64,000 nt of DNA, taken from NCBI GenBank assembly GCA_017962495.1, contig JAGCVH010000009.1:25137-89136 (forward strand), given 5' to 3'. The notes below the pieces were generated by a model. It was given only the letters and a program-made list of their open reading frames with translations. It did not search any database and was not told the DNA's origin. How positions within the stretch are numbered: the first letter of the stretch is position 1; every line of letters begins with the position of its first letter. The position numbers were made by a program, and so were the translations under genes. The DNA comes from Bacteroidaceae bacterium (GTDB lineage Bacteria > Bacteroidota > Bacteroidia > Bacteroidales > Bacteroidaceae). Below, in pieces: positions 1 through 64,000 of this stretch.

Positions 1-578
1 ACTCCGTTGAACAGCGCCAACTCTTCTCCGCTCTTGGTCAGGTGAAACTCATCGGACTATACTACGACCTGTTTCGCGAACACAACCTCCACATCGGACA
101 AGTGCTGACCATGAAAGAGAACTTCATCCCCGGGGAACAATACAACAATCAGCGCGCCTGCATGTCGGTCATGCTCAGCAACGGGGTAGTTCCTATCGTC
201 AACGAGAACGATACCGTCAGCATCACCGAACTCATGTTTACCGACAACGATGAACTCTCAGGCCTCATTGCCGAGATGATGCAAGCCGATGTGCTTGTCC
301 TGCTCTCCAACATTGATGGCGTATATACTGGTCACCCCGATGACCCTGCTTCGCAATTGCTTACGACGGTGCATCTCGACGACGAGCTTTCACAATACAT
401 CAAGGCAGAAAAGAGTGCCTTCGGACGTGGTGGTATGCACTCGAAATACGTTACTGCCAAACGTATGCAACAATCCGGAATAAGGGTGATAGTGGCAAAC
501 GGCAAACGCGAGAACGTGCTCACCGAACTCATGCAACATCCCCAGAACGTACCTCACACAGAATTTCTCTGCTCATGA
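1..578 (+). CDS. proB: Glutamate 5-kinase, 3' part (5' end outside window)
   Basis: First step of proline synthesis: ATP-dependent phosphorylation of glutamate to gamma-glutamyl phosphate in the cytoplasm. The frame is open from base 3 with family-like sequence before the first possible internal start at 42, so the gene begins upstream of the window. Visible are the amino-acid-kinase segments NENDTVS and FTDNDELS, the nucleotide-site region [11 protein letters not shown], and [15 protein letters not shown]. The protein stops right after the kinase fold, so the C-terminal PUA domain of E. coli ProB is absent; short forms are known. The stop overlaps the proA start (ATGA), indicating translational coupling. 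Confidence 0.93.
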
Positions 579-1810
579 CACAGCAATTCGAACAAGCTAA
601 AACGGCCAGCAAAGCAATCGCTCGCCTTACCGACCAACAGCGCAGCAACGTGTTGGAGGCATTGGCTGATGCCATCCTTAAAGAACAGGATGCAATACTG
701 CAAGCCAACGAGCAAGACTTGGCACGAATGGAAAAGACAAATCCACTCTATGACCGTCTGCAACTAACGGAAAGCCGTCTGCAAGCTATTGCTGCCGACA
801 TGAGGAATGTGGCACATCTGCCTTCACCATTGGGACGAGTGAGCCAGCAACGAGTGCTCGACAACGGACTCCGCCTATGCCGAACGAGTGTTCCGTTCGG
901 TGTGATTGGCATCATCTACGAGGCACGTCCCAATGTCACTTTCGACGTATTCTCACTTTGCTTCAAGAGCGGAAACGCCTGCGTGTTGAAAGGCGGGAAA
1001 GATGCTTTGGAATCCAATGAGGCAGGAGTGAGCATCATTAAAAGAACGCTTCGGGAATATGGTATTGACGAACATGCCGTAGAACTATTGCCTGCTACTC
1101 ATGAGGCAACCGCCCAAATGCTTCAGGCCGTAGGTTACATCGACATTTGCATTCCACGAGGCGGACGAAAGCTTATCGACTTTGTTCGCAACACGGCTCG
1201 CATCCCCGTTATCGAGACGGGAGCTGGCGTCGTGAACACCTATTTCGACAAGAGTGCTTCGATGGATAAGGGCAAACGCATCGTACTGAATGCCAAGACT
1301 CGCAGGGTTTCGGTGTGCAACGCACTCGATTGCCTTATCATCCACCGCGAACGCTTGTCCGACCTTCCCGAACTCTGTCAACCACTTGCAGAAAAGCATG
1401 TGACACTCTATGCCGATACGGATGCATATAACACCCTGACCAACCACTATCCTTATCTCGAACATGCAACGGCAGACTCTTTCGGAACGGAGTTCATGGA
1501 TTACAAGATGGCCATTCGGGTGGTCGACTCTATCGACGAGGCATTGGAGCACATATCGCGTTATAGCTCAGGCCATAGTGAGTGCATCATTACTGAAGAC
1601 GAATCCGCAGCTCGACTCTTCCAGCAAGAGGTGGATGCTGCTTGCGTATATTGGAATGCTCCTACTTCCTTCACCGACGGCGCTCAATTCGGGTTGGGAG
1701 CAGAGATTGGTATCTCCACACAGAAGTTGGGACCACGAGGGCCTATGGGACTTGAGGAAATCACAACCTACAAATGGCTCATCGAGGGCAACGGACAGAC
1801 GAGGGAGTAG
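575..1810 (+). CDS. proA: Gamma-glutamyl phosphate reductase
   Basis: Second step of proline synthesis: NADPH-dependent reduction of gamma-glutamyl phosphate to glutamate semialdehyde. At 411 residues it has the normal family length. The aldehyde-dehydrogenase-type catalytic cysteine is Cys248 in the segment [12 protein letters not shown], and the cofactor-region sequence [17 protein letters not shown] lies near residues 106-122. The C-terminal [16 protein letters not shown] is typical. The ATG overlaps the proB stop by 4 bp, so the two are almost certainly made from one message and may form the usual ProB-ProA channelling pair. Confidence 0.97.
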
Positions 1811-1837
1811 AATAATTAAAAATGAAAAGTGAAAGGA

Positions 1838-1939
1838 CCCTTTCCAAACCTTTCCCTTAAAGGGCAAGGATGGACAATGGAAGCAATGTCTAAATCGCAA
1901 AATAGTCAAATAAATAGTAAATAGTAAATCGTAAATTGG
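1838..1939. repeat. proA-argF' spacer: small palindrome and AT-rich short repeats
   Basis: The 147-bp spacer between proA and argF' contains a perfect small palindrome, CCCTT-A-AAGGG (1854-1864), set in a C-rich/G-rich stretch. It is followed by short tandem AT-rich units of the AAATAGT / AAATCGT type (about 1896-1939). No -33/-7 promoter matching TTTG-N19-TAnnTTTG is visible, so argF' may be transcribed with proBA. The palindrome resembles G/C-rich hairpins before argH and between serC and serA. Confidence 0.5.
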
Positions 1940-1957
1940 TTGTGAATTGAAAATATT

Positions 1958-2923
1958 ATGAAATCATTCATCAACGTAGCCGATATCGGGCCATTGGAGA
2001 AAGCATTGGCCGAGGCTCAGGAAATAAAGAACGACCGTTACAAATATCAGCATCTGGGACGCAACAAGACCCTCCTGATGATATTCTTCAACAACTCGCT
2101 TCGCACCCGACTTTCCACCCAGAAAGCCGCCATGAATCTGGGCATGAACGTCATCGTGCTCGACGTCAACCAGGGAGCTTGGAAGCTGGAGACCGAACGC
2201 GGAGTCATCATGAACGGCGACAAAAGCGAACATCTGCTTGAAGCCATTCCTGTTATGGGGTGTTATTGCGACATCATTGCCGTACGCTCCTTTGCTGGAC
2301 TGAAAGACCGCGACTACGATTATGCAGAGACCGTAGTGCAGCAGTTCATACAATATAGCGGTCGTCCCGTTATGGCTATGGAGACGGCAACGGTTCATCC
2401 TCTGCAAGCCTTTGCCGACCTCATCACCATCGAGGAATACAAGCCGCAGCCACGTCCCAAGGTCGTACTGACCTGGGCTCCTCATTGCCGTGCTCTTCCT
2501 CAGGCAGTTCCCAATTCCTTTGCCCAATGGATGGCGGCTGCCGATGTTGACCTCGTCGTTACTCACCCCAAAGGCTATGAGCTCGACCCGAAATTCACCG
2601 CAGGAGCGAAGATTGAGTACGACCAACGCAAAGCCTTCGAGGGCGCTCACTTCATCTATGCAAAGAATTGGAGTTGCCCAGGTGTGACGAATCCCGAAGA
2701 CTATGGTAAGATACTGACCGACGACCCCACATGGACGGTGGACACCGAGCACATGAGTTGGACCGACGATGCCTATTTCATGCATTGCTTGCCCGTTCGT
2801 CGTGGTCTCATCGTGACTGATGATGTCATCGAAAGCCCCCGTAGCATCGTCATTCCCGAAGCTGCAAACCGAGAGATTTCGGCTACGGTGACGTTGAAGA
2901 GAATGCTTGAGGCATTGGTTTAA
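1958..2923 (+). CDS. argF': N-acyl-L-ornithine carbamoyltransferase (ArgF' type)
   Basis: Carbamoylates an N-acylated ornithine (acetyl or succinyl) rather than free ornithine, the arginine route known in Bacteroides and Xanthomonas. The carbamoyl-phosphate loop is SLRTR at residues 47-51 instead of the STRTR of ordinary OTCases, followed by LSTQKAAMNLGMN as in the ArgF' group. The late motif MHCLPVRRG holds the conserved HCLP. Length is 321 residues. ArgB and a deacylase follow directly, consistent with deacylation after carbamoylation. Whether the substrate is N-succinyl- or N-acetylornithine cannot be settled by eye. Confidence 0.93.
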   Translation: MKSFINVADIGPLEKALAEAQEIKNDRYKYQHLGRNKTLLMIFFNNSLRTRLSTQKAAMNLGMNVIVLDVNQGAWKLETERGVIMNGDKSEHLLEAIPVMGCYCDIIAVRSFAGLKDRDYDYAETVVQQFIQYSGRPVMAMETATVHPLQAFADLITIEEYKPQPRPKVVLTWAPHCRALPQAVPNSFAQWMAAADVDLVVTHPKGYELDPKFTAGAKIEYDQRKAFEGAHFIYAKNWSCPGVTNPEDYGKILTDDPTWTVDTEHMSWTDDAYFMHCLPVRRGLIVTDDVIESPRSIVIPEAANREISATVTLKRMLEALV

Positions 2924-2935
2924 TAGAAACAATCT

Positions 2936-3715
2936 ATGGAGCAGAAAATCAGCATAATAAAGATTGGCGGTAATGTCATAGATAACGAATCGGCATTACA
3001 ATCTTTCTTGCGAGACTTTGCCTCTTTGCCCAATCCAAAGATACTGATTCACGGTGGTGGGAAATTGGCTTCACGCTTGTCCGAAAAATTGGGTATCGAG
3101 ACGAAGATGATTGACGGACGCCGAATCACCGATGACCAGACCATCGACATCGTCACTATGGTTTATGCCGGTTTGGTCAACAAACGCATTGTGGCAAGTC
3201 TTCGTGCGCTTTCCTGCCCTGCTTTGGGCTTATGTGGAGCCGATGCCAACGTCGTTCCTTCCCATCTGCGCCCGAAGGAACCCATCGACTTCGGTTGGGT
3301 GGGAGACATCAGTCACGAAGAGATAAACACCGACTTCATTGCGTCGCTTCTCCAACAAGGCATTACCCCCATCTTCTGCGCCATCACTTGCGACGAGGAG
3401 GGTCATCTGCTCAACACCAATGCCGACAGCGTGGCTACGGGAGTCGCATTGGCTTGTTCAAAACTCGGACGTACAAGCCTCATCTTCTGCATGGAAAAGA
3501 ACGGAGTGCTTCAAGATATCAACGACCCGGAATCCGTCATCCCGCATATTGACCAAGACACATTTACAAACTTACTTACGCGTAAGTTAGTTCACAGTGG
3601 TATGATTCCCAAAATCGAAAATGCCCTCAAGGCCATAGATGGTGGAGTGGGAGAGGTCATTATTAAGAATGCCGACAATCTATTAACGGATTTGGGTACG
3701 GTGATTGGCAGATAG
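2936..3715 (+). CDS. argB: N-acetylglutamate (N-acylglutamate) kinase
   Basis: Phosphorylates N-acylglutamate in the arginine pathway. Amino-acid-kinase fold: N-terminal IIKIGGNVID, the glycine-rich loop LIHGGGKLASRL near residue 40, the acyl-substrate region with DGRRITDD near 60, and the ATP-site region with MEKNGVL. Length is 259 residues, normal for the family. It lies 12 bp after argF' and 5 bp before the deacylase gene, so it is in the same operon. The preferred acyl group should match that of the neighbouring ArgF'. Confidence 0.95.
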   Translation: MEQKISIIKIGGNVIDNESALQSFLRDFASLPNPKILIHGGGKLASRLSEKLGIETKMIDGRRITDDQTIDIVTMVYAGLVNKRIVASLRALSCPALGLCGADANVVPSHLRPKEPIDFGWVGDISHEEINTDFIASLLQQGITPIFCAITCDEEGHLLNTNADSVATGVALACSKLGRTSLIFCMEKNGVLQDINDPESVIPHIDQDTFTNLLTRKLVHSGMIPKIENALKAIDGGVGEVIIKNADNLLTDLGTVIGR

Positions 3716-3720
3716 GATAA

Positions 3721-4767
3721 ATGGACAAATACATTTCATTATTAGACCGACTGATTGAGACGCCCTCTATCTCTCGCACCGAAGATAAGACGGCAAGCAT
3801 ATTGGCTTCTTTCCTGCAGGAGCAAGGCGTTCGCGATGTCCATCGAGACATGAACAACGTGTGGGCAACTTGTGCCAACTTCGACGAGAAGAAGCCCACC
3901 TTACTGCTCAACTCGCACCACGATACCGTTCGCCCTTGTGCTTCGTACACTCGCGACCCATTTAAGGCCACACACGAAGGCGGTCGCATCTATGGTCTGG
4001 GGAGCAACGACGCAGGAGCATCTGCCGTAAGCCTTACGGCAACCTTCTGCCAACTCTACGAGGCAGAGCTTCCGTTCAACCTCATGTTAGTCCTCTCGGC
4101 AGAGGAAGAGGTGACAGGCGACAACGGCATCCGCCATCTGCTACCCCTATTACCCAAGATTGATATGGCCATCGTGGGAGAACCCACTTGCATGCGTGTG
4201 GCTTTGGGCGAACGCGGACTCATGGTTATGGACGGAATAGCGCACGGCGTTAGTGGTCATGCGGCACGAAACGAAGGCGTAAATGCCCTCTATCTTGCCA
4301 TCGACGACATCAACACTTTGCGGAACTATCAGTTCGACAAAGAGTCCTCGCTTTTAGGTCCTATCAAGGTCTCGGTAACGCAGATACAAGCCGGAACGCA
4401 ACACAACGTGGTTCCCGACGAATGTCGTTTCGTTGCCGATGTCCGCACCACCGATGCATACACCAACGAGGAGACGGCGGCTCTCTTGCAACAAGCCGTA
4501 AAGAGCCAACTCACGCCTCGTTCCACACGCATTCACGCTTCTGCGATTTCGGAGGACCATCCTCTCGTGGTGGCAGCACGCCGTCTTGGGCTTGAGACCT
4601 TCGTATCGCCCACCACCAGCGACATGTCGCAGATGCGGTGCCCTTCCATAAAGATTGGTCCAGGCGACTCGGCACGAAGCCATAGTGCCGACGAGTGGGT
4701 GGGCATAGAAGAGATAAGGCGAGGGATTGAAACGTATGTGGAATTGATTAAAGGGTTAAAAGGTTAA
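3721..4767 (+). CDS. argE: M20-family N-acyl-citrulline/ornithine deacylase
   Basis: A zinc-dependent M20 amidohydrolase expected to remove the acyl group after carbamoylation, giving citrulline for ArgG/ArgH. The metal and active-site residues are visible: His66-x-Asp68 in SHHDTV, Asp97 in GLGSNDAGA, and Glu128-Glu129 in LSAEEE. A dimerisation ('lid') domain inserts at about 165-275, beginning near GERGLMVMDG. At 348 residues it is a compact family member. It sits between argB and argH, which argues for this role over a general peptidase. The exact acyl substrate is inferred. Confidence 0.9.
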   Translation: MDKYISLLDRLIETPSISRTEDKTASILASFLQEQGVRDVHRDMNNVWATCANFDEKKPTLLLNSHHDTVRPCASYTRDPFKATHEGGRIYGLGSNDAGASAVSLTATFCQLYEAELPFNLMLVLSAEEEVTGDNGIRHLLPLLPKIDMAIVGEPTCMRVALGERGLMVMDGIAHGVSGHAARNEGVNALYLAIDDINTLRNYQFDKESSLLGPIKVSVTQIQAGTQHNVVPDECRFVADVRTTDAYTNEETAALLQQAVKSQLTPRSTRIHASAISEDHPLVVAARRLGLETFVSPTTSDMSQMRCPSIKIGPGDSARSHSADEWVGIEEIRRGIETYVELIKGLKG

Positions 4768-4788
4768 TCGTTTAATAGTTTAATAGTT

Positions 4789-4810
4789 AATTTTCCCCCT
4801 CGGGGGAATT
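4789..4810 (+). other. G/C-rich hairpin in argH leader
   Basis: A strong inverted repeat (AATTTTCCCC, short loop, GGGGGAATT) lies about 15 bp before the argH ATG. It is followed by AGAGGGGTCTTTTT, which could pair with upstream C-rich sequence. It could act as an attenuator, a processing site or simply a dispersed palindrome; it does not end in a clean stem plus T-run directly abutting the stem. The preceding 20 bp are TTTAATAGT-type short repeats. Confidence 0.4.
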
Positions 4811-4826
4811 AAAGAGGGGTCTTTTT

Positions 4827-6131
4827 ATGAAACTTTGGGATAAAGGTTACGACATTGATTCGTGGATAGAACAATTCACCGTTGGCAACGACCGCCAACT
4901 CGACATGCAGATTGCACGCTTCGACGTAGAAGCATCGATGGCCCACATTCGCATGCTTGAAACCATCGGCCTCCTCACTGCCGAAGAACTCCAGATTCTG
5001 CTCTCCGGTCTGCAACAGATAGCCGACGAGATAGCACGCGGAGAATTTGAGATTGAGGATGGGGTAGAAGATGTCCATTCGCAAGTGGAACAACTACTCA
5101 CCCAGCGTTTGGGCGACGTAGGAAAGAAGATACACAGCGGTCGTTCGCGCAACGATCAGGTGCTTGTTGACTTAAAACTCTTCTATCGCGCCCAGCTTCG
5201 TGAGATAGCCGACGATGTGTCGAATCTCTTCGATCGCCTTCTGCTGCTGAGCGACGAACACAAGGACGTGCTGATGCCCGGTTACACCCATCTGCAAGTG
5301 GCTATGCCCAGCAGTTTCGGGTTGTGGTTCGGAGCATACGCCGAGACACTTGCCGACGACATGCGCTTGCTCGCTGCAGCTCACGACATTGCCAACCAGA
5401 ACCCTCTCGGTTCGGCAGCAGGATATGGGTCGAGTTTCCCCTTGAATAGGACCATGACCACCCAATTGCTCCACTTCGCCGACCTCCACTACAACGTCGT
5501 TGCAGCCCAGATGAGTCGCGGCAAGACCGAGTTGTCACTTTCCTACGCCATCGGCGCCCTTGCCTCCACGTTGGGCAAGCTGGCAATGGACATTTGTTTG
5601 TTCAACAGCCAGAACTATGGTTTCATCCGCTTCCCCGATGCTTACACTACGGGTTCGAGCATCATGCCGCACAAGAAGAATCCCGATGTTTGGGAGATTA
5701 TGCGCGGACGTTGCAATCGCCTGATGAACACCTCCAACGAGGTAAGCCTCCTCATCTCCAACCTGCCACACGGCTATCATCGCGACATGCAACTCCTCAA
5801 GGACATCACCTTCCCAGCCCTCTCGCAACTGAAGGAATGTCTGCGCATGGCCGACTTCATGCTGCAACACATCATCGTCAACAAGGACATCCTCTCCGAC
5901 GAGCGCTACAACTATCTGTTCACGGTGGAGGACGTCAATCGTCTGGCTCTCTCCGGCGTACCCTTCCGCGATGCTTACAAGCAAGTGGGAATGCAGGTTC
6001 AACAAGGCACATACAAGCCCACGAAGAGCGTTCACCACACCCACGAAGGCAGCATCGGCAACCTTTGTAACGATAAGATTCGCGAAAAAATGCAGAAGAT
6101 ATTAAAAGAATTCGTAACTTTACCGGCGTAA
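4827..6131 (+). CDS. argH: Argininosuccinate lyase
   Basis: Final arginine step: cleaves argininosuccinate to arginine and fumarate. It belongs to the fumarase/aspartase superfamily. The superfamily signature GSSIMPHKKNPD occupies residues 277-287 on the mobile catalytic loop, and a conserved active-site histidine lies in GYTHLQ at about residue 155. SGRSRNDQV near 104-112 binds substrate. Length (434) is normal, though the C-terminal third is of the divergent Bacteroidetes type. A 59-bp spacer separates it from argE, the longest gap in the arg cluster. Confidence 0.95.
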   Translation: MKLWDKGYDIDSWIEQFTVGNDRQLDMQIARFDVEASMAHIRMLETIGLLTAEELQILLSGLQQIADEIARGEFEIEDGVEDVHSQVEQLLTQRLGDVGKKIHSGRSRNDQVLVDLKLFYRAQLREIADDVSNLFDRLLLLSDEHKDVLMPGYTHLQVAMPSSFGLWFGAYAETLADDMRLLAAAHDIANQNPLGSAAGYGSSFPLNRTMTTQLLHFADLHYNVVAAQMSRGKTELSLSYAIGALASTLGKLAMDICLFNSQNYGFIRFPDAYTTGSSIMPHKKNPDVWEIMRGRCNRLMNTSNEVSLLISNLPHGYHRDMQLLKDITFPALSQLKECLRMADFMLQHIIVNKDILSDERYNYLFTVEDVNRLALSGVPFRDAYKQVGMQVQQGTYKPTKSVHHTHEGSIGNLCNDKIREKMQKILKEFVTLPA

Positions 6132-6148
6132 ACTCATCGTTAAAGGCC

Positions 6149-7933
6149 ATGAAACGTTATTTCTTGCTCCTGCTTCTGCTCGTCGCGCTACCTGTTCTGG
6201 GACAAAAACACCAGCTCAGGAAGGATGGTCGTGTCTTGGCTCATAGTCTGCAGTTCAATCCCAATCACATCAGCGACGACATGCCCGTTGGCCTGCAGGA
6301 GATGCTTCGCGTCTATCAGACCAAGCCCCGATACGCCGAACGCCAGCGAGGCAAGGCAGTTAGTCCGTTGTTGAAGACGCGTCGCCATCAGGAAGACCCC
6401 TTCAATCGCAGTTGCCCCTATTACATCTACGACGACGTGCATACGAGCAGCACGCGCAGCATCTCGGGATGCGTTGCGACTTGCATGGAACAAGTGCTGA
6501 CCTTCTACCGATATCCCGAAGCCCTCATCGACACGCTTTTCGGATGGGAGACGGAGCATTACAAGATAGAGACGGTGATGCCCGGAACGCCTATCGATTG
6601 GGCTCACGTTCTCGACGACTATAGTCACGGATTCACCGATGAAGAGGCGCAGGCAGTAGCCGACCTTACCTATTATTGCGGAATGGCGGCACACATGAAT
6701 TGGAGTCCATCCAGCAGCGGTGCCAATCTCGGCAGAGCGTTCGAACCCCTCTGGCGCGTATTCGATTACAAGACGTTGGCATACGTCTCACGAGCTTTGT
6801 ATTCCACTCCCGCGTGGAATGCTATGCTCCGCAACGAACTCGAGAGCGGGCGACCCATCTGCTACACGGGTCACAACATGGCACTCAGCGGACACGCATT
6901 CAACATTGATGGTGTCGACGAGGAAGGCTACTATCATCTCGTATGGGGATATGATGGTATGTACGACGGCTATTTCGACCTCGACTACCTCAATCCTTTC
7001 GAAAGTCTGGGCAACGAGACCGAAGTAGGGCAGAACGAAGGATTCTTTTCCAATCAGACGGCACTCTTCATCCATCCCGAGGACTTCGTAATCGACATCT
7101 TCGACACGCTTCGTTCCGAGGTAGCCTTTGCCGGAGTGGTTGTCGAGGACATCGCTTTCCGTCGCCAGCCCGACTCACAAGGCTATGTCGTAGCCGACTT
7201 CTCGATGAGGAACACCTCAGCCGATAGTCTCAACTTCACCTTCGAGGTACTGACCTATCTTCCCACCGACACCGCCATCTTCGAGCAAGCCGACTACGTG
7301 GCACTCTCCGCCGTCAACCTTGCTCCGGGCGAGCGTAAGACGTGGCCCGTCTATTGCCAATTCACGAAGACGGGTAAGCGCATCCTTGCCTTCTCTTCCG
7401 ACGACGTCACTCTGCCCTACAAGATGGACGTTGACATTCTGCAAGGCACCGCCTCCAAACTCATTTTCGGAGAAGTGGAATACGAGTTGTGGTCGTATGC
7501 CGACAATCTTGTGGCGCAGCTCTCTTTGGACATCACCAACAACGCCACATCAGGCTTTGCCGGCGACCTCGTCACCTATTGCCTGTTCCCCGAAGGGAGC
7601 AACATCGACGAGCGCCACTGGGAAGTGCTGTCATTAGCCGCTGGCGACACCCACAAAGGCACGATACGTTTCCAGCACCTCGAGGACGGGAAGACCTACA
7701 CCCTTCGCGTTCGCTCTCCTTGGACCATCCGCAAGGAATACACGTTCACCGTCAACAGCCAAGAAGCGGCGGACGGAATAGAGGGGATTGCCAGTTCGGA
7801 GTCCAAAGTTCAGGGTTCCGAGTTGTATGACCTTGCAGGCCGCAAGCTCACTTCATCACCCCACCACTCCGTCATTTCTTCGTTCCCAAGGGGAATCTAC
7901 ATCAAGCATGGTAAAAAGATTCTCATTCCATGA
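6149..7933 (+). CDS. Secreted C10-family (streptopain-like) cysteine protease
   Basis: Exported protease. A Sec signal peptide (hydrophobic run 4-18, cut probably after LGQ) is followed by a short propeptide and a peptidase C10 domain (about 90-285). The nucleophile is Cys108 in SISGCVATC and the catalytic histidine is His249 in LSGHAFNIDG; WGYDGMYDGYFDL matches the C10 substrate-wall region. Residues 310-540 look like beta-sandwich modules. The C-terminus (YDLAGRKL...RGIYIKHGKKI) is the short tail common on exported Prevotella proteins, possibly a secretion signal. It starts 17 bp after argH. The normal SpeB/interpain prodomain is largely missing, so activation may differ. Confidence 0.9.
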   Translation: MKRYFLLLLLLVALPVLGQKHQLRKDGRVLAHSLQFNPNHISDDMPVGLQEMLRVYQTKPRYAERQRGKAVSPLLKTRRHQEDPFNRSCPYYIYDDVHTSSTRSISGCVATCMEQVLTFYRYPEALIDTLFGWETEHYKIETVMPGTPIDWAHVLDDYSHGFTDEEAQAVADLTYYCGMAAHMNWSPSSSGANLGRAFEPLWRVFDYKTLAYVSRALYSTPAWNAMLRNELESGRPICYTGHNMALSGHAFNIDGVDEEGYYHLVWGYDGMYDGYFDLDYLNPFESLGNETEVGQNEGFFSNQTALFIHPEDFVIDIFDTLRSEVAFAGVVVEDIAFRRQPDSQGYVVADFSMRNTSADSLNFTFEVLTYLPTDTAIFEQADYVALSAVNLAPGERKTWPVYCQFTKTGKRILAFSSDDVTLPYKMDVDILQGTASKLIFGEVEYELWSYADNLVAQLSLDITNNATSGFAGDLVTYCLFPEGSNIDERHWEVLSLAAGDTHKGTIRFQHLEDGKTYTLRVRSPWTIRKEYTFTVNSQEAADGIEGIASSESKVQGSELYDLAGRKLTSSPHHSVISSFPRGIYIKHGKKILIP

Positions 7934-8427
7934 CCCCCGAAACCCTCATCCATAAATATTACGCCGCGCAACCTGAGTTGGAGGACATCCTGCTCCGTCA
8001 CAGCCGTCAGGTAGCAGATATGGCACTTCGCATCTGCCAGGCACATCCCGAACTCGAGCTCGACCAAGATTTCATCTACGAGGCAGCCATGCTCCACGAC
8101 ATTGGCATCATCCGATGCGATGCTCCCGGCATTAAGTGCTACGGCACAGAACCCTATCTCCGTCACGGACAAGTAGGAGGGGAGATACTTCGTCAGGAGG
8201 GACTTCCCCGACACGCCAGAGTTGCTGAGCGCCACACGGGAGCAGGCCTACCAGGATGGTTGCCCGAAACCTTGGAAGAGCAAGTAATCTGTTATGCCGA
8301 TAAGTTCTTCTCGAAGTCACGAATCGACCACCCGAAAGACTACGAAGGTGTAGTCAAAAGCCTGTCGAAATTCGGCGCAGAGGGCGTCGAGCGCTTCCGC
8401 CATTGGCACGAAATCTTCAGCGTATAA
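7930..8427 (+). CDS. HD-domain phosphohydrolase
   Basis: A small (165 aa) cytoplasmic HD-superfamily protein. The metal-binding pattern is visible: His24 in RHSRQVAD, the His-Asp doublet in AAMLHDIGI near residue 55, then RHGQVGGEIL and AERHTGAGLP carrying further histidines. The family includes nucleotide phosphohydrolases, and the substrate cannot be deduced. The start codon overlaps the stop of the protease gene (ATGA), so the two are probably translationally coupled although one product is exported and the other cytoplasmic. Confidence 0.85.
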   Translation: MTPETLIHKYYAAQPELEDILLRHSRQVADMALRICQAHPELELDQDFIYEAAMLHDIGIIRCDAPGIKCYGTEPYLRHGQVGGEILRQEGLPRHARVAERHTGAGLPGWLPETLEEQVICYADKFFSKSRIDHPKDYEGVVKSLSKFGAEGVERFRHWHEIFSV

Positions 8428-8658
8428 ACGGTTGGATTGGACGATTTGACGATTTGACAATTGCACAATTTGACCGCTCGGCATCCCGAAGGGTGACGCG
8501 TTCTTTCAGTCGCTTCGCTTGGTGTAATCGACTCTGTCGCTTGCCTAAGCAAGAAAGCATCGCAAGCGCTGAGCGGCGTAGCGCAGAGGAGCAAAAATTT
8601 AGTTAATGTACATTTTTTTTTCATATTCTTGAAAGGAATTAGCACTTTGGGGTACTAA
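8428..8658. repeat. Spacer with short repeats and dispersed GC-rich element
   Basis: No gene is seen. The first 45 bp are GATTTGAC-type short tandem repeats. Then comes GACCGCTCGG (8472-8481), mixed GC-rich inverted segments, and an 18-nt core (CGTAGCGCAGAGGAGCAA, 8577-8594) that recurs exactly at 10250-10267. The last 60 bp before the sigma-factor gene are AT-rich and probably hold its promoter, but no clean TAnnTTTG box is present. Confidence 0.55.
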
Positions 8659-9174
8659 ATGTTTGAACAAACCCCTGAAAAGATGAATGAATTAGAGTTA
8701 GAATTCACGAAATTGGTTCGAGATTACCGCAAGACGATCTACACGGTATGCTATTTCTTCTCGAACAATCCAACCGATGTTGAAGACCTTTTCCAAGAAG
8801 TGTTGGTCAACCTCTGGAAAGGCTTTGCCAAGTTCCGTGGCGACAGCAGTCCGAAGACGTGGATATGGCGTGTAAGCCTGAACACCTGCTGTAACATAGA
8901 TCGAGGCAAGAGGCGGAATGTACCAACCGTTCCGTTGCTTCTCGACAAAGGTTTGATAAGTGATTCTGACGAAGGAGGTCGGCAGATCAAGATGCTGTAT
9001 GACAGAATCAATCGCCTCGAACTGTTCGACCGCGCCATCATTCTTCTGTGGCTCGAGAGTATGCGGTATGATGAAATTGCTGCGATAGTGGGCATTTCCA
9101 CAGCGGCAGTCACCAGCCGTCTGTTCCGCATCAAGGAACAACTCAAGTCGATGTCAAACACCCCCGAAGTTTAA
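8659..9174 (+). CDS. ECF-type RNA polymerase sigma factor
   Basis: A sigma-70 family member of ECF size (171 aa). Region 2 is at about 20-85 (YFFSNNPTDVEDLFQEVLVNLWK, then FRGDSSPKTWIWRVSLNTCCN), a short linker, and region 4 at about 112-165 (the LWLESMRYDEIAAIVGISTAAVTSRLFRIKEQL helix-turn-helix). An internal in-frame ATG at 8683 (MNELELEF) is an equally plausible start. A multi-pass membrane protein follows 19 bp downstream, the common ECF sigma/regulator arrangement. The signal sensed and its regulon are unknown. Confidence 0.93.
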   Translation: MFEQTPEKMNELELEFTKLVRDYRKTIYTVCYFFSNNPTDVEDLFQEVLVNLWKGFAKFRGDSSPKTWIWRVSLNTCCNIDRGKRRNVPTVPLLLDKGLISDSDEGGRQIKMLYDRINRLELFDRAIILLWLESMRYDEIAAIVGISTAAVTSRLFRIKEQLKSMSNTPEV

Positions 9175-9193
9175 CCATTAAAACGCAAAAGCT

Positions 9194-10141
9194 ATGTCAG
9201 AGAATATGAACGAGTTCCAGGAACTTGAAGAACTGAAAGCCACTTACAACCTGATGGACGAAAGGTTGGACGGTCAGGAGATAGTCTCGGAAGAGCAACT
9301 CCGCGAAGCCATGTGCCGCAACTTTTCCTTCATTCGTCAAAGCACCAAGGATAGCATCATCTGGTCCAATCTGGTCTGCATCCCCATCCTGGCTTGGTAT
9401 TTCTGGGCCAATGGTCCCATCTCCACGTTAGGTCTCGTCGTGTTAGGCCTCTATTGGCTCGCGTCGCTGGTGTTCAGGTTCTTTGTCCTGAAGCGGATAA
9501 GAAAGTCGGATTATGGCAACTACGACCTGAAGACACTCCTTGAGCAGAGGGCGCGGTACAACAAAAACATGCGGCTCTTTGGCATCATCAGCATGGTCTC
9601 CGTCCTTTTGATTTTTATCCTGTTCTTCTGGGAGAAGGGGCGAGGCGGTATGATAGCCATCGCCATCCTGCTTTTGACCGTCCTTGTACCAACCATCATT
9701 CGCAAGTTGGTGATAAAGTACCGATACGGCGGTCAGTCCATCGACCCCGCAACAGGCAGTCCTCGCAAGCTTGGCGGCAAATATTCGCTGATAGCAGTCT
9801 CTGTCTTCATGGGTCTCAGCATACTTCTTGTGATAGCAGGGACTGTGATAGACATCACACGCCACAATGGGATATCGAGCCTTTTGCATGTAGTCAACGC
9901 CGTATCCATAGTTATTGCGGTTACAACATTCCTGCTGGGCATCTTCCACATGAGAAAGAAGATCACCGTTTCCCGCCGGCTTCTGGTCATCCTCACCATA
10001 GTGGCGATACTACTTTCCCTCTCCGTCATCGGCATCTCCATGCAGCTGGGCATTGCAGAGTTTGCCAACAACCCCAACATCCTGCTCGGTACAGCCTGCA
10101 TCTCTACGATTGGCCTCTCATTCCAAAGAATGAGGAAATAA
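9194..10141 (+). CDS. Polytopic membrane protein next to ECF sigma factor
   Basis: A 315-residue protein with a charged, probably cytoplasmic N-terminus of about 55 residues, then about eight hydrophobic helices (near residues 56, 76, 130, 152, 198, 227, 258, 288). No catalytic motif is recognised. The position directly after the sigma gene, and the soluble acidic N-terminus (MNEFQELEELKATYNLMDERLDGQE), make it a candidate membrane-anchored regulator of that sigma factor. This is inferred from context only; it has no recognised ZAS or FecR-type anti-sigma motif. Confidence 0.75.
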   Translation: MSENMNEFQELEELKATYNLMDERLDGQEIVSEEQLREAMCRNFSFIRQSTKDSIIWSNLVCIPILAWYFWANGPISTLGLVVLGLYWLASLVFRFFVLKRIRKSDYGNYDLKTLLEQRARYNKNMRLFGIISMVSVLLIFILFFWEKGRGGMIAIAILLLTVLVPTIIRKLVIKYRYGGQSIDPATGSPRKLGGKYSLIAVSVFMGLSILLVIAGTVIDITRHNGISSLLHVVNAVSIVIAVTTFLLGIFHMRKKITVSRRLLVILTIVAILLSLSVIGISMQLGIAEFANNPNILLGTACISTIGLSFQRMRK

Positions 10142-10444
10142 CCTGCGACAATCAGGGACTTTTAGATAATAAGAACCGAGAATCCCACGAGGGTTCTCGG
10201 TTCAATATTGAGGCTGCGCCTCGCGCTCGGCGACGTTAGAAGACGCTTGCGTAGCGCAGAGGAGCAAGAAATCGTAAATCGTAAATTATTAATTGCTCCG
10301 TTACGGAGCTGTACATTGTACTATTTTTGAATTATTCTCTCGTCTTTAGATTTATTTCACACTTCGAATAGCCGTTATTCCGAGAAAAAGCAGTATCTTT
10401 GAGGCCAACTATGGGCTCAAAGATACTTAGGTATCTCACCCCAC
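10142..10444. other. 303-bp spacer: hairpins, dispersed repeat, lptD promoter
   Basis: No gene is seen. A perfect 10-bp stem hairpin (GAACCGAGAA at 10173-10182 and its complement at 10194-10203) follows the membrane-protein gene and may end its transcript, although no T-run follows. Next are GAGGctgcGCCTC and the dispersed GC-rich element (10245-10270), AAATCGT short repeats, a small hairpin GCTCCGTTACGGAGC, and then the promoter region of the lptD-like gene. Confidence 0.5.
10394..10401 (+). promoter_or_regulatory. -7 box (TATCTTTG) of lptD-like gene
   Basis: An exact match to the Bacteroidetes -7 consensus TAnnTTTG. No good TTTG box lies 19-21 bp upstream. Transcription would start near 10408, leaving a 35-80 nt leader depending on which start codon is used. 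Confidence 0.6.
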
Positions 10445-13336
10445 TTGAGTAGAGACAGGCAAGAGTTGAAACAGAGACTACTGACAACGTGGATGCTGGT
10501 GAGCATGCTGTGCATGCTTGCCTATGCCGTCGTTCCACCCCGACAGCAGATGACGAGGAGTAGGGGAGAGGAGGACACGACAGCAAGGGATACGATGCGT
10601 GATTCCGTTGCCGACTCTGTTCCCGTGCGCGTCCGACAACTGACGGTGGACAGCGTGCTTTCCTCTTACAACGCCGACAGCATCATGGCCATGCTTGCCG
10701 AGAACCGCGTGCTGGAGGTGGCGCCTGACACGTCGAAGATGGACACGACGAAGCACGATACCCTCCGCGTCAGCAAGAGCGCTCTGGAGGAACCCGTGCA
10801 CTACAGCGCCAAGGACAGCATCACGTGGGACTTCTCGACTTCGTGGGCCAACCTCTATGGCGACAGTAAGGTCAATTACCAAAACCTGGAACTGACTGCC
10901 GACCACATCAGCATGAACCTGGACTCGAGCATCGTTCACGCCGTTGGGCGCGAGGACTCTTTGGGAGTGGTTACGGGGGCGCCCGTCTTCAAGCAGGGTG
11001 ACGACGCCTACGAGCCGGACAGCATCAGCTATAACTTCAAGTCGCAGAAGGCCTTCATCACGAATGTCTATACCGAACAGGGCGAAGGCTTCCTCATCAG
11101 TCAGGACTCGAAACGCGACTCCACGGGAACGCTCTACCTGCAGAGCGGAATGTACACCACCTGCGACGCACCGCATCCGCACTTCTACATGAAACTGACG
11201 CGGGCTAAGGTGAGACCCGGAAAGAACGCGGTGTTCGGTCCTGCCTACCTCGTGGTGGAGGACGTGCCGTTGCCACTCGCCATTCCCTATGGTTTCTTCC
11301 CCTTCTCGAAGCACTATTCCAGCGGATTCATCATGCCCACCTTCGGCGATGAGACGCGAAGGGGCTTCTACCTGCGCGATGGTGGTTACTACTTTGCTAT
11401 CAACGACAACATCGACCTCAAGGCCTTGGGCGAAATCTACACCAAGGGTTCGTGGGGCGTGTCGGCACAATCGAACTATCGCAAGCGCTATAAATTTGCC
11501 GGCAACTTCTTCTTCAGCTTCCAGAACACCAAGGAGGGCGAGAAGAACATGCCCGACTACTCGGTGGAGAAGTCCTTCAAGGTGACGTGGAGCCACAGGC
11601 AGGACGCAAAGGCCAATCCCTCGCAGACCTTCTCTGCCAGCGTGAACTTTGCCACATCGAGTTACGAGCGTAACAACCTGATTTCGATGTACAATCCGGA
11701 GAACTACACGCAGAGCACGCGCACGAGTTCTATCTCGTATTCAAAGAGTTTCCCTAGCATCGGACTCACGCTGTCGGGAACCTTCAACCTGAGCCAGAAC
11801 ATGCGCGACAGCACGATATCGGTCACGCTGCCCTCGCTCACCATCAGCCTGGCTCGCTTCTACCCCTTCAAACGCAAGAAGCCGGTGGGGAAGGAACGAT
11901 GGTATGAGAAGATTTCGGCGAGCTACACGGGTGTGCTGTCCAACTCTATCACGACGAAGGAGGACCGCCTGCTGAAGTCGAACCTCATCAAGGACTGGCG
12001 CAACGGTATGCGGCACTACGTGCCAATCAACGCTTCGTTCTCGTTGTTCAACTACATCAACATCACACCCCAGTTCAACTTTACCGACCGCATGTATTCG
12101 AACAAAATCATGCAGTCGTGGGACACCGACCGGCAGCAGGTGGTGCGTGACACGATATACGGCTTCAACAACGTGTATAACTATAATGTATCCTTGTCCG
12201 CCAACACCAAACTCTATGGATTCTGGACACCTCTCCCGTGGTTCGGCGGCAAGAAGATTCAGACCATCCGCCACGTCTTCACGCCCACCGTCAGCTTCTC
12301 CTATGCGCCCGACTTCGGGCAATCGCGCTTCGGGTACTGGGATTCGTATGTGAAGACCGACAAGGACGGCAACGTGTCCACCGTGATGTACTCGCCCTAT
12401 GCTGGTTCCCTCTACGGCACGGTTTCGCGAGGAAAGACGGGTAGCATCACACTCGACGTCTCCAACAACATCGAAATGAAAATCCAAACCGAACGCGATT
12501 CGACCGGATACCGCAAGATAAGCCTCATCGACGAACTCGGAGCAAGTATGTCGTACAATATGGCGGCTAAGTCGCGTCCTTGGAGCGACCTTTCGATGCG
12601 TGTCCGCCTGAAGTTGACGAAGAGTTACACTTTCAGCATGAACGCCGTCTTTGCCACCTATGCCTACGATATGGACGAGAACGGGAACGTCTTCGTGAGC
12701 GACCACACGGAATACTCCCAGGGGCGTTTCGGACGCTTCCAGGGTATGTCGCAAAACCTTTCCTACACCATCAACAACGACACCTTCAAGAAACTCTTCG
12801 GAAAGGGAAAGGACAAAAAGGCGACGGACGAAGAGGAGGACGTGAACGACGAGGATGAGGAGACTGACCCCGAGGCACAGAACGTTGACCCCGACAGAGC
12901 GCGTTCGCGCAATTCGGCAAAGGACGACGGGAAAGGCGGACTCGACGAGGACGGATATGTGCGTTTCACCTTGCCTTGGAGTCTGACCGTGAGTTATGGT
13001 GTGTCGATGCGTGAGAACACGGGCGGACGCTTCCACACGAGCCGAATGCGCTATGGCTACAAGCTCACGCACACGATGAACTTCTCGGGCAACATTCGTC
13101 TGTCGAAGGGTTGGAACATCAACTTCTCCTCGGGTTGGGACTTCAACTACAAGCGTCTGTCGATGACAACGGCAAGCGTCAATCGCGACCTCCACTGCTT
13201 CAACATGGGATGCTCTATGGTTATCGCCCCATACCGCTCCTACAACTTCAACTTCGCCTGCAACGCCGGTTCGCTTGCCGACGTGCTCCGATGGAAGAAG
13301 CAATCGAGCTATTCGAGCAACATCGAATGGTATTGA
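10445..13336 (+). CDS. lptD: LptD/OstA-like LPS-assembly outer-membrane protein
   Basis: Large outer-membrane beta-barrel expected to insert lipopolysaccharide in the outer leaflet. After a hydrophobic N-terminus (near residues 16-31), a periplasmic OstA-like domain occupies about 110-260 (SITWDFSTSWANLYGDSKVNYQNLELTADHI-type sequence, then YNFKSQKAFITNVYTEQGEG). The rest is an aromatic-rich barrel of alternating strands. An acidic low-complexity insert (EEEDVNDEDEETDPEA) lies near residues 798-813. No ATG opens the frame: an upstream stop is at 10400, and the candidates are TTG at 10445 or ATG at 10493. TTG gives a better signal peptide with basic N-terminal residues. Confidence 0.85.
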   Translation: MSRDRQELKQRLLTTWMLVSMLCMLAYAVVPPRQQMTRSRGEEDTTARDTMRDSVADSVPVRVRQLTVDSVLSSYNADSIMAMLAENRVLEVAPDTSKMDTTKHDTLRVSKSALEEPVHYSAKDSITWDFSTSWANLYGDSKVNYQNLELTADHISMNLDSSIVHAVGREDSLGVVTGAPVFKQGDDAYEPDSISYNFKSQKAFITNVYTEQGEGFLISQDSKRDSTGTLYLQSGMYTTCDAPHPHFYMKLTRAKVRPGKNAVFGPAYLVVEDVPLPLAIPYGFFPFSKHYSSGFIMPTFGDETRRGFYLRDGGYYFAINDNIDLKALGEIYTKGSWGVSAQSNYRKRYKFAGNFFFSFQNTKEGEKNMPDYSVEKSFKVTWSHRQDAKANPSQTFSASVNFATSSYERNNLISMYNPENYTQSTRTSSISYSKSFPSIGLTLSGTFNLSQNMRDSTISVTLPSLTISLARFYPFKRKKPVGKERWYEKISASYTGVLSNSITTKEDRLLKSNLIKDWRNGMRHYVPINASFSLFNYINITPQFNFTDRMYSNKIMQSWDTDRQQVVRDTIYGFNNVYNYNVSLSANTKLYGFWTPLPWFGGKKIQTIRHVFTPTVSFSYAPDFGQSRFGYWDSYVKTDKDGNVSTVMYSPYAGSLYGTVSRGKTGSITLDVSNNIEMKIQTERDSTGYRKISLIDELGASMSYNMAAKSRPWSDLSMRVRLKLTKSYTFSMNAVFATYAYDMDENGNVFVSDHTEYSQGRFGRFQGMSQNLSYTINNDTFKKLFGKGKDKKATDEEEDVNDEDEETDPEAQNVDPDRARSRNSAKDDGKGGLDEDGYVRFTLPWSLTVSYGVSMRENTGGRFHTSRMRYGYKLTHTMNFSGNIRLSKGWNINFSSGWDFNYKRLSMTTASVNRDLHCFNMGCSMVIAPYRSYNFNFACNAGSLADVLRWKKQSSYSSNIEWY

Positions 13337-13384
13337 TGTCACTTATTATTTAAAGATGTAAAAAAAAGGGTGAAGACCGAAGCG

Positions 13385-13723
13385 TCAGAAGAGGAACATC
13401 TGACGGCTTTCGTCGCGCTTGATGGCTTTGATGGGTCGCTCTTCCTCACGAGGAATATCGATGAAGAGGTCCATCTGTACGGCAATATCCTGCCTCAGCG
13501 CATACTGTCCGCGATGGAGGTGGAGGAAGGGACTATGGCGTTGCTGCGACTGATAATAGAGGTAATGGCGCACCTGACTGTAGAGCGCATCATAGACAAC
13601 GTCGGAAGCAAAAATGCCACTATGCAGATTATAGAGGCTACGAGCCAGACGGCGCACGTTCATGCCTTCGCGACCACTTCGCAAGAGCATGTCCATAAGG
13701 TCATTATGATAGGCGTTCTTCAT
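13385..13723 (-). CDS. Conserved small protein with two clamp-binding-like motifs
   Basis: A 112-residue protein of a type I recognise only as conserved hypothetical in Bacteroidales (MKNAYHNDLMDMLLRSGREGMNVRRLARSLYN...). The N-terminal half looks helical and could be a DNA-binding helix-turn-helix. The C-terminal half carries QMDLF and ends in QMFLF, both close to the bacterial sliding-clamp binding pattern QL[SD]LF. The start at 13723 is preferred over a 25-residue upstream extension because a TATCTTTG box lies at 13746-13753 inside that extension. The overlapping plus-strand frame is a shadow. It is convergent with lptD. Confidence 0.75.
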   Translation of the reverse strand: MKNAYHNDLMDMLLRSGREGMNVRRLARSLYNLHSGIFASDVVYDALYSQVRHYLYYQSQQRHSPFLHLHRGQYALRQDIAVQMDLFIDIPREEERPIKAIKRDESRQMFLF

Positions 13724-13745
13724 ATCTCGCAAACCTCTTGGGAGA

Positions 13746-13777
13746 CAAAGATACGAATAAGAGAGGAGAAATGCAAA
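13746..13777 (-). promoter_or_regulatory. Promoter of the small clamp-motif protein
   Basis: Minus strand: TTTG (13777-13774), 20-bp spacer, TATCTTTG (13753-13746), matching the Bacteroidetes -33/-7 consensus. It fixes the translation start at 13723, giving a leader of about 15-20 nt. Confidence 0.75.
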
Positions 13778-13953
13778 AAATAAAGTGATATATTGCATTC
13801 AAAAAAACAAAAAAAGCTTCCCAAATGGAAGATGTAAAATGTAAAATGGAAGAGTCTTTAGCGCTTTTGACAACCCATTGGAAATGTTTTTCAATGATTT
13901 TGTTAAATAATATTTAGATAGGCTACACCTCTGAAATAAAAACAAGGATTTGT

Positions 13954-13984
13954 TTTGTATTTCACTCGAATTGCACTACCTTTG
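13954..13984 (+). promoter_or_regulatory. Promoter of BACON-like lipoprotein gene
   Basis: TTTG at 13954-13957, 19-bp spacer, TACCTTTG at 13977-13984: a full consensus Bacteroidetes promoter, 40 bp before the ATG at 14024. The rest of the 13724-14023 spacer holds a small hairpin (CTTCCcaaatGGAAG, about 13818-13832), GTAAAAT short repeats and AT-rich sequence, with no gene. Confidence 0.8.
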
Positions 13985-14023
13985 TGCACGAATAAATAAG
14001 AAAACAATTAATATAAATCGACT

Positions 14024-14725
14024 ATGAAAAAGTTCCTTTTATTGGCCGTTGCTTCGGCAACGATCCTTTTCACTTCATGCAACAAGGAGAGTACTTACCA
14101 CACGTTGGGCATCGTTTATCCCACACAGTTTTCATCTGCAGTAATCTATGCCGACCAGAAAGTGGACTCCATCACCTTCCAGACAACCGACGAGGTTCGG
14201 TTAGACCCTACGAACAACTGGATTTTGATTGACGATTCGTTGCGCCACATTCAAGTGGAAAACTATTATCGTCTTGTTTATGTTCTCACGCTCCCCGTTC
14301 GCTTTGCAGCCAACACAACGGGAGAAATCCGTCAGGGGGAGGTAAAAGTGTCATCTACGGGCGATAATGACTGGGATCAATCGGCTTATGCTAGCTACAC
14401 GCAATTACCTTGGCACAAGATCCAGCGCCCTGCACCGGCATACGCCTATGAGGACTACCAGATTAAGGGTTGTAAGTTTGAGCTTACCGACTCAGCAAGT
14501 CAGGCATGCGATACGCTGCGCTTCACCACCTACGACGATTGGACGCTGACCGATGCCGAATTTGCTCACCCCACAAAGCTTTCTGGTAAGCCTGGTTATC
14601 AGATCGTGCTCCTTTCCGTCGACCCGAACACTACTGCCGAAGAGCGCACCTCCACAATCACGTTGGAAAGTCGCGGTGTGAAGACCAACATCTTTGTTAA
14701 GCAAGAAGGGACGAAGGACAATTGA
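14024..14725 (+). CDS. Lipoprotein with BACON-like C-terminal domain
   Basis: A 233-residue lipoprotein: the N-terminus MKKFLLLAVASATILFTSC has a lipobox (LFTSC, Cys19). The C-terminal 80 residues (CDTLRFTTYDDWTLTDAEFA...AEERTSTITLESRGVKTNIFVKQEG) have the beta-sandwich pattern of BACON/IgI-type domains, with W in the first strand and the terminal 'I.V.Q.G'. No enzyme motif is present. Such proteins sit on the cell surface of Bacteroidetes and may bind glycans or act as structural spacers. It has its own consensus promoter. Confidence 0.8.
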   Translation: MKKFLLLAVASATILFTSCNKESTYHTLGIVYPTQFSSAVIYADQKVDSITFQTTDEVRLDPTNNWILIDDSLRHIQVENYYRLVYVLTLPVRFAANTTGEIRQGEVKVSSTGDNDWDQSAYASYTQLPWHKIQRPAPAYAYEDYQIKGCKFELTDSASQACDTLRFTTYDDWTLTDAEFAHPTKLSGKPGYQIVLLSVDPNTTAEERTSTITLESRGVKTNIFVKQEGTKDN

Positions 14726-14797
14726 CCGCTCGAGCTCTGCTCGCTTGCGTAGAGCAACGGAGCAAGAATGGACCGCTCGAGCGATGAATTATGAATT
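14724..14797 (+). repeat. Dispersed GC-rich repeat element before GH51 gene
   Basis: The spacer consists of GACCGCTCGAG (14724-14734) and its exact repeat (14771-14781) flanking a 26-nt block (14743-14768) that matches 10245-10270 with three differences. It is followed by ATGAATT short repeats. No promoter box is evident, so the GH51 gene may be read from the lipoprotein promoter or an unrecognised one. Confidence 0.6.
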
Positions 14798-14815
14798 ATG
14801 AATTGTGCATTAGGT

Positions 14816-17323
14816 ATGAAATCCCACTTTCTGACCGCATTTTTAATAGTGTCGCTCAATGCTTTTGCGGCCATTCCCGATTCAGTGTTCATTCGTCCCA
14901 TCGGACTTCCGCAGGGTGGGGGATTAGGCATCGAATGGTCGAGCGACGGACAACGGTGGCAACGACTTACGCAAGGACGCATTCTCGGAAGCGACTTCGG
15001 GACATGGGGACCGGAGAAGAAACTCTATAACCCAAGTCTTACGCAAGGTGCCGACGGTCTGCTGGTGCTCGCTTTCCAAGTGAACGAACGTTCGCCTCAG
15101 TTTGCCATTACCACAACTCGCGACCTCATCCGCTGGCGTCCGCAAGACTATCCCATCATGCAGGGAGTGGGGCAATGCCTCAATCCCATCATCACTTGCG
15201 ATGGCGAGCGCTATCTCGTCACCTTCCATAACAGCGAAGGAAAGTACTTCCAAACAAGTTCGGCGGACCTTGCCCATTTCACATCGCCCAAGACGGTAAA
15301 CTCGTCCCCACAATCCTCACCACTGCGCGTTCCTTATACGATGTTGCAGGCGCTGAAGGACAATCAGGTGGCGGCTTCCGCAAAGTCTGCGCGCGAAGGC
15401 GAACTGGCACGCGACAATGAGGAGCGTTTCGCCCAAGTGAAAGACCTGCGGGCAGAAGTAGTCGTCGATAGCAAACAGATGAAGCCAATCAGCGACAAAC
15501 TGATGGGCATCTTCTTCGAGGACATCAACTACAGCGCCGACGGAGGACTGAACGCCCAACTCATAGAGAACGGAGACTTCGAGTACGACCCGCACGATAA
15601 GAAGGGCGACAAGAACTGGAACACATTGACTGCCTGGAAGGTAGAGGGGAACAACCTTAAGGTGACGACCGATGTCGAAGGCGTAAGCCAGAACAACCAC
15701 CATGCTGTAGGCTTGAAACTCGAAGGAGGACACGATGGTTACTTCCAGAACTCGGGTTGGGACGGCATCGTCGTGAAAGCACGCGAGAAATACAACCTTT
15801 CGATGTACGTGAAGGGTGGCAAGGTGAAGGTGAGCCTGAAGGACGGCGAGAACACAATAGCCTCAACTACAATCGGTAGCGGAAGCAAAGATTGGAAGCA
15901 AGTCAACGCCGTACTGAAACCCTCATCCGCCGCAAATAATGCCCACCTCTCCATCCAGCCCGTGAAGGAAGGCGAGACGGTGTGCATCGATATGGTGTCA
16001 CTCATTCCGCAGGACACCTACAAAGGTCACGGACTTCGTCGCGACTTGGCAGAAACGCTGGAGGCCATGCATCCGCGCTTTATGCGCTTCCCAGGTGGGT
16101 GCGTCACTCACGGCGATGGAATGGGAAACATGTATCGTTGGAAGGAGACTATCGGTCCGCTCAAAGACCGCAAGCCCTTACGCAATATATGGGGATATCA
16201 CCAAAGCCGACAGATTGGTTTCTATGAATTCTTCCAGATGTGCGAAGACATGGGTATGGAACCTCTGCCCGTTCTCGCTGCTGGTGTGCCTTGCCAAAAC
16301 TCAAGCGACGGAGGTGACGGACAGCAAGGAGGCATTCCGATGGAAGAGATGCCTGCATACGTTCAGGAGATTCTCGACCTTATCGAATGGGCCAACGGAG
16401 ACGCCTCGACGGAATGGGGTAGGCGCCGAATCGAACAAGGCCACAAGAAGCCCTTCAACCTCAAATACATCGGCATAGGAAATGAAGACCTCGTAAGTCC
16501 TACCTTCATCGAACGCTATCTGATGATTTGCAAAGCCGTAAAGGAAAAGTATCCCAATATCACCGTTTGCGGAACGGCAGGCCCCTTCTATCAGGGTAGT
16601 GACTACGACGAAGGATGGCGCATAGCCAACGAGAACAAGGATGTAATCACGCTTGTCGATGAGCATTATTACGTTTCACCAGGTTGGTATATCTACAACC
16701 AAGACTTCTACGACAACTACGACCGCAAAGGACCGAAGGTTTATCTGGGCGAATGGGCAGCACACGGACCAGGTCGCAAGAGCACCATCGAGACCGCCCT
16801 ATGCGAAGCGCTGCACTTCTGCACTCTCGAACGCAACGGCGATGTGGTGGAGATGTCGTCTTATGCCCCTCTGCTCGCCAAAGAAGGACATACGCAATGG
16901 AATCCCGACATGATTTACTTCAACAACACGGAAGTGAAGCCCACCGTCGGGTATTATGCCCAGAAGATGTGTGGCGAGAGTCAGGGCAACTATTACATTC
17001 AATCCTCCATCAGAGCAAACAGCAGGGTGCAGGGCGTGAATGAGCGTCTGGCGGTGAGTACGGTATTCGCCAACGAGGGGAAGTATTATCTTAAACTCGT
17101 GAATGTGTTGAACCACGATGTGAAAGCCCATCTCGTGCTGAAGAATATGGTCAGCGGCGAGCAAACCTGCAAGCGCACCATATTAAAAGGCGCCTATGAC
17201 AGCACGACGGCTCGTCCCTTTGAGGACAAAATTACGCTCACGGAGGATTGCGAATACATTATGCCCGCCTATTCGTTCACCTTAATAGAAATCCCCTCGC
17301 TAACGACAAGCAAAACAAAATAG
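14816..17323 (+). CDS. GH51 alpha-L-arabinofuranosidase with N-terminal propeller-like module
   Basis: Secreted or periplasmic enzyme releasing arabinose side chains. Start 14816 (MKSHFLTAFLIVSLNAFA signal peptide) is preferred over 14798. Residues about 20-160 resemble part of a GH43-type beta-propeller (GTWGPEKKLYNPSL, DLIRWRPQDYPIM...CLNPII) and are too short to be a whole catalytic domain. A GH51 domain follows: LMGIFFEDINYSADGGL starts the barrel, a carbohydrate-binding insert lies at about 260-395, the acid/base glutamate is in YIGIGNED, and the nucleophile is in YLGEWAAHG. The terminal 100 residues are a beta-sandwich. The fusion suits arabinan or arabinoxylan, but substrate is inferred. 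Confidence 0.9.
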   Translation: MKSHFLTAFLIVSLNAFAAIPDSVFIRPIGLPQGGGLGIEWSSDGQRWQRLTQGRILGSDFGTWGPEKKLYNPSLTQGADGLLVLAFQVNERSPQFAITTTRDLIRWRPQDYPIMQGVGQCLNPIITCDGERYLVTFHNSEGKYFQTSSADLAHFTSPKTVNSSPQSSPLRVPYTMLQALKDNQVAASAKSAREGELARDNEERFAQVKDLRAEVVVDSKQMKPISDKLMGIFFEDINYSADGGLNAQLIENGDFEYDPHDKKGDKNWNTLTAWKVEGNNLKVTTDVEGVSQNNHHAVGLKLEGGHDGYFQNSGWDGIVVKAREKYNLSMYVKGGKVKVSLKDGENTIASTTIGSGSKDWKQVNAVLKPSSAANNAHLSIQPVKEGETVCIDMVSLIPQDTYKGHGLRRDLAETLEAMHPRFMRFPGGCVTHGDGMGNMYRWKETIGPLKDRKPLRNIWGYHQSRQIGFYEFFQMCEDMGMEPLPVLAAGVPCQNSSDGGDGQQGGIPMEEMPAYVQEILDLIEWANGDASTEWGRRRIEQGHKKPFNLKYIGIGNEDLVSPTFIERYLMICKAVKEKYPNITVCGTAGPFYQGSDYDEGWRIANENKDVITLVDEHYYVSPGWYIYNQDFYDNYDRKGPKVYLGEWAAHGPGRKSTIETALCEALHFCTLERNGDVVEMSSYAPLLAKEGHTQWNPDMIYFNNTEVKPTVGYYAQKMCGESQGNYYIQSSIRANSRVQGVNERLAVSTVFANEGKYYLKLVNVLNHDVKAHLVLKNMVSGEQTCKRTILKGAYDSTTARPFEDKITLTEDCEYIMPAYSFTLIEIPSLTTSKTK

Positions 17324-17330
17324 AAAAACT

Positions 17331-18290
17331 ATGAAGAAGTGCCTTGTAGCCCTCGCTTGCTGTCTGGTCATTGCATTATTGGCCGTTCCGGCAATCTACC
17401 TGACAAATTGTTATAAGTCTGATGAGCAATCCATTATCTTTGTCAGAGAAGGCGATACAACAGATGACGTGCGTGCAATGCTCTCAAATGCCGGTGTCCG
17501 CACAACGGGTTTCAACCTGCTGAAGCGTGTGTTAGAATATCGTGTGCGCCCAGGGCGGTATGTGATATCGAAAGGCGAGAACATACTCTCCCTTTTCCGC
17601 TCATTACGCAACGGGCAGCAAGAGCCCTTCAACCTTACCATCCCATCGGTTCGAACAATCGACCGCCTTGCCTCGTATCTGGGCGAACACCTCATGATAG
17701 ACTCTGCAAGCATTGCCGAAACGTTTCGCGATAGCATCGACCTCTTCATCCCCAACACTTATGAGGTGTATTGGACCATATCGGCTCCCGAACTGATGGC
17801 ACGAATGCAACGCGAGAACCGAGCCTTCTGGAATTCCGAACGCGAAGCAAAAGCCAAAGCAATGGGAATGACTCACCGAGAAGTGATGACGCTGGCAAGC
17901 ATCGTGGATGAGGAGACCGCCAACAAAGCCGAAAAACCGATGGTTGCAGGTATGTATATCAAGCGATTGCAAGTGGGAATGCCTCTGCAAGCCGACCCAA
18001 CAGTTAAGTTCGCAATAGGCGATTTCTCCCTGCGGCGCATCTGGGAAAAGCATCTCTCGGTAGATAGTCCCTATAATACCTATAAGAATACGGGGCTACC
18101 TCCTGGTCCCATTCGCATTCCTTCGGTAGATGGAATCGACGCCGTGCTAAACTATGTTCACCACGACTATCTGTATATGTGTGCAAAGGAAGACTTCTCC
18201 GGTACGCATAACTTTGCTCGCACTTATGGCGAACACTTGCAGAACGCCCGACGCTATGCGCAAGCGCTTAATCACAGAGGAATTAAATAA
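17331..18290 (+). CDS. mltG: Endolytic murein transglycosylase
   Basis: Cleaves nascent peptidoglycan glycan strands and so sets their length; anchored in the inner membrane. One N-terminal transmembrane helix (residues 4-24), a LysM-like segment (FVREGDTTDDVRAML, about 40-90), and a YceG domain with the catalytic Glu in ASIVDEETANKAEKPMVAGMY near 200. The hallmark LQADPTVKFAIG follows, then NTYKNTGLPPGPIRIPS. Length (319) fits. It starts 7 bp after the GH51 stop and is followed 5 bp later by an esterase gene, so a housekeeping gene lies within glycan genes. Confidence 0.94.
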   Translation: MKKCLVALACCLVIALLAVPAIYLTNCYKSDEQSIIFVREGDTTDDVRAMLSNAGVRTTGFNLLKRVLEYRVRPGRYVISKGENILSLFRSLRNGQQEPFNLTIPSVRTIDRLASYLGEHLMIDSASIAETFRDSIDLFIPNTYEVYWTISAPELMARMQRENRAFWNSEREAKAKAMGMTHREVMTLASIVDEETANKAEKPMVAGMYIKRLQVGMPLQADPTVKFAIGDFSLRRIWEKHLSVDSPYNTYKNTGLPPGPIRIPSVDGIDAVLNYVHHDYLYMCAKEDFSGTHNFARTYGEHLQNARRYAQALNHRGIK

Positions 18291-18295
18291 TAATA

Positions 18296-19489
18296 ATGGA
18301 ACGCATCATGAAGCAGACATTTATCACTTTTCTGTTCCTTCTATCCACATCGGTTCTTTATGCACAACCGATTACCCTTAACCTGAAGGATAGCCTCAAC
18401 AAATCGTCATATTACACCTCCGTTGCCGTTCCTGACGGGAACTATCGAGTGACGGTTACTCTCGGTGCGAAGAAACAAGCAGGAAGCACTACGGTTCGAG
18501 CCGAAAGCCGTCGTCTCTTCATTGAGAATGAACCCACACGAAAGGGCGAGGTGAAACAAATATCCTTCCTTGTCAATAAGCGCACGACACGCATCAATGA
18601 AAGGGAAAGTGTGCGTATCAAGGACCGCGAACGCACGAAACTTAATTGGGACGACTTCCTCACTTTAGAGGTTACGGGCGACCGACAAGTCGTGAGTCAA
18701 ATAACAATTGAGCGCGATACCGTTGCCCCCACCGTTTTCCTTTGTGGAAACTCGACCGTAGTGGATCAGGACGATGAACCTTGGGCTTCGTGGGGACAGA
18801 TGATAACCCGATGGTTCAACGATTCCGTTTGCTTCTGCAATCTTGCCGAAAGCGGCGAGACGGCTTCCACCTTCATCGCTGCTGGCAGACTGAAGAAAGG
18901 ATTGTCGATGATGAAGGCAGGCGACTACATCATCATGGAGTTTGGGCATAACGACCAAAAGCAAAAGTTTGCTGGCGCAGGAGCTTACTATAACTTTGCA
19001 ACCGCCCTCAAGACCTTTGTCGATGAAGCCCGCCAGCGCGGAGCCACACCCATCTTCATTACGCCTACGCAACGCCGTTCGTTCGACGAACAAGGCCGAA
19101 TCAAAGAGACTCACGCCAACTATCCCGAAGCTATGGCATGGGTGGCTGAACGCGAAGGATGCAAGCTTATCGACCTCCATTTGATGACTCGCCATCTCTT
19201 TGAGGCTATGGGAGTAGAGGGGAGCAAACGTGCCTTTGTGCATTATCCTGCAGGCTCCTATCCCGGACAGACTACGGCATTTGCCGACAACACCCACTTC
19301 AATCCCTATGGGGCTTACCAGATTGCAAAGTGTGTCATTGAAGGTTTGATAGAGAAAGGAGTCGATTTCACGCGTTTCCTACGTCCCGAGTACCCTCGAG
19401 GCTACAATCCCAAGCATCCCGATAACGTTGATTCTTTCCATTGGGTTGAAAGCAAACACGTTGACCTCGTAAAGCCCGATGGGAATTAA
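18296..19489 (+). CDS. CE12-type SGNH acetylesterase (rhamnogalacturonan/xylan)
   Basis: Secreted GDSL/SGNH-fold deacetylase. Either ATG (18296 or 18308, MKQTFITFLFLLSTSVLYAQ) gives a signal peptide. After an N-terminal beta-sandwich (about 25-140), the SGNH domain shows block I FLCGNSTVVDQ (Ser nucleophile), block III FGHNDQ, and the terminal Asp/His pair in ADNTHFNPYGAYQIA. The GNST variant of the serine motif is typical of rhamnogalacturonan acetylesterases (CE12). PL11 and GH2 enzymes for the same kind of polymer are found 17 kb downstream. Substrate is inferred from family. Confidence 0.88.
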   Translation: MERIMKQTFITFLFLLSTSVLYAQPITLNLKDSLNKSSYYTSVAVPDGNYRVTVTLGAKKQAGSTTVRAESRRLFIENEPTRKGEVKQISFLVNKRTTRINERESVRIKDRERTKLNWDDFLTLEVTGDRQVVSQITIERDTVAPTVFLCGNSTVVDQDDEPWASWGQMITRWFNDSVCFCNLAESGETASTFIAAGRLKKGLSMMKAGDYIIMEFGHNDQKQKFAGAGAYYNFATALKTFVDEARQRGATPIFITPTQRRSFDEQGRIKETHANYPEAMAWVAEREGCKLIDLHLMTRHLFEAMGVEGSKRAFVHYPAGSYPGQTTAFADNTHFNPYGAYQIAKCVIEGLIEKGVDFTRFLRPEYPRGYNPKHPDNVDSFHWVESKHVDLVKPDGN

Positions 19490-20450
19490 AAAGACATATC
19501 GCCGATTTCGCGAGTTCGGAGGACTTAATCTCTTTCGTACCTATTGGCGCATGGGTGCACTCGGCACTGTTGCAGGCGAGATTACGCGTTATCTGCTGGG
19601 ACGGAACAATGTGAACAGGATGTATTCACGCATCCAACAACGCATCGACCCAGAGCTTCGCAAGCAATACTATCCGCTTCTGCTCGCGCTCAAAGAGAAA
19701 TACCAAAACACCGCACTTGAGCAAGAGCAAAGTAACAAGGTGTGGTTCTGTTGGTTGCAAGGACTCGACAATGCCCCCGAATTAGTAAAAGCGTGTCTGC
19801 GTTCCCAACAGAAGTTGCTCACCGATAGGGAAGTCATCGTCATCACACTCGACAACTACACCGATTACGTGCAATTGCCCGACTTCTTTGTCGATAAATA
19901 CAAGCAAGGACATATTCCTCATGCACTATTCTCCGACCTCCTTCGCCTCGAACTACTTATCCGCTATGGGGGAACGTGGATGGATGCTACACTCCTTGTT
20001 ACCAGCACTAACTATCCACCTAAAGCACTCAACTGCCCGCTCTTCATGTTCCAATATTATACGGGACACGAGCGGCGTCCTAATGGTATTTCCAATTGGT
20101 TCATAACGGCTTGCACCAACAATCGGCTTTTGCTCATCCTCCGCGACATGCTTTATCAATATTGGCGCGATTACGATTGTACGGTCAACTATTATCTCTT
20201 TCATCAGTTCTTCTCTTGGATAGCAAGCGAACATGCGGAGGAGTTTCTTGCTATGCCGCGTGGCTCGAGTTATGTAGCCATAGAACTTGGCAGGCGAATG
20301 GAGCACGGCGAACCTTTCGATGAAGAATGGTTCAATGACCACCTCCAACGGTGTTGCTTCCACAAGCTATCTTATCGCCTTCCTAAAGAGGTGCTGCACG
20401 ACGCCAATGGCTATTACACCCACATTATCGAGGTGGCTTATAAAATGTAA
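19479..20450 (+). CDS. GT32/capsular-polysaccharide-type glycosyltransferase
   Basis: A cytoplasmic sugar transferase of the capsular polysaccharide synthesis (Caps_synth) / GT32 type, 323 aa. Evidence: KVWFCWLQGLDNAPELVKACLRSQ at the start of the GT-A domain (about 85-110), the acceptor/donor region GHIPHALFSDLLRLELLIRYGGTWMDATLLVTS (about 144-176), and the conserved YYLFHQFFSW later. The GG-x-W-x-D-A motif stands in for the DxD. The ATG lies 11 bp inside the preceding esterase gene. The glycan built is unknown. Confidence 0.85.
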   Translation: MGIKKTYRRFREFGGLNLFRTYWRMGALGTVAGEITRYLLGRNNVNRMYSRIQQRIDPELRKQYYPLLLALKEKYQNTALEQEQSNKVWFCWLQGLDNAPELVKACLRSQQKLLTDREVIVITLDNYTDYVQLPDFFVDKYKQGHIPHALFSDLLRLELLIRYGGTWMDATLLVTSTNYPPKALNCPLFMFQYYTGHERRPNGISNWFITACTNNRLLLILRDMLYQYWRDYDCTVNYYLFHQFFSWIASEHAEEFLAMPRGSSYVAIELGRRMEHGEPFDEEWFNDHLQRCCFHKLSYRLPKEVLHDANGYYTHIIEVAYKM

Positions 20451-20485
20451 AAATCGATTATTCGATTAATTTTTCTCCTTTAACT

Positions 20486-20529
20486 TTTAATTTTTCTCTT
20501 TTAATTTTTCTCTTTTAATTTTTTCTTCG
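20486..20529 (+). repeat. 14-bp AT-rich tandem repeat
   Basis: Three near-identical copies of a TTTTAATTTTTCTC unit lie directly before the tRNA promoter; a looser copy precedes them. The remaining spacer (20451-20485) is AT-rich with ATTCGATTA direct repeats and no gene. Confidence 0.7.
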
Positions 20530-20537
20530 TACCTTTG
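20530..20537 (+). promoter_or_regulatory. -7 box (TACCTTTG) of tRNA-Thr gene
   Basis: An exact TAnnTTTG match 43 bp upstream of the tRNA. The -33 position falls in the T-rich tandem repeat and has no exact TTTG. Confidence 0.6.
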
Positions 20538-20579
20538 CACTCGGTTTTGAAAGAACCTGCGTGAGAACTCTCGCAAAAA

Positions 20580-20652
<73 letters not shown>

Positions 20653-20666
20653 CAAAAGTTGAAAAG

Positions 20667-20703
20667 AATCCCCGGAAGACATTAAAGTCGGTCGGGGATT
20701 TTT
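20667..20703 (+). terminator. Rho-independent terminator after tRNA-Thr
   Basis: Stem AATCCCCG / CGGGGATT with an inner GAC...GTC pairing in the loop, followed by a run of T. The T-run is shared with the -33 box of the next promoter. Confidence 0.85.
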
Positions 20704-20730
20704 GTATTTCAAGATTTATTCGTATCTTCG
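20701..20730 (+). promoter_or_regulatory. Promoter of thioredoxin-like gene
   Basis: TTTG (20701-20704), 18-bp spacer, TATCTTCG (20723-20730), a one-base variant of TAnnTTTG. The block 20715-20735 is identical to 46228-46248 upstream of the DnaJ-domain gene. Confidence 0.65.
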
Positions 20731-20758
20731 CACCATAAAACCCTAAATGCAAAAAACT

Positions 20759-21847
20759 ATGAAGAAAATGGTGTTAGCCCTCACCGCTTTGTTTGCAAGC
20801 GTGGGCATGATGGCTCAAGTAAGTTACAATGTAACTTTGAAAGGCCCAGAGAACGGAGTTAAGGTATATCTGCACAACTACGAAACGGGTGCTGTGCTGG
20901 ATAGCGCCGTAGTAAAAAACAACACCGTATCCTTCCGTGGTGAATGTGCGGAAGAGATTGTGGCTTCGCTCGAGCAGCTGAAGCCGGAAAAGATGACACT
21001 CCTTCAGTTTATTGTTGACGGAAGCAGGGTTGTGGCAAACCAGCATGAGATGACTGAAGGTAGCGCCCTAAACCTGCGCTTCTATGAATACCAGAGTACA
21101 GAGAAGGAATTGGAGCGAGATGCGATGGGACTGATTGGCGAATACCGTCAGTTGTATGACACCCATAATGGCAAGGTACCCGAAGCTAACATGAAGGATA
21201 TCGAAAAGCGTTATGAGGCAATTGCCAAGCAGAGCACGGAGTTGAACAATCGCGTCTTGGACGAGAACCCTGACAACCTGATTCCCCTGCCATACCTTAT
21301 TCATACGGCAAATGCCATTGGTTATGGAAAGGTTGGTGACTTCCTGAAGACTTACAAGTATGCCGATCGTGCCTCCCTGAATCCTTTGAAGAAGACTTTG
21401 GAGGCAGAGGCTTGCAAACTGCCTGGTGCAAAGGTTATCGACTTTGCTATGGAAGACCTCGAAGGCAAGACCGTTCACCTGACCGATTGGGTAGGTAAGG
21501 GCAATTATGTGCTGGTTGACTTCTGGGCATCATGGTGTGGCCCTTGCCGTCAGGAAATGCCCAACGTTAAGGCCGACTATGAGAAATACCACCCAAAGGG
21601 CTTCGAGATTGTAGGTGTGAGCCTTGACAACAAGCGCGAGGCTTGGGAGAAGGGTGTAAAGGACCTGGGCATCACTTGGCCGCAGATGAGCGACGTGAAG
21701 GGTTGGCAATGCGAAGGCGCAAAGCTATATAACATTCGTGCCATTCCCGCAACACTTCTGTTTGCTCCCGATGGAACAGTAGTTGAACACGGATTGAGAG
21801 GTGAGAACTTAAGTAAGAAATTGGCAGAGATTTATGGCGAGGAATAG
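20759..21847 (+). CDS. TlpA-like thiol:disulfide oxidoreductase (DUF4369 type)
   Basis: An exported thioredoxin-fold protein. Start 20759 ([20 protein letters not shown], signal peptide) is favoured; ATG 20747 adds four residues. An N-terminal beta-rich DUF4369-type domain (about 25-115) is followed by a helical linker and an AhpC/TSA-thioredoxin domain (about 225-362) with the redox motif [12 protein letters not shown] (Cys264/Cys267 counted from 20747) and the cis-proline in [10 protein letters not shown]. It probably reduces or isomerises disulfides of envelope proteins. The end overlaps queF by 14 bp. Confidence 0.92.
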
Positions 21848-22292
21848 AGAAGAACTGCAACATCTGGGTAATCATACTGAATATAGTCAGAACTATGCTC
21901 CCGAGGTGCTGGAAACCTTTGAAAACCAGCATCCCGATAATGACTATTGGGTAAGATTCAATTGTCCTGAATTCACAACGCTATGTCCCATCACCGGGCA
22001 ACCCGACTTTGCGGAGATTCGCATCTCGTATCTGCCCGATAAACGCATGGTGGAATCAAAAAGCCTGAAGCTTTATCTGTTCAGTTTCCGTAATCATGGG
22101 GATTTCCATGAGGATTGCGTGAACGTGATAATGAAGGACCTCATCAAGTTGATGAATCCCAAATACATAGAGGTAACAGGGCTGTTCACCCCACGCGGAG
22201 GTATCAGCATTTATCCTTTTGCCAACTACGGGAGACCTGGCACGAAGTACGAGAAGATGGCCGAACACCGCTTGCTCAACCACGATATGTAA
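21834..22292 (+). CDS. queF: NADPH-dependent 7-cyano-7-deazaguanine reductase
   Basis: Reduces preQ0 to preQ1 in queuosine tRNA modification. Type I (unimodular) QueF of 152 residues: the catalytic Cys51 lies in [13 protein letters not shown] with Asp58, followed by the QueF motif [21 protein letters not shown], where the glutamate and lysines contact substrate and NADPH. The start lies in another frame inside the end of the thioredoxin-like gene. No other queuosine genes are in the window. Confidence 0.96.
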
Positions 22293-22350
22293 ATTGGGAT
22301 AAAGTTGCTCCACTGAAAGGATAAGGCCATAGGTTTTTGTATATAGGTAA

Positions 22351-23058
22351 ATGAATAAATACGCTGACCTGTTCATAGACTTCGACGATACGCTCTATGA
22401 CACACATGGCAATGCCAATCTGGCTTTGTCGGAATTATATGAACATTATCAGTTGGGGCGCTATTTCGAACGCGAGAAAGATTTCACAGAACCTTACTGG
22501 TATGAGAACGTTCTGCTCTGGAGTCAGTATTCCAAAGGTGAAATTGATCGCGATTACCTCATAGTAGAACGCTTCCGCCGACCTCTGAGCATAGGCATGG
22601 GGGAAAGAGTAACAAAGGAGTTTTGTTTGGAAGTGAGCGACTGGTTTCTTGAATGCTGTGCCGATAAGCCCGGTGTCATAGAAGGCGCATATGAGTTGCT
22701 CGATTATCTGAAAAGCAAGGGTTATCGCATGCACATTACCAGCAATGGATTCCACGAAGTGCAGTACCGCAAACTCAGGGCAAGTCGCACACTCGAGTAT
22801 TTCGACACTATCATATTAAGCGAGGATGCTGGCGCCAACAAACCATCGAAGGCTTATTTCGACTATGCCTTCAAGGTGAGCGGGGCAAAGAAAGAGACGA
22901 CACTGATGATTGGCGACAACTTCGTTACCGACATAATGGGAGCAAAGGAAGCAGGACTGGATGTCATGTTCTTTAATCAACATCCCGAGAGTTTCCAAGC
23001 TACAGCACCCGTTAATTTCGAAGTAAACAAACTGACGGACATTATCAAATATTTATAA
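22351..23058 (+). CDS. HAD-family phosphatase, YjjG type
   Basis: A 235-residue HAD hydrolase. Motif I is [11 protein letters not shown] (nucleophile Asp10, acid/base Asp12), a helical cap spans about 20-95, motif II is HITSNGF near 128, motif III includes the lysine in [11 protein letters not shown], and motif IV is [17 protein letters not shown]. The overall pattern matches YjjG/noncanonical pyrimidine nucleotidases, which hydrolyse nucleoside monophosphates; the substrate remains inferred. Confidence 0.9.
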
Positions 23059-23106
23059 TAAGTATTAAGAATAAAGATTAAAGTATAAGAATAGGGGAGT
23101 GATGAT

Positions 23107-23823
23107 ATGGGATTGAGGCTCAAGAACTTAAAGTTAGTTGAAAGTAGGCAGGAATTGGAATCGTTTCCACGGGAGAAAATGATGATTAACACCATCAATG
23201 CTCACTCCTATAACGTGGCACAACGAGATGAATTGTTTGCCGAGGCGTTGATGGCCGACAAGTTGATTCCAGATGGAGCAAGCATCGTATGGGCTTGTAA
23301 GTGGTTGAAGGCTAAAAGCCGACCCAAAGAGCGCATTGCCGGATGGGACCTCTTCATAACGGAAATGAATCGAATGAAGGAAGGGCAGACGGTGATGTTC
23401 ATGGGCTCTAGCGAAAAGGTGCTGGCATTAATTAAGGAACGAGCCCGCAAGGATTATCCCGACCTGAAGGTAGTCACTTACTCACCCCCCTATAAGGCAA
23501 TGTTCAGTACAGAGGAAAACAATGCCATAGTGGAAGCCATCAATACGGCTAAGCCCGACCTTCTGTGGATAGGCATGACCGCGCCAAAGCAGGAGAAGTG
23601 GGTCTATGAAAACTGGTATGCATTGGACATCGATTGTCACGTGGGTGCCATTGGTGCTGTATTTGACTTCTATGCGGGAACGACCAAACGTGCGCCTGAG
23701 AAGTGGCAAAAGTGGGGTGTGGAATGGCTTTACCGATTGCTGAAAGAGCCTCGTCGCATGTGGAGGCGCTATCTGGTGGGCAACGCCAAGTTCCTATATA
23801 ATATAACGAAGGAAAGATTCTAA
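23107..23823 (+). CDS. WecG/TagA/CpsF-family glycosyltransferase
   Basis: A GT26 transferase (238 aa) that would add a UDP- or GDP-sugar to a lipid-linked precursor on the inner membrane. Conserved blocks: INTINAHSYNVA, LIPDGASIVWACKWL (the conserved Asp), GWDLF, MFMGSSEKVLA, LLWIGMTAPKQEKWVYEN, and GAIGAVFDFYAGTTKRAPEKWQKWGVEWLYRLLKEPRRMWRR at the C-terminus. The exact sugar and glycan are unknown. A 48-bp AT-rich spacer separates it from the HAD gene. Confidence 0.93.
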   Translation: MGLRLKNLKLVESRQELESFPREKMMINTINAHSYNVAQRDELFAEALMADKLIPDGASIVWACKWLKAKSRPKERIAGWDLFITEMNRMKEGQTVMFMGSSEKVLALIKERARKDYPDLKVVTYSPPYKAMFSTEENNAIVEAINTAKPDLLWIGMTAPKQEKWVYENWYALDIDCHVGAIGAVFDFYAGTTKRAPEKWQKWGVEWLYRLLKEPRRMWRRYLVGNAKFLYNITKERF

Positions 23824-23833
23824 GATTACGGTT

Positions 23834-24469
23834 ATGAAGTGGGGTGTCCTGATGCTTATGCTATTTGTTTTAAGTTCTGCGTCTGCGCAGACACCCGACA
23901 CATGCTTCATAGCCAACCCCATTCCCGATAGCATATTCACGCGGATGCAAGGCCGAAGCTACAAGGAAGGTTGCCCTATCCGTCGTAGTGATTTGCGCTA
24001 CCTACGCCTTTCGCACCACGATGCCGAAGGGAAAACAAGGGTAGGGGAAATGGTTTGCAATAAGGCCATCGCCCAAGATCTGATAGACATCTTTCGAGAA
24101 TTGTGGAAAGCCGGTTATCGCATCGAACGCATGCAACTCATCGACGAATACGACGGCGATGACCAACGTTCGATGGAGGCTAATAACACTTCTTGTTTCA
24201 ACTACCGAACCATTGCTGGCTCGTCCACTATTTCCAAGCACGGCAAAGGGATGGCCATAGACATTAATCCGCTTTATAACCCATATGTCAAAGGAAACCG
24301 GGTAGAGCCAAAAACGGGACGCAAGTGGGCATTCAGGCGTGGGCAAAGGAAAGACATCCCATACAAGATTGACCACAACGATCTCTGTTATAAGCTTTTC
24401 CAAAAGCACGGATTCCGATGGGGAGGCAATTGGCGGTATAGTAAGGACTATCAACATTTTGAACGATGA
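23834..24469 (+). CDS. Exported M15-family peptidase (VanY/Peptidase_M15_4 type)
   Basis: A probable periplasmic DD/LD-carboxypeptidase-like enzyme acting on peptidoglycan peptides. Signal peptide: MKWGVLMLMLFVLSSASAQ. Zinc and catalytic motifs: SKHGKGMAIDINPLYNP (SxHxxGxAxD pattern, near 138-150) and the distal W-x-x-KDYQHFE carrying the last histidine. Length is 211. It follows the transferase by 10 bp and its stop overlaps the next start (ATGA). Confidence 0.9.
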   Translation: MKWGVLMLMLFVLSSASAQTPDTCFIANPIPDSIFTRMQGRSYKEGCPIRRSDLRYLRLSHHDAEGKTRVGEMVCNKAIAQDLIDIFRELWKAGYRIERMQLIDEYDGDDQRSMEANNTSCFNYRTIAGSSTISKHGKGMAIDINPLYNPYVKGNRVEPKTGRKWAFRRGQRKDIPYKIDHNDLCYKLFQKHGFRWGGNWRYSKDYQHFER

Positions 24470-25545
24470 CAGACAAAGAGCTTTTCTTCGAACTCCTAAG
24501 GGCTTCGCTCGGAAGGCCTAAGGCCTTCACGCGGAAGACCTCAGGTGCGGAATGGGAAGACCTATATTCCGAAGCCCGAAGGCAAAGCGTCATCGGCGTG
24601 TGTCTGCAAGCCATACAGAAGGACGACGGGAAGTGGGGAGAAGAGAACGGATTGCCCATCGACCTGAAACTTAAGTGGATAGGAAAAGCGGAGAAGATTG
24701 CCGACGAAAACAAAAAGCTCAATCAGCAATGCCGTCAACTAACGGAGAAACTAACACGTAGTGGCTACTGGAACTGCATACTGAAAGGACAAGGTATAGC
24801 TATGCTTTACCCACACCCCGAATGGAGGCAAAGCGGAGACATCGATATCTGGGTGGGAGGCGGACGAAAGCGCGTAGTTGAGATGACGCGCAAAGTCACA
24901 AATCGGAAGGAGGAAGTAACCTATCACCACACCGACTTCCGCGTCTTCGATGATACATCCGTAGAGGTACATTTCACGCCAACATGGATGTTTAATCCCT
25001 TTACTAACCGACGTCTGCAACGATGGATGGAAGAGCACAAAGGCATCAGGGAAGGGAATGGGTTCCCTTGTCCAACAATCCAGTTCGACGTTCTCTTTAT
25101 CCTCATACACATCTATCGACACATCTTCGACGAAGGCGTGGGCTTGCGGCAAATCATCGATTACTATTATGTGCTAAAAGCCTACAACGAGCTGGGCGGA
25201 GGAGACTTTTCTAATACGCTTAAATCCCTGAACCTGAGCAAGTTTGCACAAGGACTCATGTGGATATTAACGGAGAAATTGGATATGCCCGTCGAATGGA
25301 TGATAGCCAAAGCTGACAGGAGGGTGGGAGAGTGGCTCTTGAGAGAGGTGGAGGAAGCAGGAAACTTCGGCCATTTCGACAAACGCAACGAGGGCATTTA
25401 CCACAATAGTCCACGCCTTAAACGGCTATGGTGGAGAATCAAGCGCAGCAGTGAGCGCATCACATACTTCCCAGAAGAAGCCCTTTGGGAAATGCCTTGG
25501 AGAACATGGCACTATCTGTGGAGAATGAAGAATGGTTATTTGTAA
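24466..25545 (+). CDS. Nucleotidyltransferase-fold protein (NTP_transf_5 type)
   Basis: A 359-residue cytoplasmic protein with the minimal nucleotidyltransferase core LKGQGIAMLYPHPEWRQSGDIDIWVGG (about 105-131), which provides the GDID metal-binding pair, and a third acidic residue probably in DDTSVEVHFTP. This is the pattern of the uncharacterised nucleotidyltransferase family often found near capsule or peptide-modification genes. The substrate is unknown. It overlaps the peptidase gene by 4 bp and lies 20 bp before glnN. Confidence 0.8.
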   Translation: MTDKELFFELLRASLGRPKAFTRKTSGAEWEDLYSEARRQSVIGVCLQAIQKDDGKWGEENGLPIDLKLKWIGKAEKIADENKKLNQQCRQLTEKLTRSGYWNCILKGQGIAMLYPHPEWRQSGDIDIWVGGGRKRVVEMTRKVTNRKEEVTYHHTDFRVFDDTSVEVHFTPTWMFNPFTNRRLQRWMEEHKGIREGNGFPCPTIQFDVLFILIHIYRHIFDEGVGLRQIIDYYYVLKAYNELGGGDFSNTLKSLNLSKFAQGLMWILTEKLDMPVEWMIAKADRRVGEWLLREVEEAGNFGHFDKRNEGIYHNSPRLKRLWWRIKRSSERITYFPEEALWEMPWRTWHYLWRMKNGYL

Positions 25546-25565
25546 ATAATATAGCACTAAAGATT

Positions 25566-27758
25566 ATGTCATCAACACTTAGATTCCAGGTCGTGGGTGA
25601 GGCATTCAAGAAAAAGCCCATCGAAGTACCCAATCGCGAAGTTCGTCCCAGCGAGTTCTTTGCCAAGTACGTCTTCAATCGACAAAAGATGCGTGCATTC
25701 CTATCCGAGGACGTGTTCGAGAAGATGTGCAACGTCATGGATAATGGTGCGAAACTAGACCTCCAGACCGCCGATGCCGTTGCCGAAGGCATGAAGCAAT
25801 GGGCCATGAAACTTGGGGCTACGCATTGCACCCACTGGTTCCAACCCTTGACTGAAGGCACAGCTGAGAAGCACGACGGATTTGTCGAACATGATGGCAA
25901 AGGTGGCATGATAGAAGAGTTTACGGGCAAGCAACTTGTACAGCAAGAGCCCGATGCCAGCAGTTTCCCTTCAGGAGGTATTCGTAGCACATTCGAGGCA
26001 CGCGGATATTCGGCATGGGACCCTGCAAGCCCCGTCTTCGTGATTGGCGACACGCTGATGATTCCCACCATATTCATCTCTTATACTGGCGAGGCTCTCG
26101 ACTATAAGACTCCGCTGAAGAGGGCATTGAAGGCGGTGGACAAAGCTGCTACGTCTGTAGCTCAATACTTCTACGATGATGTTACTAAGGTGATTTCCAA
26201 TTTGGGTTGGGAGCAGGAGTATTTCCTTGTCGATGAGGGACTTTATGCTGCTCGACCTGACCTGGTAATGACAGGTCGCACGCTGATGGGACACGATTCG
26301 GCAAAGAATCAGCAAATGGACGACCACTACTTCGGAAGTATTCCTCGTCGAGTGGCCGCCTTTATGAAGGATTTGGAGATTCAAGCGCTGGAACTGGGCA
26401 TTCCCTGCAAAACCCGACATAATGAGGTGGCACCCAACCAATTTGAGCTTGCTCCTATCTTTGAGGAAACGAACCTTGCCGTAGACCATAACATGTTGAT
26501 GATGAGCCTGATGCATGATGTGGCTCGCAAGCACGGATTCCGTTGCCTACTTCACGAGAAGCCCTTTGCCGGTATCAACGGAAGCGGTAAGCACAACAAC
26601 TGGAGCCTTTCGACAAATACAGGTATTCTGCTCCACGCTCCTGGTAAGACGGAACTCGACAACCTGCGTTTCATCACCTTCATCGTGGAAACACTGATGG
26701 CCGTACACAAGCACAACGGACTACTAAAAGCAAGTATCATATCGGCAACAAATGCCCACCGTCTGGGAGCAAACGAGGCACCACCTGCCATCATCTCTTC
26801 ATTTATCGGAAAGCAGTTAACCGACTTGCTCACGGCACTCGAGGAAAGCGATGACGATAAGCTATTTATCATAAAGGGCAAGAAATCGCTCTCGCTCGAC
26901 ATCCCGCAGATTCCTGAGATTCTGCTCGACAATACTGACCGCAACCGCACTAGTCCCTTTGCCTTTACGGGTAACCGATTCGAGTTCCGCGCAGTAGGTA
27001 GTCAGGCCAACTGTGCCGCAGCCATGATTGTGCTGAATACTGCTGTTGCCGAAGCCCTAACGAACTTTAAGGAGCGCGTGGACAAATGCATCGAAGAGGG
27101 AATGCCTAAGATTAAGGCCATCGTGGCAGTTGTTCGCGAGGACATCAAAACATGCAAACCCATACACTTCGAAGGAAACGGATACTCCGATGCCTGGCGC
27201 GAGGAAGCAGAAAAGAGGGGACTCGACGTGGAAGCCAACGCTCCGCTAATTCTGGACAATTACTTGCGTAAGGATAGTATCGAGATGTTTGGCAAGATGG
27301 GTGTGATGACAAATGCAGAACTGATTGCTCGCACCGATATCAAGTTGGAGACCTACATCAAGAAGGTGCAAATCGAAGCTCGCATCTTTGGAGACTTGTG
27401 CATAAACCACATCATTCCCGTTGCCACACGCTATCAGAGTCAACTCATCGACAACGTCCACAAAATGAGCGAGATATTCCCTGCCGACGAGGCTAAGGTG
27501 GTCAATGCCAACAACCTGAAACTCATTAAGCAAATCAGCGAGCACGCAAGCTTCATCACGGAGAATGCCGACCGACTGATAGATGCACGCCGAGTGGCAA
27601 ACCGCATAGAGAACACTCGCGAGAAGGCTATCGCTTATCACGATACAGTAGCTCCACTCATCGAGGAGATACGCTATCACGTCGACAAGTTGGAACTAAT
27701 AGTCGACGATGAGATTTGGCCTTTGCCTAAGTATAGGGAAATGTTATTTATCCGTTAA
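25566..27758 (+). CDS. glnN: Glutamine synthetase type III
   Basis: ATP-dependent amidation of glutamate to glutamine. GSIII is the long form found in Bacteroides, at about 730 residues; start 25566 (MSSTLRFQVVGEAFKKKPIEV) gives 730, whereas an in-frame extension to 25485 would lie inside the previous gene. Motifs: FPSGGIRSTFEARGYSAWDP early, GWEQEYFLVDEG (metal glutamates), CKTRHNEVAPNQFELAP, NGSGKHNNWS, and NRTSPFAFTGNRFEFRAVGS. No promoter is visible in the 20-bp spacer. The 3' end overlaps the convergent SpoU gene by 15 bp. Confidence 0.96.
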   Translation: MSSTLRFQVVGEAFKKKPIEVPNREVRPSEFFAKYVFNRQKMRAFLSEDVFEKMCNVMDNGAKLDLQTADAVAEGMKQWAMKLGATHCTHWFQPLTEGTAEKHDGFVEHDGKGGMIEEFTGKQLVQQEPDASSFPSGGIRSTFEARGYSAWDPASPVFVIGDTLMIPTIFISYTGEALDYKTPLKRALKAVDKAATSVAQYFYDDVTKVISNLGWEQEYFLVDEGLYAARPDLVMTGRTLMGHDSAKNQQMDDHYFGSIPRRVAAFMKDLEIQALELGIPCKTRHNEVAPNQFELAPIFEETNLAVDHNMLMMSLMHDVARKHGFRCLLHEKPFAGINGSGKHNNWSLSTNTGILLHAPGKTELDNLRFITFIVETLMAVHKHNGLLKASIISATNAHRLGANEAPPAIISSFIGKQLTDLLTALEESDDDKLFIIKGKKSLSLDIPQIPEILLDNTDRNRTSPFAFTGNRFEFRAVGSQANCAAAMIVLNTAVAEALTNFKERVDKCIEEGMPKIKAIVAVVREDIKTCKPIHFEGNGYSDAWREEAEKRGLDVEANAPLILDNYLRKDSIEMFGKMGVMTNAELIARTDIKLETYIKKVQIEARIFGDLCINHIIPVATRYQSQLIDNVHKMSEIFPADEAKVVNANNLKLIKQISEHASFITENADRLIDARRVANRIENTREKAIAYHDTVAPLIEEIRYHVDKLELIVDDEIWPLPKYREMLFIR

Positions 27759-28550
27759 GCGCAACTGCCAGAAAGCAACGGCAGAAGCAGCAGCCACGTT
27801 TAACGAGTCAACGCCATGCGACATGGGGATGCGGACAACATAGTCTGCGTCCCTAATTGTTTCCTGAGCAAGCCCATCACCTTCCGTTCCCATGATTATG
27901 GCCAATCGTGGTTCGGAAGCAAGTCGAGGGTCGTCAAGTGTTATGGAATCTTCGGTCAAAGCCATTGCCACCGTGCAGAACCCTTGCTCGCGAAGACTGC
28001 TTACAGGTTCGTCTATCCACGTCCAAGGCACAAGAAACACAGAGCCCATGGAGACGCGAATGGCCCTGCGATTAAGCGGATCGCACGACTGACGAGTAAG
28101 CAAGACTGCATCAATGCCTAAAGCGGCAGCAGAACGGAAGATAGCGCCCACGTTCGTACTATCCACCACGCCATCAATTACCACGATGCGACAAGCCTTT
28201 CGGCAAACATCTTCGACAGAGGGCGCTTGTGGACGCTTCATTGCGCACAAGACCCCGCGGGTGAGTGTATAACCTGTGAGCTGGGATAGTACTTCCCGCG
28301 TGCCGGTATATATACAAGCATCACCCATTGCTTGGGCAATCTCGCGGGCATCGCCGGTTATGTGTTTCTCTTCACAAAGAAGGCTCAAAGGAACCAGACC
28401 GGCATCAAGTGCGGTCTGGATAACCTTTGGGCTTTCTACTACAATAAGTGCTTCGTCGGGATGCAGGTTGTTACGCAACTGACGTTCAGTTAGTTGACTG
28501 TAAACCGCAAGTTCCGGCAGACTAATGTCACTTATTCTAATTACGTTCAT
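27744..28550 (-). CDS. SpoU/TrmH-family RNA 2'-O-methyltransferase
   Basis: SAM-dependent methylation of a ribose in rRNA or tRNA. The trefoil-knot SPOUT motifs are clear: VVIDGVVDSTNVGAIFRSAAALG (motif 1, near 135-157), IIMGTEGDGLAQE (motif 2, near 215) and IPMSHGVDSLNVAAASAVAFW (motif 3). An N-terminal RNA-binding substrate domain precedes them. Length is 268. The modified nucleotide cannot be assigned. It is the last gene of a minus-strand run with the DUF4923 lipoprotein and a pseudouridine synthase. Confidence 0.92.
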   Translation of the reverse strand: MNVIRISDISLPELAVYSQLTERQLRNNLHPDEALIVVESPKVIQTALDAGLVPLSLLCEEKHITGDAREIAQAMGDACIYTGTREVLSQLTGYTLTRGVLCAMKRPQAPSVEDVCRKACRIVVIDGVVDSTNVGAIFRSAAALGIDAVLLTRQSCDPLNRRAIRVSMGSVFLVPWTWIDEPVSSLREQGFCTVAMALTEDSITLDDPRLASEPRLAIIMGTEGDGLAQETIRDADYVVRIPMSHGVDSLNVAAASAVAFWQLRLTDK

Positions 28551-28558
28551 TTACAAGA

Positions 28559-29227
28559 TTACTGGCGGGTCATAGCCCAACCGAGTTGCAGGCCATTGTA
28601 GCTCGAAAGAATCGACGACAGGGCAGAGGTCTTGGCAACACTGGAAAGCGCACCAAAGACGGAGAGCAGTTTATCGGCCTCGAAGAGCATATACATCTGG
28701 TTGCCCATAACAGTCACGTAAGGAGTAACCGAAGCCACGCCCAGAGCGCCCTGAATGGTCATCTGGCCCGTCTGCTGACTGTAGGTGTAAGTACCATTAT
28801 ATGCCTTTCCTCCACGAATCATCTGGCAGTTGCCCTGATTGTCGAAGGCCAATGTGGTCTTACCTGCCTGGAAACCAAGCTTTTTGAGTTGAGAGTCGAG
28901 TGTGGACTCAATCTTGGAACTGGCTACACTCGAACCGATCTGTGCCAGCACGTTCTCGGACTTGAAAGTAACCTTAGGCTGACTATAGACCCATGTACCA
29001 GCAATTGTGTTGGCATTGGTCGTAGCATTGCCCAGCAGGGAGGAAAGAATACCGCCCAGAATACCCGTACCAGCGTTAGCAAGTGTGGAGTTGGCGTTGC
29101 CAGCATTACCCAGCATGCCTCCGGTATCGTTGCCCTGTAGGCCAGCTGAGTTGCCACCCATCATGCCACAGCCACTGAGCATAATCGTAAGGCTCAGCAA
29201 GGATGCGAAAATAAGATTTTTCTTCAT
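28559..29227 (-). CDS. DUF4923-type lipoprotein
   Basis: A 222-residue lipoprotein, signal MKKNLIFASLLSLTIMLSGC with the lipid-attached Cys20. A Gly/Asn-rich linker (residues 20-65) is followed by a compact beta-rich domain (GTWVYSQPKVTFKSENVLAQIG...WAMTRQ) matching what I know as DUF4923, a Bacteroidetes-specific family without a known role. The repetitive 'NAGNANSTLANAGTGILGG' linker is low complexity. It sits between two RNA-modification genes, 13 bp after the pseudouridine synthase. Confidence 0.85.
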   Translation of the reverse strand: MKKNLIFASLLSLTIMLSGCGMMGGNSAGLQGNDTGGMLGNAGNANSTLANAGTGILGGILSSLLGNATTNANTIAGTWVYSQPKVTFKSENVLAQIGSSVASSKIESTLDSQLKKLGFQAGKTTLAFDNQGNCQMIRGGKAYNGTYTYSQQTGQMTIQGALGVASVTPYVTVMGNQMYMLFEADKLLSVFGALSSVAKTSALSSILSSYNGLQLGWAMTRQ

Positions 29228-29240
29228 AACTAATTGTATT

Positions 29241-30146
29241 TTAATGGTTTATAAATAGGTTTAAGAAATCAGTCGGGTAGGGGGTCTCAAATTCCATCCG
29301 TTGCCCAGTGACAGGATGATAGAGGAAGAGACGATAGGCGTGGAGACAGAGACGATGGAGTGGATTCTGCGTGCTGCCATACTTGTCATCGCCACAAACG
29401 GGATGTCCAAGATCGGCCATATGCACACGTATCTGATTCTTTCGTCCCGTTTCCAATCGAAGTTCCACAAGTGTGAATTTCTCATTTTTATTCAGCACTC
29501 GGAAGTGCGTAATAGCCAGCTTCCCACCGTTATCAGTAGGACTGCTAAATGTGACACAAGCATTGTTGTCCTTGAGCCAAGATTCTACCGTTCCGCCTTC
29601 CTTGTCCATCTCTCCACCCAAAACGGCAATATATCTGCGGTCGAAGACGCGTCCTTTCCAATCATTCTCCAGACACATGGCAGCCTCTATCGTCTTAGCA
29701 TAGACCATCAGTCCCGAAGTATCACGATCGAGACGATGAACCACATGAGCGTGGCATTTGAAATGACGACGCTGGAAATACTCATCGAGAATGGTCTTCA
29801 CGCAGAACTGCCCACCTGTGGAAGCAGCAGAGAGAATGCCTGGCTGCTTCTCGATGACGATTATATCCTTATCTTCATATACAATACGAATCCAACGAGA
29901 GTCAAGTTCTGTCTTGCGACGATGCTTGCTAACGCGAACCACCATGCCGGGCTCGAGGGGATGGTCGTAACGAGTCACTAATTTCCCATCCACAGAAATA
30001 CCACGTCCTTGCAGGATGTCCTTAGCCTTGTTGCGACTGATGCCGTGAATCTCTTGCATCAGGAACTCAAGTAACGTGGAGCTTTCCCGCACGGTGTACT
30101 CGTTGTATTTAGTTGCAGCATATTGTTCGCCTGATAGATTCTTCAT
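29241..30146 (-). CDS. RluA-family 23S rRNA/tRNA pseudouridine synthase
   Basis: Isomerises uridine to pseudouridine in structured RNA. An N-terminal S4-like RNA-binding domain (STLLEFLMQEIHGISRNKAKDILQGRGISVDGK, about 20-55) precedes the catalytic domain with the nucleophilic aspartate in VHRLDRDTSGLMVYAK (near 140) and LRLETGRKNQIRVHMADLGHPVCGDDKYG. Length is 301. RluC- or RluD-type specificity cannot be resolved by eye. It is probably the first gene of the three-gene minus-strand run. Confidence 0.93.
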   Translation of the reverse strand: MKNLSGEQYAATKYNEYTVRESSTLLEFLMQEIHGISRNKAKDILQGRGISVDGKLVTRYDHPLEPGMVVRVSKHRRKTELDSRWIRIVYEDKDIIVIEKQPGILSAASTGGQFCVKTILDEYFQRRHFKCHAHVVHRLDRDTSGLMVYAKTIEAAMCLENDWKGRVFDRRYIAVLGGEMDKEGGTVESWLKDNNACVTFSSPTDNGGKLAITHFRVLNKNEKFTLVELRLETGRKNQIRVHMADLGHPVCGDDKYGSTQNPLHRLCLHAYRLFLYHPVTGQRMEFETPYPTDFLNLFINH

Positions 30147-30264
30147 AAGATTTCAATAATTCATAGTTTTGTGTGAGAGGCTAGGGCTTACTAAATTCTC
30201 GATTAAACATAACGCAGATTCCAATTATTTGGTATAGAGATTATAGTCTGAGGCTTTATAGATA

Positions 30265-30864
30265 TTAACCAGAGGCTATAGAGACACCTCGGATAAGCTC
30301 AAGACGAGATTTCAGTTGCGTCGCTTCGCTCTGACGAATTTGCAGAATGAGCAGGCACGTCATCTCGAATTGTTGACTCAGCACGCGTGGATTCATTTCC
30401 TTAACGACACGCATAACTTCGTTCATGAGCGGATACTCGAATGTCACGTTGAGAATCTCGTCAACTGTTCGTTCCTCAATCTCCGCATTCTCCAGCGCTT
30501 CTATGGTCGCTTGCTTGTAAGCATTCGTCAGTCCGCTTGTCCCTAACTTAATGCCACCGAAATATCGAACCACGATAACCAGCGTATTAGTGAGATTATA
30601 TTTCGTCAGTTGTCCGAGAATCGGTTTTCCTGCAGTTCCCGAGGGCTCACCGTTGTCTACAGCACGGAATTGGTCATGAAGATGCCCGAGCACATAAGCG
30701 TAGCATACATGTCGGGCATCGTAGTATTCCTTTTCATATTTCTGCACCAACGTCTTCACTTCCTCGGTGTTTTCAACGTGGAAGGCAAAGGCAAGGAATT
30801 TTGAGCGTTTCTCGCTATATTCGCCTGTGCTTGAGCCGTTTATGGTGAGATATGAATCGGTCAA
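30265..30864 (-). CDS. IMPACT/YigZ-family protein
   Basis: A 199-residue UPF0029 family member: N-terminal IMPACT domain with KRSKFLAFAFHVENTEEV, RHVCYAYVLG, DNGEPSGTAGKPILGQL and VVVRYFGGIKLGTSGLTNAYKQA, then a small ferredoxin-like C-terminal domain. Bacterial members are thought to act on translation or bind RNA; no enzyme activity is certain. The start is TTG at 30864: an in-frame stop lies 12 bp upstream and no ATG or GTG is available near the N-terminus. The 118-bp spacer downstream contains GAGGCTnTAnAG direct repeats and no gene. Confidence 0.9.
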   Translation of the reverse strand: MTDSYLTINGSSTGEYSEKRSKFLAFAFHVENTEEVKTLVQKYEKEYYDARHVCYAYVLGHLHDQFRAVDNGEPSGTAGKPILGQLTKYNLTNTLVIVVRYFGGIKLGTSGLTNAYKQATIEALENAEIEERTVDEILNVTFEYPLMNEVMRVVKEMNPRVLSQQFEMTCLLILQIRQSEATQLKSRLELIRGVSIASG

Positions 30865-30929
30865 TCGTATGGTTTAACGGTTAAAGTGTAACGGGCAATT
30901 GCTCAATATTGAGCTTATGCCTCGAGACC

Positions 30930-32177
30930 TCAATCCAACTTATGCACCACAAGTCCGCTGCGCAGTTTTGGCTCGAACCAAGTGGCCTTTGGAGGCATAA
31001 TCTTACCGCTGTCGGCAATATTCATGATTTCCTCCATGCTTACGGGATAAAGCGCCAAAGCCATCACCATCTCACCAGAATCCACACGGCGCTCCAGTTC
31101 ATCATAACCACGCAATCCACCTACAAAATCGATTCGATTACTGCCACGCAAGTCTTTGATATTAAGCAACTTATCGAGGATGAGATTGCTACTTACACTC
31201 ACGTCGAGGCCCCCTATCGGATCTGTGTCATCAGCCAGACCATCATGGAGTTGTAGACGATACCAATACCCGTCGAGATAGAGCGAGAACTGATGCTTCT
31301 TCTGCGGATGGCGTTGCTCTTTGCCACAGCATTCGATATCGAAGTCCTCGCCCAATGCAGCCAGGAACTCCTGTGGTGTGCGTCCATTGAGGTCGCGTAC
31401 TACCCTATTGTAATCCAGGATTGTGAGTTGACTTGCAGGGAAGCAGACTGCCATGAAGTAGTTATACTCCTCGTCGCCCTTGTGGTTGGGGTTCTGCTTG
31501 CGCTTCTCGTCGCCCAACAGAGCTGCTGCAGCCGAACGGTGGTGTCCGTCGGCGATATACATATAAGGTATACGCGCGAAAGTCTGAGTGATGGTGTCGA
31601 TGTCCTGCTTATCCTTCACGAGCCACAATTGATGGCGGAATCCGTCGATGGGAGCAATGAAGTCGTACTCGGGTTCGGTCTGTGCATAGCGAGCCACGAT
31701 GCTGTCTATCACCTCGTTATCCTTGTAGGCAAAGAAAACGGGTTCCATGTTGGCATTAGTGGCACGCACGTGCTTCATGCGGTCTTCCTCCTTATCGCGG
31801 CGTGTGAGTTCGTGCTTCTTGATGACGCCCGTCATGTAGTCTTCCACAGCAGCAGCCACAACCAGTCCAAACTGCGTCTTCCCGTTCATGGTCTGGGCAT
31901 AGATGTAATACATCTCCTCGCCATCTTGCACGAGCCATCCTTCCTGCTGGAACTTCTGGAAGTTCTTCGTTGCCTGCTCATAGACACGCGGGTCGTACTC
32001 GCTAGTGCCTACGGGAAAGTCTATCTCGGGCTTGATGATGTGGTACAGGCTCTTCTCGTTATCGCCTGCCTCAGCCCTTGCCTCTTCGCTTTCCAGCACG
32101 TCATAGGGTCGGCTCTCCACCTGCTCAACAAGTTCGCGTGGTGGGCGCAATCCCTTGAATGGTTTTATCGTTGCCAT
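30930..32177 (-). CDS. DUF1015 protein in serine operon
   Basis: A 415-residue cytoplasmic protein of the DUF1015 family: it opens with MATIKPFKGLRPPRELVEQVESRPYDVL, and has the conserved blocks SLYHIIKPEID, YIADGHHRSAAA (near 225) and MALALYPVSMEEIMNIADSGKIMPPKATWFEPKLRSGLVVHKLD at the end. The fold and reaction are not established to my knowledge. It lies 2 bp after serA and behind serC in one transcription unit; the tight coupling suggests a role tied to phosphoserine or serine metabolism. The DGHHR motif could be part of a phosphate or metal site (inference). Confidence 0.9.
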   Translation of the reverse strand: MATIKPFKGLRPPRELVEQVESRPYDVLESEEARAEAGDNEKSLYHIIKPEIDFPVGTSEYDPRVYEQATKNFQKFQQEGWLVQDGEEMYYIYAQTMNGKTQFGLVVAAAVEDYMTGVIKKHELTRRDKEEDRMKHVRATNANMEPVFFAYKDNEVIDSIVARYAQTEPEYDFIAPIDGFRHQLWLVKDKQDIDTITQTFARIPYMYIADGHHRSAAAALLGDEKRKQNPNHKGDEEYNYFMAVCFPASQLTILDYNRVVRDLNGRTPQEFLAALGEDFDIECCGKEQRHPQKKHQFSLYLDGYWYRLQLHDGLADDTDPIGGLDVSVSSNLILDKLLNIKDLRGSNRIDFVGGLRGYDELERRVDSGEMVMALALYPVSMEEIMNIADSGKIMPPKATWFEPKLRSGLVVHKLD

Positions 32178-32179
32178 GA

Positions 32180-33097
32180 TTAGTTCAACTTAAATTTCGT
32201 TATTCCTTGCTCGAGGAAACCAACGATCTGGTTGGCGGCAGCAATACCTGCGTTGACGTTAGCCTCTGCTGTCTGAGCACCCATCTTCTTGGGTGTAGCG
32301 AAGTAGCGTCCAGCAGCTTTTTCGGCAAACTCAGCGTCCATATCGGGCTTGATATCGGTCAGGTACTTCAGATCGGTGCGTTCCTCCATGAGAGCGAGCA
32401 AACCAGCCTCGTCGATGACTTCCTTACGGGCTGTATTGACGAGAATACCACCCTTCTTCATGCGTCCCACGAGGTCATGGTTTATGCTCTGACGAGTCTC
32501 GGGTGTGGCAGGGATGTGCAGGGAGACGATATCACACTCGTCGAAGAGTTGCTCCTGACAGTCGGCAGCCTCTACCCCAGCCTGCTCGATGACCTCCTTC
32601 GGGCAGTAGGCATCATAGGCCATCACCTTCATACCGAAACCATTGGCGATGCGAGCCACGTTGCGACCCACGTTACCGAAGGCCAGAATGCCCAGTTTCT
32701 TACCCAACAGTTCCGTTCCGCTTGTGCCGTTGAAGAAGTTGCGTACGCCATAGACGAGCATGCCGAACACGAGTTCTGCCACCGAGTTGGCGTTTTGTCC
32801 GGGAGTGTTCATAGCCACCACGTTGTGGGCAGTACAAGCTTGCAGGTCGAGATTGTCGAATCCTGCGCCCGCGCGTACAACTATCTTTAGTTGCTTAGCA
32901 GCTTCCACCACTTCGGCATCTACCTTATCCGAGCGAACAATCAGGGCGTCGGCATCCTTCACAGCCTCCAGCAGTTGTGCCTTCTCGGTATATTTCTCCA
33001 ACAGTGCCAGCTCGTAACCAGCCTTGTCTGTCACCTCACGAATGCCATCCACAGCAACCTTGCTGAATGGCTTTTCTGTAGCAATAAGTACTTTCAT
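32180..33097 (-). CDS. serA: D-3-phosphoglycerate dehydrogenase
   Basis: First step of serine synthesis: oxidises 3-phosphoglycerate to 3-phosphohydroxypyruvate with NAD. A short form (305 aa) without the C-terminal ACT regulatory domain. Domains: substrate half (1-95) with VRAGAGFDNLDLQACTAHNVVAMNTPGQNANSVAEL, Rossmann NAD site GILAFGNVGRNVARIANGFGMKVMAYD (about 133-159), catalytic Arg/Glu/His in LHIPATPETRQSINHD, NTARKEVID and the C-terminal region near GAQTAEANVNAG. It sits between serC and the DUF1015 gene, supporting this over other 2-hydroxyacid dehydrogenases. Confidence 0.92.
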   Translation of the reverse strand: MKVLIATEKPFSKVAVDGIREVTDKAGYELALLEKYTEKAQLLEAVKDADALIVRSDKVDAEVVEAAKQLKIVVRAGAGFDNLDLQACTAHNVVAMNTPGQNANSVAELVFGMLVYGVRNFFNGTSGTELLGKKLGILAFGNVGRNVARIANGFGMKVMAYDAYCPKEVIEQAGVEAADCQEQLFDECDIVSLHIPATPETRQSINHDLVGRMKKGGILVNTARKEVIDEAGLLALMEERTDLKYLTDIKPDMDAEFAEKAAGRYFATPKKMGAQTAEANVNAGIAAANQIVGFLEQGITKFKLN

Positions 33098-33120
33098 AAT
33101 ACAGACCCCTACCCTATCTT

Positions 33121-33250
33121 CCCCCCACGAGGGGAGGGCTTTGATTCATTTTAGGGATTAAGGGGATTTAATTTTGTTAATTACTTAATATCTTTGCTTA
33201 TTTACGCTCATCCCCTACCCACTCCCCTCTCTAAAAGAGAGGAGCCGGGG
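33121..33250. other. Two G/C-rich palindromes between serC and serA
   Basis: The 164-bp spacer holds CCCCcacgaGGGG (33122-33134) and a stronger hairpin CCTCTCT-AAA-AGAGAGG (33226-33242) in a C-rich/G-rich setting ending in a TCTTTTT stretch. Read in the operon direction, the larger hairpin comes just after the serC stop and could attenuate or process the message. The middle is AT-rich and contains a plus-strand TATCTTTG (33189-33196) with no matching -33 or gene. Confidence 0.45.
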
Positions 33251-33261
33251 GGAGAGTCTTT

Positions 33262-34329
33262 TTAGTGCAATTTCTCAAACTCCTGCATGGCAGCAACGAG
33301 AGCATTGACGCCCTCCATGTCCATAGCGTTGTAGCAAGAGGCACGGAAACCGCCTACCGAACGGTGGCCCTTGATGCCCACCATGCCGCGCTCTGTGGCG
33401 AACTGCATGAAGTCGGCCTCCAGTTCCTTGTACTCGTCCTTCATCACGAAGCAGAGGTTCATCACCGAACGATCCTCCTCAGCCACTGTGCCGCGGAACA
33501 GCTTGTTGCGGTCAATCTCTCCGTAAACCACCTTGGCGCGCTCAAGAGCACGACGCTCCATTTCCTTCACACCACCACACTTCTTTATCCACTTCAGGGT
33601 CTGCAGGGCGCAGTAGATGGGCACCGTGGGAGGCGTATTGAACATAGAACCGCCCTTAATGTGGGTGCGATAGTCGAGCATAGTGGGAATCTGACGGCTC
33701 ACCTTGCCCAGAGCGTCATCCTTCACAATCACGAAGGTGACACCAGCCATAGACAGGTTCTTCTGAGCACCGCCGTAGATGCAGTTATACTTGCTGACGT
33801 CGATAGGACGCGAGAAGATGTCGGACGACATATCGGCAATCATAGGCACGGGACTATCCAGTTCCTTACGGATTTCCGTTCCGTAGATGGTGTTGTTGGT
33901 TGTGATGTGGAAATAGTCGGCATCCGTGGGAATCACGAAGTCCTTGGGGATGTACGAATACACGCTCTCTGCCGAGCTTGCCACTTCCACTACTTCGCCG
34001 AAGAGCTTAGCCTCTGCCATAGCCTTCTTAGCCCACACGCCCGTGTTCAGGTAAGCGGCCTTGTGCTCGAGGAAGTTGTAGGGAACCATGCAGAACTCCA
34101 GACTTGCGCCACCTCCGAGGAACAGCACGCTGTAGCCTTCGGGGATGTCCAGCAGCTCCTTGAACAGGGCAACAGCCTCGTCCACGACGGGCTGGAAGTT
34201 CTTGGCTCTGTGGCTCATTTCCATTAGTGACAAGCCGCTGCCTTCGAAGTCGATGCAAGCGGCTGCTGTGGCCTCCATCACTTCGCGGGGAAGCTTTGAA
34301 GGACCGGCATTGAAATTGTACTTTTTCAT
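33262..34329 (-). CDS. serC: Phosphoserine aminotransferase
   Basis: PLP enzyme converting 3-phosphohydroxypyruvate plus glutamate to phosphoserine. Start 34329 ([19 protein letters not shown]) is chosen because the canonical N-terminus begins there; an upstream ATG would add 15 unrelated residues. The PLP lysine lies in [20 protein letters not shown] near 195, and [14 protein letters not shown] is the C-terminal substrate arginine region. Length is 355. It has a consensus promoter and heads serC-serA-DUF1015. No phosphoserine phosphatase gene is present in the window. Confidence 0.96.
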
Positions 34330-34371
34330 CGTCAATTCTTTATTTGGGGTTATACTTTTTTTATTTGCACA

Positions 34372-34403
34372 CAAATGTACGGAAAAAAGCCGACCCGACC
34401 AAA
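34372..34403 (-). promoter_or_regulatory. Promoter of serC operon
   Basis: Minus strand: TTTG (34403-34400), 20-bp spacer, TACATTTG (34379-34372), about 43 bp before the serC ATG. It matches the Bacteroidetes consensus and lies inside the rejected N-terminal extension of serC. Confidence 0.8.
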
Positions 34404-34428
34404 CTTTTTAACAAAAAATGACCCACTT

Positions 34429-35388
34429 CTACTTGTCCGGTCCCCACAGCCGATAGCGAATCCACACATGCAGCCAGGCACGGGCTATCGAATCCACGGC
34501 ATCGGCCATCAGTTTCGAGCTGTACTCCTCGAAACGCTTTGCCTGCTCCGTCTTCTTGTACTCCGTCCAACCCGTGTCGACAAAGTCCTTAGGGAACATC
34601 TCGTAAGCCAGCAGGTAGGAATACTCCGTCACGGCACTCATGTAGTCCCAAGTGCTGTAGTCGCTGTTGCCCCAGTTGTAGACGAATGGCCGCTCCAGAA
34701 TCTTCCTCTCCACCGTCTCCATCAGGCTTGCAATCTTGTCCGTCCGCAAGGGATAGCCATTGGGGTCGTAGAAGAAACGATTGTTGTCGTCGTCTATCTC
34801 ATACGACTTTTTCACCCCATTCTCCCACTGCGTTTCCACAGCCGCATGAATCTTTGCCAGCGAACGCGCATCGCAGTGCAGCGGCATGTGAGCGTCGGCT
34901 ATGTAGTGACTCATGATGAAGAAACGCATCGCCATGTGCGTCGAGGAGGGCGCTATCGGGTTGCCCTTATCCTCACGGTACTGAATCTTGAAGTTATCTA
35001 CGATGGTGTGAGCCATGGCGTCGCAACGGTCACACAGGTTACCCTTGTCGATGACGAACTGCCTTCCGTACAGTCTCGACTCCTCCATCATCAGCTGCCT
35101 CACCTCCATGGTCGCGGGCAGAACCTTGAACGAACGAGGTTCGTCGCTAATCTCATCAGGCACATACTTCACGCCGTGGCTCAAACCCTGGTCGGAGAAT
35201 ACCTCGTCAGGATACCACGCCCCCTGAACCACAAAATCGCGGTAGTTCTTAAACCATCGCACGAGGCTCTTGGCAAACCTCTTTACCTCCACTGTCGACT
35301 TCCCCGTGCCTTCCGTTTTGGGCAGTGCGGCTTGGTCGAGCCGCTTCATTGCCATAAAAGCCAACCATGCATGCGTGTACTTTTTCAT
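34429..35388 (-). CDS. Zinc-dependent phospholipase C / S1-P1 nuclease-like protein
   Basis: A 319-residue all-helical protein whose pattern recalls the P1 nuclease/phospholipase C fold: His/Trp-rich start (MKKYTHAWLAFMAMKRLD), a metal region CDRCDAMAHTIVDNF, and FFIMSHYIADAHMPLHCDAR, which matches the 'H-x-x-x-D-x-H-P-L-H' zinc cluster. No signal peptide is evident, unlike most family members. It has its own consensus promoter. Nuclease versus lipase activity is not decidable from the sequence. Confidence 0.7.
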   Translation of the reverse strand: MKKYTHAWLAFMAMKRLDQAALPKTEGTGKSTVEVKRFAKSLVRWFKNYRDFVVQGAWYPDEVFSDQGLSHGVKYVPDEISDEPRSFKVLPATMEVRQLMMEESRLYGRQFVIDKGNLCDRCDAMAHTIVDNFKIQYREDKGNPIAPSSTHMAMRFFIMSHYIADAHMPLHCDARSLAKIHAAVETQWENGVKKSYEIDDDNNRFFYDPNGYPLRTDKIASLMETVERKILERPFVYNWGNSDYSTWDYMSAVTEYSYLLAYEMFPKDFVDTGWTEYKKTEQAKRFEEYSSKLMADAVDSIARAWLHVWIRYRLWGPDK

Positions 35389-35421
35389 AGTAGTAATCGT
35401 TTAAGTTAAGCTTTACGAAGC

Positions 35422-35452
35422 CAAATTTAAGACTAAATTTCCAATTCACAAA
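35422..35452 (-). promoter_or_regulatory. Promoter of the phospholipase/nuclease-like gene
   Basis: Minus strand: TTTG (35452-35449), 19-bp spacer, TAAATTTG (35429-35422), some 34 bp before the ATG. The rest of 35389-35552 shows no gene. Confidence 0.75.
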
Positions 35453-35552
35453 AGAAACAGAGCGGAAATTGAGGAGAAAAAGCGAGAGGAACAAGGAGGA
35501 AGAATCCTTAATATTATATCTTGAGGCCCCTCCTAAGAGCAGATAGAGGGAC

Positions 35553-35900
35553 TTATGCTTGTACTATCTGGGCCTTTGGATTGTCCAACCTGGCGCCTTT
35601 GCTTGCCCAATTCATTGGAAAGTTGCGACAAATGGCTTCCACCAGTAGTGACAATTGGCCCTTGTTACCCCCACTTTCTGCAACGAGGTTAGCCATTTGA
35701 CCACATGGTTCCTTCCAAGTGAGGTCGGGGTACTGAAATTCCGAACCACTAATGTGAGCGCCAAGTATAGGAAAAAACATCGGAACAAGGGGTTCATGCA
35801 TGTCTTTTGAGGCCTGTGAGAGGAGCAATTTGATGCATTCTGTGCCTTTTCCGAGCTTCGGCATCTTAGGCGCAGAGGGTTTACTGATATCGTATCTCAT
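35553..35900 (-). CDS. Orphan fragment resembling a DUF3987-type protein segment
   Basis: A 115-residue frame, MRYDISKPSAPKMPKLGKG..., whose middle (LVPMFFPILGAHISGSEFQYPDLTWKEPCGQMANLVAESGGNKGQ) resembles the segment leading into the P-loop of DUF3987/primase-helicase-like proteins of Bacteroidetes mobile elements. The P-loop-like end (ESGGNKGQ) lacks the usual GxxGxGK spacing and the helicase body is missing. It is likely a decayed remnant, possibly still translated. An inverted-repeat AT-rich region and a second coding remnant lie upstream on the same strand. The assignment is tentative. Confidence 0.4.
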   Translation of the reverse strand: MRYDISKPSAPKMPKLGKGTECIKLLLSQASKDMHEPLVPMFFPILGAHISGSEFQYPDLTWKEPCGQMANLVAESGGNKGQLSLLVEAICRNFPMNWASKGARLDNPKAQIVQA

Positions 35901-35945
35901 TGTATTACAGCTTTTTAGATGAATAACTATTGATTGATCATTTCA

Positions 35946-36100
35946 ATTTCAGTTATTTCAATTAATTATCAGAGGGTGTCAATTCTTGTATTTCTATATA
36001 TAACTAATTAATTATTAATAAGTTATAAGATATAAGAAAGCGATATCGAAACAATATTGATCAACTGAAATAACTGAAATAACTGAAATAACTGAAATTC
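35946..36100. repeat. 16-bp inverted repeat with AACTGAAAT tandem repeats
   Basis: A perfect 16-bp inverted repeat (35946-35961 and 36085-36100) encloses 123 bp of AT-rich DNA. The right arm is part of a 4-fold tandem repeat of AACTGAAAT (36064-36099). The core contains TATAAGATATAAG-type short repeats and no gene. Confidence 0.8.
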
Positions 36101-36192
36101 ACTCTTCTTCTACAAGGCCTTTAAGCGCTTTGCGCAATTCGTTACACACTCCGATGGCATAGGCGTCCACCGAGAACTTGGCGATTAATCCT
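36100..36192 (-). pseudogene. 30-codon coding remnant
   Basis: The minus strand is open for 30 codons between two stops, ending in TGA at 36102-36100, with no start codon. The translation (GLIAKFSVDAYAIGVCNELR followed by KALKGLVEEE) reads like the end of a real protein, with ordinary codon use. It lies upstream of the DUF3987-like fragment on the same strand, so both may come from one decayed gene or element. Confidence 0.4.
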
Positions 36193-36220
36193 TAGAGGGT
36201 TCAGAAATCTCATAAGAGAT

Positions 36221-36252
36221 TTGCAAGATTGCAGGATTTTTGTTATCTTTGT
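36221..36252 (+). promoter_or_regulatory. Promoter of PL11 gene
   Basis: TTTG (36221-36224), 20-bp spacer, TATCTTTG (36245-36252). It lies downstream of, or over, the upstream ATG at 36229, ruling that ATG out as the translation start. Confidence 0.8.
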
Positions 36253-36345
36253 AGTCGAAAACTAACTGAACCTACTAACCAATTAAGCTATAACAATCAA
36301 AAAGACCATGGGGTCGCTATGGGCTTTACCAAACAAAAAAGTGCT

Positions 36346-38490
36346 ATGAACCACAGACTTTTTACCATTCTCTTTGTCATCGCATTCTGTGTGACCGCAA
36401 AGGCTCAGACGAATGATTTGCACAACCGTGCCTTGTGGGCCAGTATTAACGGTGCAGACAACGCTTCGCTGGGCGATTACAAACAACATACGGGTAAGGT
36501 GCTTGTGACATGGCGAATGCTTCCGGGAGACGATGCCACGACTGGCTTCGACCTCTACCGAAAGGTAGGAACGGGAACTGAAAGGAAGATTGCCTCGAAC
36601 ATCCGCAACCGCACCTGCTATCAGGACGCTTCGGCAAGCAAAACTGCCGACAACCACTACCGCCTCACCTATGCAGGAAGCACGGAGACTCTCTCCGCCT
36701 TCACCCTAACGAAGGCGCAGGTAAGCGGCGGTCTGCCCTACGTCAGCATTCCGCTTGCCGACACGAAAGACGTGTATGAGAATACTGACAAGGTAGTCTA
36801 TACTGCCAACGACGTGAGCATAGGCGACCTGGACGGTGACGGGGAGTTCGAACTGGTGGTAAAGCGACTGCAGAGCGTGAAGGACGCCAACGGAAACGTC
36901 ATCAGCGACGGTTCGGGTGCCGACTACTCGCAGAAGGATTGCCTTTGGGCTGTCATCTGGGATGCCTACAAGCTGGACGGAACGCTTTTGTGGCGCGTCA
37001 AGGGCGGTCCTGGTGTCATTCTGGGCAATTCGTCGAGCTTCGCCATAGCCGACTTCGACGGCGACGGATGTGCCGAAATGGCCATTCGCACCTGCGAGGG
37101 TACGGTTTTCGGCGACGGGCAGCAGATTCCAGACACAAACGGAGATGGAAAGATAGACTATCGCACATGGGGAAATCAGAACTCGAGCAGTCCCGGATGG
37201 GTGGACCACTACAACTCTGCTGGACCTGAATTCATCAGCATCATCGATGGAAAGACAGGACGCGAACTGGCACGCGACAACTTCATCAACCGCGAGACCA
37301 GCGCTTCATGTGGCGACGATTATTGGAAACGCGCCTGTTCGTTCCGCGTAGGTGTAGGTTGTTTTGACGAGACTGGTCTGCCCTCCGCCGTCTTTGGGCG
37401 TGGCGTCTATGGTCACTCCGTCATCGAGGCATGGGATTGGCGCAACGGCCAACTGACGAAGAAGTGGCGTTTCGACACCAACGACAAAGGTACTGGCAAG
37501 GATGGTAAAAAGCATAGCACCTATGCCGGACAGGGCAACCACTCGCTCAATGTGGCAGACCTCGACGGAGACGGGCTGGATGAGGTGATGTATGGCTCGA
37601 TGGCTGTGGACCACGACGGCATCGGACTCTGGAACACCCGCCTGGGTCACGGAGATGCCAACCACGTGGGCAAGTTCCTGCCTGGGCGCGAAGGCTTGCA
37701 GGTGTTCCACTGTCTGGAGACTGGCAAGACGATGGTGGCACTGCACGATGCCCGCGACGGAAGTGTAATCAGGAAGAAAGATGCCAGCGAGGACAACGAC
37801 ATGGGACGCTGCATGGTGGCCGACTACTCGCCCTCGACACCAGGGTGTGAGTTCTGCTACTACAAGAGTTCCCTCTTCGATCAGGACGGCAACGCAACAA
37901 GCATCTCCACTGCCAGCGACTGGAAACTCGGCTTTGCCGCCGCCATCTGGTTCGACGGTTCGCTCTCGCGTCAAGGCCTTTCAGAGGAGGGTGTCATCCA
38001 AAGCGTTCCCACCGGAAGGACATTCACAATATGGCGCTATAGCATGACCATGATAAACGGCACAAAGGGCAATCCCTCGTGGTATGGCGACCTCGTGGGC
38101 GACTGGCGAGAAGAGATAATCCTTCCCGATGCCACACGCCTGCAGGACATCAGGATATTCAGCACCTGGTATCCCACCACACACAAGTTCCCATGGCTGA
38201 TGACCGACCATTGCTATTGGCTGAGCTGTCTGAACCAGAACATTGGCTATAACCAACCTACCAACACGGGCTATTATCTGGGAAGCGACATCAAGAAGGA
38301 CGCCGACGCATGGGCAGAGGCAGAGAAAGTGCAGAACCTGTGGATTACGACGGGTATCGAGGATATTCACGATTCATCGCTCTCGATTCCTAATTCGCAA
38401 GGGGCAACTTATGACCTCATGGGACGTCGCGTGACTACGCCAAAGCCTGGTCTATACATCAAGAACGGAAAGAAAATCATAATAAAATAA
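36346..38490 (+). CDS. PL11 rhamnogalacturonan lyase
   Basis: Secreted polysaccharide lyase cleaving the rhamnogalacturonan-I backbone by beta-elimination. Start 36346 gives the signal peptide MNHRLFTILFVIAFCVTAKAQ; earlier ATGs overlap the promoter or add no signal. A fibronectin-like segment (LVTWRMLPGDDATTGFDLYR) is followed by an eight-bladed propeller with repeated calcium loops of the DLDGDGEFE, DFDGDGCAE, DTNGDGKID and DLDGDGLDE kind. The C-terminus YDLMGRRV...GLYIKNGKKI is the Prevotella-type tail. A GH2 gene follows 3 bp later, giving a two-gene unit. Confidence 0.92.
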   Translation: MNHRLFTILFVIAFCVTAKAQTNDLHNRALWASINGADNASLGDYKQHTGKVLVTWRMLPGDDATTGFDLYRKVGTGTERKIASNIRNRTCYQDASASKTADNHYRLTYAGSTETLSAFTLTKAQVSGGLPYVSIPLADTKDVYENTDKVVYTANDVSIGDLDGDGEFELVVKRLQSVKDANGNVISDGSGADYSQKDCLWAVIWDAYKLDGTLLWRVKGGPGVILGNSSSFAIADFDGDGCAEMAIRTCEGTVFGDGQQIPDTNGDGKIDYRTWGNQNSSSPGWVDHYNSAGPEFISIIDGKTGRELARDNFINRETSASCGDDYWKRACSFRVGVGCFDETGLPSAVFGRGVYGHSVIEAWDWRNGQLTKKWRFDTNDKGTGKDGKKHSTYAGQGNHSLNVADLDGDGLDEVMYGSMAVDHDGIGLWNTRLGHGDANHVGKFLPGREGLQVFHCLETGKTMVALHDARDGSVIRKKDASEDNDMGRCMVADYSPSTPGCEFCYYKSSLFDQDGNATSISTASDWKLGFAAAIWFDGSLSRQGLSEEGVIQSVPTGRTFTIWRYSMTMINGTKGNPSWYGDLVGDWREEIILPDATRLQDIRIFSTWYPTTHKFPWLMTDHCYWLSCLNQNIGYNQPTNTGYYLGSDIKKDADAWAEAEKVQNLWITTGIEDIHDSSLSIPNSQGATYDLMGRRVTTPKPGLYIKNGKKIIIK

Positions 38491-38493
38491 GGT

Positions 38494-41400
38494 ATGAAGC
38501 GGGCTCTTATTTGCTGCATAACGGCACTGTTCGCTCTAAGTGTGCAGGCAGTTGAGAGAGTGAAACTCAATTTCAATGCCGACTGGCGCTTGTGCATCGG
38601 CGACTTCAGGGAAGCTGCAAGCCCCGAGTTCGACGACTCAGCCTGGAAGCAGGTAACCCTACCCTATGCCTTCAACGGCGAGGAGGCCTTCAAGAGGGAT
38701 ATCGTGGACCTGACGGACACCATCGCTTGGTATCGCAAGACGTTCACGCTGACAAAAGCGGATGTTACAGGAAAGGTGTTTATCGAGTTCGAGGGTGTGA
38801 GACAAGGGGCCGACTTCTACCTCAATGGGCATCATCTGGGAATGAGCGAGAACGGAGTGATGGCCTGTGGTTTCGACCTGACATCTTATATAAAAGAAGG
38901 TGAAAACGTGCTGGCCGTGCGATGCGACAACAGTTTGACATACCGCTCGCGCAAACACGACAGTCGCTACCAATGGAACGACCGCAACTTTAACGCCAAC
39001 TACGGCGGCATTCCGAAGAACGTATATCTGCATATCACAGACAAACTCTACCAGACTCTCCCACTCTACTCCGACCTCGGAACAACGGGAACATACGTCT
39101 ATGCCACTAACTTCGACATCAAGGGCCATAAGGCCACGATACACGTGGAAAGTCAGGTAAAGAACGAGGACACGCGTGAGCGAAAGTTCTTCCTGACCGT
39201 AGTGGTAAAAGACGCTGAGGGCAACAAGGTGGCAGGTTTCAACGGCAACGAGATTTACACTCTTCAACCTGGCGAAACCGTGATTGCCAAAGCAGAGAAG
39301 GAACTGAAAGGCCTGCACTTCTGGTCGTGGGGCTACGGTTATCTCTATACCGTGGAGACTTACCTGAGAGATAAACTGGAAACGGCTACTGCCGCAAACG
39401 ATATGGTTGTCACCCGAACGGGCTTCCGCAAGACTCGCTTCGGAGAAGGCAAGATATGGCTCAACGACCGCGTGATAATGGTGCACGGATATGCCCAGCG
39501 CACTTCGAACGAGTGGCCGGGAGTGGGCATAAGCGTTCCCGCCTGGCTGAGCGATTACTCTAACAATCTGATGGTGGAGTCTGGTGGCAATCTGGTAAGA
39601 TGGATGCACGTGACCCCATGGAAGCAGGACATCGAATCGTGCGACCGCGTGGGACTCATACAAGCTATGCCCGCAGGCGATTCCGAGAAGGATGTGGAGG
39701 GTGCACGCTGGACACAACGAACAGAACTGATGCGCGACGCCATCATCTATAACCGGAACAACCCCAGCATTCTCTTCTACGAGTGTGGAAACGAGAGCAT
39801 CAGCCGCGAACACATGCTGGAGATGAAGGCCATACGCGACCAGTATGACCCCTACGGCGGACGAGCCATTGGCAGCAGGGAGATGCTGGACATCGACGAG
39901 GCGGAGTATGGAGGCGAGATGCTGTACATCAACAAGTCGAAGAAGCACCCCATGTGGGCTATGGAATACTGTCGCGACGAGGGGCTGCGCAAGTACTGGG
40001 ACGAGTGGAGCTATCCCTATCACAAAGAGGGCGAAGGCCCGCTTTATCGTGGCAATCCGGCAAAAGAGTACAACCACAATATGGACCAGTTTGCCGTTGA
40101 GATGGTGCGCCGTTGGTACGACTATTGGCTCGAGCGCCCTAGCACGGGAACACGCGTCTCCTCGGGTGGCGTAAAGATTGTGTTCTCTGACACCAACACT
40201 CACCATCGGGGCGAGTCGAACTACCGCACCAGTGGCGTAACCGATGCCATGCGACTGCCCAAGGACGCGTTCTTCGCCCATCAGGTGATGTGGAACGGAT
40301 GGGTAGAACCTGACGAGCCAAAGACCTATATTGTGGGGCATTGGAACTATGGGAATGAAGAAATAGCTGGCGCTTCATCAATGCAACTAAAGAAACCCGT
40401 ATATGTCGTTTCTACTGCCGACGAGGTAGAACTGTTCCTGAATGGACGTTCGTTAGGCAAGGGAAAGCAGAGCTATCGCTATCTCTTCACCTTCGAGAAT
40501 ATTCCCTTTGAGGCTGGCACACTCGAGGCCGTTGGTTCAGACGGCAGCAAATACAAGTTGGAGACTGCAGGCGAACCCTATCAGTTGAAACTTACCGCTA
40601 TCAAGAATCCCGAAGGCACTAAGGCCGACGGCGCCGATATGGTGCTCTTCCAGGTGGAGGTGCTCGATAAGTCGGGCCGTCGTTGTCCGCTGGACAATCG
40701 AATGATTCATTTTAACCTTTCAGGCGAAGGCCAATGGATAGGCGGTATTGCCACGCACGACAATAAAAAGTTGCAACGCCCCGACGAAAACCGTTCTGAG
40801 GATTTACTTGATGCTGCTGCCACAAGAAACATCTCCGACAATTATGTTGGTGCTATGGACCTGCCTGTGGAATGTGGCGTCAACCGCGTCCTCGTGCGCA
40901 CTACCCGTAATGCTGGCGACATCCACCTGACAGCCTATGCCGAAGGCGTAGAACCCGCCCAAATCGATGTGAAGAGCGAAGGTGTGGATATAGAACAATA
41001 TCTGCCACAACGCACACTTAAAGGTCATCTGGGACGCGGAGAAACGCCAACAAAGTCCTCCTATAAAGAACTGGCTCGAGGGGTGAATATCGTTTCTGCA
41101 ACAGCGGGTTTTGACAACGCCAACGCCACACGCAGTTTCGATGACAACGAGCTGTCCGAATGGAAAAACGACGGAGGACTTTCCACAGCATGGATTACCT
41201 ACAATCTCGAACAAAAGGCAACTATCACCGACATCTGCCTCAAGCTCACGGGATGGCGCATGCGCAGCTATCCCCTCGAGATATTTGCCGGTAAGGAACT
41301 AATCTGGAGTGGTGAAACGGAGCGCAGCCTCGGCTATGTCCACCTAAAGCCCACCAAGTTTGTGAAGACTAACGAAATCACCATTCGCCTCAAGGGCGCA

Positions 41401-41553
41401 GGCAAGGACGAAGACGCCTTTGGAGGCATCGTGGAGGTAGCAGAACCCGCAGCAGGAGAACTGGACCTCTACAAGGCCAAGAATGGTAGTGAAACGAAGA
41501 ACGAATTACGGATTGTGGAAGTAGAATTCCTTACCGCTTCTCATAAACCTTAA
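38494..41553 (+). CDS. GH2 family glycosidase (beta-galactosidase type)
   Basis: A large exported glycosidase (1019 aa) with signal peptide MKRALICCITALFALSVQA. Domain order: sugar-binding jelly roll (20-190), Ig-like (195-305), TIM barrel (305-600) with acid/base Glu434 in YECGNES and probable nucleophile Glu491 in WAMEYCRDE, then a DUF4982-like Ig region (VYVVSTADEVELFLNGRSLGKG), an Ig-like domain and a C-terminal discoidin-like module (SATAGFDNANATRSFDDN...). With PL11, removal of galactose from RG-I side chains is a reasonable guess. The 3' end overlaps the convergent GH16 gene by 23 bp. Confidence 0.9.
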   Translation: MKRALICCITALFALSVQAVERVKLNFNADWRLCIGDFREAASPEFDDSAWKQVTLPYAFNGEEAFKRDIVDLTDTIAWYRKTFTLTKADVTGKVFIEFEGVRQGADFYLNGHHLGMSENGVMACGFDLTSYIKEGENVLAVRCDNSLTYRSRKHDSRYQWNDRNFNANYGGIPKNVYLHITDKLYQTLPLYSDLGTTGTYVYATNFDIKGHKATIHVESQVKNEDTRERKFFLTVVVKDAEGNKVAGFNGNEIYTLQPGETVIAKAEKELKGLHFWSWGYGYLYTVETYLRDKLETATAANDMVVTRTGFRKTRFGEGKIWLNDRVIMVHGYAQRTSNEWPGVGISVPAWLSDYSNNLMVESGGNLVRWMHVTPWKQDIESCDRVGLIQAMPAGDSEKDVEGARWTQRTELMRDAIIYNRNNPSILFYECGNESISREHMLEMKAIRDQYDPYGGRAIGSREMLDIDEAEYGGEMLYINKSKKHPMWAMEYCRDEGLRKYWDEWSYPYHKEGEGPLYRGNPAKEYNHNMDQFAVEMVRRWYDYWLERPSTGTRVSSGGVKIVFSDTNTHHRGESNYRTSGVTDAMRLPKDAFFAHQVMWNGWVEPDEPKTYIVGHWNYGNEEIAGASSMQLKKPVYVVSTADEVELFLNGRSLGKGKQSYRYLFTFENIPFEAGTLEAVGSDGSKYKLETAGEPYQLKLTAIKNPEGTKADGADMVLFQVEVLDKSGRRCPLDNRMIHFNLSGEGQWIGGIATHDNKKLQRPDENRSEDLLDAAATRNISDNYVGAMDLPVECGVNRVLVRTTRNAGDIHLTAYAEGVEPAQIDVKSEGVDIEQYLPQRTLKGHLGRGETPTKSSYKELARGVNIVSATAGFDNANATRSFDDNELSEWKNDGGLSTAWITYNLEQKATITDICLKLTGWRMRSYPLEIFAGKELIWSGETERSLGYVHLKPTKFVKTNEITIRLKGAGKDEDAFGGIVEVAEPAAGELDLYKAKNGSETKNELRIVEVEFLTASHKP

Positions 41554-42331
41554 TCCAATCCACACGGAGTTCCGAAGGCAGTTGACCAGGCTCACTCACT
41601 GGCCCAACCCACTGTCCGCCAAGCTGATTGGAGAGAATGATGTAGAAGGGATAGTCGGGCCAAGGAAACTGATATTCCTTATCGGCAATACGGGGATAGG
41701 TCATCGTCTTCTTCCCGTTGATAAAGAAACAAATGCTGTCGTTGTGAATCTCAGCAGCATAGGTGTTCCAATCGTTAACCTTTATATCTGAGGATACGGA
41801 ATGCTTCGGTTTGTTGTCGTCCTCGATATGGAGCGAATAATGCGAATGAACGGTCTGGTAAGCAATCGTTTCGGAATTGAGATGCTCCATGATGTCTATC
41901 TCGGCATAATTGGGTGCAGGCAGACTCACGTCGGGCATCAGCCAAAGCGCAGGCCAGAAGCCTTGGACATGATTGAAGCGAGCACGAATCTCGACTCTCG
42001 CCATACGGAACGATTTCTTATGATGACTCCATATACCGCCTGTGACAAAGGGCGTAGTTTCCGTTCCTGAGTGGTCGTTCACCTTACCCAAAAGCACCAG
42101 TTGGCCATCCTCCACATAAGCCAGATCGGGGCGTAACGACATCATATCGTTCCAGTCCGAACCTCCCCTGCCAATTCGTGACCAAACGCTTTCGTCGATT
42201 TGCGTTCCCTTGAAGTCTTCCTTCCACACCTGTTTCCATTCCGAACGATGGGCGGCACAGCCCGACAAGAGCATCAAAGCAAGCGACAGCAGTAATGCAA
42301 ACTGACTCTTTCTCATACGCAACTCCTTCAT
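41531..42331 (-). CDS. GH16 beta-glucanase-type lipoprotein
   Basis: A surface lipoprotein of 266 residues (lipobox LLSGC, Cys25; an alternative start at 42316 begins at MRKSQ). The GH16 jelly-roll active site is EIDIMEHL: nucleophile Glu144, Asp146, acid/base Glu149, in the form of laminarinase-like enzymes without a bulge residue. ARVEIRARFNHVQGFWPALWLMP precedes it. It may cut mixed-linkage or beta-1,3-glucans; the family also contains porphyranases and others, so the substrate is open. It lies 6 bp after the GH8 gene. Confidence 0.9.
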   Translation of the reverse strand: MKELRMRKSQFALLLSLALMLLSGCAAHRSEWKQVWKEDFKGTQIDESVWSRIGRGGSDWNDMMSLRPDLAYVEDGQLVLLGKVNDHSGTETTPFVTGGIWSHHKKSFRMARVEIRARFNHVQGFWPALWLMPDVSLPAPNYAEIDIMEHLNSETIAYQTVHSHYSLHIEDDNKPKHSVSSDIKVNDWNTYAAEIHNDSICFFINGKKTMTYPRIADKEYQFPWPDYPFYIILSNQLGGQWVGPVSEPGQLPSELRVDWIKVYEKR

Positions 42332-42337
42332 TATTAA

Positions 42338-43693
42338 TTACTGGGCAGGAGTGATTACACGATAATTGCCGCTCAAGTGCATGAATGCGAAGAGACGCAG
42401 AAGCCCGTCGTAGTAGGCATCAAAGTATCCATCCTCGAAAGGCACGTGCTTCGCGTTCCAAAGCGCATCGACAAACTCCTTGCTCTTGTCGTGGGAACAC
42501 ATAACGGAAGCCGCAGCCGTGGTGGCGACAAGCCCTATGCTATGGCGCAACTTGCGGAACCCTCCTGCACCCAGAATCTCGTTACCCTCGGGAATAGAAC
42601 CATCCTTGCGATATTGGTCGAGGAAGGTATCGATACCCTGGCTGTAGAAGAAGTTCTGAATCTTCTCGCCATACTGCCGTTGCCACTCGCCATCGGCACA
42701 ACTCCACTCGTAATCAAGCGCCATATTCATAGGCACACGCCACGAGTCGTAACGGAAATTATTGCTGCCGTTCCTGCGCGGGGTACCACCCTCTTGCATA
42801 CCTGGGAAACGAGGCGATTGCATTTCCGAACCATCATATTGGCACATATCACCATTCAGTCCCGTTTTCTCATCGACGCATTTGTGCATGAACTCGCGAC
42901 TCTTCCGAGCACACTCCAGCCAATGGTCCGCACGTCCGTCATCGCCCCACTTTGCCCAAACTTCATAGAAGGCGGGAATGTGATAGCTGGGGTCGGTATA
43001 GCGCTGTCCAAAGCCATCGGGGGTGAAGGTAATTAGCTTCGTCTCTGGGTCGATAAGGAACATCTTCTGTGGTCCAGGCTGTTGTCCTCCGCCAAAACCA
43101 CCACCAAATCCACCGGGACGAGGCGCGGGTGTGTATTCGCGAGGCTGTATGCAATTGAGGATGTGCTGAGCCTCGGCCTTATAATTAATGCCAGTATCAT
43201 CACCCCAACGATTCGAAGCAAAGATGAGTGCAGTAATGAAATACAGTTCTCCATCGCTGGCTGCTCCGTCGCTGTTGTGCGTGCCATCGGTCTTGCAACT
43301 CCAGGCAAAATATCCCTCACGATTGCCGCTCTGGTGCTGCATATACTTCTTGCTCCAACGCCACAGGCGGTCAAAGATATCCTTCTCACCAAACTGCACG
43401 GCAATCATCAAGCCATAGGACATACCCTCCGTACGGGCATCGTGGTTTTTGATATCGCTGACGTAGGCCATTGAGTCTCCTACCTCGAAATAGACCTTAT
43501 TAGGTCCGCGAAACACGTCATTAAATACTTCTTTAAGTTTGCTATCAACCTCGGCAGATGGGTAACCCATTTCCACAAACACGTTACGATACTTGCCTGT
43601 CTCGAAGGCACTTTTAGTCCAAGGGGTGTAGGCCTTCACCTGTCCTGCCAAAGCGACAGCGGCGAGCAGAGCGGTAAGATTCTTAACTTTCAT
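42338..43693 (-). CDS. GH8 exo-oligoxylanase-type enzyme
   Basis: An exported (alpha/alpha)6-barrel glycosidase, 451 aa, signal peptide cut near GQVKAY. The acid residue is Glu89 in ARTEGMSYG, a hallmark of GH8. FRYDSWRVPMNMALDYEW (about 323-340) holds the probable base. The sequence is closest in appearance to reducing-end xylose-releasing exo-oligoxylanases, fitting a neighbouring GH115 glucuronidase. A Pro/Gly/Gln-rich loop (RPGGFGGGFGGGQQPGPQ) near 190-207 is an unusual insertion. Confidence 0.9.
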   Translation of the reverse strand: MKVKNLTALLAAVALAGQVKAYTPWTKSAFETGKYRNVFVEMGYPSAEVDSKLKEVFNDVFRGPNKVYFEVGDSMAYVSDIKNHDARTEGMSYGLMIAVQFGEKDIFDRLWRWSKKYMQHQSGNREGYFAWSCKTDGTHNSDGAASDGELYFITALIFASNRWGDDTGINYKAEAQHILNCIQPREYTPAPRPGGFGGGFGGGQQPGPQKMFLIDPETKLITFTPDGFGQRYTDPSYHIPAFYEVWAKWGDDGRADHWLECARKSREFMHKCVDEKTGLNGDMCQYDGSEMQSPRFPGMQEGGTPRRNGSNNFRYDSWRVPMNMALDYEWSCADGEWQRQYGEKIQNFFYSQGIDTFLDQYRKDGSIPEGNEILGAGGFRKLRHSIGLVATTAAASVMCSHDKSKEFVDALWNAKHVPFEDGYFDAYYDGLLRLFAFMHLSGNYRVITPAQ

Positions 43694-43725
43694 ATATTCT
43701 TGTGATTAGGTTTGTTCTTTTATTT

Positions 43726-46125
43726 CTATTGGTAAGTAATCTTCTGGACAATCTGTCCCGGGTCTATTATCGAGAGCGTAATAATGTGCTCACGACGATT
43801 TTTGTCCAGCGGCAGGGTCACGAGGAACTCTTTACGATTCTCGAGCACTTGCAACTTCCACTCGCGTCCCCATTCCTTAAACTTATTCTCACACACCTCT
43901 GCTTTGCCCCCATCGACACTTACGGCGAAACGATTGCTACGCTCTGTGGATACCGGCCACATGGGGACTACGGAAATGCATAGCGAAACGGAGTCGGTGC
44001 TTGTAGCAAGCGTGTTGTCAGGGATGGGCAAGTCTATGCTCGAGGTTATACAAGCGTCGTCGAGAGGTTGCCCAAGCTGGAGCGCCTTCCAGTCCGTGCC
44101 TATGCCATCGAGCAAGCGGAAAGGCAATGATACAGATAGGGATGAAAGGTCGAGCTTGTGCAAGAGTTCCGGATGCCTTTGGTTGTCGGGAAGACGGTAT
44201 GCGTCAGTTGGTTTATCTGTGAATTCAGGCATATTCTGATATAATGACTTATAGCCTGGAGGCACTTCCGACATCATCTGATTCCACTTGCCGTCGAGCT
44301 GCGTGTTGTATCGTTCCAGCAGTCTGTCAATCTCGCGACAAGCCTCCTTCGACATTTCGGCATACAAGGTGTTGCCCGTCTCGTGATTGGCCTGCGCATA
44401 GAGAAACTTACGATTCATCTGGTTAGCGGAATGGACAGCATAGCCCAGCATCTCGAAGAGTGCAGGTCGCTGTTCGGGCGATAGTTCCCTTTCGGTGGCG
44501 TCGTAGGCAAAACAGATGTCCTGATACTCAGTAAGTCGCCTCTGTGCCGTTCCCGTCTGGAAAGAGAAATCGGTATCGTAGATGCGCGCATACTCAGGCG
44601 TGTCCCAATTCATCTCATAGCCCATGAACTCAGGTTTGCGGTCCCACGCCAAGCGATAGTAGTTGTCGAGGATAAACTGGAACGTGGGCAGATACTTGTT
44701 GCCAAACTGTTTAGCCAACCATCCGGCCTGATAGGTGTTAGCGTTGTCGTAACTGAACGAGTCGAAGTTGTAGGCCATATCCATAAACATCTGCATCTCT
44801 ATCTCCATAGGCTTGATATCGCCCACATTGAGCAACCAGTAACGGTCGGCACCTGCAGTATATGCCTTCAGCATCTCCTCGTACATCAGCATGGGGGCAG
44901 TGGTGGCTATCCACAGGTTGTCGTGGGGTGTTCCACAATAGCTGATGTGATAATACACGCCACTATGGCCACTCCGTCGCTGTTCCTCCGAATTGCTCAC
45001 ACGCTTCATGTAGCTGTAGTTGTCGTCGGGCCATACAAGTGTGATGTCTTCTGGCACACGCAGTCCTGCGTCATAGATGTCGAGCGCCTCCTTATAAGGA
45101 ACAAAGATTTGTGGAATCAGCACGGCCTTTTTATGCTTATATTTCTCCAGAATAGCGCGTTGCTTGGCCATGACATCCTCAAGGGTACGAGCACGAACAA
45201 CTGGGTCCTTGCTACCCTTCATAGCCTCGTCGTGAAGACCGCGCAGACCCGTGGTATATATGTTGTCGTACTGGGCTGTCTCGCGAATACGGTTGTCCAG
45301 TTTCTTCAGGATGTTCTCGCTATTGGTCTCGTAGTTCCATTCGCCATCTACCTTCTTATCCCATTCCAAGGTGGAGGCATTATTGAAGAGCAAAGGCTCG
45401 CAATGGCTGGTGGTAATCATAATGCCCCACTTGTCGGCCATCCGCTGGCTCTCAGGATGAGTGTAGAAAGGGCCTGTGCAAGAGTGCATGGCGGGAGCAA
45501 GCATGTTACCCTTCAGACGGAGGATGAGCTCGCAGACGCGGTCGTAGGTCTTGGGACCTATATCGCCCAACTCCTTTTCAAACGTCTTTGCCGACCAAGT
45601 CTTCAGTCCCCAGTCCTCATCATTAATAAAGATGCCACGATACTTAATGCTGGGCGAAGCGCTAACGTAGTTCTCCGAATAGTTCTGCACTCGCTTGTTG
45701 GACTTATCTACTGGTACATCAGCAAACCAATACCAAGGACTCACGCCTATGGCCTCACTCACATGCAAGACGCCATAAGCCAGACCGCGAGCGTCAGAAC
45801 CTGTGATAAAGACATTGCCGTTCTTCGTGTCGATGGCATAGCGCTCCCAAGTGTTCCGTAATTCGCGATGAAGTCCTGTCTGTTTCGTCGTTCCAATGGA
45901 AACGATAGGTCCCTTCCCTTTCTTAGTACTTACCTCTGGCCTTGCTCCCGCTACACGCTCGATGTCATCCGCCAGCACCTGAGCCATATGCTTCACCAGC
46001 GGAGCGTCGCCTTCATGATAAACGATGGTGGCCTTCGTCAAATCCACTGAGGACGTGCGCTCCTGAGCACTAATAAAGCCTATCATCAGGAAATATGCAA
46101 CGAATAATGTCAGTGTTCTCTTCAT
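43726..46125 (-). CDS. GH115 xylan alpha-1,2-glucuronidase
   Basis: Removes (4-O-methyl-)glucuronic acid from xylan. Signal peptide MKRTLTLFVAYFLMIGFISAQ, then an N-terminal alpha/beta domain (about 25-165), the TIM barrel opening SPSIKYRGIFINDEDWGLKTW, and barrel strands GNMLAPAMHSCTGPFYTHPESQRMADKWGIMITTSHCEP, LVWPDDNYSYMKR and YYHISYCGTPHDNLW typical of GH115. Length 799 is slightly short: the C-terminal module normally found in this family is reduced. It heads the GH115-GH8-GH16 minus-strand unit, 32 bp before GH8, and has its own -7 box. Confidence 0.93.
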   Translation of the reverse strand: MKRTLTLFVAYFLMIGFISAQERTSSVDLTKATIVYHEGDAPLVKHMAQVLADDIERVAGARPEVSTKKGKGPIVSIGTTKQTGLHRELRNTWERYAIDTKNGNVFITGSDARGLAYGVLHVSEAIGVSPWYWFADVPVDKSNKRVQNYSENYVSASPSIKYRGIFINDEDWGLKTWSAKTFEKELGDIGPKTYDRVCELILRLKGNMLAPAMHSCTGPFYTHPESQRMADKWGIMITTSHCEPLLFNNASTLEWDKKVDGEWNYETNSENILKKLDNRIRETAQYDNIYTTGLRGLHDEAMKGSKDPVVRARTLEDVMAKQRAILEKYKHKKAVLIPQIFVPYKEALDIYDAGLRVPEDITLVWPDDNYSYMKRVSNSEEQRRSGHSGVYYHISYCGTPHDNLWIATTAPMLMYEEMLKAYTAGADRYWLLNVGDIKPMEIEMQMFMDMAYNFDSFSYDNANTYQAGWLAKQFGNKYLPTFQFILDNYYRLAWDRKPEFMGYEMNWDTPEYARIYDTDFSFQTGTAQRRLTEYQDICFAYDATERELSPEQRPALFEMLGYAVHSANQMNRKFLYAQANHETGNTLYAEMSKEACREIDRLLERYNTQLDGKWNQMMSEVPPGYKSLYQNMPEFTDKPTDAYRLPDNQRHPELLHKLDLSSLSVSLPFRLLDGIGTDWKALQLGQPLDDACITSSIDLPIPDNTLATSTDSVSLCISVVPMWPVSTERSNRFAVSVDGGKAEVCENKFKEWGREWKLQVLENRKEFLVTLPLDKNRREHIITLSIIDPGQIVQKITYQ

Positions 46126-46160
46126 GACCTTTCTCCTTATAAATATCTAAAGCACTGGCA

Positions 46161-46168
46161 CAAAGTTA
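46161..46168 (-). promoter_or_regulatory. -7 box (TAACTTTG) of GH115-GH8-GH16 unit
   Basis: Minus strand TAACTTTG (46168-46161), matching TAnnTTTG, 36 bp before the GH115 ATG. A partial -33 (TTG at 46192-46190) lies 21 bp upstream. Confidence 0.6.
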
Positions 46169-46227
46169 AGGTTTTATTTGGCGACTGCACAACTTTTATT
46201 TTTTAATTTTTAATTCTTAATTAATTA

Positions 46228-46248
46228 TTTATTCGTATCTTCGCACCA
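46228..46248 (+). promoter_or_regulatory. Promoter of DnaJ/TerB gene, shared 21-nt block
   Basis: Contains TATCTTCG (46236-46243), a variant -7 box. The whole block equals 20715-20735 before the thioredoxin-like gene. Confidence 0.6.
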
Positions 46249-46271
46249 CAAAAGAAAAAAAGGAGCAAGCT

Positions 46272-47057
46272 ATGGCTATAGGAAAATGGATTGGAGGCTT
46301 CCTGGGACTGATGAGTGGCGGACCGCTTGGGATGCTGGCAGGCATCGTGCTGGGAGCAATATTTGATGCTGTTTTCGACGAGAACAATTACTTTACGCCA
46401 GAGGAACAGGCTGCACAAGAGCAAAGGCAATACAGCCGTCAGCAGGGCGACCGCAACGGATTCCTCTTCTCCCTGATGGTGCTTGCGGCAGATATCATAC
46501 ATGCCGACGGGCGCATCATGCATTCCGAAATGGAGTTTGTAAGGCGATTCCTACGAACGAACTTCTCCGACGTGGCAGAGAAGGAAGGTGAAGAGATTCT
46601 GCTCAAGCTTTTCGATGAGAAGAAACGTATGGGCAATGTGGCTTGGCAACGCCAAATCGTGGCGGTGTGTCAGCAGATTGCGTTCGCCATGCCTCAAGAG
46701 CAACGCTTGCAACTGATTGCTTTCCTGTGCGAGATAGCCAAAGCCGATGGTACCATACACTCCCTCGAGCGCGAGGCTCTGAAGGAGATATGCCAAAACA
46801 TGGGGCTTGAAACAGGTACGGCAGAGCAGATGATGGGATTAGGAGGTAAGTCACTGGAGGATGCCTACAAGGTGCTTGGCCTGCATCCCGATGCCTCAGA
46901 CGAGGAGGTGCGACAGGCCTACAAGCGTATGGCTCGTGAGAACCATCCCGATCGTGTGGCTTCGCTTGGCGAAGATATCCGACGTGCTGCAGAAAAGAAA
47001 TTCCAAGAGATTGCAGATGCTAAAGACCGCATTTACAAGGAAAGGAATATGAAATAA
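46272..47057 (+). CDS. TerB-like plus DnaJ-domain protein (DjlA-like)
   Basis: A 261-residue co-chaperone-like protein. N-terminal glycine-rich hydrophobic segment (IGGFLGLMSGGPLGMLAGIVLGAIFDAVF, 6-34), possibly a membrane anchor; a TerB/DjlA helical domain (about 60-175) with two acidic repeats (ADIIHADGRIMHSE and CEIAKADGTIHSLE); a C-terminal J-domain (about 195-258) with the HPD tripeptide in ENHPDRV, needed to stimulate DnaK ATPase. The order and length match DjlA. The membrane-stress role is inferred. Confidence 0.92.
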   Translation: MAIGKWIGGFLGLMSGGPLGMLAGIVLGAIFDAVFDENNYFTPEEQAAQEQRQYSRQQGDRNGFLFSLMVLAADIIHADGRIMHSEMEFVRRFLRTNFSDVAEKEGEEILLKLFDEKKRMGNVAWQRQIVAVCQQIAFAMPQEQRLQLIAFLCEIAKADGTIHSLEREALKEICQNMGLETGTAEQMMGLGGKSLEDAYKVLGLHPDASDEEVRQAYKRMARENHPDRVASLGEDIRRAAEKKFQEIADAKDRIYKERNMK

Positions 47058-47072
47058 AGACTAAAGGAAAAA

Positions 47073-47215
47073 CCCTTAGGGGTTAATCCAGAACCCTTAG
47101 GGGTTATCGCAAAAGGCCTAGGTTCAATGACGAATGAACTTAGGTTTGATGATTAGTGAACATAGGCTCGATGGGAAACAAACAAAGGTTCGATGGAGAA
47201 AGGCCTTAAGGCTAA
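47073..47215. repeat. Degenerate 22-bp repeat array (reverse-orientation relative of 58.6 kb array)
   Basis: Seven [TC][TA]AGG-type cores start at 47076, 47097, 47118, 47140, 47162, 47184 and 47207, i.e. spaced 21-23 bp, with partly conserved GGTTCGATG arms. The reverse complement matches the GAATCGAACCTAAGG unit of the 58.6-kb array. The first two units are perfect ACCCTTAGGGGTT palindrome-like copies. Confidence 0.65.
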
Positions 47216-47235
47216 AGTAAAATCGAGATTATAAT

Positions 47236-47300
47236 CGTCAAATTGTTCAATTGTTCAATTGTTCAATTGTTCAATTGTCAAATCGTCAAATTGTCAAATC
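47236..47300. repeat. TTGTTCAA short tandem repeat
   Basis: Repeated AATTGTTC / AATTGTC units (period 9) in the gap before the 3' end of the DEAD-box gene. No coding potential. Confidence 0.8.
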
Positions 47301-47307
47301 CCCCAGT

Positions 47308-48597
47308 CTACCCCCTTATAACCTCAAACAAAGTTTTGATGCCCTTAATCTTTTGACCTTTGATTCGTGATAGTGTTTCGCGGAGAAGGGTGCGCTTAAT
47401 CGCTACATAACTTTGATGCTGGCGTACTTCAATCAGACCTATGTCTTCTGGCGACAAGCCTCCCGTCTTCATGAGGAAGCCCGCAATATCTCCACGACTT
47501 AGCTTATCCTTCTTTCCTTTGCCTATGTAAAGGGTTTCCCACTTGGGGGATTTTACTGACGAAGGAGCATGTGAAAGCGAGAATTGTTGAATCGCCGAGT
47601 CCTCAAGCTTTTCTTCCGGACCAACGATATAAAAGACATGTCCTTCGCGATCCCAACGGGCAGTACGCCCATTACGATGAGTACGCACATCCTCGGATAG
47701 TGGCAAATGATAATGAATTACATTATCCAAAGCGGGAATGTCGAGACCTCGGCTTGCCAAATCAGTACTTACCAATATGTTGCATGAACCACTGACGAAG
47801 CGAAAGAGGTTACGCTCACGATCGCGTTGTTCAAGTCCTCCGTGCAAAATCGAAGCATAGAAGCCCTGCTCGTGCAGGAACTTCCCTACCCTTTCCGCAC
47901 TCTCGCGAAAGCCCACAAACACGAGTGAACTCTCCTGTCCGCACACACGAAGCAGCTTATCCAGAGTCTCCAACTTGTCCTTTTGAGGCGAATCAACTCG
48001 CCACTCCTGTATGCGCTCGCTTACGGAATCATCGAGATAGTCGAGTCGTCGATATTCGGGCAGAAAGCGCGTAATCTCAGGATTGTCAGTAGCAGAAAGC
48101 AACATGCGCTTCGTCACGTTGGGCAGATGGGAGAAGATTGCTGTCATCTCTTCGCGAAAACCCAACTCCAAGCATTTGTCGAACTCGTCGATAATGAGCG
48201 TTCGGACGGTACTCGAATCGATATTTCCCTTAGTCAAATGGTCAAGCAGGCGACCTGGAGTGCCGACAATAAGCTGCGGTTTGCTTCCGAGTATAGTGCG
48301 GTGTTCATCCATAGCTGGGCGCCCACCATATACAGCAAGGGGACGAATGTCGGCATTGGCTTGCCGAGCAACAGCAACCGTCTGCATAGCCAGTTCGCGA
48401 CCTGGCACAATCACCAAAGCCTGAACCTCCTCCACCTTAGCGTTGAGCGATTCAAGCAAAGGCAATAAATAAGCCAAGGTCTTGCCGCTTCCCGTAGGAC
48501 TAAGCAAGACCAAGCTATCATGTCGACGAAAAGCCTGTGCAGCATCTTGCTGCATGGCATTCAGCCCGTCGATTCCAAGTTTCGTTAAATCAATCAA
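47308..48597 (-). CDS. DEAD-box RNA helicase with DbpA-type RNA-binding domain
   Basis: ATP-dependent RNA remodelling, probably in ribosome assembly. Helicase motifs in order: Q-motif region MQQDA, Walker A SPTGSGKT, PGRELA, GTPGRLLDHL, motif II here DEFD (IIDEFDKCLELG) rather than DEAD, motif III SAT, then STDLASRGLDI and HRNGRTAR in the second RecA domain. The C-terminal 75 residues (WETLYIGKGKKDKLSRGDIAGFLMKTGG...) are the DbpA RNA-binding domain that recognises 23S rRNA hairpin 92. The start is TTG at 48597, overlapping the TGA of the preceding spt gene, so translation is coupled to a frameshifted gene. Confidence 0.92.
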   Translation of the reverse strand: MIDLTKLGIDGLNAMQQDAAQAFRRHDSLVLLSPTGSGKTLAYLLPLLESLNAKVEEVQALVIVPGRELAMQTVAVARQANADIRPLAVYGGRPAMDEHRTILGSKPQLIVGTPGRLLDHLTKGNIDSSTVRTLIIDEFDKCLELGFREEMTAIFSHLPNVTKRMLLSATDNPEITRFLPEYRRLDYLDDSVSERIQEWRVDSPQKDKLETLDKLLRVCGQESSLVFVGFRESAERVGKFLHEQGFYASILHGGLEQRDRERNLFRFVSGSCNILVSTDLASRGLDIPALDNVIHYHLPLSEDVRTHRNGRTARWDREGHVFYIVGPEEKLEDSAIQQFSLSHAPSSVKSPKWETLYIGKGKKDKLSRGDIAGFLMKTGGLSPEDIGLIEVRQHQSYVAIKRTLLRETLSRIKGQKIKGIKTLFEVIRG

Positions 48598-49780
48598 AGG
48601 ATTTCGAGTTCCTTAAATACTTTCTTTAGTTTCACCACCGACTCATCCACCTGCTCATGGGTGTGATTAGCCATAAGTGCATAGCGCACAAGCGTGTCCT
48701 GAGGAGCACAAGCGGGAGGAATGACGGGATTGATGAAGACGCCCTCGTTAAAGGCCATAGCTACGGCCTTGAACGTCTTCTCCGTATCACGCACATAAAG
48801 CGGAATGATGGGGCTTTCTGTGTCGCCAATCTCGAAGCCTTCCTCACGGAAACGTCCAAGCGCATAATTGGTAACATCCCACAAAGCCTGCAAGCGTTCA
48901 GGCTCTTGCTGAATAATGTGCAAAGCCTCGCGTGCGGCAGCAGTGGCAGCAGGCGTACAGCTGGCAGAGAGATGTAGGTGCGAACGGTATGACGCAACCA
49001 GTTGATGATGCTCGAGTCTGCAGCGATGAAGCCTCCGATGCTAGCCAGTGACTTAGAGAATGTACCCATGATGAGGTCCACATCCTTCGTCAATCCGAAA
49101 TGGTCACAAACACCCCTACCCTGACGTTCGAAGACTCCTAATCCGTGAGCTTCATCAACCATAATGGCAGTACCGGGATACTTCTTCTTAAGTTCCACAA
49201 TCTCAGGCAATTTGCAAAGGTCGCCCTCCATAGAGAATACACCATCCACAATCACCCACTTAATAGCATCTGGCTCGCAACGCTGGAGATGCTTCTCCAG
49301 GTCAGCCATATCGTTGTGCTTATATTTCAGTTGTGTGGCAAAGGACAGACGGCGTCCGTCGACAATGGAAGCGTGGTCGCGATCGTCACAGATGATGTAA
49401 TCGTTCTTGCCTACGAGCTGACTGATGACACCACTATTAACGGTAAATCCAGTAGCGAAGCATAAAGCCTCTTCCTTGCCTACAAACTCGGCCAACTCTT
49501 TCTCCAACTGAACATGAATGTCGAGTGTTCCATTTAAGAAACGGCTTCCGGCACATCCGCTACCATACTGCTGCATAGCAGCACAACCAGCATCAATAAC
49601 GCGCTGATCACCCGTCAAACCAGTATAAGCATTAGAGCCGAACATAAGCACACGCTTGCCATCCATAATGACTTCTGTGCCTTGTTTGCCTTCTATTTCA
49701 CGAAAATAAGGATAGATACCCTGCGCCATAAATTCCTGTGGCAGAGTGTAATGTGATAGTTTTTCCTGTAATAATCCCAT
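48594..49780 (-). pseudogene. spt: Serine palmitoyltransferase-like gene, single-base frameshift
   Basis: Alpha-oxoamine synthase (PLP), matching the serine palmitoyltransferases that start sphingolipid synthesis in Bacteroidetes; 2-amino-3-ketobutyrate ligase and KAPA synthase are relatives. The intact part runs from MGLLQEKLSHYTLPQEF to the PLP lysine in GTFSKSLASIGGFIA. At 48963-48972 the minus strand reads ATC-TCT-CTG, where ATC-TTC-TCT would restore IFSASCTPAATAAAREA; one T appears lost. The remainder continues in frame in 48594-48923 (DTESPIIPLYVRD...). Either a sequencing/assembly error or true inactivation. Confidence 0.85.
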
Positions 49781-49802
49781 AATATTTCTTCAATACAGGC
49801 TG

Positions 49803-49810
49803 CAAAGATA
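49803..49810 (-). promoter_or_regulatory. -7 box (TATCTTTG) of spt
   Basis: Minus strand TATCTTTG (49810-49803), exact consensus, 23 bp before the ATG at 49780. The -33 region is T-rich without an exact TTTG. Confidence 0.65.
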
Positions 49811-49905
49811 CAATAATTAATTAAAAGGAGGAAATTAATAGTTAAAAAAATGTAGCGCTGTGCTATAAAATAATAATTCATAATAGGTATTTCGCAATTA
49901 TTAGT

Positions 49906-49913
49906 TATCTTTG
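49906..49913 (+). promoter_or_regulatory. -7 box (TATCTTTG) of lipid-kinase gene
   Basis: Exact TAnnTTTG match, only 12 bp before the ATG, giving a very short leader. The surrounding GTTATCTTTGTCGGC recurs before the efflux operon (55978-55992). Confidence 0.65.
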
Positions 49914-49924
49914 TCGGCTGAGCT

Positions 49925-50968
49925 ATGAGACGACGTGTAAGATTTATTGTAAACCCCATTTCGGGTACTCGAGGAAAAGACTCCATTGTGAAACTCATCC
50001 CCGAATATCTCACTACCGACAGGTTTGAGTACGATATGGTGTTTACAGAGCGTTCGGGACATGCTGCCTTGCTTGCAACAGAAGCGGTGGAAGAAGGTTT
50101 CGACATCGTTGTTGCTGTGGGCGGAGACGGAACAGTCAACGAGGTAGCACGCTCGCTGGTGCATACTCCTGCGGCACTGGCCATTATCCCTTGCGGAAGC
50201 GGTAATGGCCTTGCGCGTCATCTCTTCATCCCCATCAATCCCATCGGCGCGCTGAAGATCTTAGCGGAATGCACCATTGAAACGCTGGATTACGGCAAAA
50301 TCAATGGTCAACCATTCTTCTGCACCTGTGGTATCGGCTTTGATGCCTTCATCAGCCAGAAGTTTGCCGAAGCAGGAAAGCGAGGACTGCTTACCTATGT
50401 CGATAATACCCTTAAGGAAGGATTAACCTATAAGCCCGAGACCTATCATATCAGCATCGACGGGCAAGAACAAACCTACGAAGCATTCCTCATTGCTTGT
50501 GCCAATGCCAGTCAGTATGGCAACAACGTGTTCATCGCACCTGCGGCATCGATGAACGACGGGCTAATGGATGTGACTATACTTGAACCCTTCAACCTAC
50601 TGGAGGCGCCACAAGTGGTCATGCAACTTCTGAACAAGACTATCGACAAAAACAGCCACACACGAACCTTCCAATGCAAGCGTGTCCACATCCACAGGGA
50701 AGAGCCAGGTGTAGTACACTACGACGGCGACCCGATGCAATGCGGAACGGACATCGACGTGGAGCTTGTAAGCAAAGGCATTAACGTAGTCGTGAACACG
50801 CAAGAACAAAAGATTGCACTACCCTTGTTCAGTACTTTCACAGACATATACAACAACATGCAAATCGAGATGGACAGACTGAAGACCGATATCCAGAACG
50901 ACTTCCGTCAGACCAATGAACGCATCAAACGTATAAACACAGAACTACTAAACAAACTAAAAATATAA
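49925..50968 (+). CDS. Diacylglycerol/sphingosine-kinase-family lipid kinase
   Basis: A YegS/DgkB-like kinase (347 aa) that phosphorylates a lipid alcohol with ATP. N-terminal DAGK catalytic domain: FIVNPISGTRGK, the ATP loop VVAVGGDGTVNE (near 60-71) and IPCGSGNGLARHL; C-terminal beta-sandwich with HYDGDPMQCGTDIDVEL. A coiled tail (EMDRLKTDIQNDFRQTNERIKRINTELLNKL) at 319-345 is extra. It is divergently transcribed from spt, so a long-chain base or ceramide could be the substrate (inference); diacylglycerol is the default. Confidence 0.9.
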   Translation: MRRRVRFIVNPISGTRGKDSIVKLIPEYLTTDRFEYDMVFTERSGHAALLATEAVEEGFDIVVAVGGDGTVNEVARSLVHTPAALAIIPCGSGNGLARHLFIPINPIGALKILAECTIETLDYGKINGQPFFCTCGIGFDAFISQKFAEAGKRGLLTYVDNTLKEGLTYKPETYHISIDGQEQTYEAFLIACANASQYGNNVFIAPAASMNDGLMDVTILEPFNLLEAPQVVMQLLNKTIDKNSHTRTFQCKRVHIHREEPGVVHYDGDPMQCGTDIDVELVSKGINVVVNTQEQKIALPLFSTFTDIYNNMQIEMDRLKTDIQNDFRQTNERIKRINTELLNKLKI

Positions 50969-50974
50969 CGACCC

Positions 50975-51595
50975 ATGTACATCATAGGAATTGCAGGAGG
51001 AACAGGTAGTGGAAAGACCACTGTAGTCAGGAAAATCGTTGAGGCTTTGCCCGGCGACAAGATTGCACTCATTCCACAAGACTCGTACTATAACGACACC
51101 ACACACCTGACGATGGAAGAGCGCAGGCGCATCAACTTTGACCATCCAGATGCCTTCGACTGGGATTTGCTGACCCATCAAATCGAGGAACTGCGCAATG
51201 GAAAATCTATCGAGCAACCCACCTATTCGTACATAGAAAGCAACCGACAGGCCGAAACCGTACATGTAGAGCCATGCGAGGTTATCATTATCGAGGGTAT
51301 CATGGCTCTGTTTAAGAAAGAACTGCGCAATCTGATGGACCTGAAAATATTCGTTGATGCCGATCCCGACGAGCGACTGATTCGTGTCATACAACGAGAT
51401 ACCGTAGAACGAGGACGCACAACACAAATGGTCATCGACCGCTACCTTGAAGTATTGAAGCCTATGCACGAGGAATTCATTGAGCCTACAAAGCGCTATG
51501 CCGACCTTATCATTCCTCAAGGCGGAAACAATTCGAAGGCTATCGAGATTATGCGAACCTACATTATCCATCGCCTACGTCCCGGACAAATTTAA
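50975..51595 (+). CDS. udk: Uridine kinase
   Basis: Phosphorylates uridine and cytidine to UMP/CMP in pyrimidine salvage. P-loop GIAGGTGSGKTTVVRKI (5-21), LIPQDSYYNDTTHLTMEERRRINFDHPDAFDWDLL (nucleoside site, 32-67), IEGIMALF, and the lid region RLIRVIQRDTVERGRTT. Length 206 is standard. It follows the lipid kinase by 6 bp and the MltF-like gene begins around its end, so all are probably one transcript. Confidence 0.96.
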   Translation: MYIIGIAGGTGSGKTTVVRKIVEALPGDKIALIPQDSYYNDTTHLTMEERRRINFDHPDAFDWDLLTHQIEELRNGKSIEQPTYSYIESNRQAETVHVEPCEVIIIEGIMALFKKELRNLMDLKIFVDADPDERLIRVIQRDTVERGRTTQMVIDRYLEVLKPMHEEFIEPTKRYADLIIPQGGNNSKAIEIMRTYIIHRLRPGQI

Positions 51596-51657
51596 TCCTT
51601 CTGAACTGTCTCTTCCTTGTAGCCTGTCACAAGAACGAGGAAGAAAGACTTTCTTCT

Positions 51658-52764
51658 GTGTTCAACGATACGGAGGAAGCCGATTCCATGTCTTATGCTT
51701 ATGATTTAAGAGATATTGAAGAATCAGGTGAACTAATATGCATAACTCTTTCAGGACCTGACACTTATTTTGAGTTTAGAGGAAAAGGATTCGGGTTTCA
51801 AAACGACCTTGCAGAAGCCTACGCGCACCAGATTGGAGCACGCCTTCGAATGGAGGTTGCACACGATACGGCTGAGATTCTCAATCGCTTGCAAAATAGA
51901 GAAGTCGACATCGCAACTATGCAATTACCCTCCTCTCCGGGAACTATACAATGTGAGAACGGATGGCTCGTTCATCAAGAAGCAAGCCAACTGGCTCAAT
52001 CTATCAACGACTGGTATTCGCCGGAACTAGTACAACAATTCAAGAACCGTCCTAAAGCAACAGTTGCCGTACAACGGCAAGCAAGACCTGTAATGCTTAA
52101 TGCAAGTACAGGACAAATATGTCAATACGACGCCCTACTCCAGCGCCACGCATCAGCCATCGGTTGGGATTGGCGATTGCTTGCAGCACAATGCTATCAG
52201 GAATCTGCTTTCGACCCGAGGGCCGTTTCTTGGGCAGGGGCTCAAGGACTTATGCAAATTATGCCGGGAACTGCCGCACATCTGGGTGTAACCGGTAACA
52301 TCTTTGACCCTGAGACCAATATCGAAGCTAGCGTAAGGTATTTGAAGGAATTGAACCAAACTTTTGCCGATATTCCTGGGCAATCGTCTCGCATTCCCTT
52401 TATCCTTGCGGCCTACAACGGAGGAGTAAATCATGTGCGCGACGCTATGGCTCTCGCCAGAAAGCATGGGCGAAACGAAAAGGCTTGGCGCGATGTTGAG
52501 CCTTACATCCTGCACTTAAGCGAACCGCAATACTATCGCGATCCCGTGGTCACGTCGGGTTATCTGCGAGGGAGTGAAACCTATGGTTATGTGCGAAATA
52601 TCATGGATCGTTGGGGACAGTACTGCGGAAAGGCTCGCAATTATAGCAAGGCCAGCACGCCACAACCCTCGAAGCACTCGAAACATCCTACCCAAGTTCA
52701 GCGTCCCGACCTATTAAACGGGCTTAACGACAAACCTGCCCCCACTCCCACCGATTCCGTATGA
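51658..52764 (+). CDS. MltF-like membrane-bound lytic transglycosylase (start unclear)
   Basis: Cleaves peptidoglycan glycan strands. An N-terminal periplasmic binding-protein-like domain (SGPDTYFEFRGKGFGFQNDLAEAYAHQIGARL) and a C-terminal SLT domain with the catalytic Glu in QCYQESAFDPRAVSWAGAQGLMQIMPGTA. The GTG at 51658 is the first standard start in the open frame, but the same frame upstream encodes LNCLFLVACHKNEEE (from 51601), a good lipobox, so the true start probably lies before 51610 using a rare codon or after a lost base. The stop overlaps the nuclease-helicase start (ATGA). Confidence 0.85.
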   Translation: MFNDTEEADSMSYAYDLRDIEESGELICITLSGPDTYFEFRGKGFGFQNDLAEAYAHQIGARLRMEVAHDTAEILNRLQNREVDIATMQLPSSPGTIQCENGWLVHQEASQLAQSINDWYSPELVQQFKNRPKATVAVQRQARPVMLNASTGQICQYDALLQRHASAIGWDWRLLAAQCYQESAFDPRAVSWAGAQGLMQIMPGTAAHLGVTGNIFDPETNIEASVRYLKELNQTFADIPGQSSRIPFILAAYNGGVNHVRDAMALARKHGRNEKAWRDVEPYILHLSEPQYYRDPVVTSGYLRGSETYGYVRNIMDRWGQYCGKARNYSKASTPQPSKHSKHPTQVQRPDLLNGLNDKPAPTPTDSV

Positions 52765-55700
52765 ACTACGCCAATGACTTATATCAGGAGATTCGGGCAT
52801 TACTCACGGCAAACGAAGACTTAATCATCAGGTATCGCCGTCTAGGGCGCTTGCTCGACAGAGCCCTCAAGGAAAGGACAGAGGGAGACAGCATCGCCTA
52901 TCACGGACTTATTCCCCGTATCTATCTTCTGTGCAAAAGATACAATCTCGACCATAAGTCGCTTTGTATTCTATATGGCAACATAAGGAAGGCGAACGAG
53001 GGTTCGTTCCTTCCCGAACAAGAGGACTTTTTCTATGACGCAAAGGCTCTCTGCCAAGCAATTGCCGAGTTCTACAACGAACCCATTCCTCTGTCAATTG
53101 CCGACATCTTGCCTAAGAAATGGCGAGCATGGGAAGGCAAAGCATTGGAAACAGGCCAACACCTGCGACTTACCGTTTCGGAATGGGATGGGAACACCAT
53201 TCAAGGGTTCGACGAATACGGAGAAAAACAAGTGGTAAAGTATGGAAGCGAATGGAGTCTCAAGGAGCAACTCTATCCCTTCGCCACACTTAACCTGCTG
53301 GATATCAATATAAACGAGGACAAACAATTATGTCCGAAGTTCATCATCCTCGAACCCGATTACCTGATTGATATCACAGCAGTTTGTCAATGCGTGAAGG
53401 ATTACGGGAACTCGCCTTTGCACTATCTCATGAACAAGTTCCTGCCTCGCGAGGAGACGCTGGCCATCCAACTGGGTAATGCCGCCAACCAGTTCCTTGA
53501 CGATGCTGTACGATCTGAGGACTCGTTTCTCGATTCCATGAGGAAGAGTTTCCAAGACTACGCACTCAATTATTGCACGTTGGAAGGCATAGATGAAAAA
53601 TTCTTCGCACAATGTCATGAGCAACACAAGAATATCAATCGCGTTGTCAAGGACATCTTCCCCCAAACAGGCATCAACGTAGTCGAGGATGGAGCTTTGC
53701 TTGAGCCCAACTTTTTCTGTCCGCTTTTAGGATTGCAAGGGCGCATGGACTTGCTGACAAGAAATGAAGATACCATTGTGGAGTTAAAAGGAGGCAAGCG
53801 CGACGAATTCCACAACACCTTCAAGCTCGAACATGCTTGGCAGATGGCTCTGTATAAGGAAGTTCTGCATTACAATCTCGGGAAGTCGAGGAGTCAGATT
53901 CGCACGCTTTTGCTTTACTCCCGTTATCCTCAGATCTACGACATCAGGCTTGGGCAACAAGCAATCGTGGAAGCCCTGAACATGCGAAACGGCATCATAC
54001 ACGTCAACCGCATGCTTCGAGAGAACCCGAAGGAGTTCCTGCTTTCGCTGAAGGAAGAAGATTTCAATCCGTTACATAGCACAGGGAAACTCTATCAAGA
54101 TTACGTCCGACCCAGGGTTCAGGAGTTCCTTGGTACGATACAAGGCGCTTCGCCACTCGCCTTCGATTACTTTTGCACGATGGTGGCATTCCTCGAGCGA
54201 GAACAATTCCATGCGAAAGTGGGCGAAAACAGGCCCGATAGCGATAGAGGATTTGCCCAAGCGTGGTTGTGCGACGATGAGACGAAACTCATACAAGGAA
54301 ACATCATCACCGACCTCCACCTACAACCTATTGTCAACGAGCGAGGTATGCTCACCCACATCGAAGCCCACTTCGAGCCAGACAATCAAGGACAGCCCAA
54401 CTTCCGAGAAAACGACTCCGTCCTGCTCTATGAGCGGGAAAGCGAAGGCGATAACATCACGAACCGTCGTTCCATTCGATGTCAGGTGGAAACTCTCATG
54501 CCTGACACCCTGCTTCTGCGTCTCATCTTTCCCCAACGCGACGTTTTCTTTATTAAGGAAGATGGTCTATACGCCATCGAATCCTCGCACGGCGACGGCA
54601 TCTTTGCTCAACAATACAGCGGACTCTATGCTTATCTTGCTTCAGGTCTGTCTCCTATGTCGCCACCCATCGACGTCAAATTGCTGATAGGCCCGCCCGG
54701 AAGCGGAAAGACCAGCGTTGCCTTGCGCAAGATGGTAGAAGAGGGATTGGAAGGAGAAGGGAACATGTTGCTTATGGCCTATACCAACCGCGCAGTGGAC
54801 GAGATTTGCAAGATGCTAGAGTCTTTGCCCGGTTCACCTGAATATGTTCGCATCGGACAAGAGACATCATGCGAAAAGCCATACAGACATAGGTTACTGC
54901 GAAACCTGATTGCAGATTGTTCCAATCGTAAACAAGTGCTCGAACGCCTTCAACCCATACGTTTGGTGTGCGGGACAGTTACGAGTCTTGCAGGTGCAAC
55001 CAATCTTCGCAAACTGAAGCACTTCCGTACCGCCTACCTTGATGAGGCTTCCCAAGTGCTCGAGCCCCAGCTTTTACCCCTGCTTGATGCCTCTCCCCGA
55101 TGGGTGATGATAGGCGACCAGAAGCAGTTGCCTGCCGTTGTTGTCCAACCCTCAAGCGTAAGTGAGGTGAAGAGCGAACTATTGCGTGAGATAGGTCTCA
55201 CGGATTGTCGAAACTCCTTCTTCGAGCGCCTTCACACGCTCATTCGTGAAGGCAAAATCGAAGGAGAGGAAGAGATGCTGGAACGCCAAGGGCGCATGCA
55301 CTCCGAAATCAATGCATTTGTGGCCAACCGCTATTATGAAGACCGTCTGCAAGTGGCGCCTCTACCCCACCAGACAGAACCGCTTCCTTGGAAGGTTTCC
55401 AGCAATGCCGACCCCTTGCTCATTTATCTGGCTACCCATCGCTTGGGTTGCTTTAACGTCAAGAAAGATTATACTATCGGCAACAATAAGATTAACCAAC
55501 CTGAGGCTCAGACTATAGCAAGCATCGTCCAATGCTTGTACAACCTCCACAAACAAGCTGGGCAACCCTGGACGCCCGATAGTGCAATCGGCATCATTGT
55601 GCCTTTCCGAGGTCAGATAGCACAGATACGACAGGAACTCGCCCGCCTCGACATTCCCCAATACGAATCCATCACCATCGACACCGTCGAACGCTATCAA

Positions 55701-55931
55701 GGAAGCCAGCGCGACATCATACTCTTCTCCACAGTCGTGAGCCAGCCCTATCAAGTTTCCATCCTCTCAGCCCCTGTTGTAACGGACGGAAGCCCTATTG
55801 ACCGCAAACTGAATGTCGCCGTTACGCGAGCTCGAAACCAATTCTTCCTTGTGGGCAACCTTACACTTCTGTCCCAAGCGGAAGATTATAGGGCGCTCAT
55901 CGACTATATGAAGGCCTATAATTTTGATTAG
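52761..55931 (+). CDS. Dna2-like PD-(D/E)XK nuclease plus superfamily 1 helicase
   Basis: A 1056-residue DNA-processing enzyme. Residues 1-300 are an unassigned helical/beta N-terminus. A PD-(D/E)XK (Cas4/RecB-type) nuclease follows at about 310-375: GLQGRMDLL (Asp330) and IVELKGGKR (Glu341-x-Lys343), then the QMALYKEVL helix. The Dna2/Upf1-type helicase spans about 635-1050: Walker A GPPGSGKT (644-651), DEASQ Walker B (761-765), GDQKQLPAVV, TVERYQGSQRDIILFSTV (motif V) and NVAVTRARNQFFLVG (motif VI). The four cysteines of Dna2/AddB iron-sulfur nucleases are not apparent. The role in repair or replication is inferred. Confidence 0.88.
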   Translation: MNYANDLYQEIRALLTANEDLIIRYRRLGRLLDRALKERTEGDSIAYHGLIPRIYLLCKRYNLDHKSLCILYGNIRKANEGSFLPEQEDFFYDAKALCQAIAEFYNEPIPLSIADILPKKWRAWEGKALETGQHLRLTVSEWDGNTIQGFDEYGEKQVVKYGSEWSLKEQLYPFATLNLLDININEDKQLCPKFIILEPDYLIDITAVCQCVKDYGNSPLHYLMNKFLPREETLAIQLGNAANQFLDDAVRSEDSFLDSMRKSFQDYALNYCTLEGIDEKFFAQCHEQHKNINRVVKDIFPQTGINVVEDGALLEPNFFCPLLGLQGRMDLLTRNEDTIVELKGGKRDEFHNTFKLEHAWQMALYKEVLHYNLGKSRSQIRTLLLYSRYPQIYDIRLGQQAIVEALNMRNGIIHVNRMLRENPKEFLLSLKEEDFNPLHSTGKLYQDYVRPRVQEFLGTIQGASPLAFDYFCTMVAFLEREQFHAKVGENRPDSDRGFAQAWLCDDETKLIQGNIITDLHLQPIVNERGMLTHIEAHFEPDNQGQPNFRENDSVLLYERESEGDNITNRRSIRCQVETLMPDTLLLRLIFPQRDVFFIKEDGLYAIESSHGDGIFAQQYSGLYAYLASGLSPMSPPIDVKLLIGPPGSGKTSVALRKMVEEGLEGEGNMLLMAYTNRAVDEICKMLESLPGSPEYVRIGQETSCEKPYRHRLLRNLIADCSNRKQVLERLQPIRLVCGTVTSLAGATNLRKLKHFRTAYLDEASQVLEPQLLPLLDASPRWVMIGDQKQLPAVVVQPSSVSEVKSELLREIGLTDCRNSFFERLHTLIREGKIEGEEEMLERQGRMHSEINAFVANRYYEDRLQVAPLPHQTEPLPWKVSSNADPLLIYLATHRLGCFNVKKDYTIGNNKINQPEAQTIASIVQCLYNLHKQAGQPWTPDSAIGIIVPFRGQIAQIRQELARLDIPQYESITIDTVERYQGSQRDIILFSTVVSQPYQVSILSAPVVTDGSPIDRKLNVAVTRARNQFFLVGNLTLLSQAEDYRALIDYMKAYNFD

Positions 55932-55956
55932 AACTTTGTTAAATAAAGTTTACTTC

Positions 55957-55987
55957 TTTGTCATTACACAAAAAATGGTTATCTTTG
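55957..55987 (+). promoter_or_regulatory. Promoter of efflux operon
   Basis: TTTG (55957-55960), 19-bp spacer, TATCTTTG (55980-55987): full Bacteroidetes consensus, 30 bp before the TolC-like ATG. Confidence 0.82.
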
Positions 55988-56016
55988 TCGGCCATTAAAT
56001 AAAAATATGTAATGTA

Positions 56017-57354
56017 ATGAGAAAGAAATACTTACTCTTAATCTCGATATGCTTATCCGCACTTTCTGTCACTGGGCAAGAAAGGTGGACTTTGCGCCAA
56101 TGCATCGACTATGCGCTGGAGAACAATATCCAGATACGCAAAAGCCGCGTAAGTGAGGAACTGGGAGAAGTAAGCCTGAAGCAAGACAAGGCTGCACTTT
56201 TACCCAGTCTTTCATTTGCCACAAGCCAGAGTGTCGGTTATCGTCCCTTCGAGGAAAACACGGCTATCGTGCAGAACGGTCAGGTTACAAACACCTCGAA
56301 AAAGGTGACGGAGTCTGGTTCGTATGGGTTAAACGCCAGTTGGACACTATGGAACGGAGGCATAAACCAAAAGAATATTGAAGCACAAAAGTTGCAAAAC
56401 CAAATCACAGAATTGGGTACCCAGCAGAGCGAACAGAGCCTGCAGGAACAGATAGCCCAGCTATACGTGCAGATCCTTTATAGCACTGAGGCCAAGAAAG
56501 TGAACGAGCAACTTGCACAAACGGCTAAGAAGCAGTACGAACGCGGACAAGAGATGCAGCGCCAAGGCCAGATGTCGAAAGCCGACGTGGCTCAGTTGGA
56601 AGCACAATGGAAGAGTGCCGAGTTCGATATTGTCAGCACGGAAACCCAGATACAGAACTACAAGAGGCAGTTGAAGGCCTTGTTGGAGTTAGACATTTCT
56701 TCGCCTTTCGATGTTGCAGGGAATGTGCCAAGCGACGAGCAGGTGCTGTCCCCCATCCCATCGGCTCAAAGCATCTACGAGCAAGCGCTTGCCACGCGTC
56801 CTGAAATACGTAGTGCCGAGTTGAGCATCGATGCGGCGAACATGAATATTGATATCGCACGTCGAGGCTATTATCCCAACATCGGTTTGAGCGCAAGCGC
56901 AGGCGACAGCCACTATAGCGCCAGTCCGAACGGAGTGGGCAAGCAGATGAAGCAGAACGTGAACTTGAGTGGTGGTGTGAACGTGAGTGTCCCCATCTTC
57001 GACAACCGCCGAAACAGAAGCGCTGTAGAGCAGGCGAAGCTGCAGAAACTGAACAGCGAACTCGACTTGCAGGACAAGAAGAACGCACTCTCAAGCACGA
57101 TTGAGAACTATTGGTTGAACGCCAACAGCTATCAGCAACGCTTCCTCTCGGCAAAGGCAAAGGTGGAGAGTGCCGAAACAAGTTACGAGCTGCTCGACGC
57201 CCAATTCCGCAACGGACTGAAGAACATCGTGGAACTGCGCCAAGGCTATGACAACCTCATCAGCGCCAAGCAAGACGTGTTGCAGAGCAAGTACATGACC
57301 CTGCTCAATATGCAGTTGCTGAAGTTCTACGGAGGAGACATCATCGACATGTAA
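56017..57354 (+). CDS. TolC-like outer-membrane efflux protein
   Basis: Outer-membrane channel of a tripartite exporter. Signal peptide MRKKYLLLISICLSALSVTGQ; two OEP repeats of long helical hairpins (about 25-210 and 230-440). TLRQCIDYALENNIQIRKSR opens the first repeat, and YELLDAQFRNGLKNIVELRQGYDNLISAKQDVLQSKY ends the second. Length is 445. It is the first gene of OEP-adaptor-ATPase-permease, with a strong promoter. Confidence 0.94.
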   Translation: MRKKYLLLISICLSALSVTGQERWTLRQCIDYALENNIQIRKSRVSEELGEVSLKQDKAALLPSLSFATSQSVGYRPFEENTAIVQNGQVTNTSKKVTESGSYGLNASWTLWNGGINQKNIEAQKLQNQITELGTQQSEQSLQEQIAQLYVQILYSTEAKKVNEQLAQTAKKQYERGQEMQRQGQMSKADVAQLEAQWKSAEFDIVSTETQIQNYKRQLKALLELDISSPFDVAGNVPSDEQVLSPIPSAQSIYEQALATRPEIRSAELSIDAANMNIDIARRGYYPNIGLSASAGDSHYSASPNGVGKQMKQNVNLSGGVNVSVPIFDNRRNRSAVEQAKLQKLNSELDLQDKKNALSSTIENYWLNANSYQQRFLSAKAKVESAETSYELLDAQFRNGLKNIVELRQGYDNLISAKQDVLQSKYMTLLNMQLLKFYGGDIIDM

Positions 57355-57393
57355 ATCGTCATAAAGTAAGAAACAAAATAACACAATAAGTAT

Positions 57394-58557
57394 ATGAAAA
57401 GGCTATTCTTTGTAGCGCTTGCAGGGCTTCTGATGGTTGGTTGCAAGCCAAAGGCAGAATTCAAGTACACCACAGCGAAAGTGGAAAAGCAAAACGTGAC
57501 CACAAGCGTTACGGCTACTGGCACCATAGAACCCGTCACAAGTGTGGACGTTGGTACGCAGGTGAGCGGTATCGTGAGCAAGTTGTATGTCGACTACAAT
57601 AGCGTGGTGAAGGCAGGACAAGTGATTGCCGAGCTCGACCGCACCAATCTGCTTAGCGACTTGGCAAGTGCTCAGGCCAACTTGCGCAGTTCCCAGAGTG
57701 ACCTCGATTACCAGAAGGCCAATTATGAACGATACAAGAACCTCTTCGACCAAGGGCTCATCAGCGCCAACGATTACGACCAGGCCCGCCTGAGCTATGT
57801 TCGCGCACAGCAAACAGTTGCACAACAACGTGAGAGCGTAAGGCGTGCAACGACCAACCTTGGTTATGCGACCATCACCAGCCCTATTGATGGCGTCGTC
57901 CTCTCGAAGGAGGTGGAAGAGGGACAAACCGTTGCATCAAGCTTCAACACGCCTACCCTGTTCAAGATTGCTCAGGACCTGACCAACATGCGTGTAATTG
58001 CGGATGTCGACGAAGCTGATATAGGCGAAGTGAAGGAAGGCCAGCGAGTGACCTTCACCGTAGATGCTTTCCCCAACGACATATTCGAGGGGTCTGTCAC
58101 ACAAGTGCGCCAGCAGGCAACCACAGAAAGTAATGTTGTCACTTACGAGGTAGTCATCAGTGCGCCAAACAACGACCTGAAGCTGAAGCCAGGCTTGACG
58201 GCTAACGTCACCATCTTCACCCTCGAACTCCACGACGTGCTTGCAGTACCCTCCAAAGCCTTGCGTTTCAGACCTAACGAGGCTATGCTCAACGAAGGGG
58301 AAACCATTACCGACGTCGAAGGCCGTGAGAAGTTGTGGGTGAAAGAAGGGACGAACATCAAGGCAATAGCCGTGGAGACAGGAATGACTAACGGCACGCT
58401 CACGCAGATTACTCGCGGTGGAAAGGAAGGCCTTGAGGTGCTGACCGACGTACAAGGCGGCGAGGAGCCTGAATTGGAACAGGCTTCAGGCGGAAGCCCC
58501 TTCATGCCGCAACGCAGAAACAGGAACGCAGCAAACAACAGGCCAAGGAATAATTGA
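57394..58557 (+). CDS. MacA-like periplasmic adaptor (membrane-fusion protein)
   Basis: Links the MacB-type transporter to the TolC-like channel. Lipoprotein signal MKRLFFVALAGLLMVGC (Cys17). Barrel-sandwich hybrid with TSVDVGTQVSGIVSKLYVDYNSVVKAGQVIAELD (about 48-81), alpha-helical hairpin (88-155), second half TSPIDGVVLSKEVEEGQTV, beta-barrel and membrane-proximal domains. The tail GGSPFMPQRRNRNAANNRPRNN is a basic, low-complexity extension. The 22-bp repeat array begins immediately at its stop codon. Confidence 0.93.
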   Translation: MKRLFFVALAGLLMVGCKPKAEFKYTTAKVEKQNVTTSVTATGTIEPVTSVDVGTQVSGIVSKLYVDYNSVVKAGQVIAELDRTNLLSDLASAQANLRSSQSDLDYQKANYERYKNLFDQGLISANDYDQARLSYVRAQQTVAQQRESVRRATTNLGYATITSPIDGVVLSKEVEEGQTVASSFNTPTLFKIAQDLTNMRVIADVDEADIGEVKEGQRVTFTVDAFPNDIFEGSVTQVRQQATTESNVVTYEVVISAPNNDLKLKPGLTANVTIFTLELHDVLAVPSKALRFRPNEAMLNEGETITDVEGREKLWVKEGTNIKAIAVETGMTNGTLTQITRGGKEGLEVLTDVQGGEEPELEQASGGSPFMPQRRNRNAANNRPRNN

Positions 58558-58758
58558 TAAGACTTAGGCCTTCGTGAATAAGCCATAGGCGTTCGGAAAT
58601 AAGGCCTAAGGTACAAAAGAATCGAACCTAAGGCGCAAAAGAATCGAACCTAAGGTGCAAATGAATCGAACCTAAGGTGCAAACGAATAAGACCTAAGGT
58701 GCAAACAAATCGAACCTAAGGTGCAAATGAATAAGACCTAAGTGTCATTGGAATAAGA
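58556..58758 (+). repeat. 22-bp tandem repeat array in efflux operon
   Basis: Nine units with cores (CCTAAGG or variants) starting at 58562, 58583, 58605, 58627, 58649, 58671, 58693, 58715 and 58737, exactly 22 bp apart except the first step of 21. The unit is GAATCGAACCTAAGGTGCAA plus two bases; some units carry GAATAAGACC instead. The three outermost units are the most diverged. It fills the whole 205-bp gap and has no spacers, so it is not a CRISPR. The period is not a multiple of 3. Confidence 0.95.
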
Positions 58759-58762
58759 ATTA

Positions 58763-59521
58763 ATGATGGCTGACAAAGAAAGGAAAGTGGTTATAGAACT
58801 GCAGGACGTGAGACGCGACTTTCACGTAGGCAGTGAAATCGTCAAAGCCTTGCGCGGAGTGAGTTTTAAGATTCATGAAGGCGAGTTCGTAACCATTATG
58901 GGTACGTCAGGTTCGGGCAAGTCAACGCTGTTGAACCAGCTTGGATGTCTCGACACGCCTACGAGTGGCGAATACATTCTGGACGGAGTGCCTGTAAGGA
59001 AAATGCGCCGACGCGAAAGAGCCGTATTGCGCAATCGCAAGATAGGATTCATCTTCCAGAACTACAACCTGCTCGCAAAGACGACGGCTGTGGAGAATGT
59101 GGAACTTCCACTTATGTACAACAGTGCTTACTCGGCCAAGCAACGCCGCGAGGCCGCTATCGAGGCACTGAAATCTGTTGGACTTGGCGACCGCCTCGAA
59201 CACAGGTCGAACCAGATGTCCGGTGGTCAGATGCAACGTGTGGCTATTGCTCGTGCTCTGGTCAACAATCCTGCTGTCATCCTGGCCGACGAAGCAACGG
59301 GTAACCTGGACACACGCACAAGTTTCGAAATACTTGTCCTCTTCCAAGAACTCCATCGTCAGGGACGCACCATCATCTTCGTCACCCACAACCCCGATAT
59401 TGCCCAATACAGCAGTCGCAATATCATGTTGCGCGACGGAAAGATTTGCAGCGACGTTGAGAATGACAACATACTGAATGCAGCAGATGCCCTTGCCGCT
59501 CTGCCCAAACAAGACGACTAA
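58763..59521 (+). CDS. MacB-type ABC transporter ATP-binding protein
   Basis: The ATPase half of a mechanotransmission (LolD/MacB-like) ABC exporter. Walker A GTSGSGKST (near 48-56), Q-loop FIFQNYNLLAKTTAVEN, signature SGGQMQRV, Walker B AVILADEATGNLD, H-loop FVTHN. Length is 252. The ATPase and permease are separate polypeptides, unlike E. coli MacB. An ATG at 58766 is an alternative start. It follows the tandem array by a few bases, which may affect its translation. Confidence 0.95.
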   Translation: MMADKERKVVIELQDVRRDFHVGSEIVKALRGVSFKIHEGEFVTIMGTSGSGKSTLLNQLGCLDTPTSGEYILDGVPVRKMRRRERAVLRNRKIGFIFQNYNLLAKTTAVENVELPLMYNSAYSAKQRREAAIEALKSVGLGDRLEHRSNQMSGGQMQRVAIARALVNNPAVILADEATGNLDTRTSFEILVLFQELHRQGRTIIFVTHNPDIAQYSSRNIMLRDGKICSDVENDNILNAADALAALPKQDD

Positions 59522-59530
59522 GACACACAA

Positions 59531-60751
59531 ATGAACCTAACCAATCTATTAAAGGTGGCCATAACGGCCATCATGAGCAATAAGTCGAGAACCCTGCTTT
59601 CCACGTTGGGTATCATTATAGGTGTGGCAGCTGTCATCACTATGATGGCCATCGGACAAGGTTCGAAGGAAAGCATCAGAAAAGACCTCTCGAAGATGGG
59701 AACAAACTTGCTCACCATCCGACCTGGAGGAGAGATGCGTGGTGGTGTCAGGCTCGACCCGTCGGCCATGCAGACGCTGAAGATGGCAGACTACGAAGCC
59801 ATACAGCAAGAGGCAAAGCTCATCACCCATGTAAGCCCAGAAGTGACTGCCGCCGGACAAGTTATCTATGGTGCCAAGAACACCAATACGACGGTCTATG
59901 GCGAGAGTCCCGAGTACCTCAACATTAAGCTCTGGGAGATTAAGGACGGATTCTGCTTCACGGAGGAAGACATCAAAAAGAGCTCAAAGGTTTGCGTCGT
60001 TGGAACCACAGTAGTGGAAGAACTCTTTGGCGACAAGAACTATGATGCCGTAGGCAAGACCATTCGCTTCAAAAGCATTCCGTTCCGCATCATCGGCATA
60101 CTGAAGTCGAAGGGCTACAACTCTTGGGGTATGGACCAGGACAACGTGATGATTGCCCCCTACACCACCGTGATGAAGCGCATTGCCGCACAGACGTACT
60201 TCAACAGCATTGTCGTTAGTGCCTTGCGAGAGGAATTAAGCGATGATGCCATCGACGAACTGACAGCCATCCTGCGCAGGAATCACAAGATTAAGGAAGA
60301 AGACGACAACGACTTCACCATACGTTCTCAACAGGAGATGATGGAGACGATGTCGAGTACCATGACCACCCTGCAGACCGTGCTTGTGGTAGCAGCAGCC
60401 TTCTCACTATTGGTAGCAGGCATCGGCATCATGAATATCATGCTGGTTAGCGTTACGGAACGCACGAAGGAGATAGGCCTTCGCATGTCGGTAGGCGCAA
60501 GAGGCATCGACATCAGTAGGCAGTTCCTGCTCGAGAGTATCATGATTAGCCTCTCCGGAGGCGTCATCGGCGTAGGTCTCGGATACTTATTCACCTGGGG
60601 AGCACAAGCTATCGGCTTCCCTGCCACCGTTCCCCTGTGGAGCGTGTTGGTAAGTTTCGGAGTCTGCGCACTTATAGGCCTCGTGTTTGGCTATCTGCCT
60701 GCCCACAAGGCAGCAACGATGGACCCCATCGAAGCCCTACGTTACGAATAA
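59531..60751 (+). CDS. MacB-type ABC transporter permease (FtsX fold)
   Basis: Inner-membrane permease of 406 residues. One N-terminal helix (MSNKSRTLLSTLGIIIGVAAVITMMAIG), a large periplasmic MacB core domain (about 45-270), then three helices (near 285, 335, 365) of the FtsX family with the coupling segment RTKEIGLRMSVGAR. The end LPAHKAATMDPIEALRYE is the classic MacB terminus. It starts 9 bp after the ATPase gene. The exported substrate (peptide, lipid or antibiotic) is unknown. Confidence 0.95.
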   Translation: MNLTNLLKVAITAIMSNKSRTLLSTLGIIIGVAAVITMMAIGQGSKESIRKDLSKMGTNLLTIRPGGEMRGGVRLDPSAMQTLKMADYEAIQQEAKLITHVSPEVTAAGQVIYGAKNTNTTVYGESPEYLNIKLWEIKDGFCFTEEDIKKSSKVCVVGTTVVEELFGDKNYDAVGKTIRFKSIPFRIIGILKSKGYNSWGMDQDNVMIAPYTTVMKRIAAQTYFNSIVVSALREELSDDAIDELTAILRRNHKIKEEDDNDFTIRSQQEMMETMSSTMTTLQTVLVVAAAFSLLVAGIGIMNIMLVSVTERTKEIGLRMSVGARGIDISRQFLLESIMISLSGGVIGVGLGYLFTWGAQAIGFPATVPLWSVLVSFGVCALIGLVFGYLPAHKAATMDPIEALRYE

Positions 60752-60769
60752 CACAAAACAATATATATT

Positions 60770-61393
60770 ATGATGAAGAAATTTATTTTCAGTGCATTAA
60801 TGATGGTTGCCATTAGCGCAACAGCAGCAGACGACACCAAGTATCTGGCAGGTGCAGTTCCCGAGCAAGATGGAATAGTCACCTTCACCAAGTCGTTCAG
60901 TGTTCAAGGAAAGAGCCAGCAAGAAGTTTCGGCAATCATGAGCCGCTTCATTGGCAAGTTAGTGGATGAGTCGATACCTGCTCCCGGCAACTACGCACGT
61001 ATATTGGGAGAGAACCAAGACAGCATTGTGGCTCGTGTATGCGAGTGGATGGTCTTCAAGAAGAAGCCCCTCTTCCTCGATCGTACCCGATTCCGCTATC
61101 AGATAAAGGCTATCACCAGCGGCAACAAAGTTACGCTCTCTATCAGCAACATCACTTACTACTACAGCGAGGACATGGAAGGCAACAACGGCATGCTCTT
61201 CAAAGCCGAAGAGTGGATAAGCGATAAAGAGGCATTGAACAAGGACAAGACAAAGCTCTATCCCAAGAGTGGCAAGTTCCGTCGCAAGACAGTGGACCGC
61301 GCAGAAGAACTGTTCGATGCAGCTATGGACGCTTTCGAAGTACCGGCATCCGTTCCCGCTCAAAAGATACGCATTGCTGTTAGAGAAAACTAA
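60770..61393 (+). CDS. Exported DUF4468-type protein
   Basis: A 207-residue protein with signal peptide MMKKFIFSALMMVAISATA. The body (GIVTFTKSFSVQGKSQQEVSAIMSRFIGKLV...RFRYQIKAITSGNKVTLSISNITYYYSED) has the beta-alpha-beta pattern of DUF4468, a Bacteroidetes family with a TBP-like fold and unknown role. It is separated by 18 bp from the efflux permease and 3 bp from a TPR protein, so it may link the two transcription units. Confidence 0.82.
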   Translation: MMKKFIFSALMMVAISATAADDTKYLAGAVPEQDGIVTFTKSFSVQGKSQQEVSAIMSRFIGKLVDESIPAPGNYARILGENQDSIVARVCEWMVFKKKPLFLDRTRFRYQIKAITSGNKVTLSISNITYYYSEDMEGNNGMLFKAEEWISDKEALNKDKTKLYPKSGKFRRKTVDRAEELFDAAMDAFEVPASVPAQKIRIAVREN

Positions 61394-61396
61394 AGC

Positions 61397-61597
61397 ATGA
61401 GTACTCTGCAACAACAGAGCGAAGCCGAACAATACTATCAGTTGGGCAATAAATACCGTCAGCAAGGCGACTGGCAACACGCCATAGAGTGTTACAACGA
61501 AGCCATATCGCTTGACCCCGCATCGCCTGCCGTCAAGGCAAAGCAGATGCTGGATAACATATTGTCCTACCGATGCAAGGATATGTATAACCCCTAA
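61397..61597 (+). CDS. Small single-TPR protein
   Basis: 66 residues containing one clear tetratricopeptide repeat (AEQYYQLGNKYRQQGDWQHAIECYNEAISLDP, about 9-41) followed by a capping helix. No enzyme activity is expected; it could be a protein-protein adaptor. It sits between DUF4468 and the ferredoxin subunit of an oxidoreductase, so it may assist that complex (inference). Short but supported by the motif and by tight spacing. Confidence 0.8.
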   Translation: MSTLQQQSEAEQYYQLGNKYRQQGDWQHAIECYNEAISLDPASPAVKAKQMLDNILSYRCKDMYNP

Positions 61598-61611
61598 TTT
61601 AACATAGAAGA

Positions 61612-61827
61612 ATGAGAGGAGCAATTGTAGTTGATACGGAACGTTGCAAGGGATGCAACCTTTGCGCTGTGGCCTGTCCTCTGCACATCATACGATTAAC
61701 TCCGAAAAGCGTGAATCGCAAAGGTTATCCTTTTGCCGAGCAAGTCGTCGAAGGCATGTGTACCGGATGCACGAGTTGTGCCATCGTATGTCCCGACGGA
61801 TGCATTACCGTTTATCGTAAAAGATAA
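61612..61827 (+). CDS. 2-oxoacid:ferredoxin oxidoreductase, 4Fe-4S ferredoxin-like subunit
   Basis: A 71-residue 2[4Fe-4S] protein: two clusters, CKGCNLCAVACP (14-25) and CTGCTSCAIVCP (49-60), with the spacing of the delta subunit of KOR/VOR enzymes. It would pass electrons from the thiamine-diphosphate site to soluble ferredoxin. The stop (TAA) shares one base with the ATG of the alpha subunit, indicating coupled translation. Confidence 0.93.
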   Translation: MRGAIVVDTERCKGCNLCAVACPLHIIRLTPKSVNRKGYPFAEQVVEGMCTGCTSCAIVCPDGCITVYRKR

Positions 61828-62918
61828 TGAACATGGAGGAAGAAAAGAACAAAGAAATACTGCTCATGAAGGGTAATGAAGCCGTGGCCCATGCTGCTAT
61901 CAGGTGTGGATGCGACGGATATTTCGGTTACCCCATAACACCCCAAAGCGAGATACTGGAGACGCTTACCGTCGAGAAGCCTTGGGAGACCACAGGAATG
62001 GTAGTGGTGCAGGCAGAAAGCGAAGTGGCATCCATCAATATGGTATATGGCGGAGGCAGTGTCGGCAAACGAGTAATGACCTCTTCGTCGAGTCCAGGCG
62101 TAGCCTTGATGCAGGAATGCATCACATACATGGCAGGTGCAGAGATTCCAGGTCTCATCGTCAACGTACAGCGTGGAGGCCCAGGACTTGGCACCATCCA
62201 GCCCAGTCAGAGCGATTACTTCCAAAGCACACGAGGAGGCGGCAACGGCGACTATAACGTCATCGTGCTTGCACCGGCAAGTGTGCAGGAGATGGCAGAC
62301 TTTGTCGACCTCAGTTTCGAACTGGCTTTCCGCTATCGCACTCCAGTTATCATGCTTAGCGACGGCGTTATCGGACAAATGATGGAGAAGTTGGTATTGC
62401 CACCCTTCAAGCCTCGTCGCACCGACGAAGAAGTGCGTCAGCAATGCCCTTGGGCAATAACAGGAAAGAAAGGACGCAAGAACAACATCATCACCTCCCT
62501 CGAACTCGACCCCCACATTATGGAAGACCATAACGTGCATCTGCAGAAGAAGTATGCAGAGATTAGGGCAAAGGAAGTTCGTTATGATGAATACCTGACA
62601 GAAGACGCCGACATCCTTATCGTTGCCTTTGGTTCAGCATCCCGTCTCACACACAAAGCCATCGAACTCTGCAGGCAGGAAGGCTTGCGAGTGGGAATGC
62701 TTCGCCCCATCACCCTATGGCCTTTCCCCACGGAAGCCATCAGGGAAATGTCGACTCGCGTCAAGGCCATCCTCAGTCTTGAGATTAATGCAGGACAGAT
62801 GGTAGAGGACATACGCCTTGCTGTGGAGGGACGCTGTCCCGTTCATCAATACGGACGCATGGGAGGCATAGTTCCCACGCCAGAGGAGATTGTAGAGCAA
62901 ATTAAAAGAATAAAATAA
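61827..62918 (+). CDS. vorB: 2-oxoacid:ferredoxin oxidoreductase alpha subunit (VorB/KorA type)
   Basis: Oxidative decarboxylation of a 2-oxoacid (branched-chain or 2-oxoglutarate) to an acyl-CoA with reduction of ferredoxin. POR_N domain early: GNEAVAHAAIRCGCDGYFGYPITPQSEILETL (15-46) and MTSSSSPGVALMQECITYMAGAEIPGLIVNVQRGGPGLGTIQPSQSDYFQ; domain II near 265-360 (LIVAFGSASRLTHKAIELCR, SLEINAGQMVEDIRLAVEG). Length is 363. Alternative start at 61833. The substrate is not resolved; branched-chain oxoacid is the usual annotation for this gene order. Confidence 0.92.
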   Translation: MNMEEEKNKEILLMKGNEAVAHAAIRCGCDGYFGYPITPQSEILETLTVEKPWETTGMVVVQAESEVASINMVYGGGSVGKRVMTSSSSPGVALMQECITYMAGAEIPGLIVNVQRGGPGLGTIQPSQSDYFQSTRGGGNGDYNVIVLAPASVQEMADFVDLSFELAFRYRTPVIMLSDGVIGQMMEKLVLPPFKPRRTDEEVRQQCPWAITGKKGRKNNIITSLELDPHIMEDHNVHLQKKYAEIRAKEVRYDEYLTEDADILIVAFGSASRLTHKAIELCRQEGLRVGMLRPITLWPFPTEAIREMSTRVKAILSLEINAGQMVEDIRLAVEGRCPVHQYGRMGGIVPTPEEIVEQIKRIK

Positions 62919-62924
62919 GAAGAT

Positions 62925-63170
62925 ATGGAAGACGTCAACGAAATGCTTGCCGAACAGCAACGCGAGTTGGAACGCATACGCAAGAAGCGTGGTGGCAATC
63001 ACAACACCGAACGCATACGTCAAATCCTGAACATAGCCTTCATGATACTTGCATTAATAGGCATTGCCATCTATTTTGCCTATCCCGACCGCCATGTTAC
63101 AGGACTCTCCATTATTGCAGCCGGTATGGTGCTGAAGATAGTGGAGTTCTTCATCAGATTTATGTTTTAA
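62925..63170 (+). CDS. Small membrane protein within oxidoreductase operon
   Basis: 81 residues: a charged N-terminal helix (MEDVNEMLAEQQRELERIRKK, coiled-coil-like) followed by two hydrophobic helices (RQILNIAFMILALIGIAIYFA and GLSIIAAGMVLKIVEFFIRFMF). No known motif. It is embedded between the alpha and beta subunit genes with gaps of 6 bp each, so it may anchor the otherwise soluble complex to the membrane (inference). Confidence 0.82.
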   Translation: MEDVNEMLAEQQRELERIRKKRGGNHNTERIRQILNIAFMILALIGIAIYFAYPDRHVTGLSIIAAGMVLKIVEFFIRFMF

Positions 63171-63176
63171 GGAATC

Positions 63177-63944
63177 ATGACTAATCAAGATATCATACAA
63201 CCCGAAAACCTCGTTTACAAGAAACCACGCCTGCTCAACGACAACCCCATGCACTACTGCCCGGGGTGCAGCCACAGCGTGGTGCATAAACTTATTGCAG
63301 AAATCATCGACGAGATGGGTCTCGAAGAAAAAACCATAGGCATCTCCCCCGTTGGATGTGCCGTATTTGCCTACAACTATATCGACATCGATTGGATAGA
63401 GGCGGCTCACGGAAGAGCTCCTGCCGTAGCTTGTGCTGCCAAACGCCTATGGCCTGGCCATCTGGTATTTACCTATCAAGGCGATGGCGACCTGGCTTGC
63501 ATAGGAACGGCAGAAACCATTCACGCCCTGAATCGTGGCGACAACATCGTCATCATCTTTGTCAACAACGCCATATACGGAATGACGGGAGGCCAGATGG
63601 CTCCTACCACGCTGATGGGAATGAAGACGAGCACCTGCCCCTACGGACGCCAAGCCGACTTGCACGGATTCCCCTTGAAGATTACCGAGATAGCAGCCAC
63701 CCTCGAAGGCACTTGCTTCGTCACTCGGCAGGCTGTAAGCAAAGTGGCTTACATCCGTCGCACTAAGGCGGCTCTGCGCAAGGCTTTCGAGTATTCCTTG
63801 CAAGGCAAGGGCAGCAGTCTTGTCGAGATTGTAAGTACATGCAGTTCGGGATGGAAGATGACGCCTGAGGAGGCCAACGAATGGATGGAAGACCGCATGT
63901 TTGGATACTATCATCTGGGAGACCTGAAGGACGTGAAGAGTTGA
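63177..63944 (+). CDS. vorA: 2-oxoacid:ferredoxin oxidoreductase beta subunit (thiamine diphosphate)
   Basis: Thiamine-diphosphate-binding subunit, 255 aa. Cys-containing HYCPGCSHSVVHKLIAE near 27, GISPVGCAVFAYNYIDIDWIEAAHGRAPAVACAAKR, and the TPP/Mg motif GDGDLACIGTAETIHALNRGDNIVIIFVNNAIYGMTGGQMAPTT (about 102-145). It follows the small membrane protein by 6 bp. A gamma subunit is expected beyond the window end. The symbol is by gene order and is tentative. Confidence 0.92.
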   Translation: MTNQDIIQPENLVYKKPRLLNDNPMHYCPGCSHSVVHKLIAEIIDEMGLEEKTIGISPVGCAVFAYNYIDIDWIEAAHGRAPAVACAAKRLWPGHLVFTYQGDGDLACIGTAETIHALNRGDNIVIIFVNNAIYGMTGGQMAPTTLMGMKTSTCPYGRQADLHGFPLKITEIAATLEGTCFVTRQAVSKVAYIRRTKAALRKAFEYSLQGKGSSLVEIVSTCSSGWKMTPEEANEWMEDRMFGYYHLGDLKDVKS

Positions 63945-63945
63945 T

Positions 63946-64000
63946 AGATAATAGTTAATAGTTTAGAGATAATAGTTAATAGTTTAGAGATAATAGTTAA
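63946..64000 (+). repeat. 21-bp AT-rich tandem repeat at window end
   Basis: AGATAATAGTTAATAGTTTA plus G repeated at 63946-63966 and 63967-63987, with a partial third copy reaching the window end. The unit itself contains TAATAGTT sub-repeats. No coding potential. Confidence 0.9.

Follow-up and report, generated by a model that had tools for sequence, protein, structure and literature searches.

The window, by which we mean the whole 64,000-nucleotide stretch of DNA that was analysed, carries the plus-strand open reading frames (ORFs) of an exporter: a TolC-type outer-membrane efflux ORF of 445 aa (56017..57354; Pfam OEP), a HlyD/MacA-type adaptor of 387 aa (57394..58557; HlyD_D23 and HlyD_3), a MacB-type ABC ATPase of 252 aa (58763..59521; ABC_tran) and a MacB-type permease of 406 aa (59531..60751; MacB_PCD and FtsX). 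These assignments, obtained from ORF calls and Pfam, agree with the MacAB-TolC-type setting given in a preliminary description of this DNA, which had also reported a nine-unit array of about 22 bp between the adaptor and ATPase genes. The array is indeed there (58551..58747; no strand assigned), and fills the gap that starts at the adaptor stop (58557) and ends at the ATG of the ATPase (58763). Its first unit overlaps the last few adaptor codons by a few bases, and the lag-22 similarity continues to 58758.

The units are built around CCTNAGG-type cores at 58562, 58583, 58605, 58627, 58649, 58671, 58693, 58715 and 58737, so that the first step is 21 bp and the following seven are 22 bp each. 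The centre (58605..58721; no strand assigned) holds six intact CCTAAGG cores spaced exactly 22 bp apart, and degenerate cores are found at the first (ACTTAGG), second (CCATAGG) and last (CCTAAGT) positions. Self-identity of the 205-bp spacer is 0.694 at lag 22, compared to 0.424 at the next-best lag between 5 and 40 and to a maximum of 0.408, at any of those lags, over 1000 dinucleotide shuffles; TRF also recovers the array, with a best score of 206. The earlier statement that most units differ by 0-4 bases holds up reasonably well for units 4-8, which show 1-5 pairwise differences, but not for the outer units: units 1 and 2 differ from units 4-8 at 13-15 positions, and units 3 and 9 at 4-10. 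The two unit flavours that had been described are present, and both turn out to be members of a half-site vocabulary that is used across the sampled arrays (see below).

The Bacteroidota-type promoter consensus includes TTTG. Since the plus strand of the spacer is without TTTG, a promoter of this type is unlikely there, and the array, lying as it does within an operon, is probably transcribed.

A dispersed family of phased units

The array in the exporter operon is one member of a genome-wide family. In the genome of the window (G000, a draft of 104 contigs that is 85% complete), the pattern CCTNAGG-N15-CCTNAGG occurs 140 times exactly and 196 times when one mismatch is allowed, with 0 and 4 matches, respectively, for the reversed control. 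A sister species, the uncultured Bacteroidales RUG14659 (G078; record set CADCHQ; 94% complete), has 149 exact matches, again with a reversed control of 0. Of the genomes searched, the two related species alone reach this density of roughly 140-150 exact copies. Among 139 genomes of the genus a match is found in 23, and the 137 genomes other than G000 and G078 hold few or none (0-16: G314 has 16, G416 15, G339 9, G423 7, G381 6 and the remaining genomes with matches 1-4). In a 301-genome draw of the family, 24 genomes have at least one exact match; the 22 besides the two dense ones have 1-5, to be read beside the reversed control, which by itself reaches 10 in one genome of that draw. The preliminary description had suggested a search for the unit in relatives, and would have taken its absence from all related strains, together with no effect on transcript or protein levels, as the mark of a random minisatellite; G078 has both the 149 exact pairs and an orthologue of the exporter array. 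More generally, all eight G000 loci with an orthologue in G078 tiles that were not selected for arrays have an array there as well, as asked in the direction from G000 to G078. A BLAST search with the array against plasmid and phage collections gave no match; the three-core pattern is matched in 14 viral contigs, with arms that differ as judged by eye. The family is apparently undescribed: literature searches, with most subscription papers beyond their coverage, found no description of such a 22-bp repeat family.

The anatomy of the unit was derived from 56 G000 stretches around arrays together with the window, in which the detector found 60 G000 arrays; four G078 stretches run through the same detector contained five arrays. 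Across 257 cores, conservation per core position is 0.92-0.98, values that are partly a product of selection, as a core was accepted only if it had no more than one mismatch. In 87% of these cores the middle base is A or T, and the flanks are mirrored on the two sides out to about position 8, with positions 9-11 free. The frequencies of the left and right 5-base arms (top 20; 60 arrays found by their cores) correlate at 0.84, and a common vocabulary of CCTTC, TGCAA, TCTTC, TTCGA, CCTTA, TCTTA and others serves both sides. Spacings of up to 100 bp between exact cores were counted over 400 kb of G078 that had not been picked for arrays. Of 78 such spacings, 28 are 22 bp, 20 are 44 bp, 14 are 66 bp and 9 are 88 bp, 71 in all, and seven have other lengths. 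The arrays thus present a dyad-symmetric site profile repeated at close to a whole number of helical turns, as in a phased binding array. We claim this symmetry for the CCTNAGG family alone; when a consensus test for dyad symmetry was applied to 22-bp arrays in general, it was significant in only some of them. The middle base also drifts along the G000 arrays, T being favoured on the left and A on the right, with a score reached in none of 2000 permutations. Many of the outermost cores of G000 arrays differ at the outer base.

Two more arrays of this kind lie in the window, each without an assigned strand. A second CCTNAGG array, with three cores (24495..24545), falls within the 5' part of a 360-aa ORF (24466-25545) and is read in frame there; the true gene start may be further down. 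A related 22-bp array recovered by TRF (47119..47201) is of the TTCGA / ACATAGG flavour; elsewhere, units with CCTATGT/ACATAGG cores share arrays and register with CCTNAGG units. Sister-flavour units of the TCGAACCTATGTTCGA type were noticed in this array (window 47119-47201) and at loci L184, L177 and L212, with half-sites that are seemingly one base closer together. Array units are also in frame within a 415-aa ORF that looks methyltransferase-like by eye (L211; G078:C1:19148-20392), and the array in this ORF aligns without gaps between G000 and G078.

With respect to gene context, simple longest-ORF calls placed 56 arrays between two called neighbours, 23 of them convergent, 29 tandem and 4 divergent. 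For comparison, the G078 tiles together with the window contain 206 gaps of at least 30 bp, of which 32 lie between convergent genes and 35 between divergent ones, so that arrays are in excess between convergent genes (Fisher P 1.4e-4; for divergent genes, P 0.089). The tile sample, again with the window, contains 16 clusters, three inside ORFs and 13 in gaps (4 convergent, 8 tandem and 1 divergent), and 4 of 13 is too small a sample to show a clear excess. An all-against-all comparison of the 282 ORFs in the 56 array stretches found no neighbour family shared by more than two stretches; a mobile-gene neighbour was ruled out in this way, the comparison having returned pairs of loci only. Avoidance of a restriction site was likewise discarded, given CCTNAGG frequencies per 100 kb of 29.8 in G078 and 21.3 in G339 against 24.4 expected.

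Divergence between the two array-rich species

Nineteen orthologous arrays were tried for alignment between G000 and G078 and 18 were aligned, the exception being L201, for which one flank matched about 57 kb away. Changes are unevenly distributed over the unit: 28 of 497 core positions (5.6%) differ, as do 24 of 82 at N (29%), 60 of 328 at arm positions 4-5 (18%), 47 of 483 at arm positions 6-8 (9.7%) and 108 of 424 at the hinge, positions 9-11 (25.5%). Divergence is therefore lower at the core and at arm positions 6-8 than at the hinge, although core conservation is inflated by the origin of 11 of the 18 G078 copies, which had been picked up by scanning for three exact cores. The seven pairs from tiles, not selected for arrays in G078, show a similar profile, with changes at 15 of 198 core positions (7.6%), 5 of 33 at N (15%), 18 of 131 at arm positions 4-5 (14%), 14 of 197 at arm positions 6-8 (7.1%) and 36 of 170 at the hinge (21%). 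Bootstrap ratios in this subset are 0.11-0.59 for arm 6-8 over hinge and 0.24-0.94 for core over N, so that without the 11 core-selected pairs the core/N contrast lies only just below 1. The dyad-symmetric pattern of constraint is thus seen in the 18 pairs and also in the seven unselected ones, only just so for core against N. The contrast is weak in the three gap-free pairs (core 4/72, N 2/12, hinge 6/64). At 53 of 101 aligned core places both species have an intact core; at 18 one of them does, and at 30 neither does. Arrays also differ in length between the species, by 22, 44 and 66 bp among other sizes. To judge by these alignments, the divergence pattern looks as if a symmetric protein reads the array.

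Possible dimer sites or a minisatellite

A symmetric site, mirrored divergence and phasing at two turns are what stacked dimers would need, and we tentatively read the CCTNAGG arrays as a dispersed, inherited, lineage-specific family of phased dimer-site arrays for a putative DNA-binding protein, acting at the DNA level. Each unit would be a dyad-symmetric site of about 17 bp, composed of a half-site arm, CCT, N, AGG and a second half-site arm. The 22-bp period, about two helical turns, would place the dyads roughly on one face of the DNA; a dimer of the putative sequence-specific protein would bind each unit, and the array would let the dimers stack. Arrays are passed on vertically, and their length changes are largely of whole units. 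They may act near gene ends, on chromosome organisation, supercoiling or transcript ends, and would not serve to switch the exporter operon. Among the suggestions in the preliminary description, a phased protein-binding array fits the mirrored half-sites and the mirrored interspecies constraint best, whereas an element dedicated to the exporter operon finds no support, since the family lies near unrelated genes throughout the genome. ArgR boxes, plasmid iterons and partition sites likewise consist of sites about two helical turns apart to which stacked proteins bind, and arrays of the ArgR or iteron type are limited to a single gene set or replicon, at one locus or a few loci. The CCTNAGG arrays differ in that they occupy tens of loci near unrelated genes and have several half-site flavours. 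Such a variety of flavours in one genome is unusual for a single regulator and counts against dimer sites, as does the T-to-A drift of the middle base. If the protein were found, Bacteroidales would provide a clear example of a chromosome-binding repeat that is both genome-wide and lineage-specific, and G000 and G078 could naturally be compared with their array-poor relatives.

Copying that depends on the core, in the absence of any host function, would account for many of the same observations, and it could mimic constraint. For this reason the dimer-site reading stays a little below an even chance, and a neutral or selfish minisatellite is nearly as likely. In the latter case the units would multiply by replication slippage or unequal exchange and spread through copying that requires the core, and would bring the host no benefit. 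VNTR minisatellites consist of head-to-tail units and change by whole units in copy number; the near-identical neighbouring units and the 22-bp steps in length between G000 and G078 speak for such a minisatellite. The patchy distribution of the family (dense in 2 of 139 genus genomes), the numerous degenerate cores and the arrays inside ORFs also agree with a minisatellite. As a dispersed family with a common core and position-specific interspecies divergence, however, the CCTNAGG arrays depart from VNTRs, and plain slippage would be expected to produce neither a half-site vocabulary common to both sides nor a mirrored, position-specific constraint, which for arm 6-8 against hinge is seen in the unselected subset too. 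If no protein were found, the family would provide a good example of a core-keeping minisatellite spreading through intergenic space, operons included.

The ATPase is matched at E 1e-90 in 60 of 61 genus genomes, the window's own counted, and the macAB junction was examined in the closest 29 of the 59 relatives with a match. The exporter-type array is present at the junction in none of these 29; with the family spread through the genome and absent from this junction in these relatives, a regulator specific to the operon was rejected. The distance from the adaptor stop to the VIEL codons of the ATPase, 232 bp in the window, is 23 bp in 9 of the 29 relatives, 17-74 bp in 20, and up to 353 bp in the rest. 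With the genes of the operon often nearly touching in relatives, the exporter array looks like an addition in the G000/G078 lineage. Compared with the nine-unit window array, the orthologous array in G078 has 12 units, among them four identical neighbouring ones. Other tandem repeats or longer spacers occupy the gap in L227 (heptamers), L231, L236 and L244; it is as if the junction tolerated repeats, and the presence of other repeats such as the L227 heptamers is a further point for the minisatellite.

A period of 22 bp is itself common in the genus. Among intergenic fixed-period repeats of 15-30 bp, the period is exactly 22 bp in 13 of 15 cases in G078, 6 of 8 in G339 and 9 of 16 in ten other genus genomes, compared to 1 of 4 in 20 genomes of other genera. 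The units of these 22-bp arrays in genus mates are very different from each other, and the recurrence of the period with such different units again suits a minisatellite. Scanned for three cores, the genome collection yielded at least 104 stretches, many of them unrelated repeats; among the matches listed are Candidatus Spyradenecus faecavium, a Kiritimatiellaeota bin and RUG12190, with several arrays each and arms of their own. The CCTNAGG arrays of these distant gut bacteria may or may not be kin, as the pattern they share is itself the query. It is conceivable, if unlikely, that the many exactly 22-bp-phased families of this gut Bacteroidales genus, with their lineage-specific units, and the arrays with other arms that recur in distant gut bacteria are all lattices for a fast-evolving, lineage-varying DNA-binding protein of the architectural type. 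They would then correspond, in bacteria, to satellite DNA and the proteins that bind it.

Mobile elements, RNA and other tandem repeats

In their distribution the arrays are best described as REP-like; they lack REP tags, and no RAYT gene was detected in G000 or G078. One source (PMC3733652) describes REPs as short, high-copy, interspersed and species-specific, often downstream of coding regions and sometimes inside genes, and reports CGTC REPs, without a dedicated transposase, in Bacteroidetes among others; the CCTNAGG arrays resemble the REPs and BIMEs of that description in being short, high-copy, interspersed, species-specific and dyad-like, and in lying between genes at gene 3' ends, with some in genes. 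The convergent-gene excess fits an element of the REP/BIME or MITE type that a RAYT or another transposase would mobilise, and so does RUG12190 (G353), whose arrays use another arm set and which has six matches to PF01797, five of them over the cut-off. Such an element is nevertheless distinctly improbable. The arrays differ from REPs and BIMEs by their 22-bp head-to-tail phasing, and among 316 units the tags are rare (GTAG 4, CTAC 4, CGTC 12, GACG 12). A stem-loop with complementary arms was not seen, the pairing being at the null level overall, and no ORF family recurred beyond two of the 56 array stretches compared. A search for RAYTs (Y1_Tnp, HUH tyrosine transposase; PF01797 at E 0.001) in 13 handles, which represent 11 distinct genomes (G314 = G356; G339 = G354), found none in G000, 85% complete, or in G078, 94% complete. 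On tag, hairpin and RAYT alike, membership among REPs and BIMEs fails.

The in-frame arrays inside ORFs recall another group of repeats, the Rickettsia palindromic elements (RPEs), which are found between genes and also, in frame, within protein genes. Each RPE is a single stem-loop palindrome of greater length, and the CCTNAGG arrays differ from them as 22-bp lattices.

An RNA element in the transcript (a 3'-end stabiliser, an attenuator or the control of the expression ratio of exporter genes that the preliminary description had entertained) is less probable still. Stop codons closely precede many arrays, the exporter array is probably transcribed, and the folding of whole arrays is stronger than that of dinucleotide shuffles (mean z -2.7, n=60; 40 of 60 below -2). 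This folding, however, looks like a by-product of the repeated CCTNAGG. Against versions with randomly flipped units, 43 of the 48 arrays that have four or more cores show no folding advantage (mean z +1.61), and unit order has no effect in arrays of this size (mean z -0.24); unit orientation accordingly does not favour folding, and a long hairpin formed by the whole array, an idea prompted by the T-to-A drift, was ruled out by the flips. Nor do the arms covary as pairs overall. Watson-Crick plus GU pairing across the core is at z -0.16 against shuffles for the five arm positions together, with values above shuffles at positions 4 (z 5.0) and 6 (z 3.9) and below at position 5 (z -4.6). Fully complementary 5-base arms are rarer than expected, both across the core (0.8% vs 4.1%) and across the spacer (0.6% vs 5.6%). 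Arm pairing that does not exceed shuffles and the rarity of perfect palindromes argue against hairpins, and ratio control through RNA is left unsupported. An Rfam search of the window gave only a tRNA (20580-20652) over threshold, with no match in the array.

Chance or an assembly artefact has a negligible probability: G000 is a draft in 104 contigs, 85% complete, but the orthologous 12-unit array in the separate assembly of G078 refutes an artefact, the reversed control gives 0 matches and the periodicity is not reached in 1000 shuffles.

Tandem repeats of other kinds were also observed. In G078, G339 and ten genus mates (L295-L334), intergenic tandem repeats show two peaks in period, one at exactly 22 bp and one at 7 bp, with many unrelated units. 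The window itself contains an 8-bp tandem repeat with the units AATTGTTC/AATCGTCA (47233-47300) and, at its end, a 7/21-bp tandem repeat of AGTTAAT (63933-64000).
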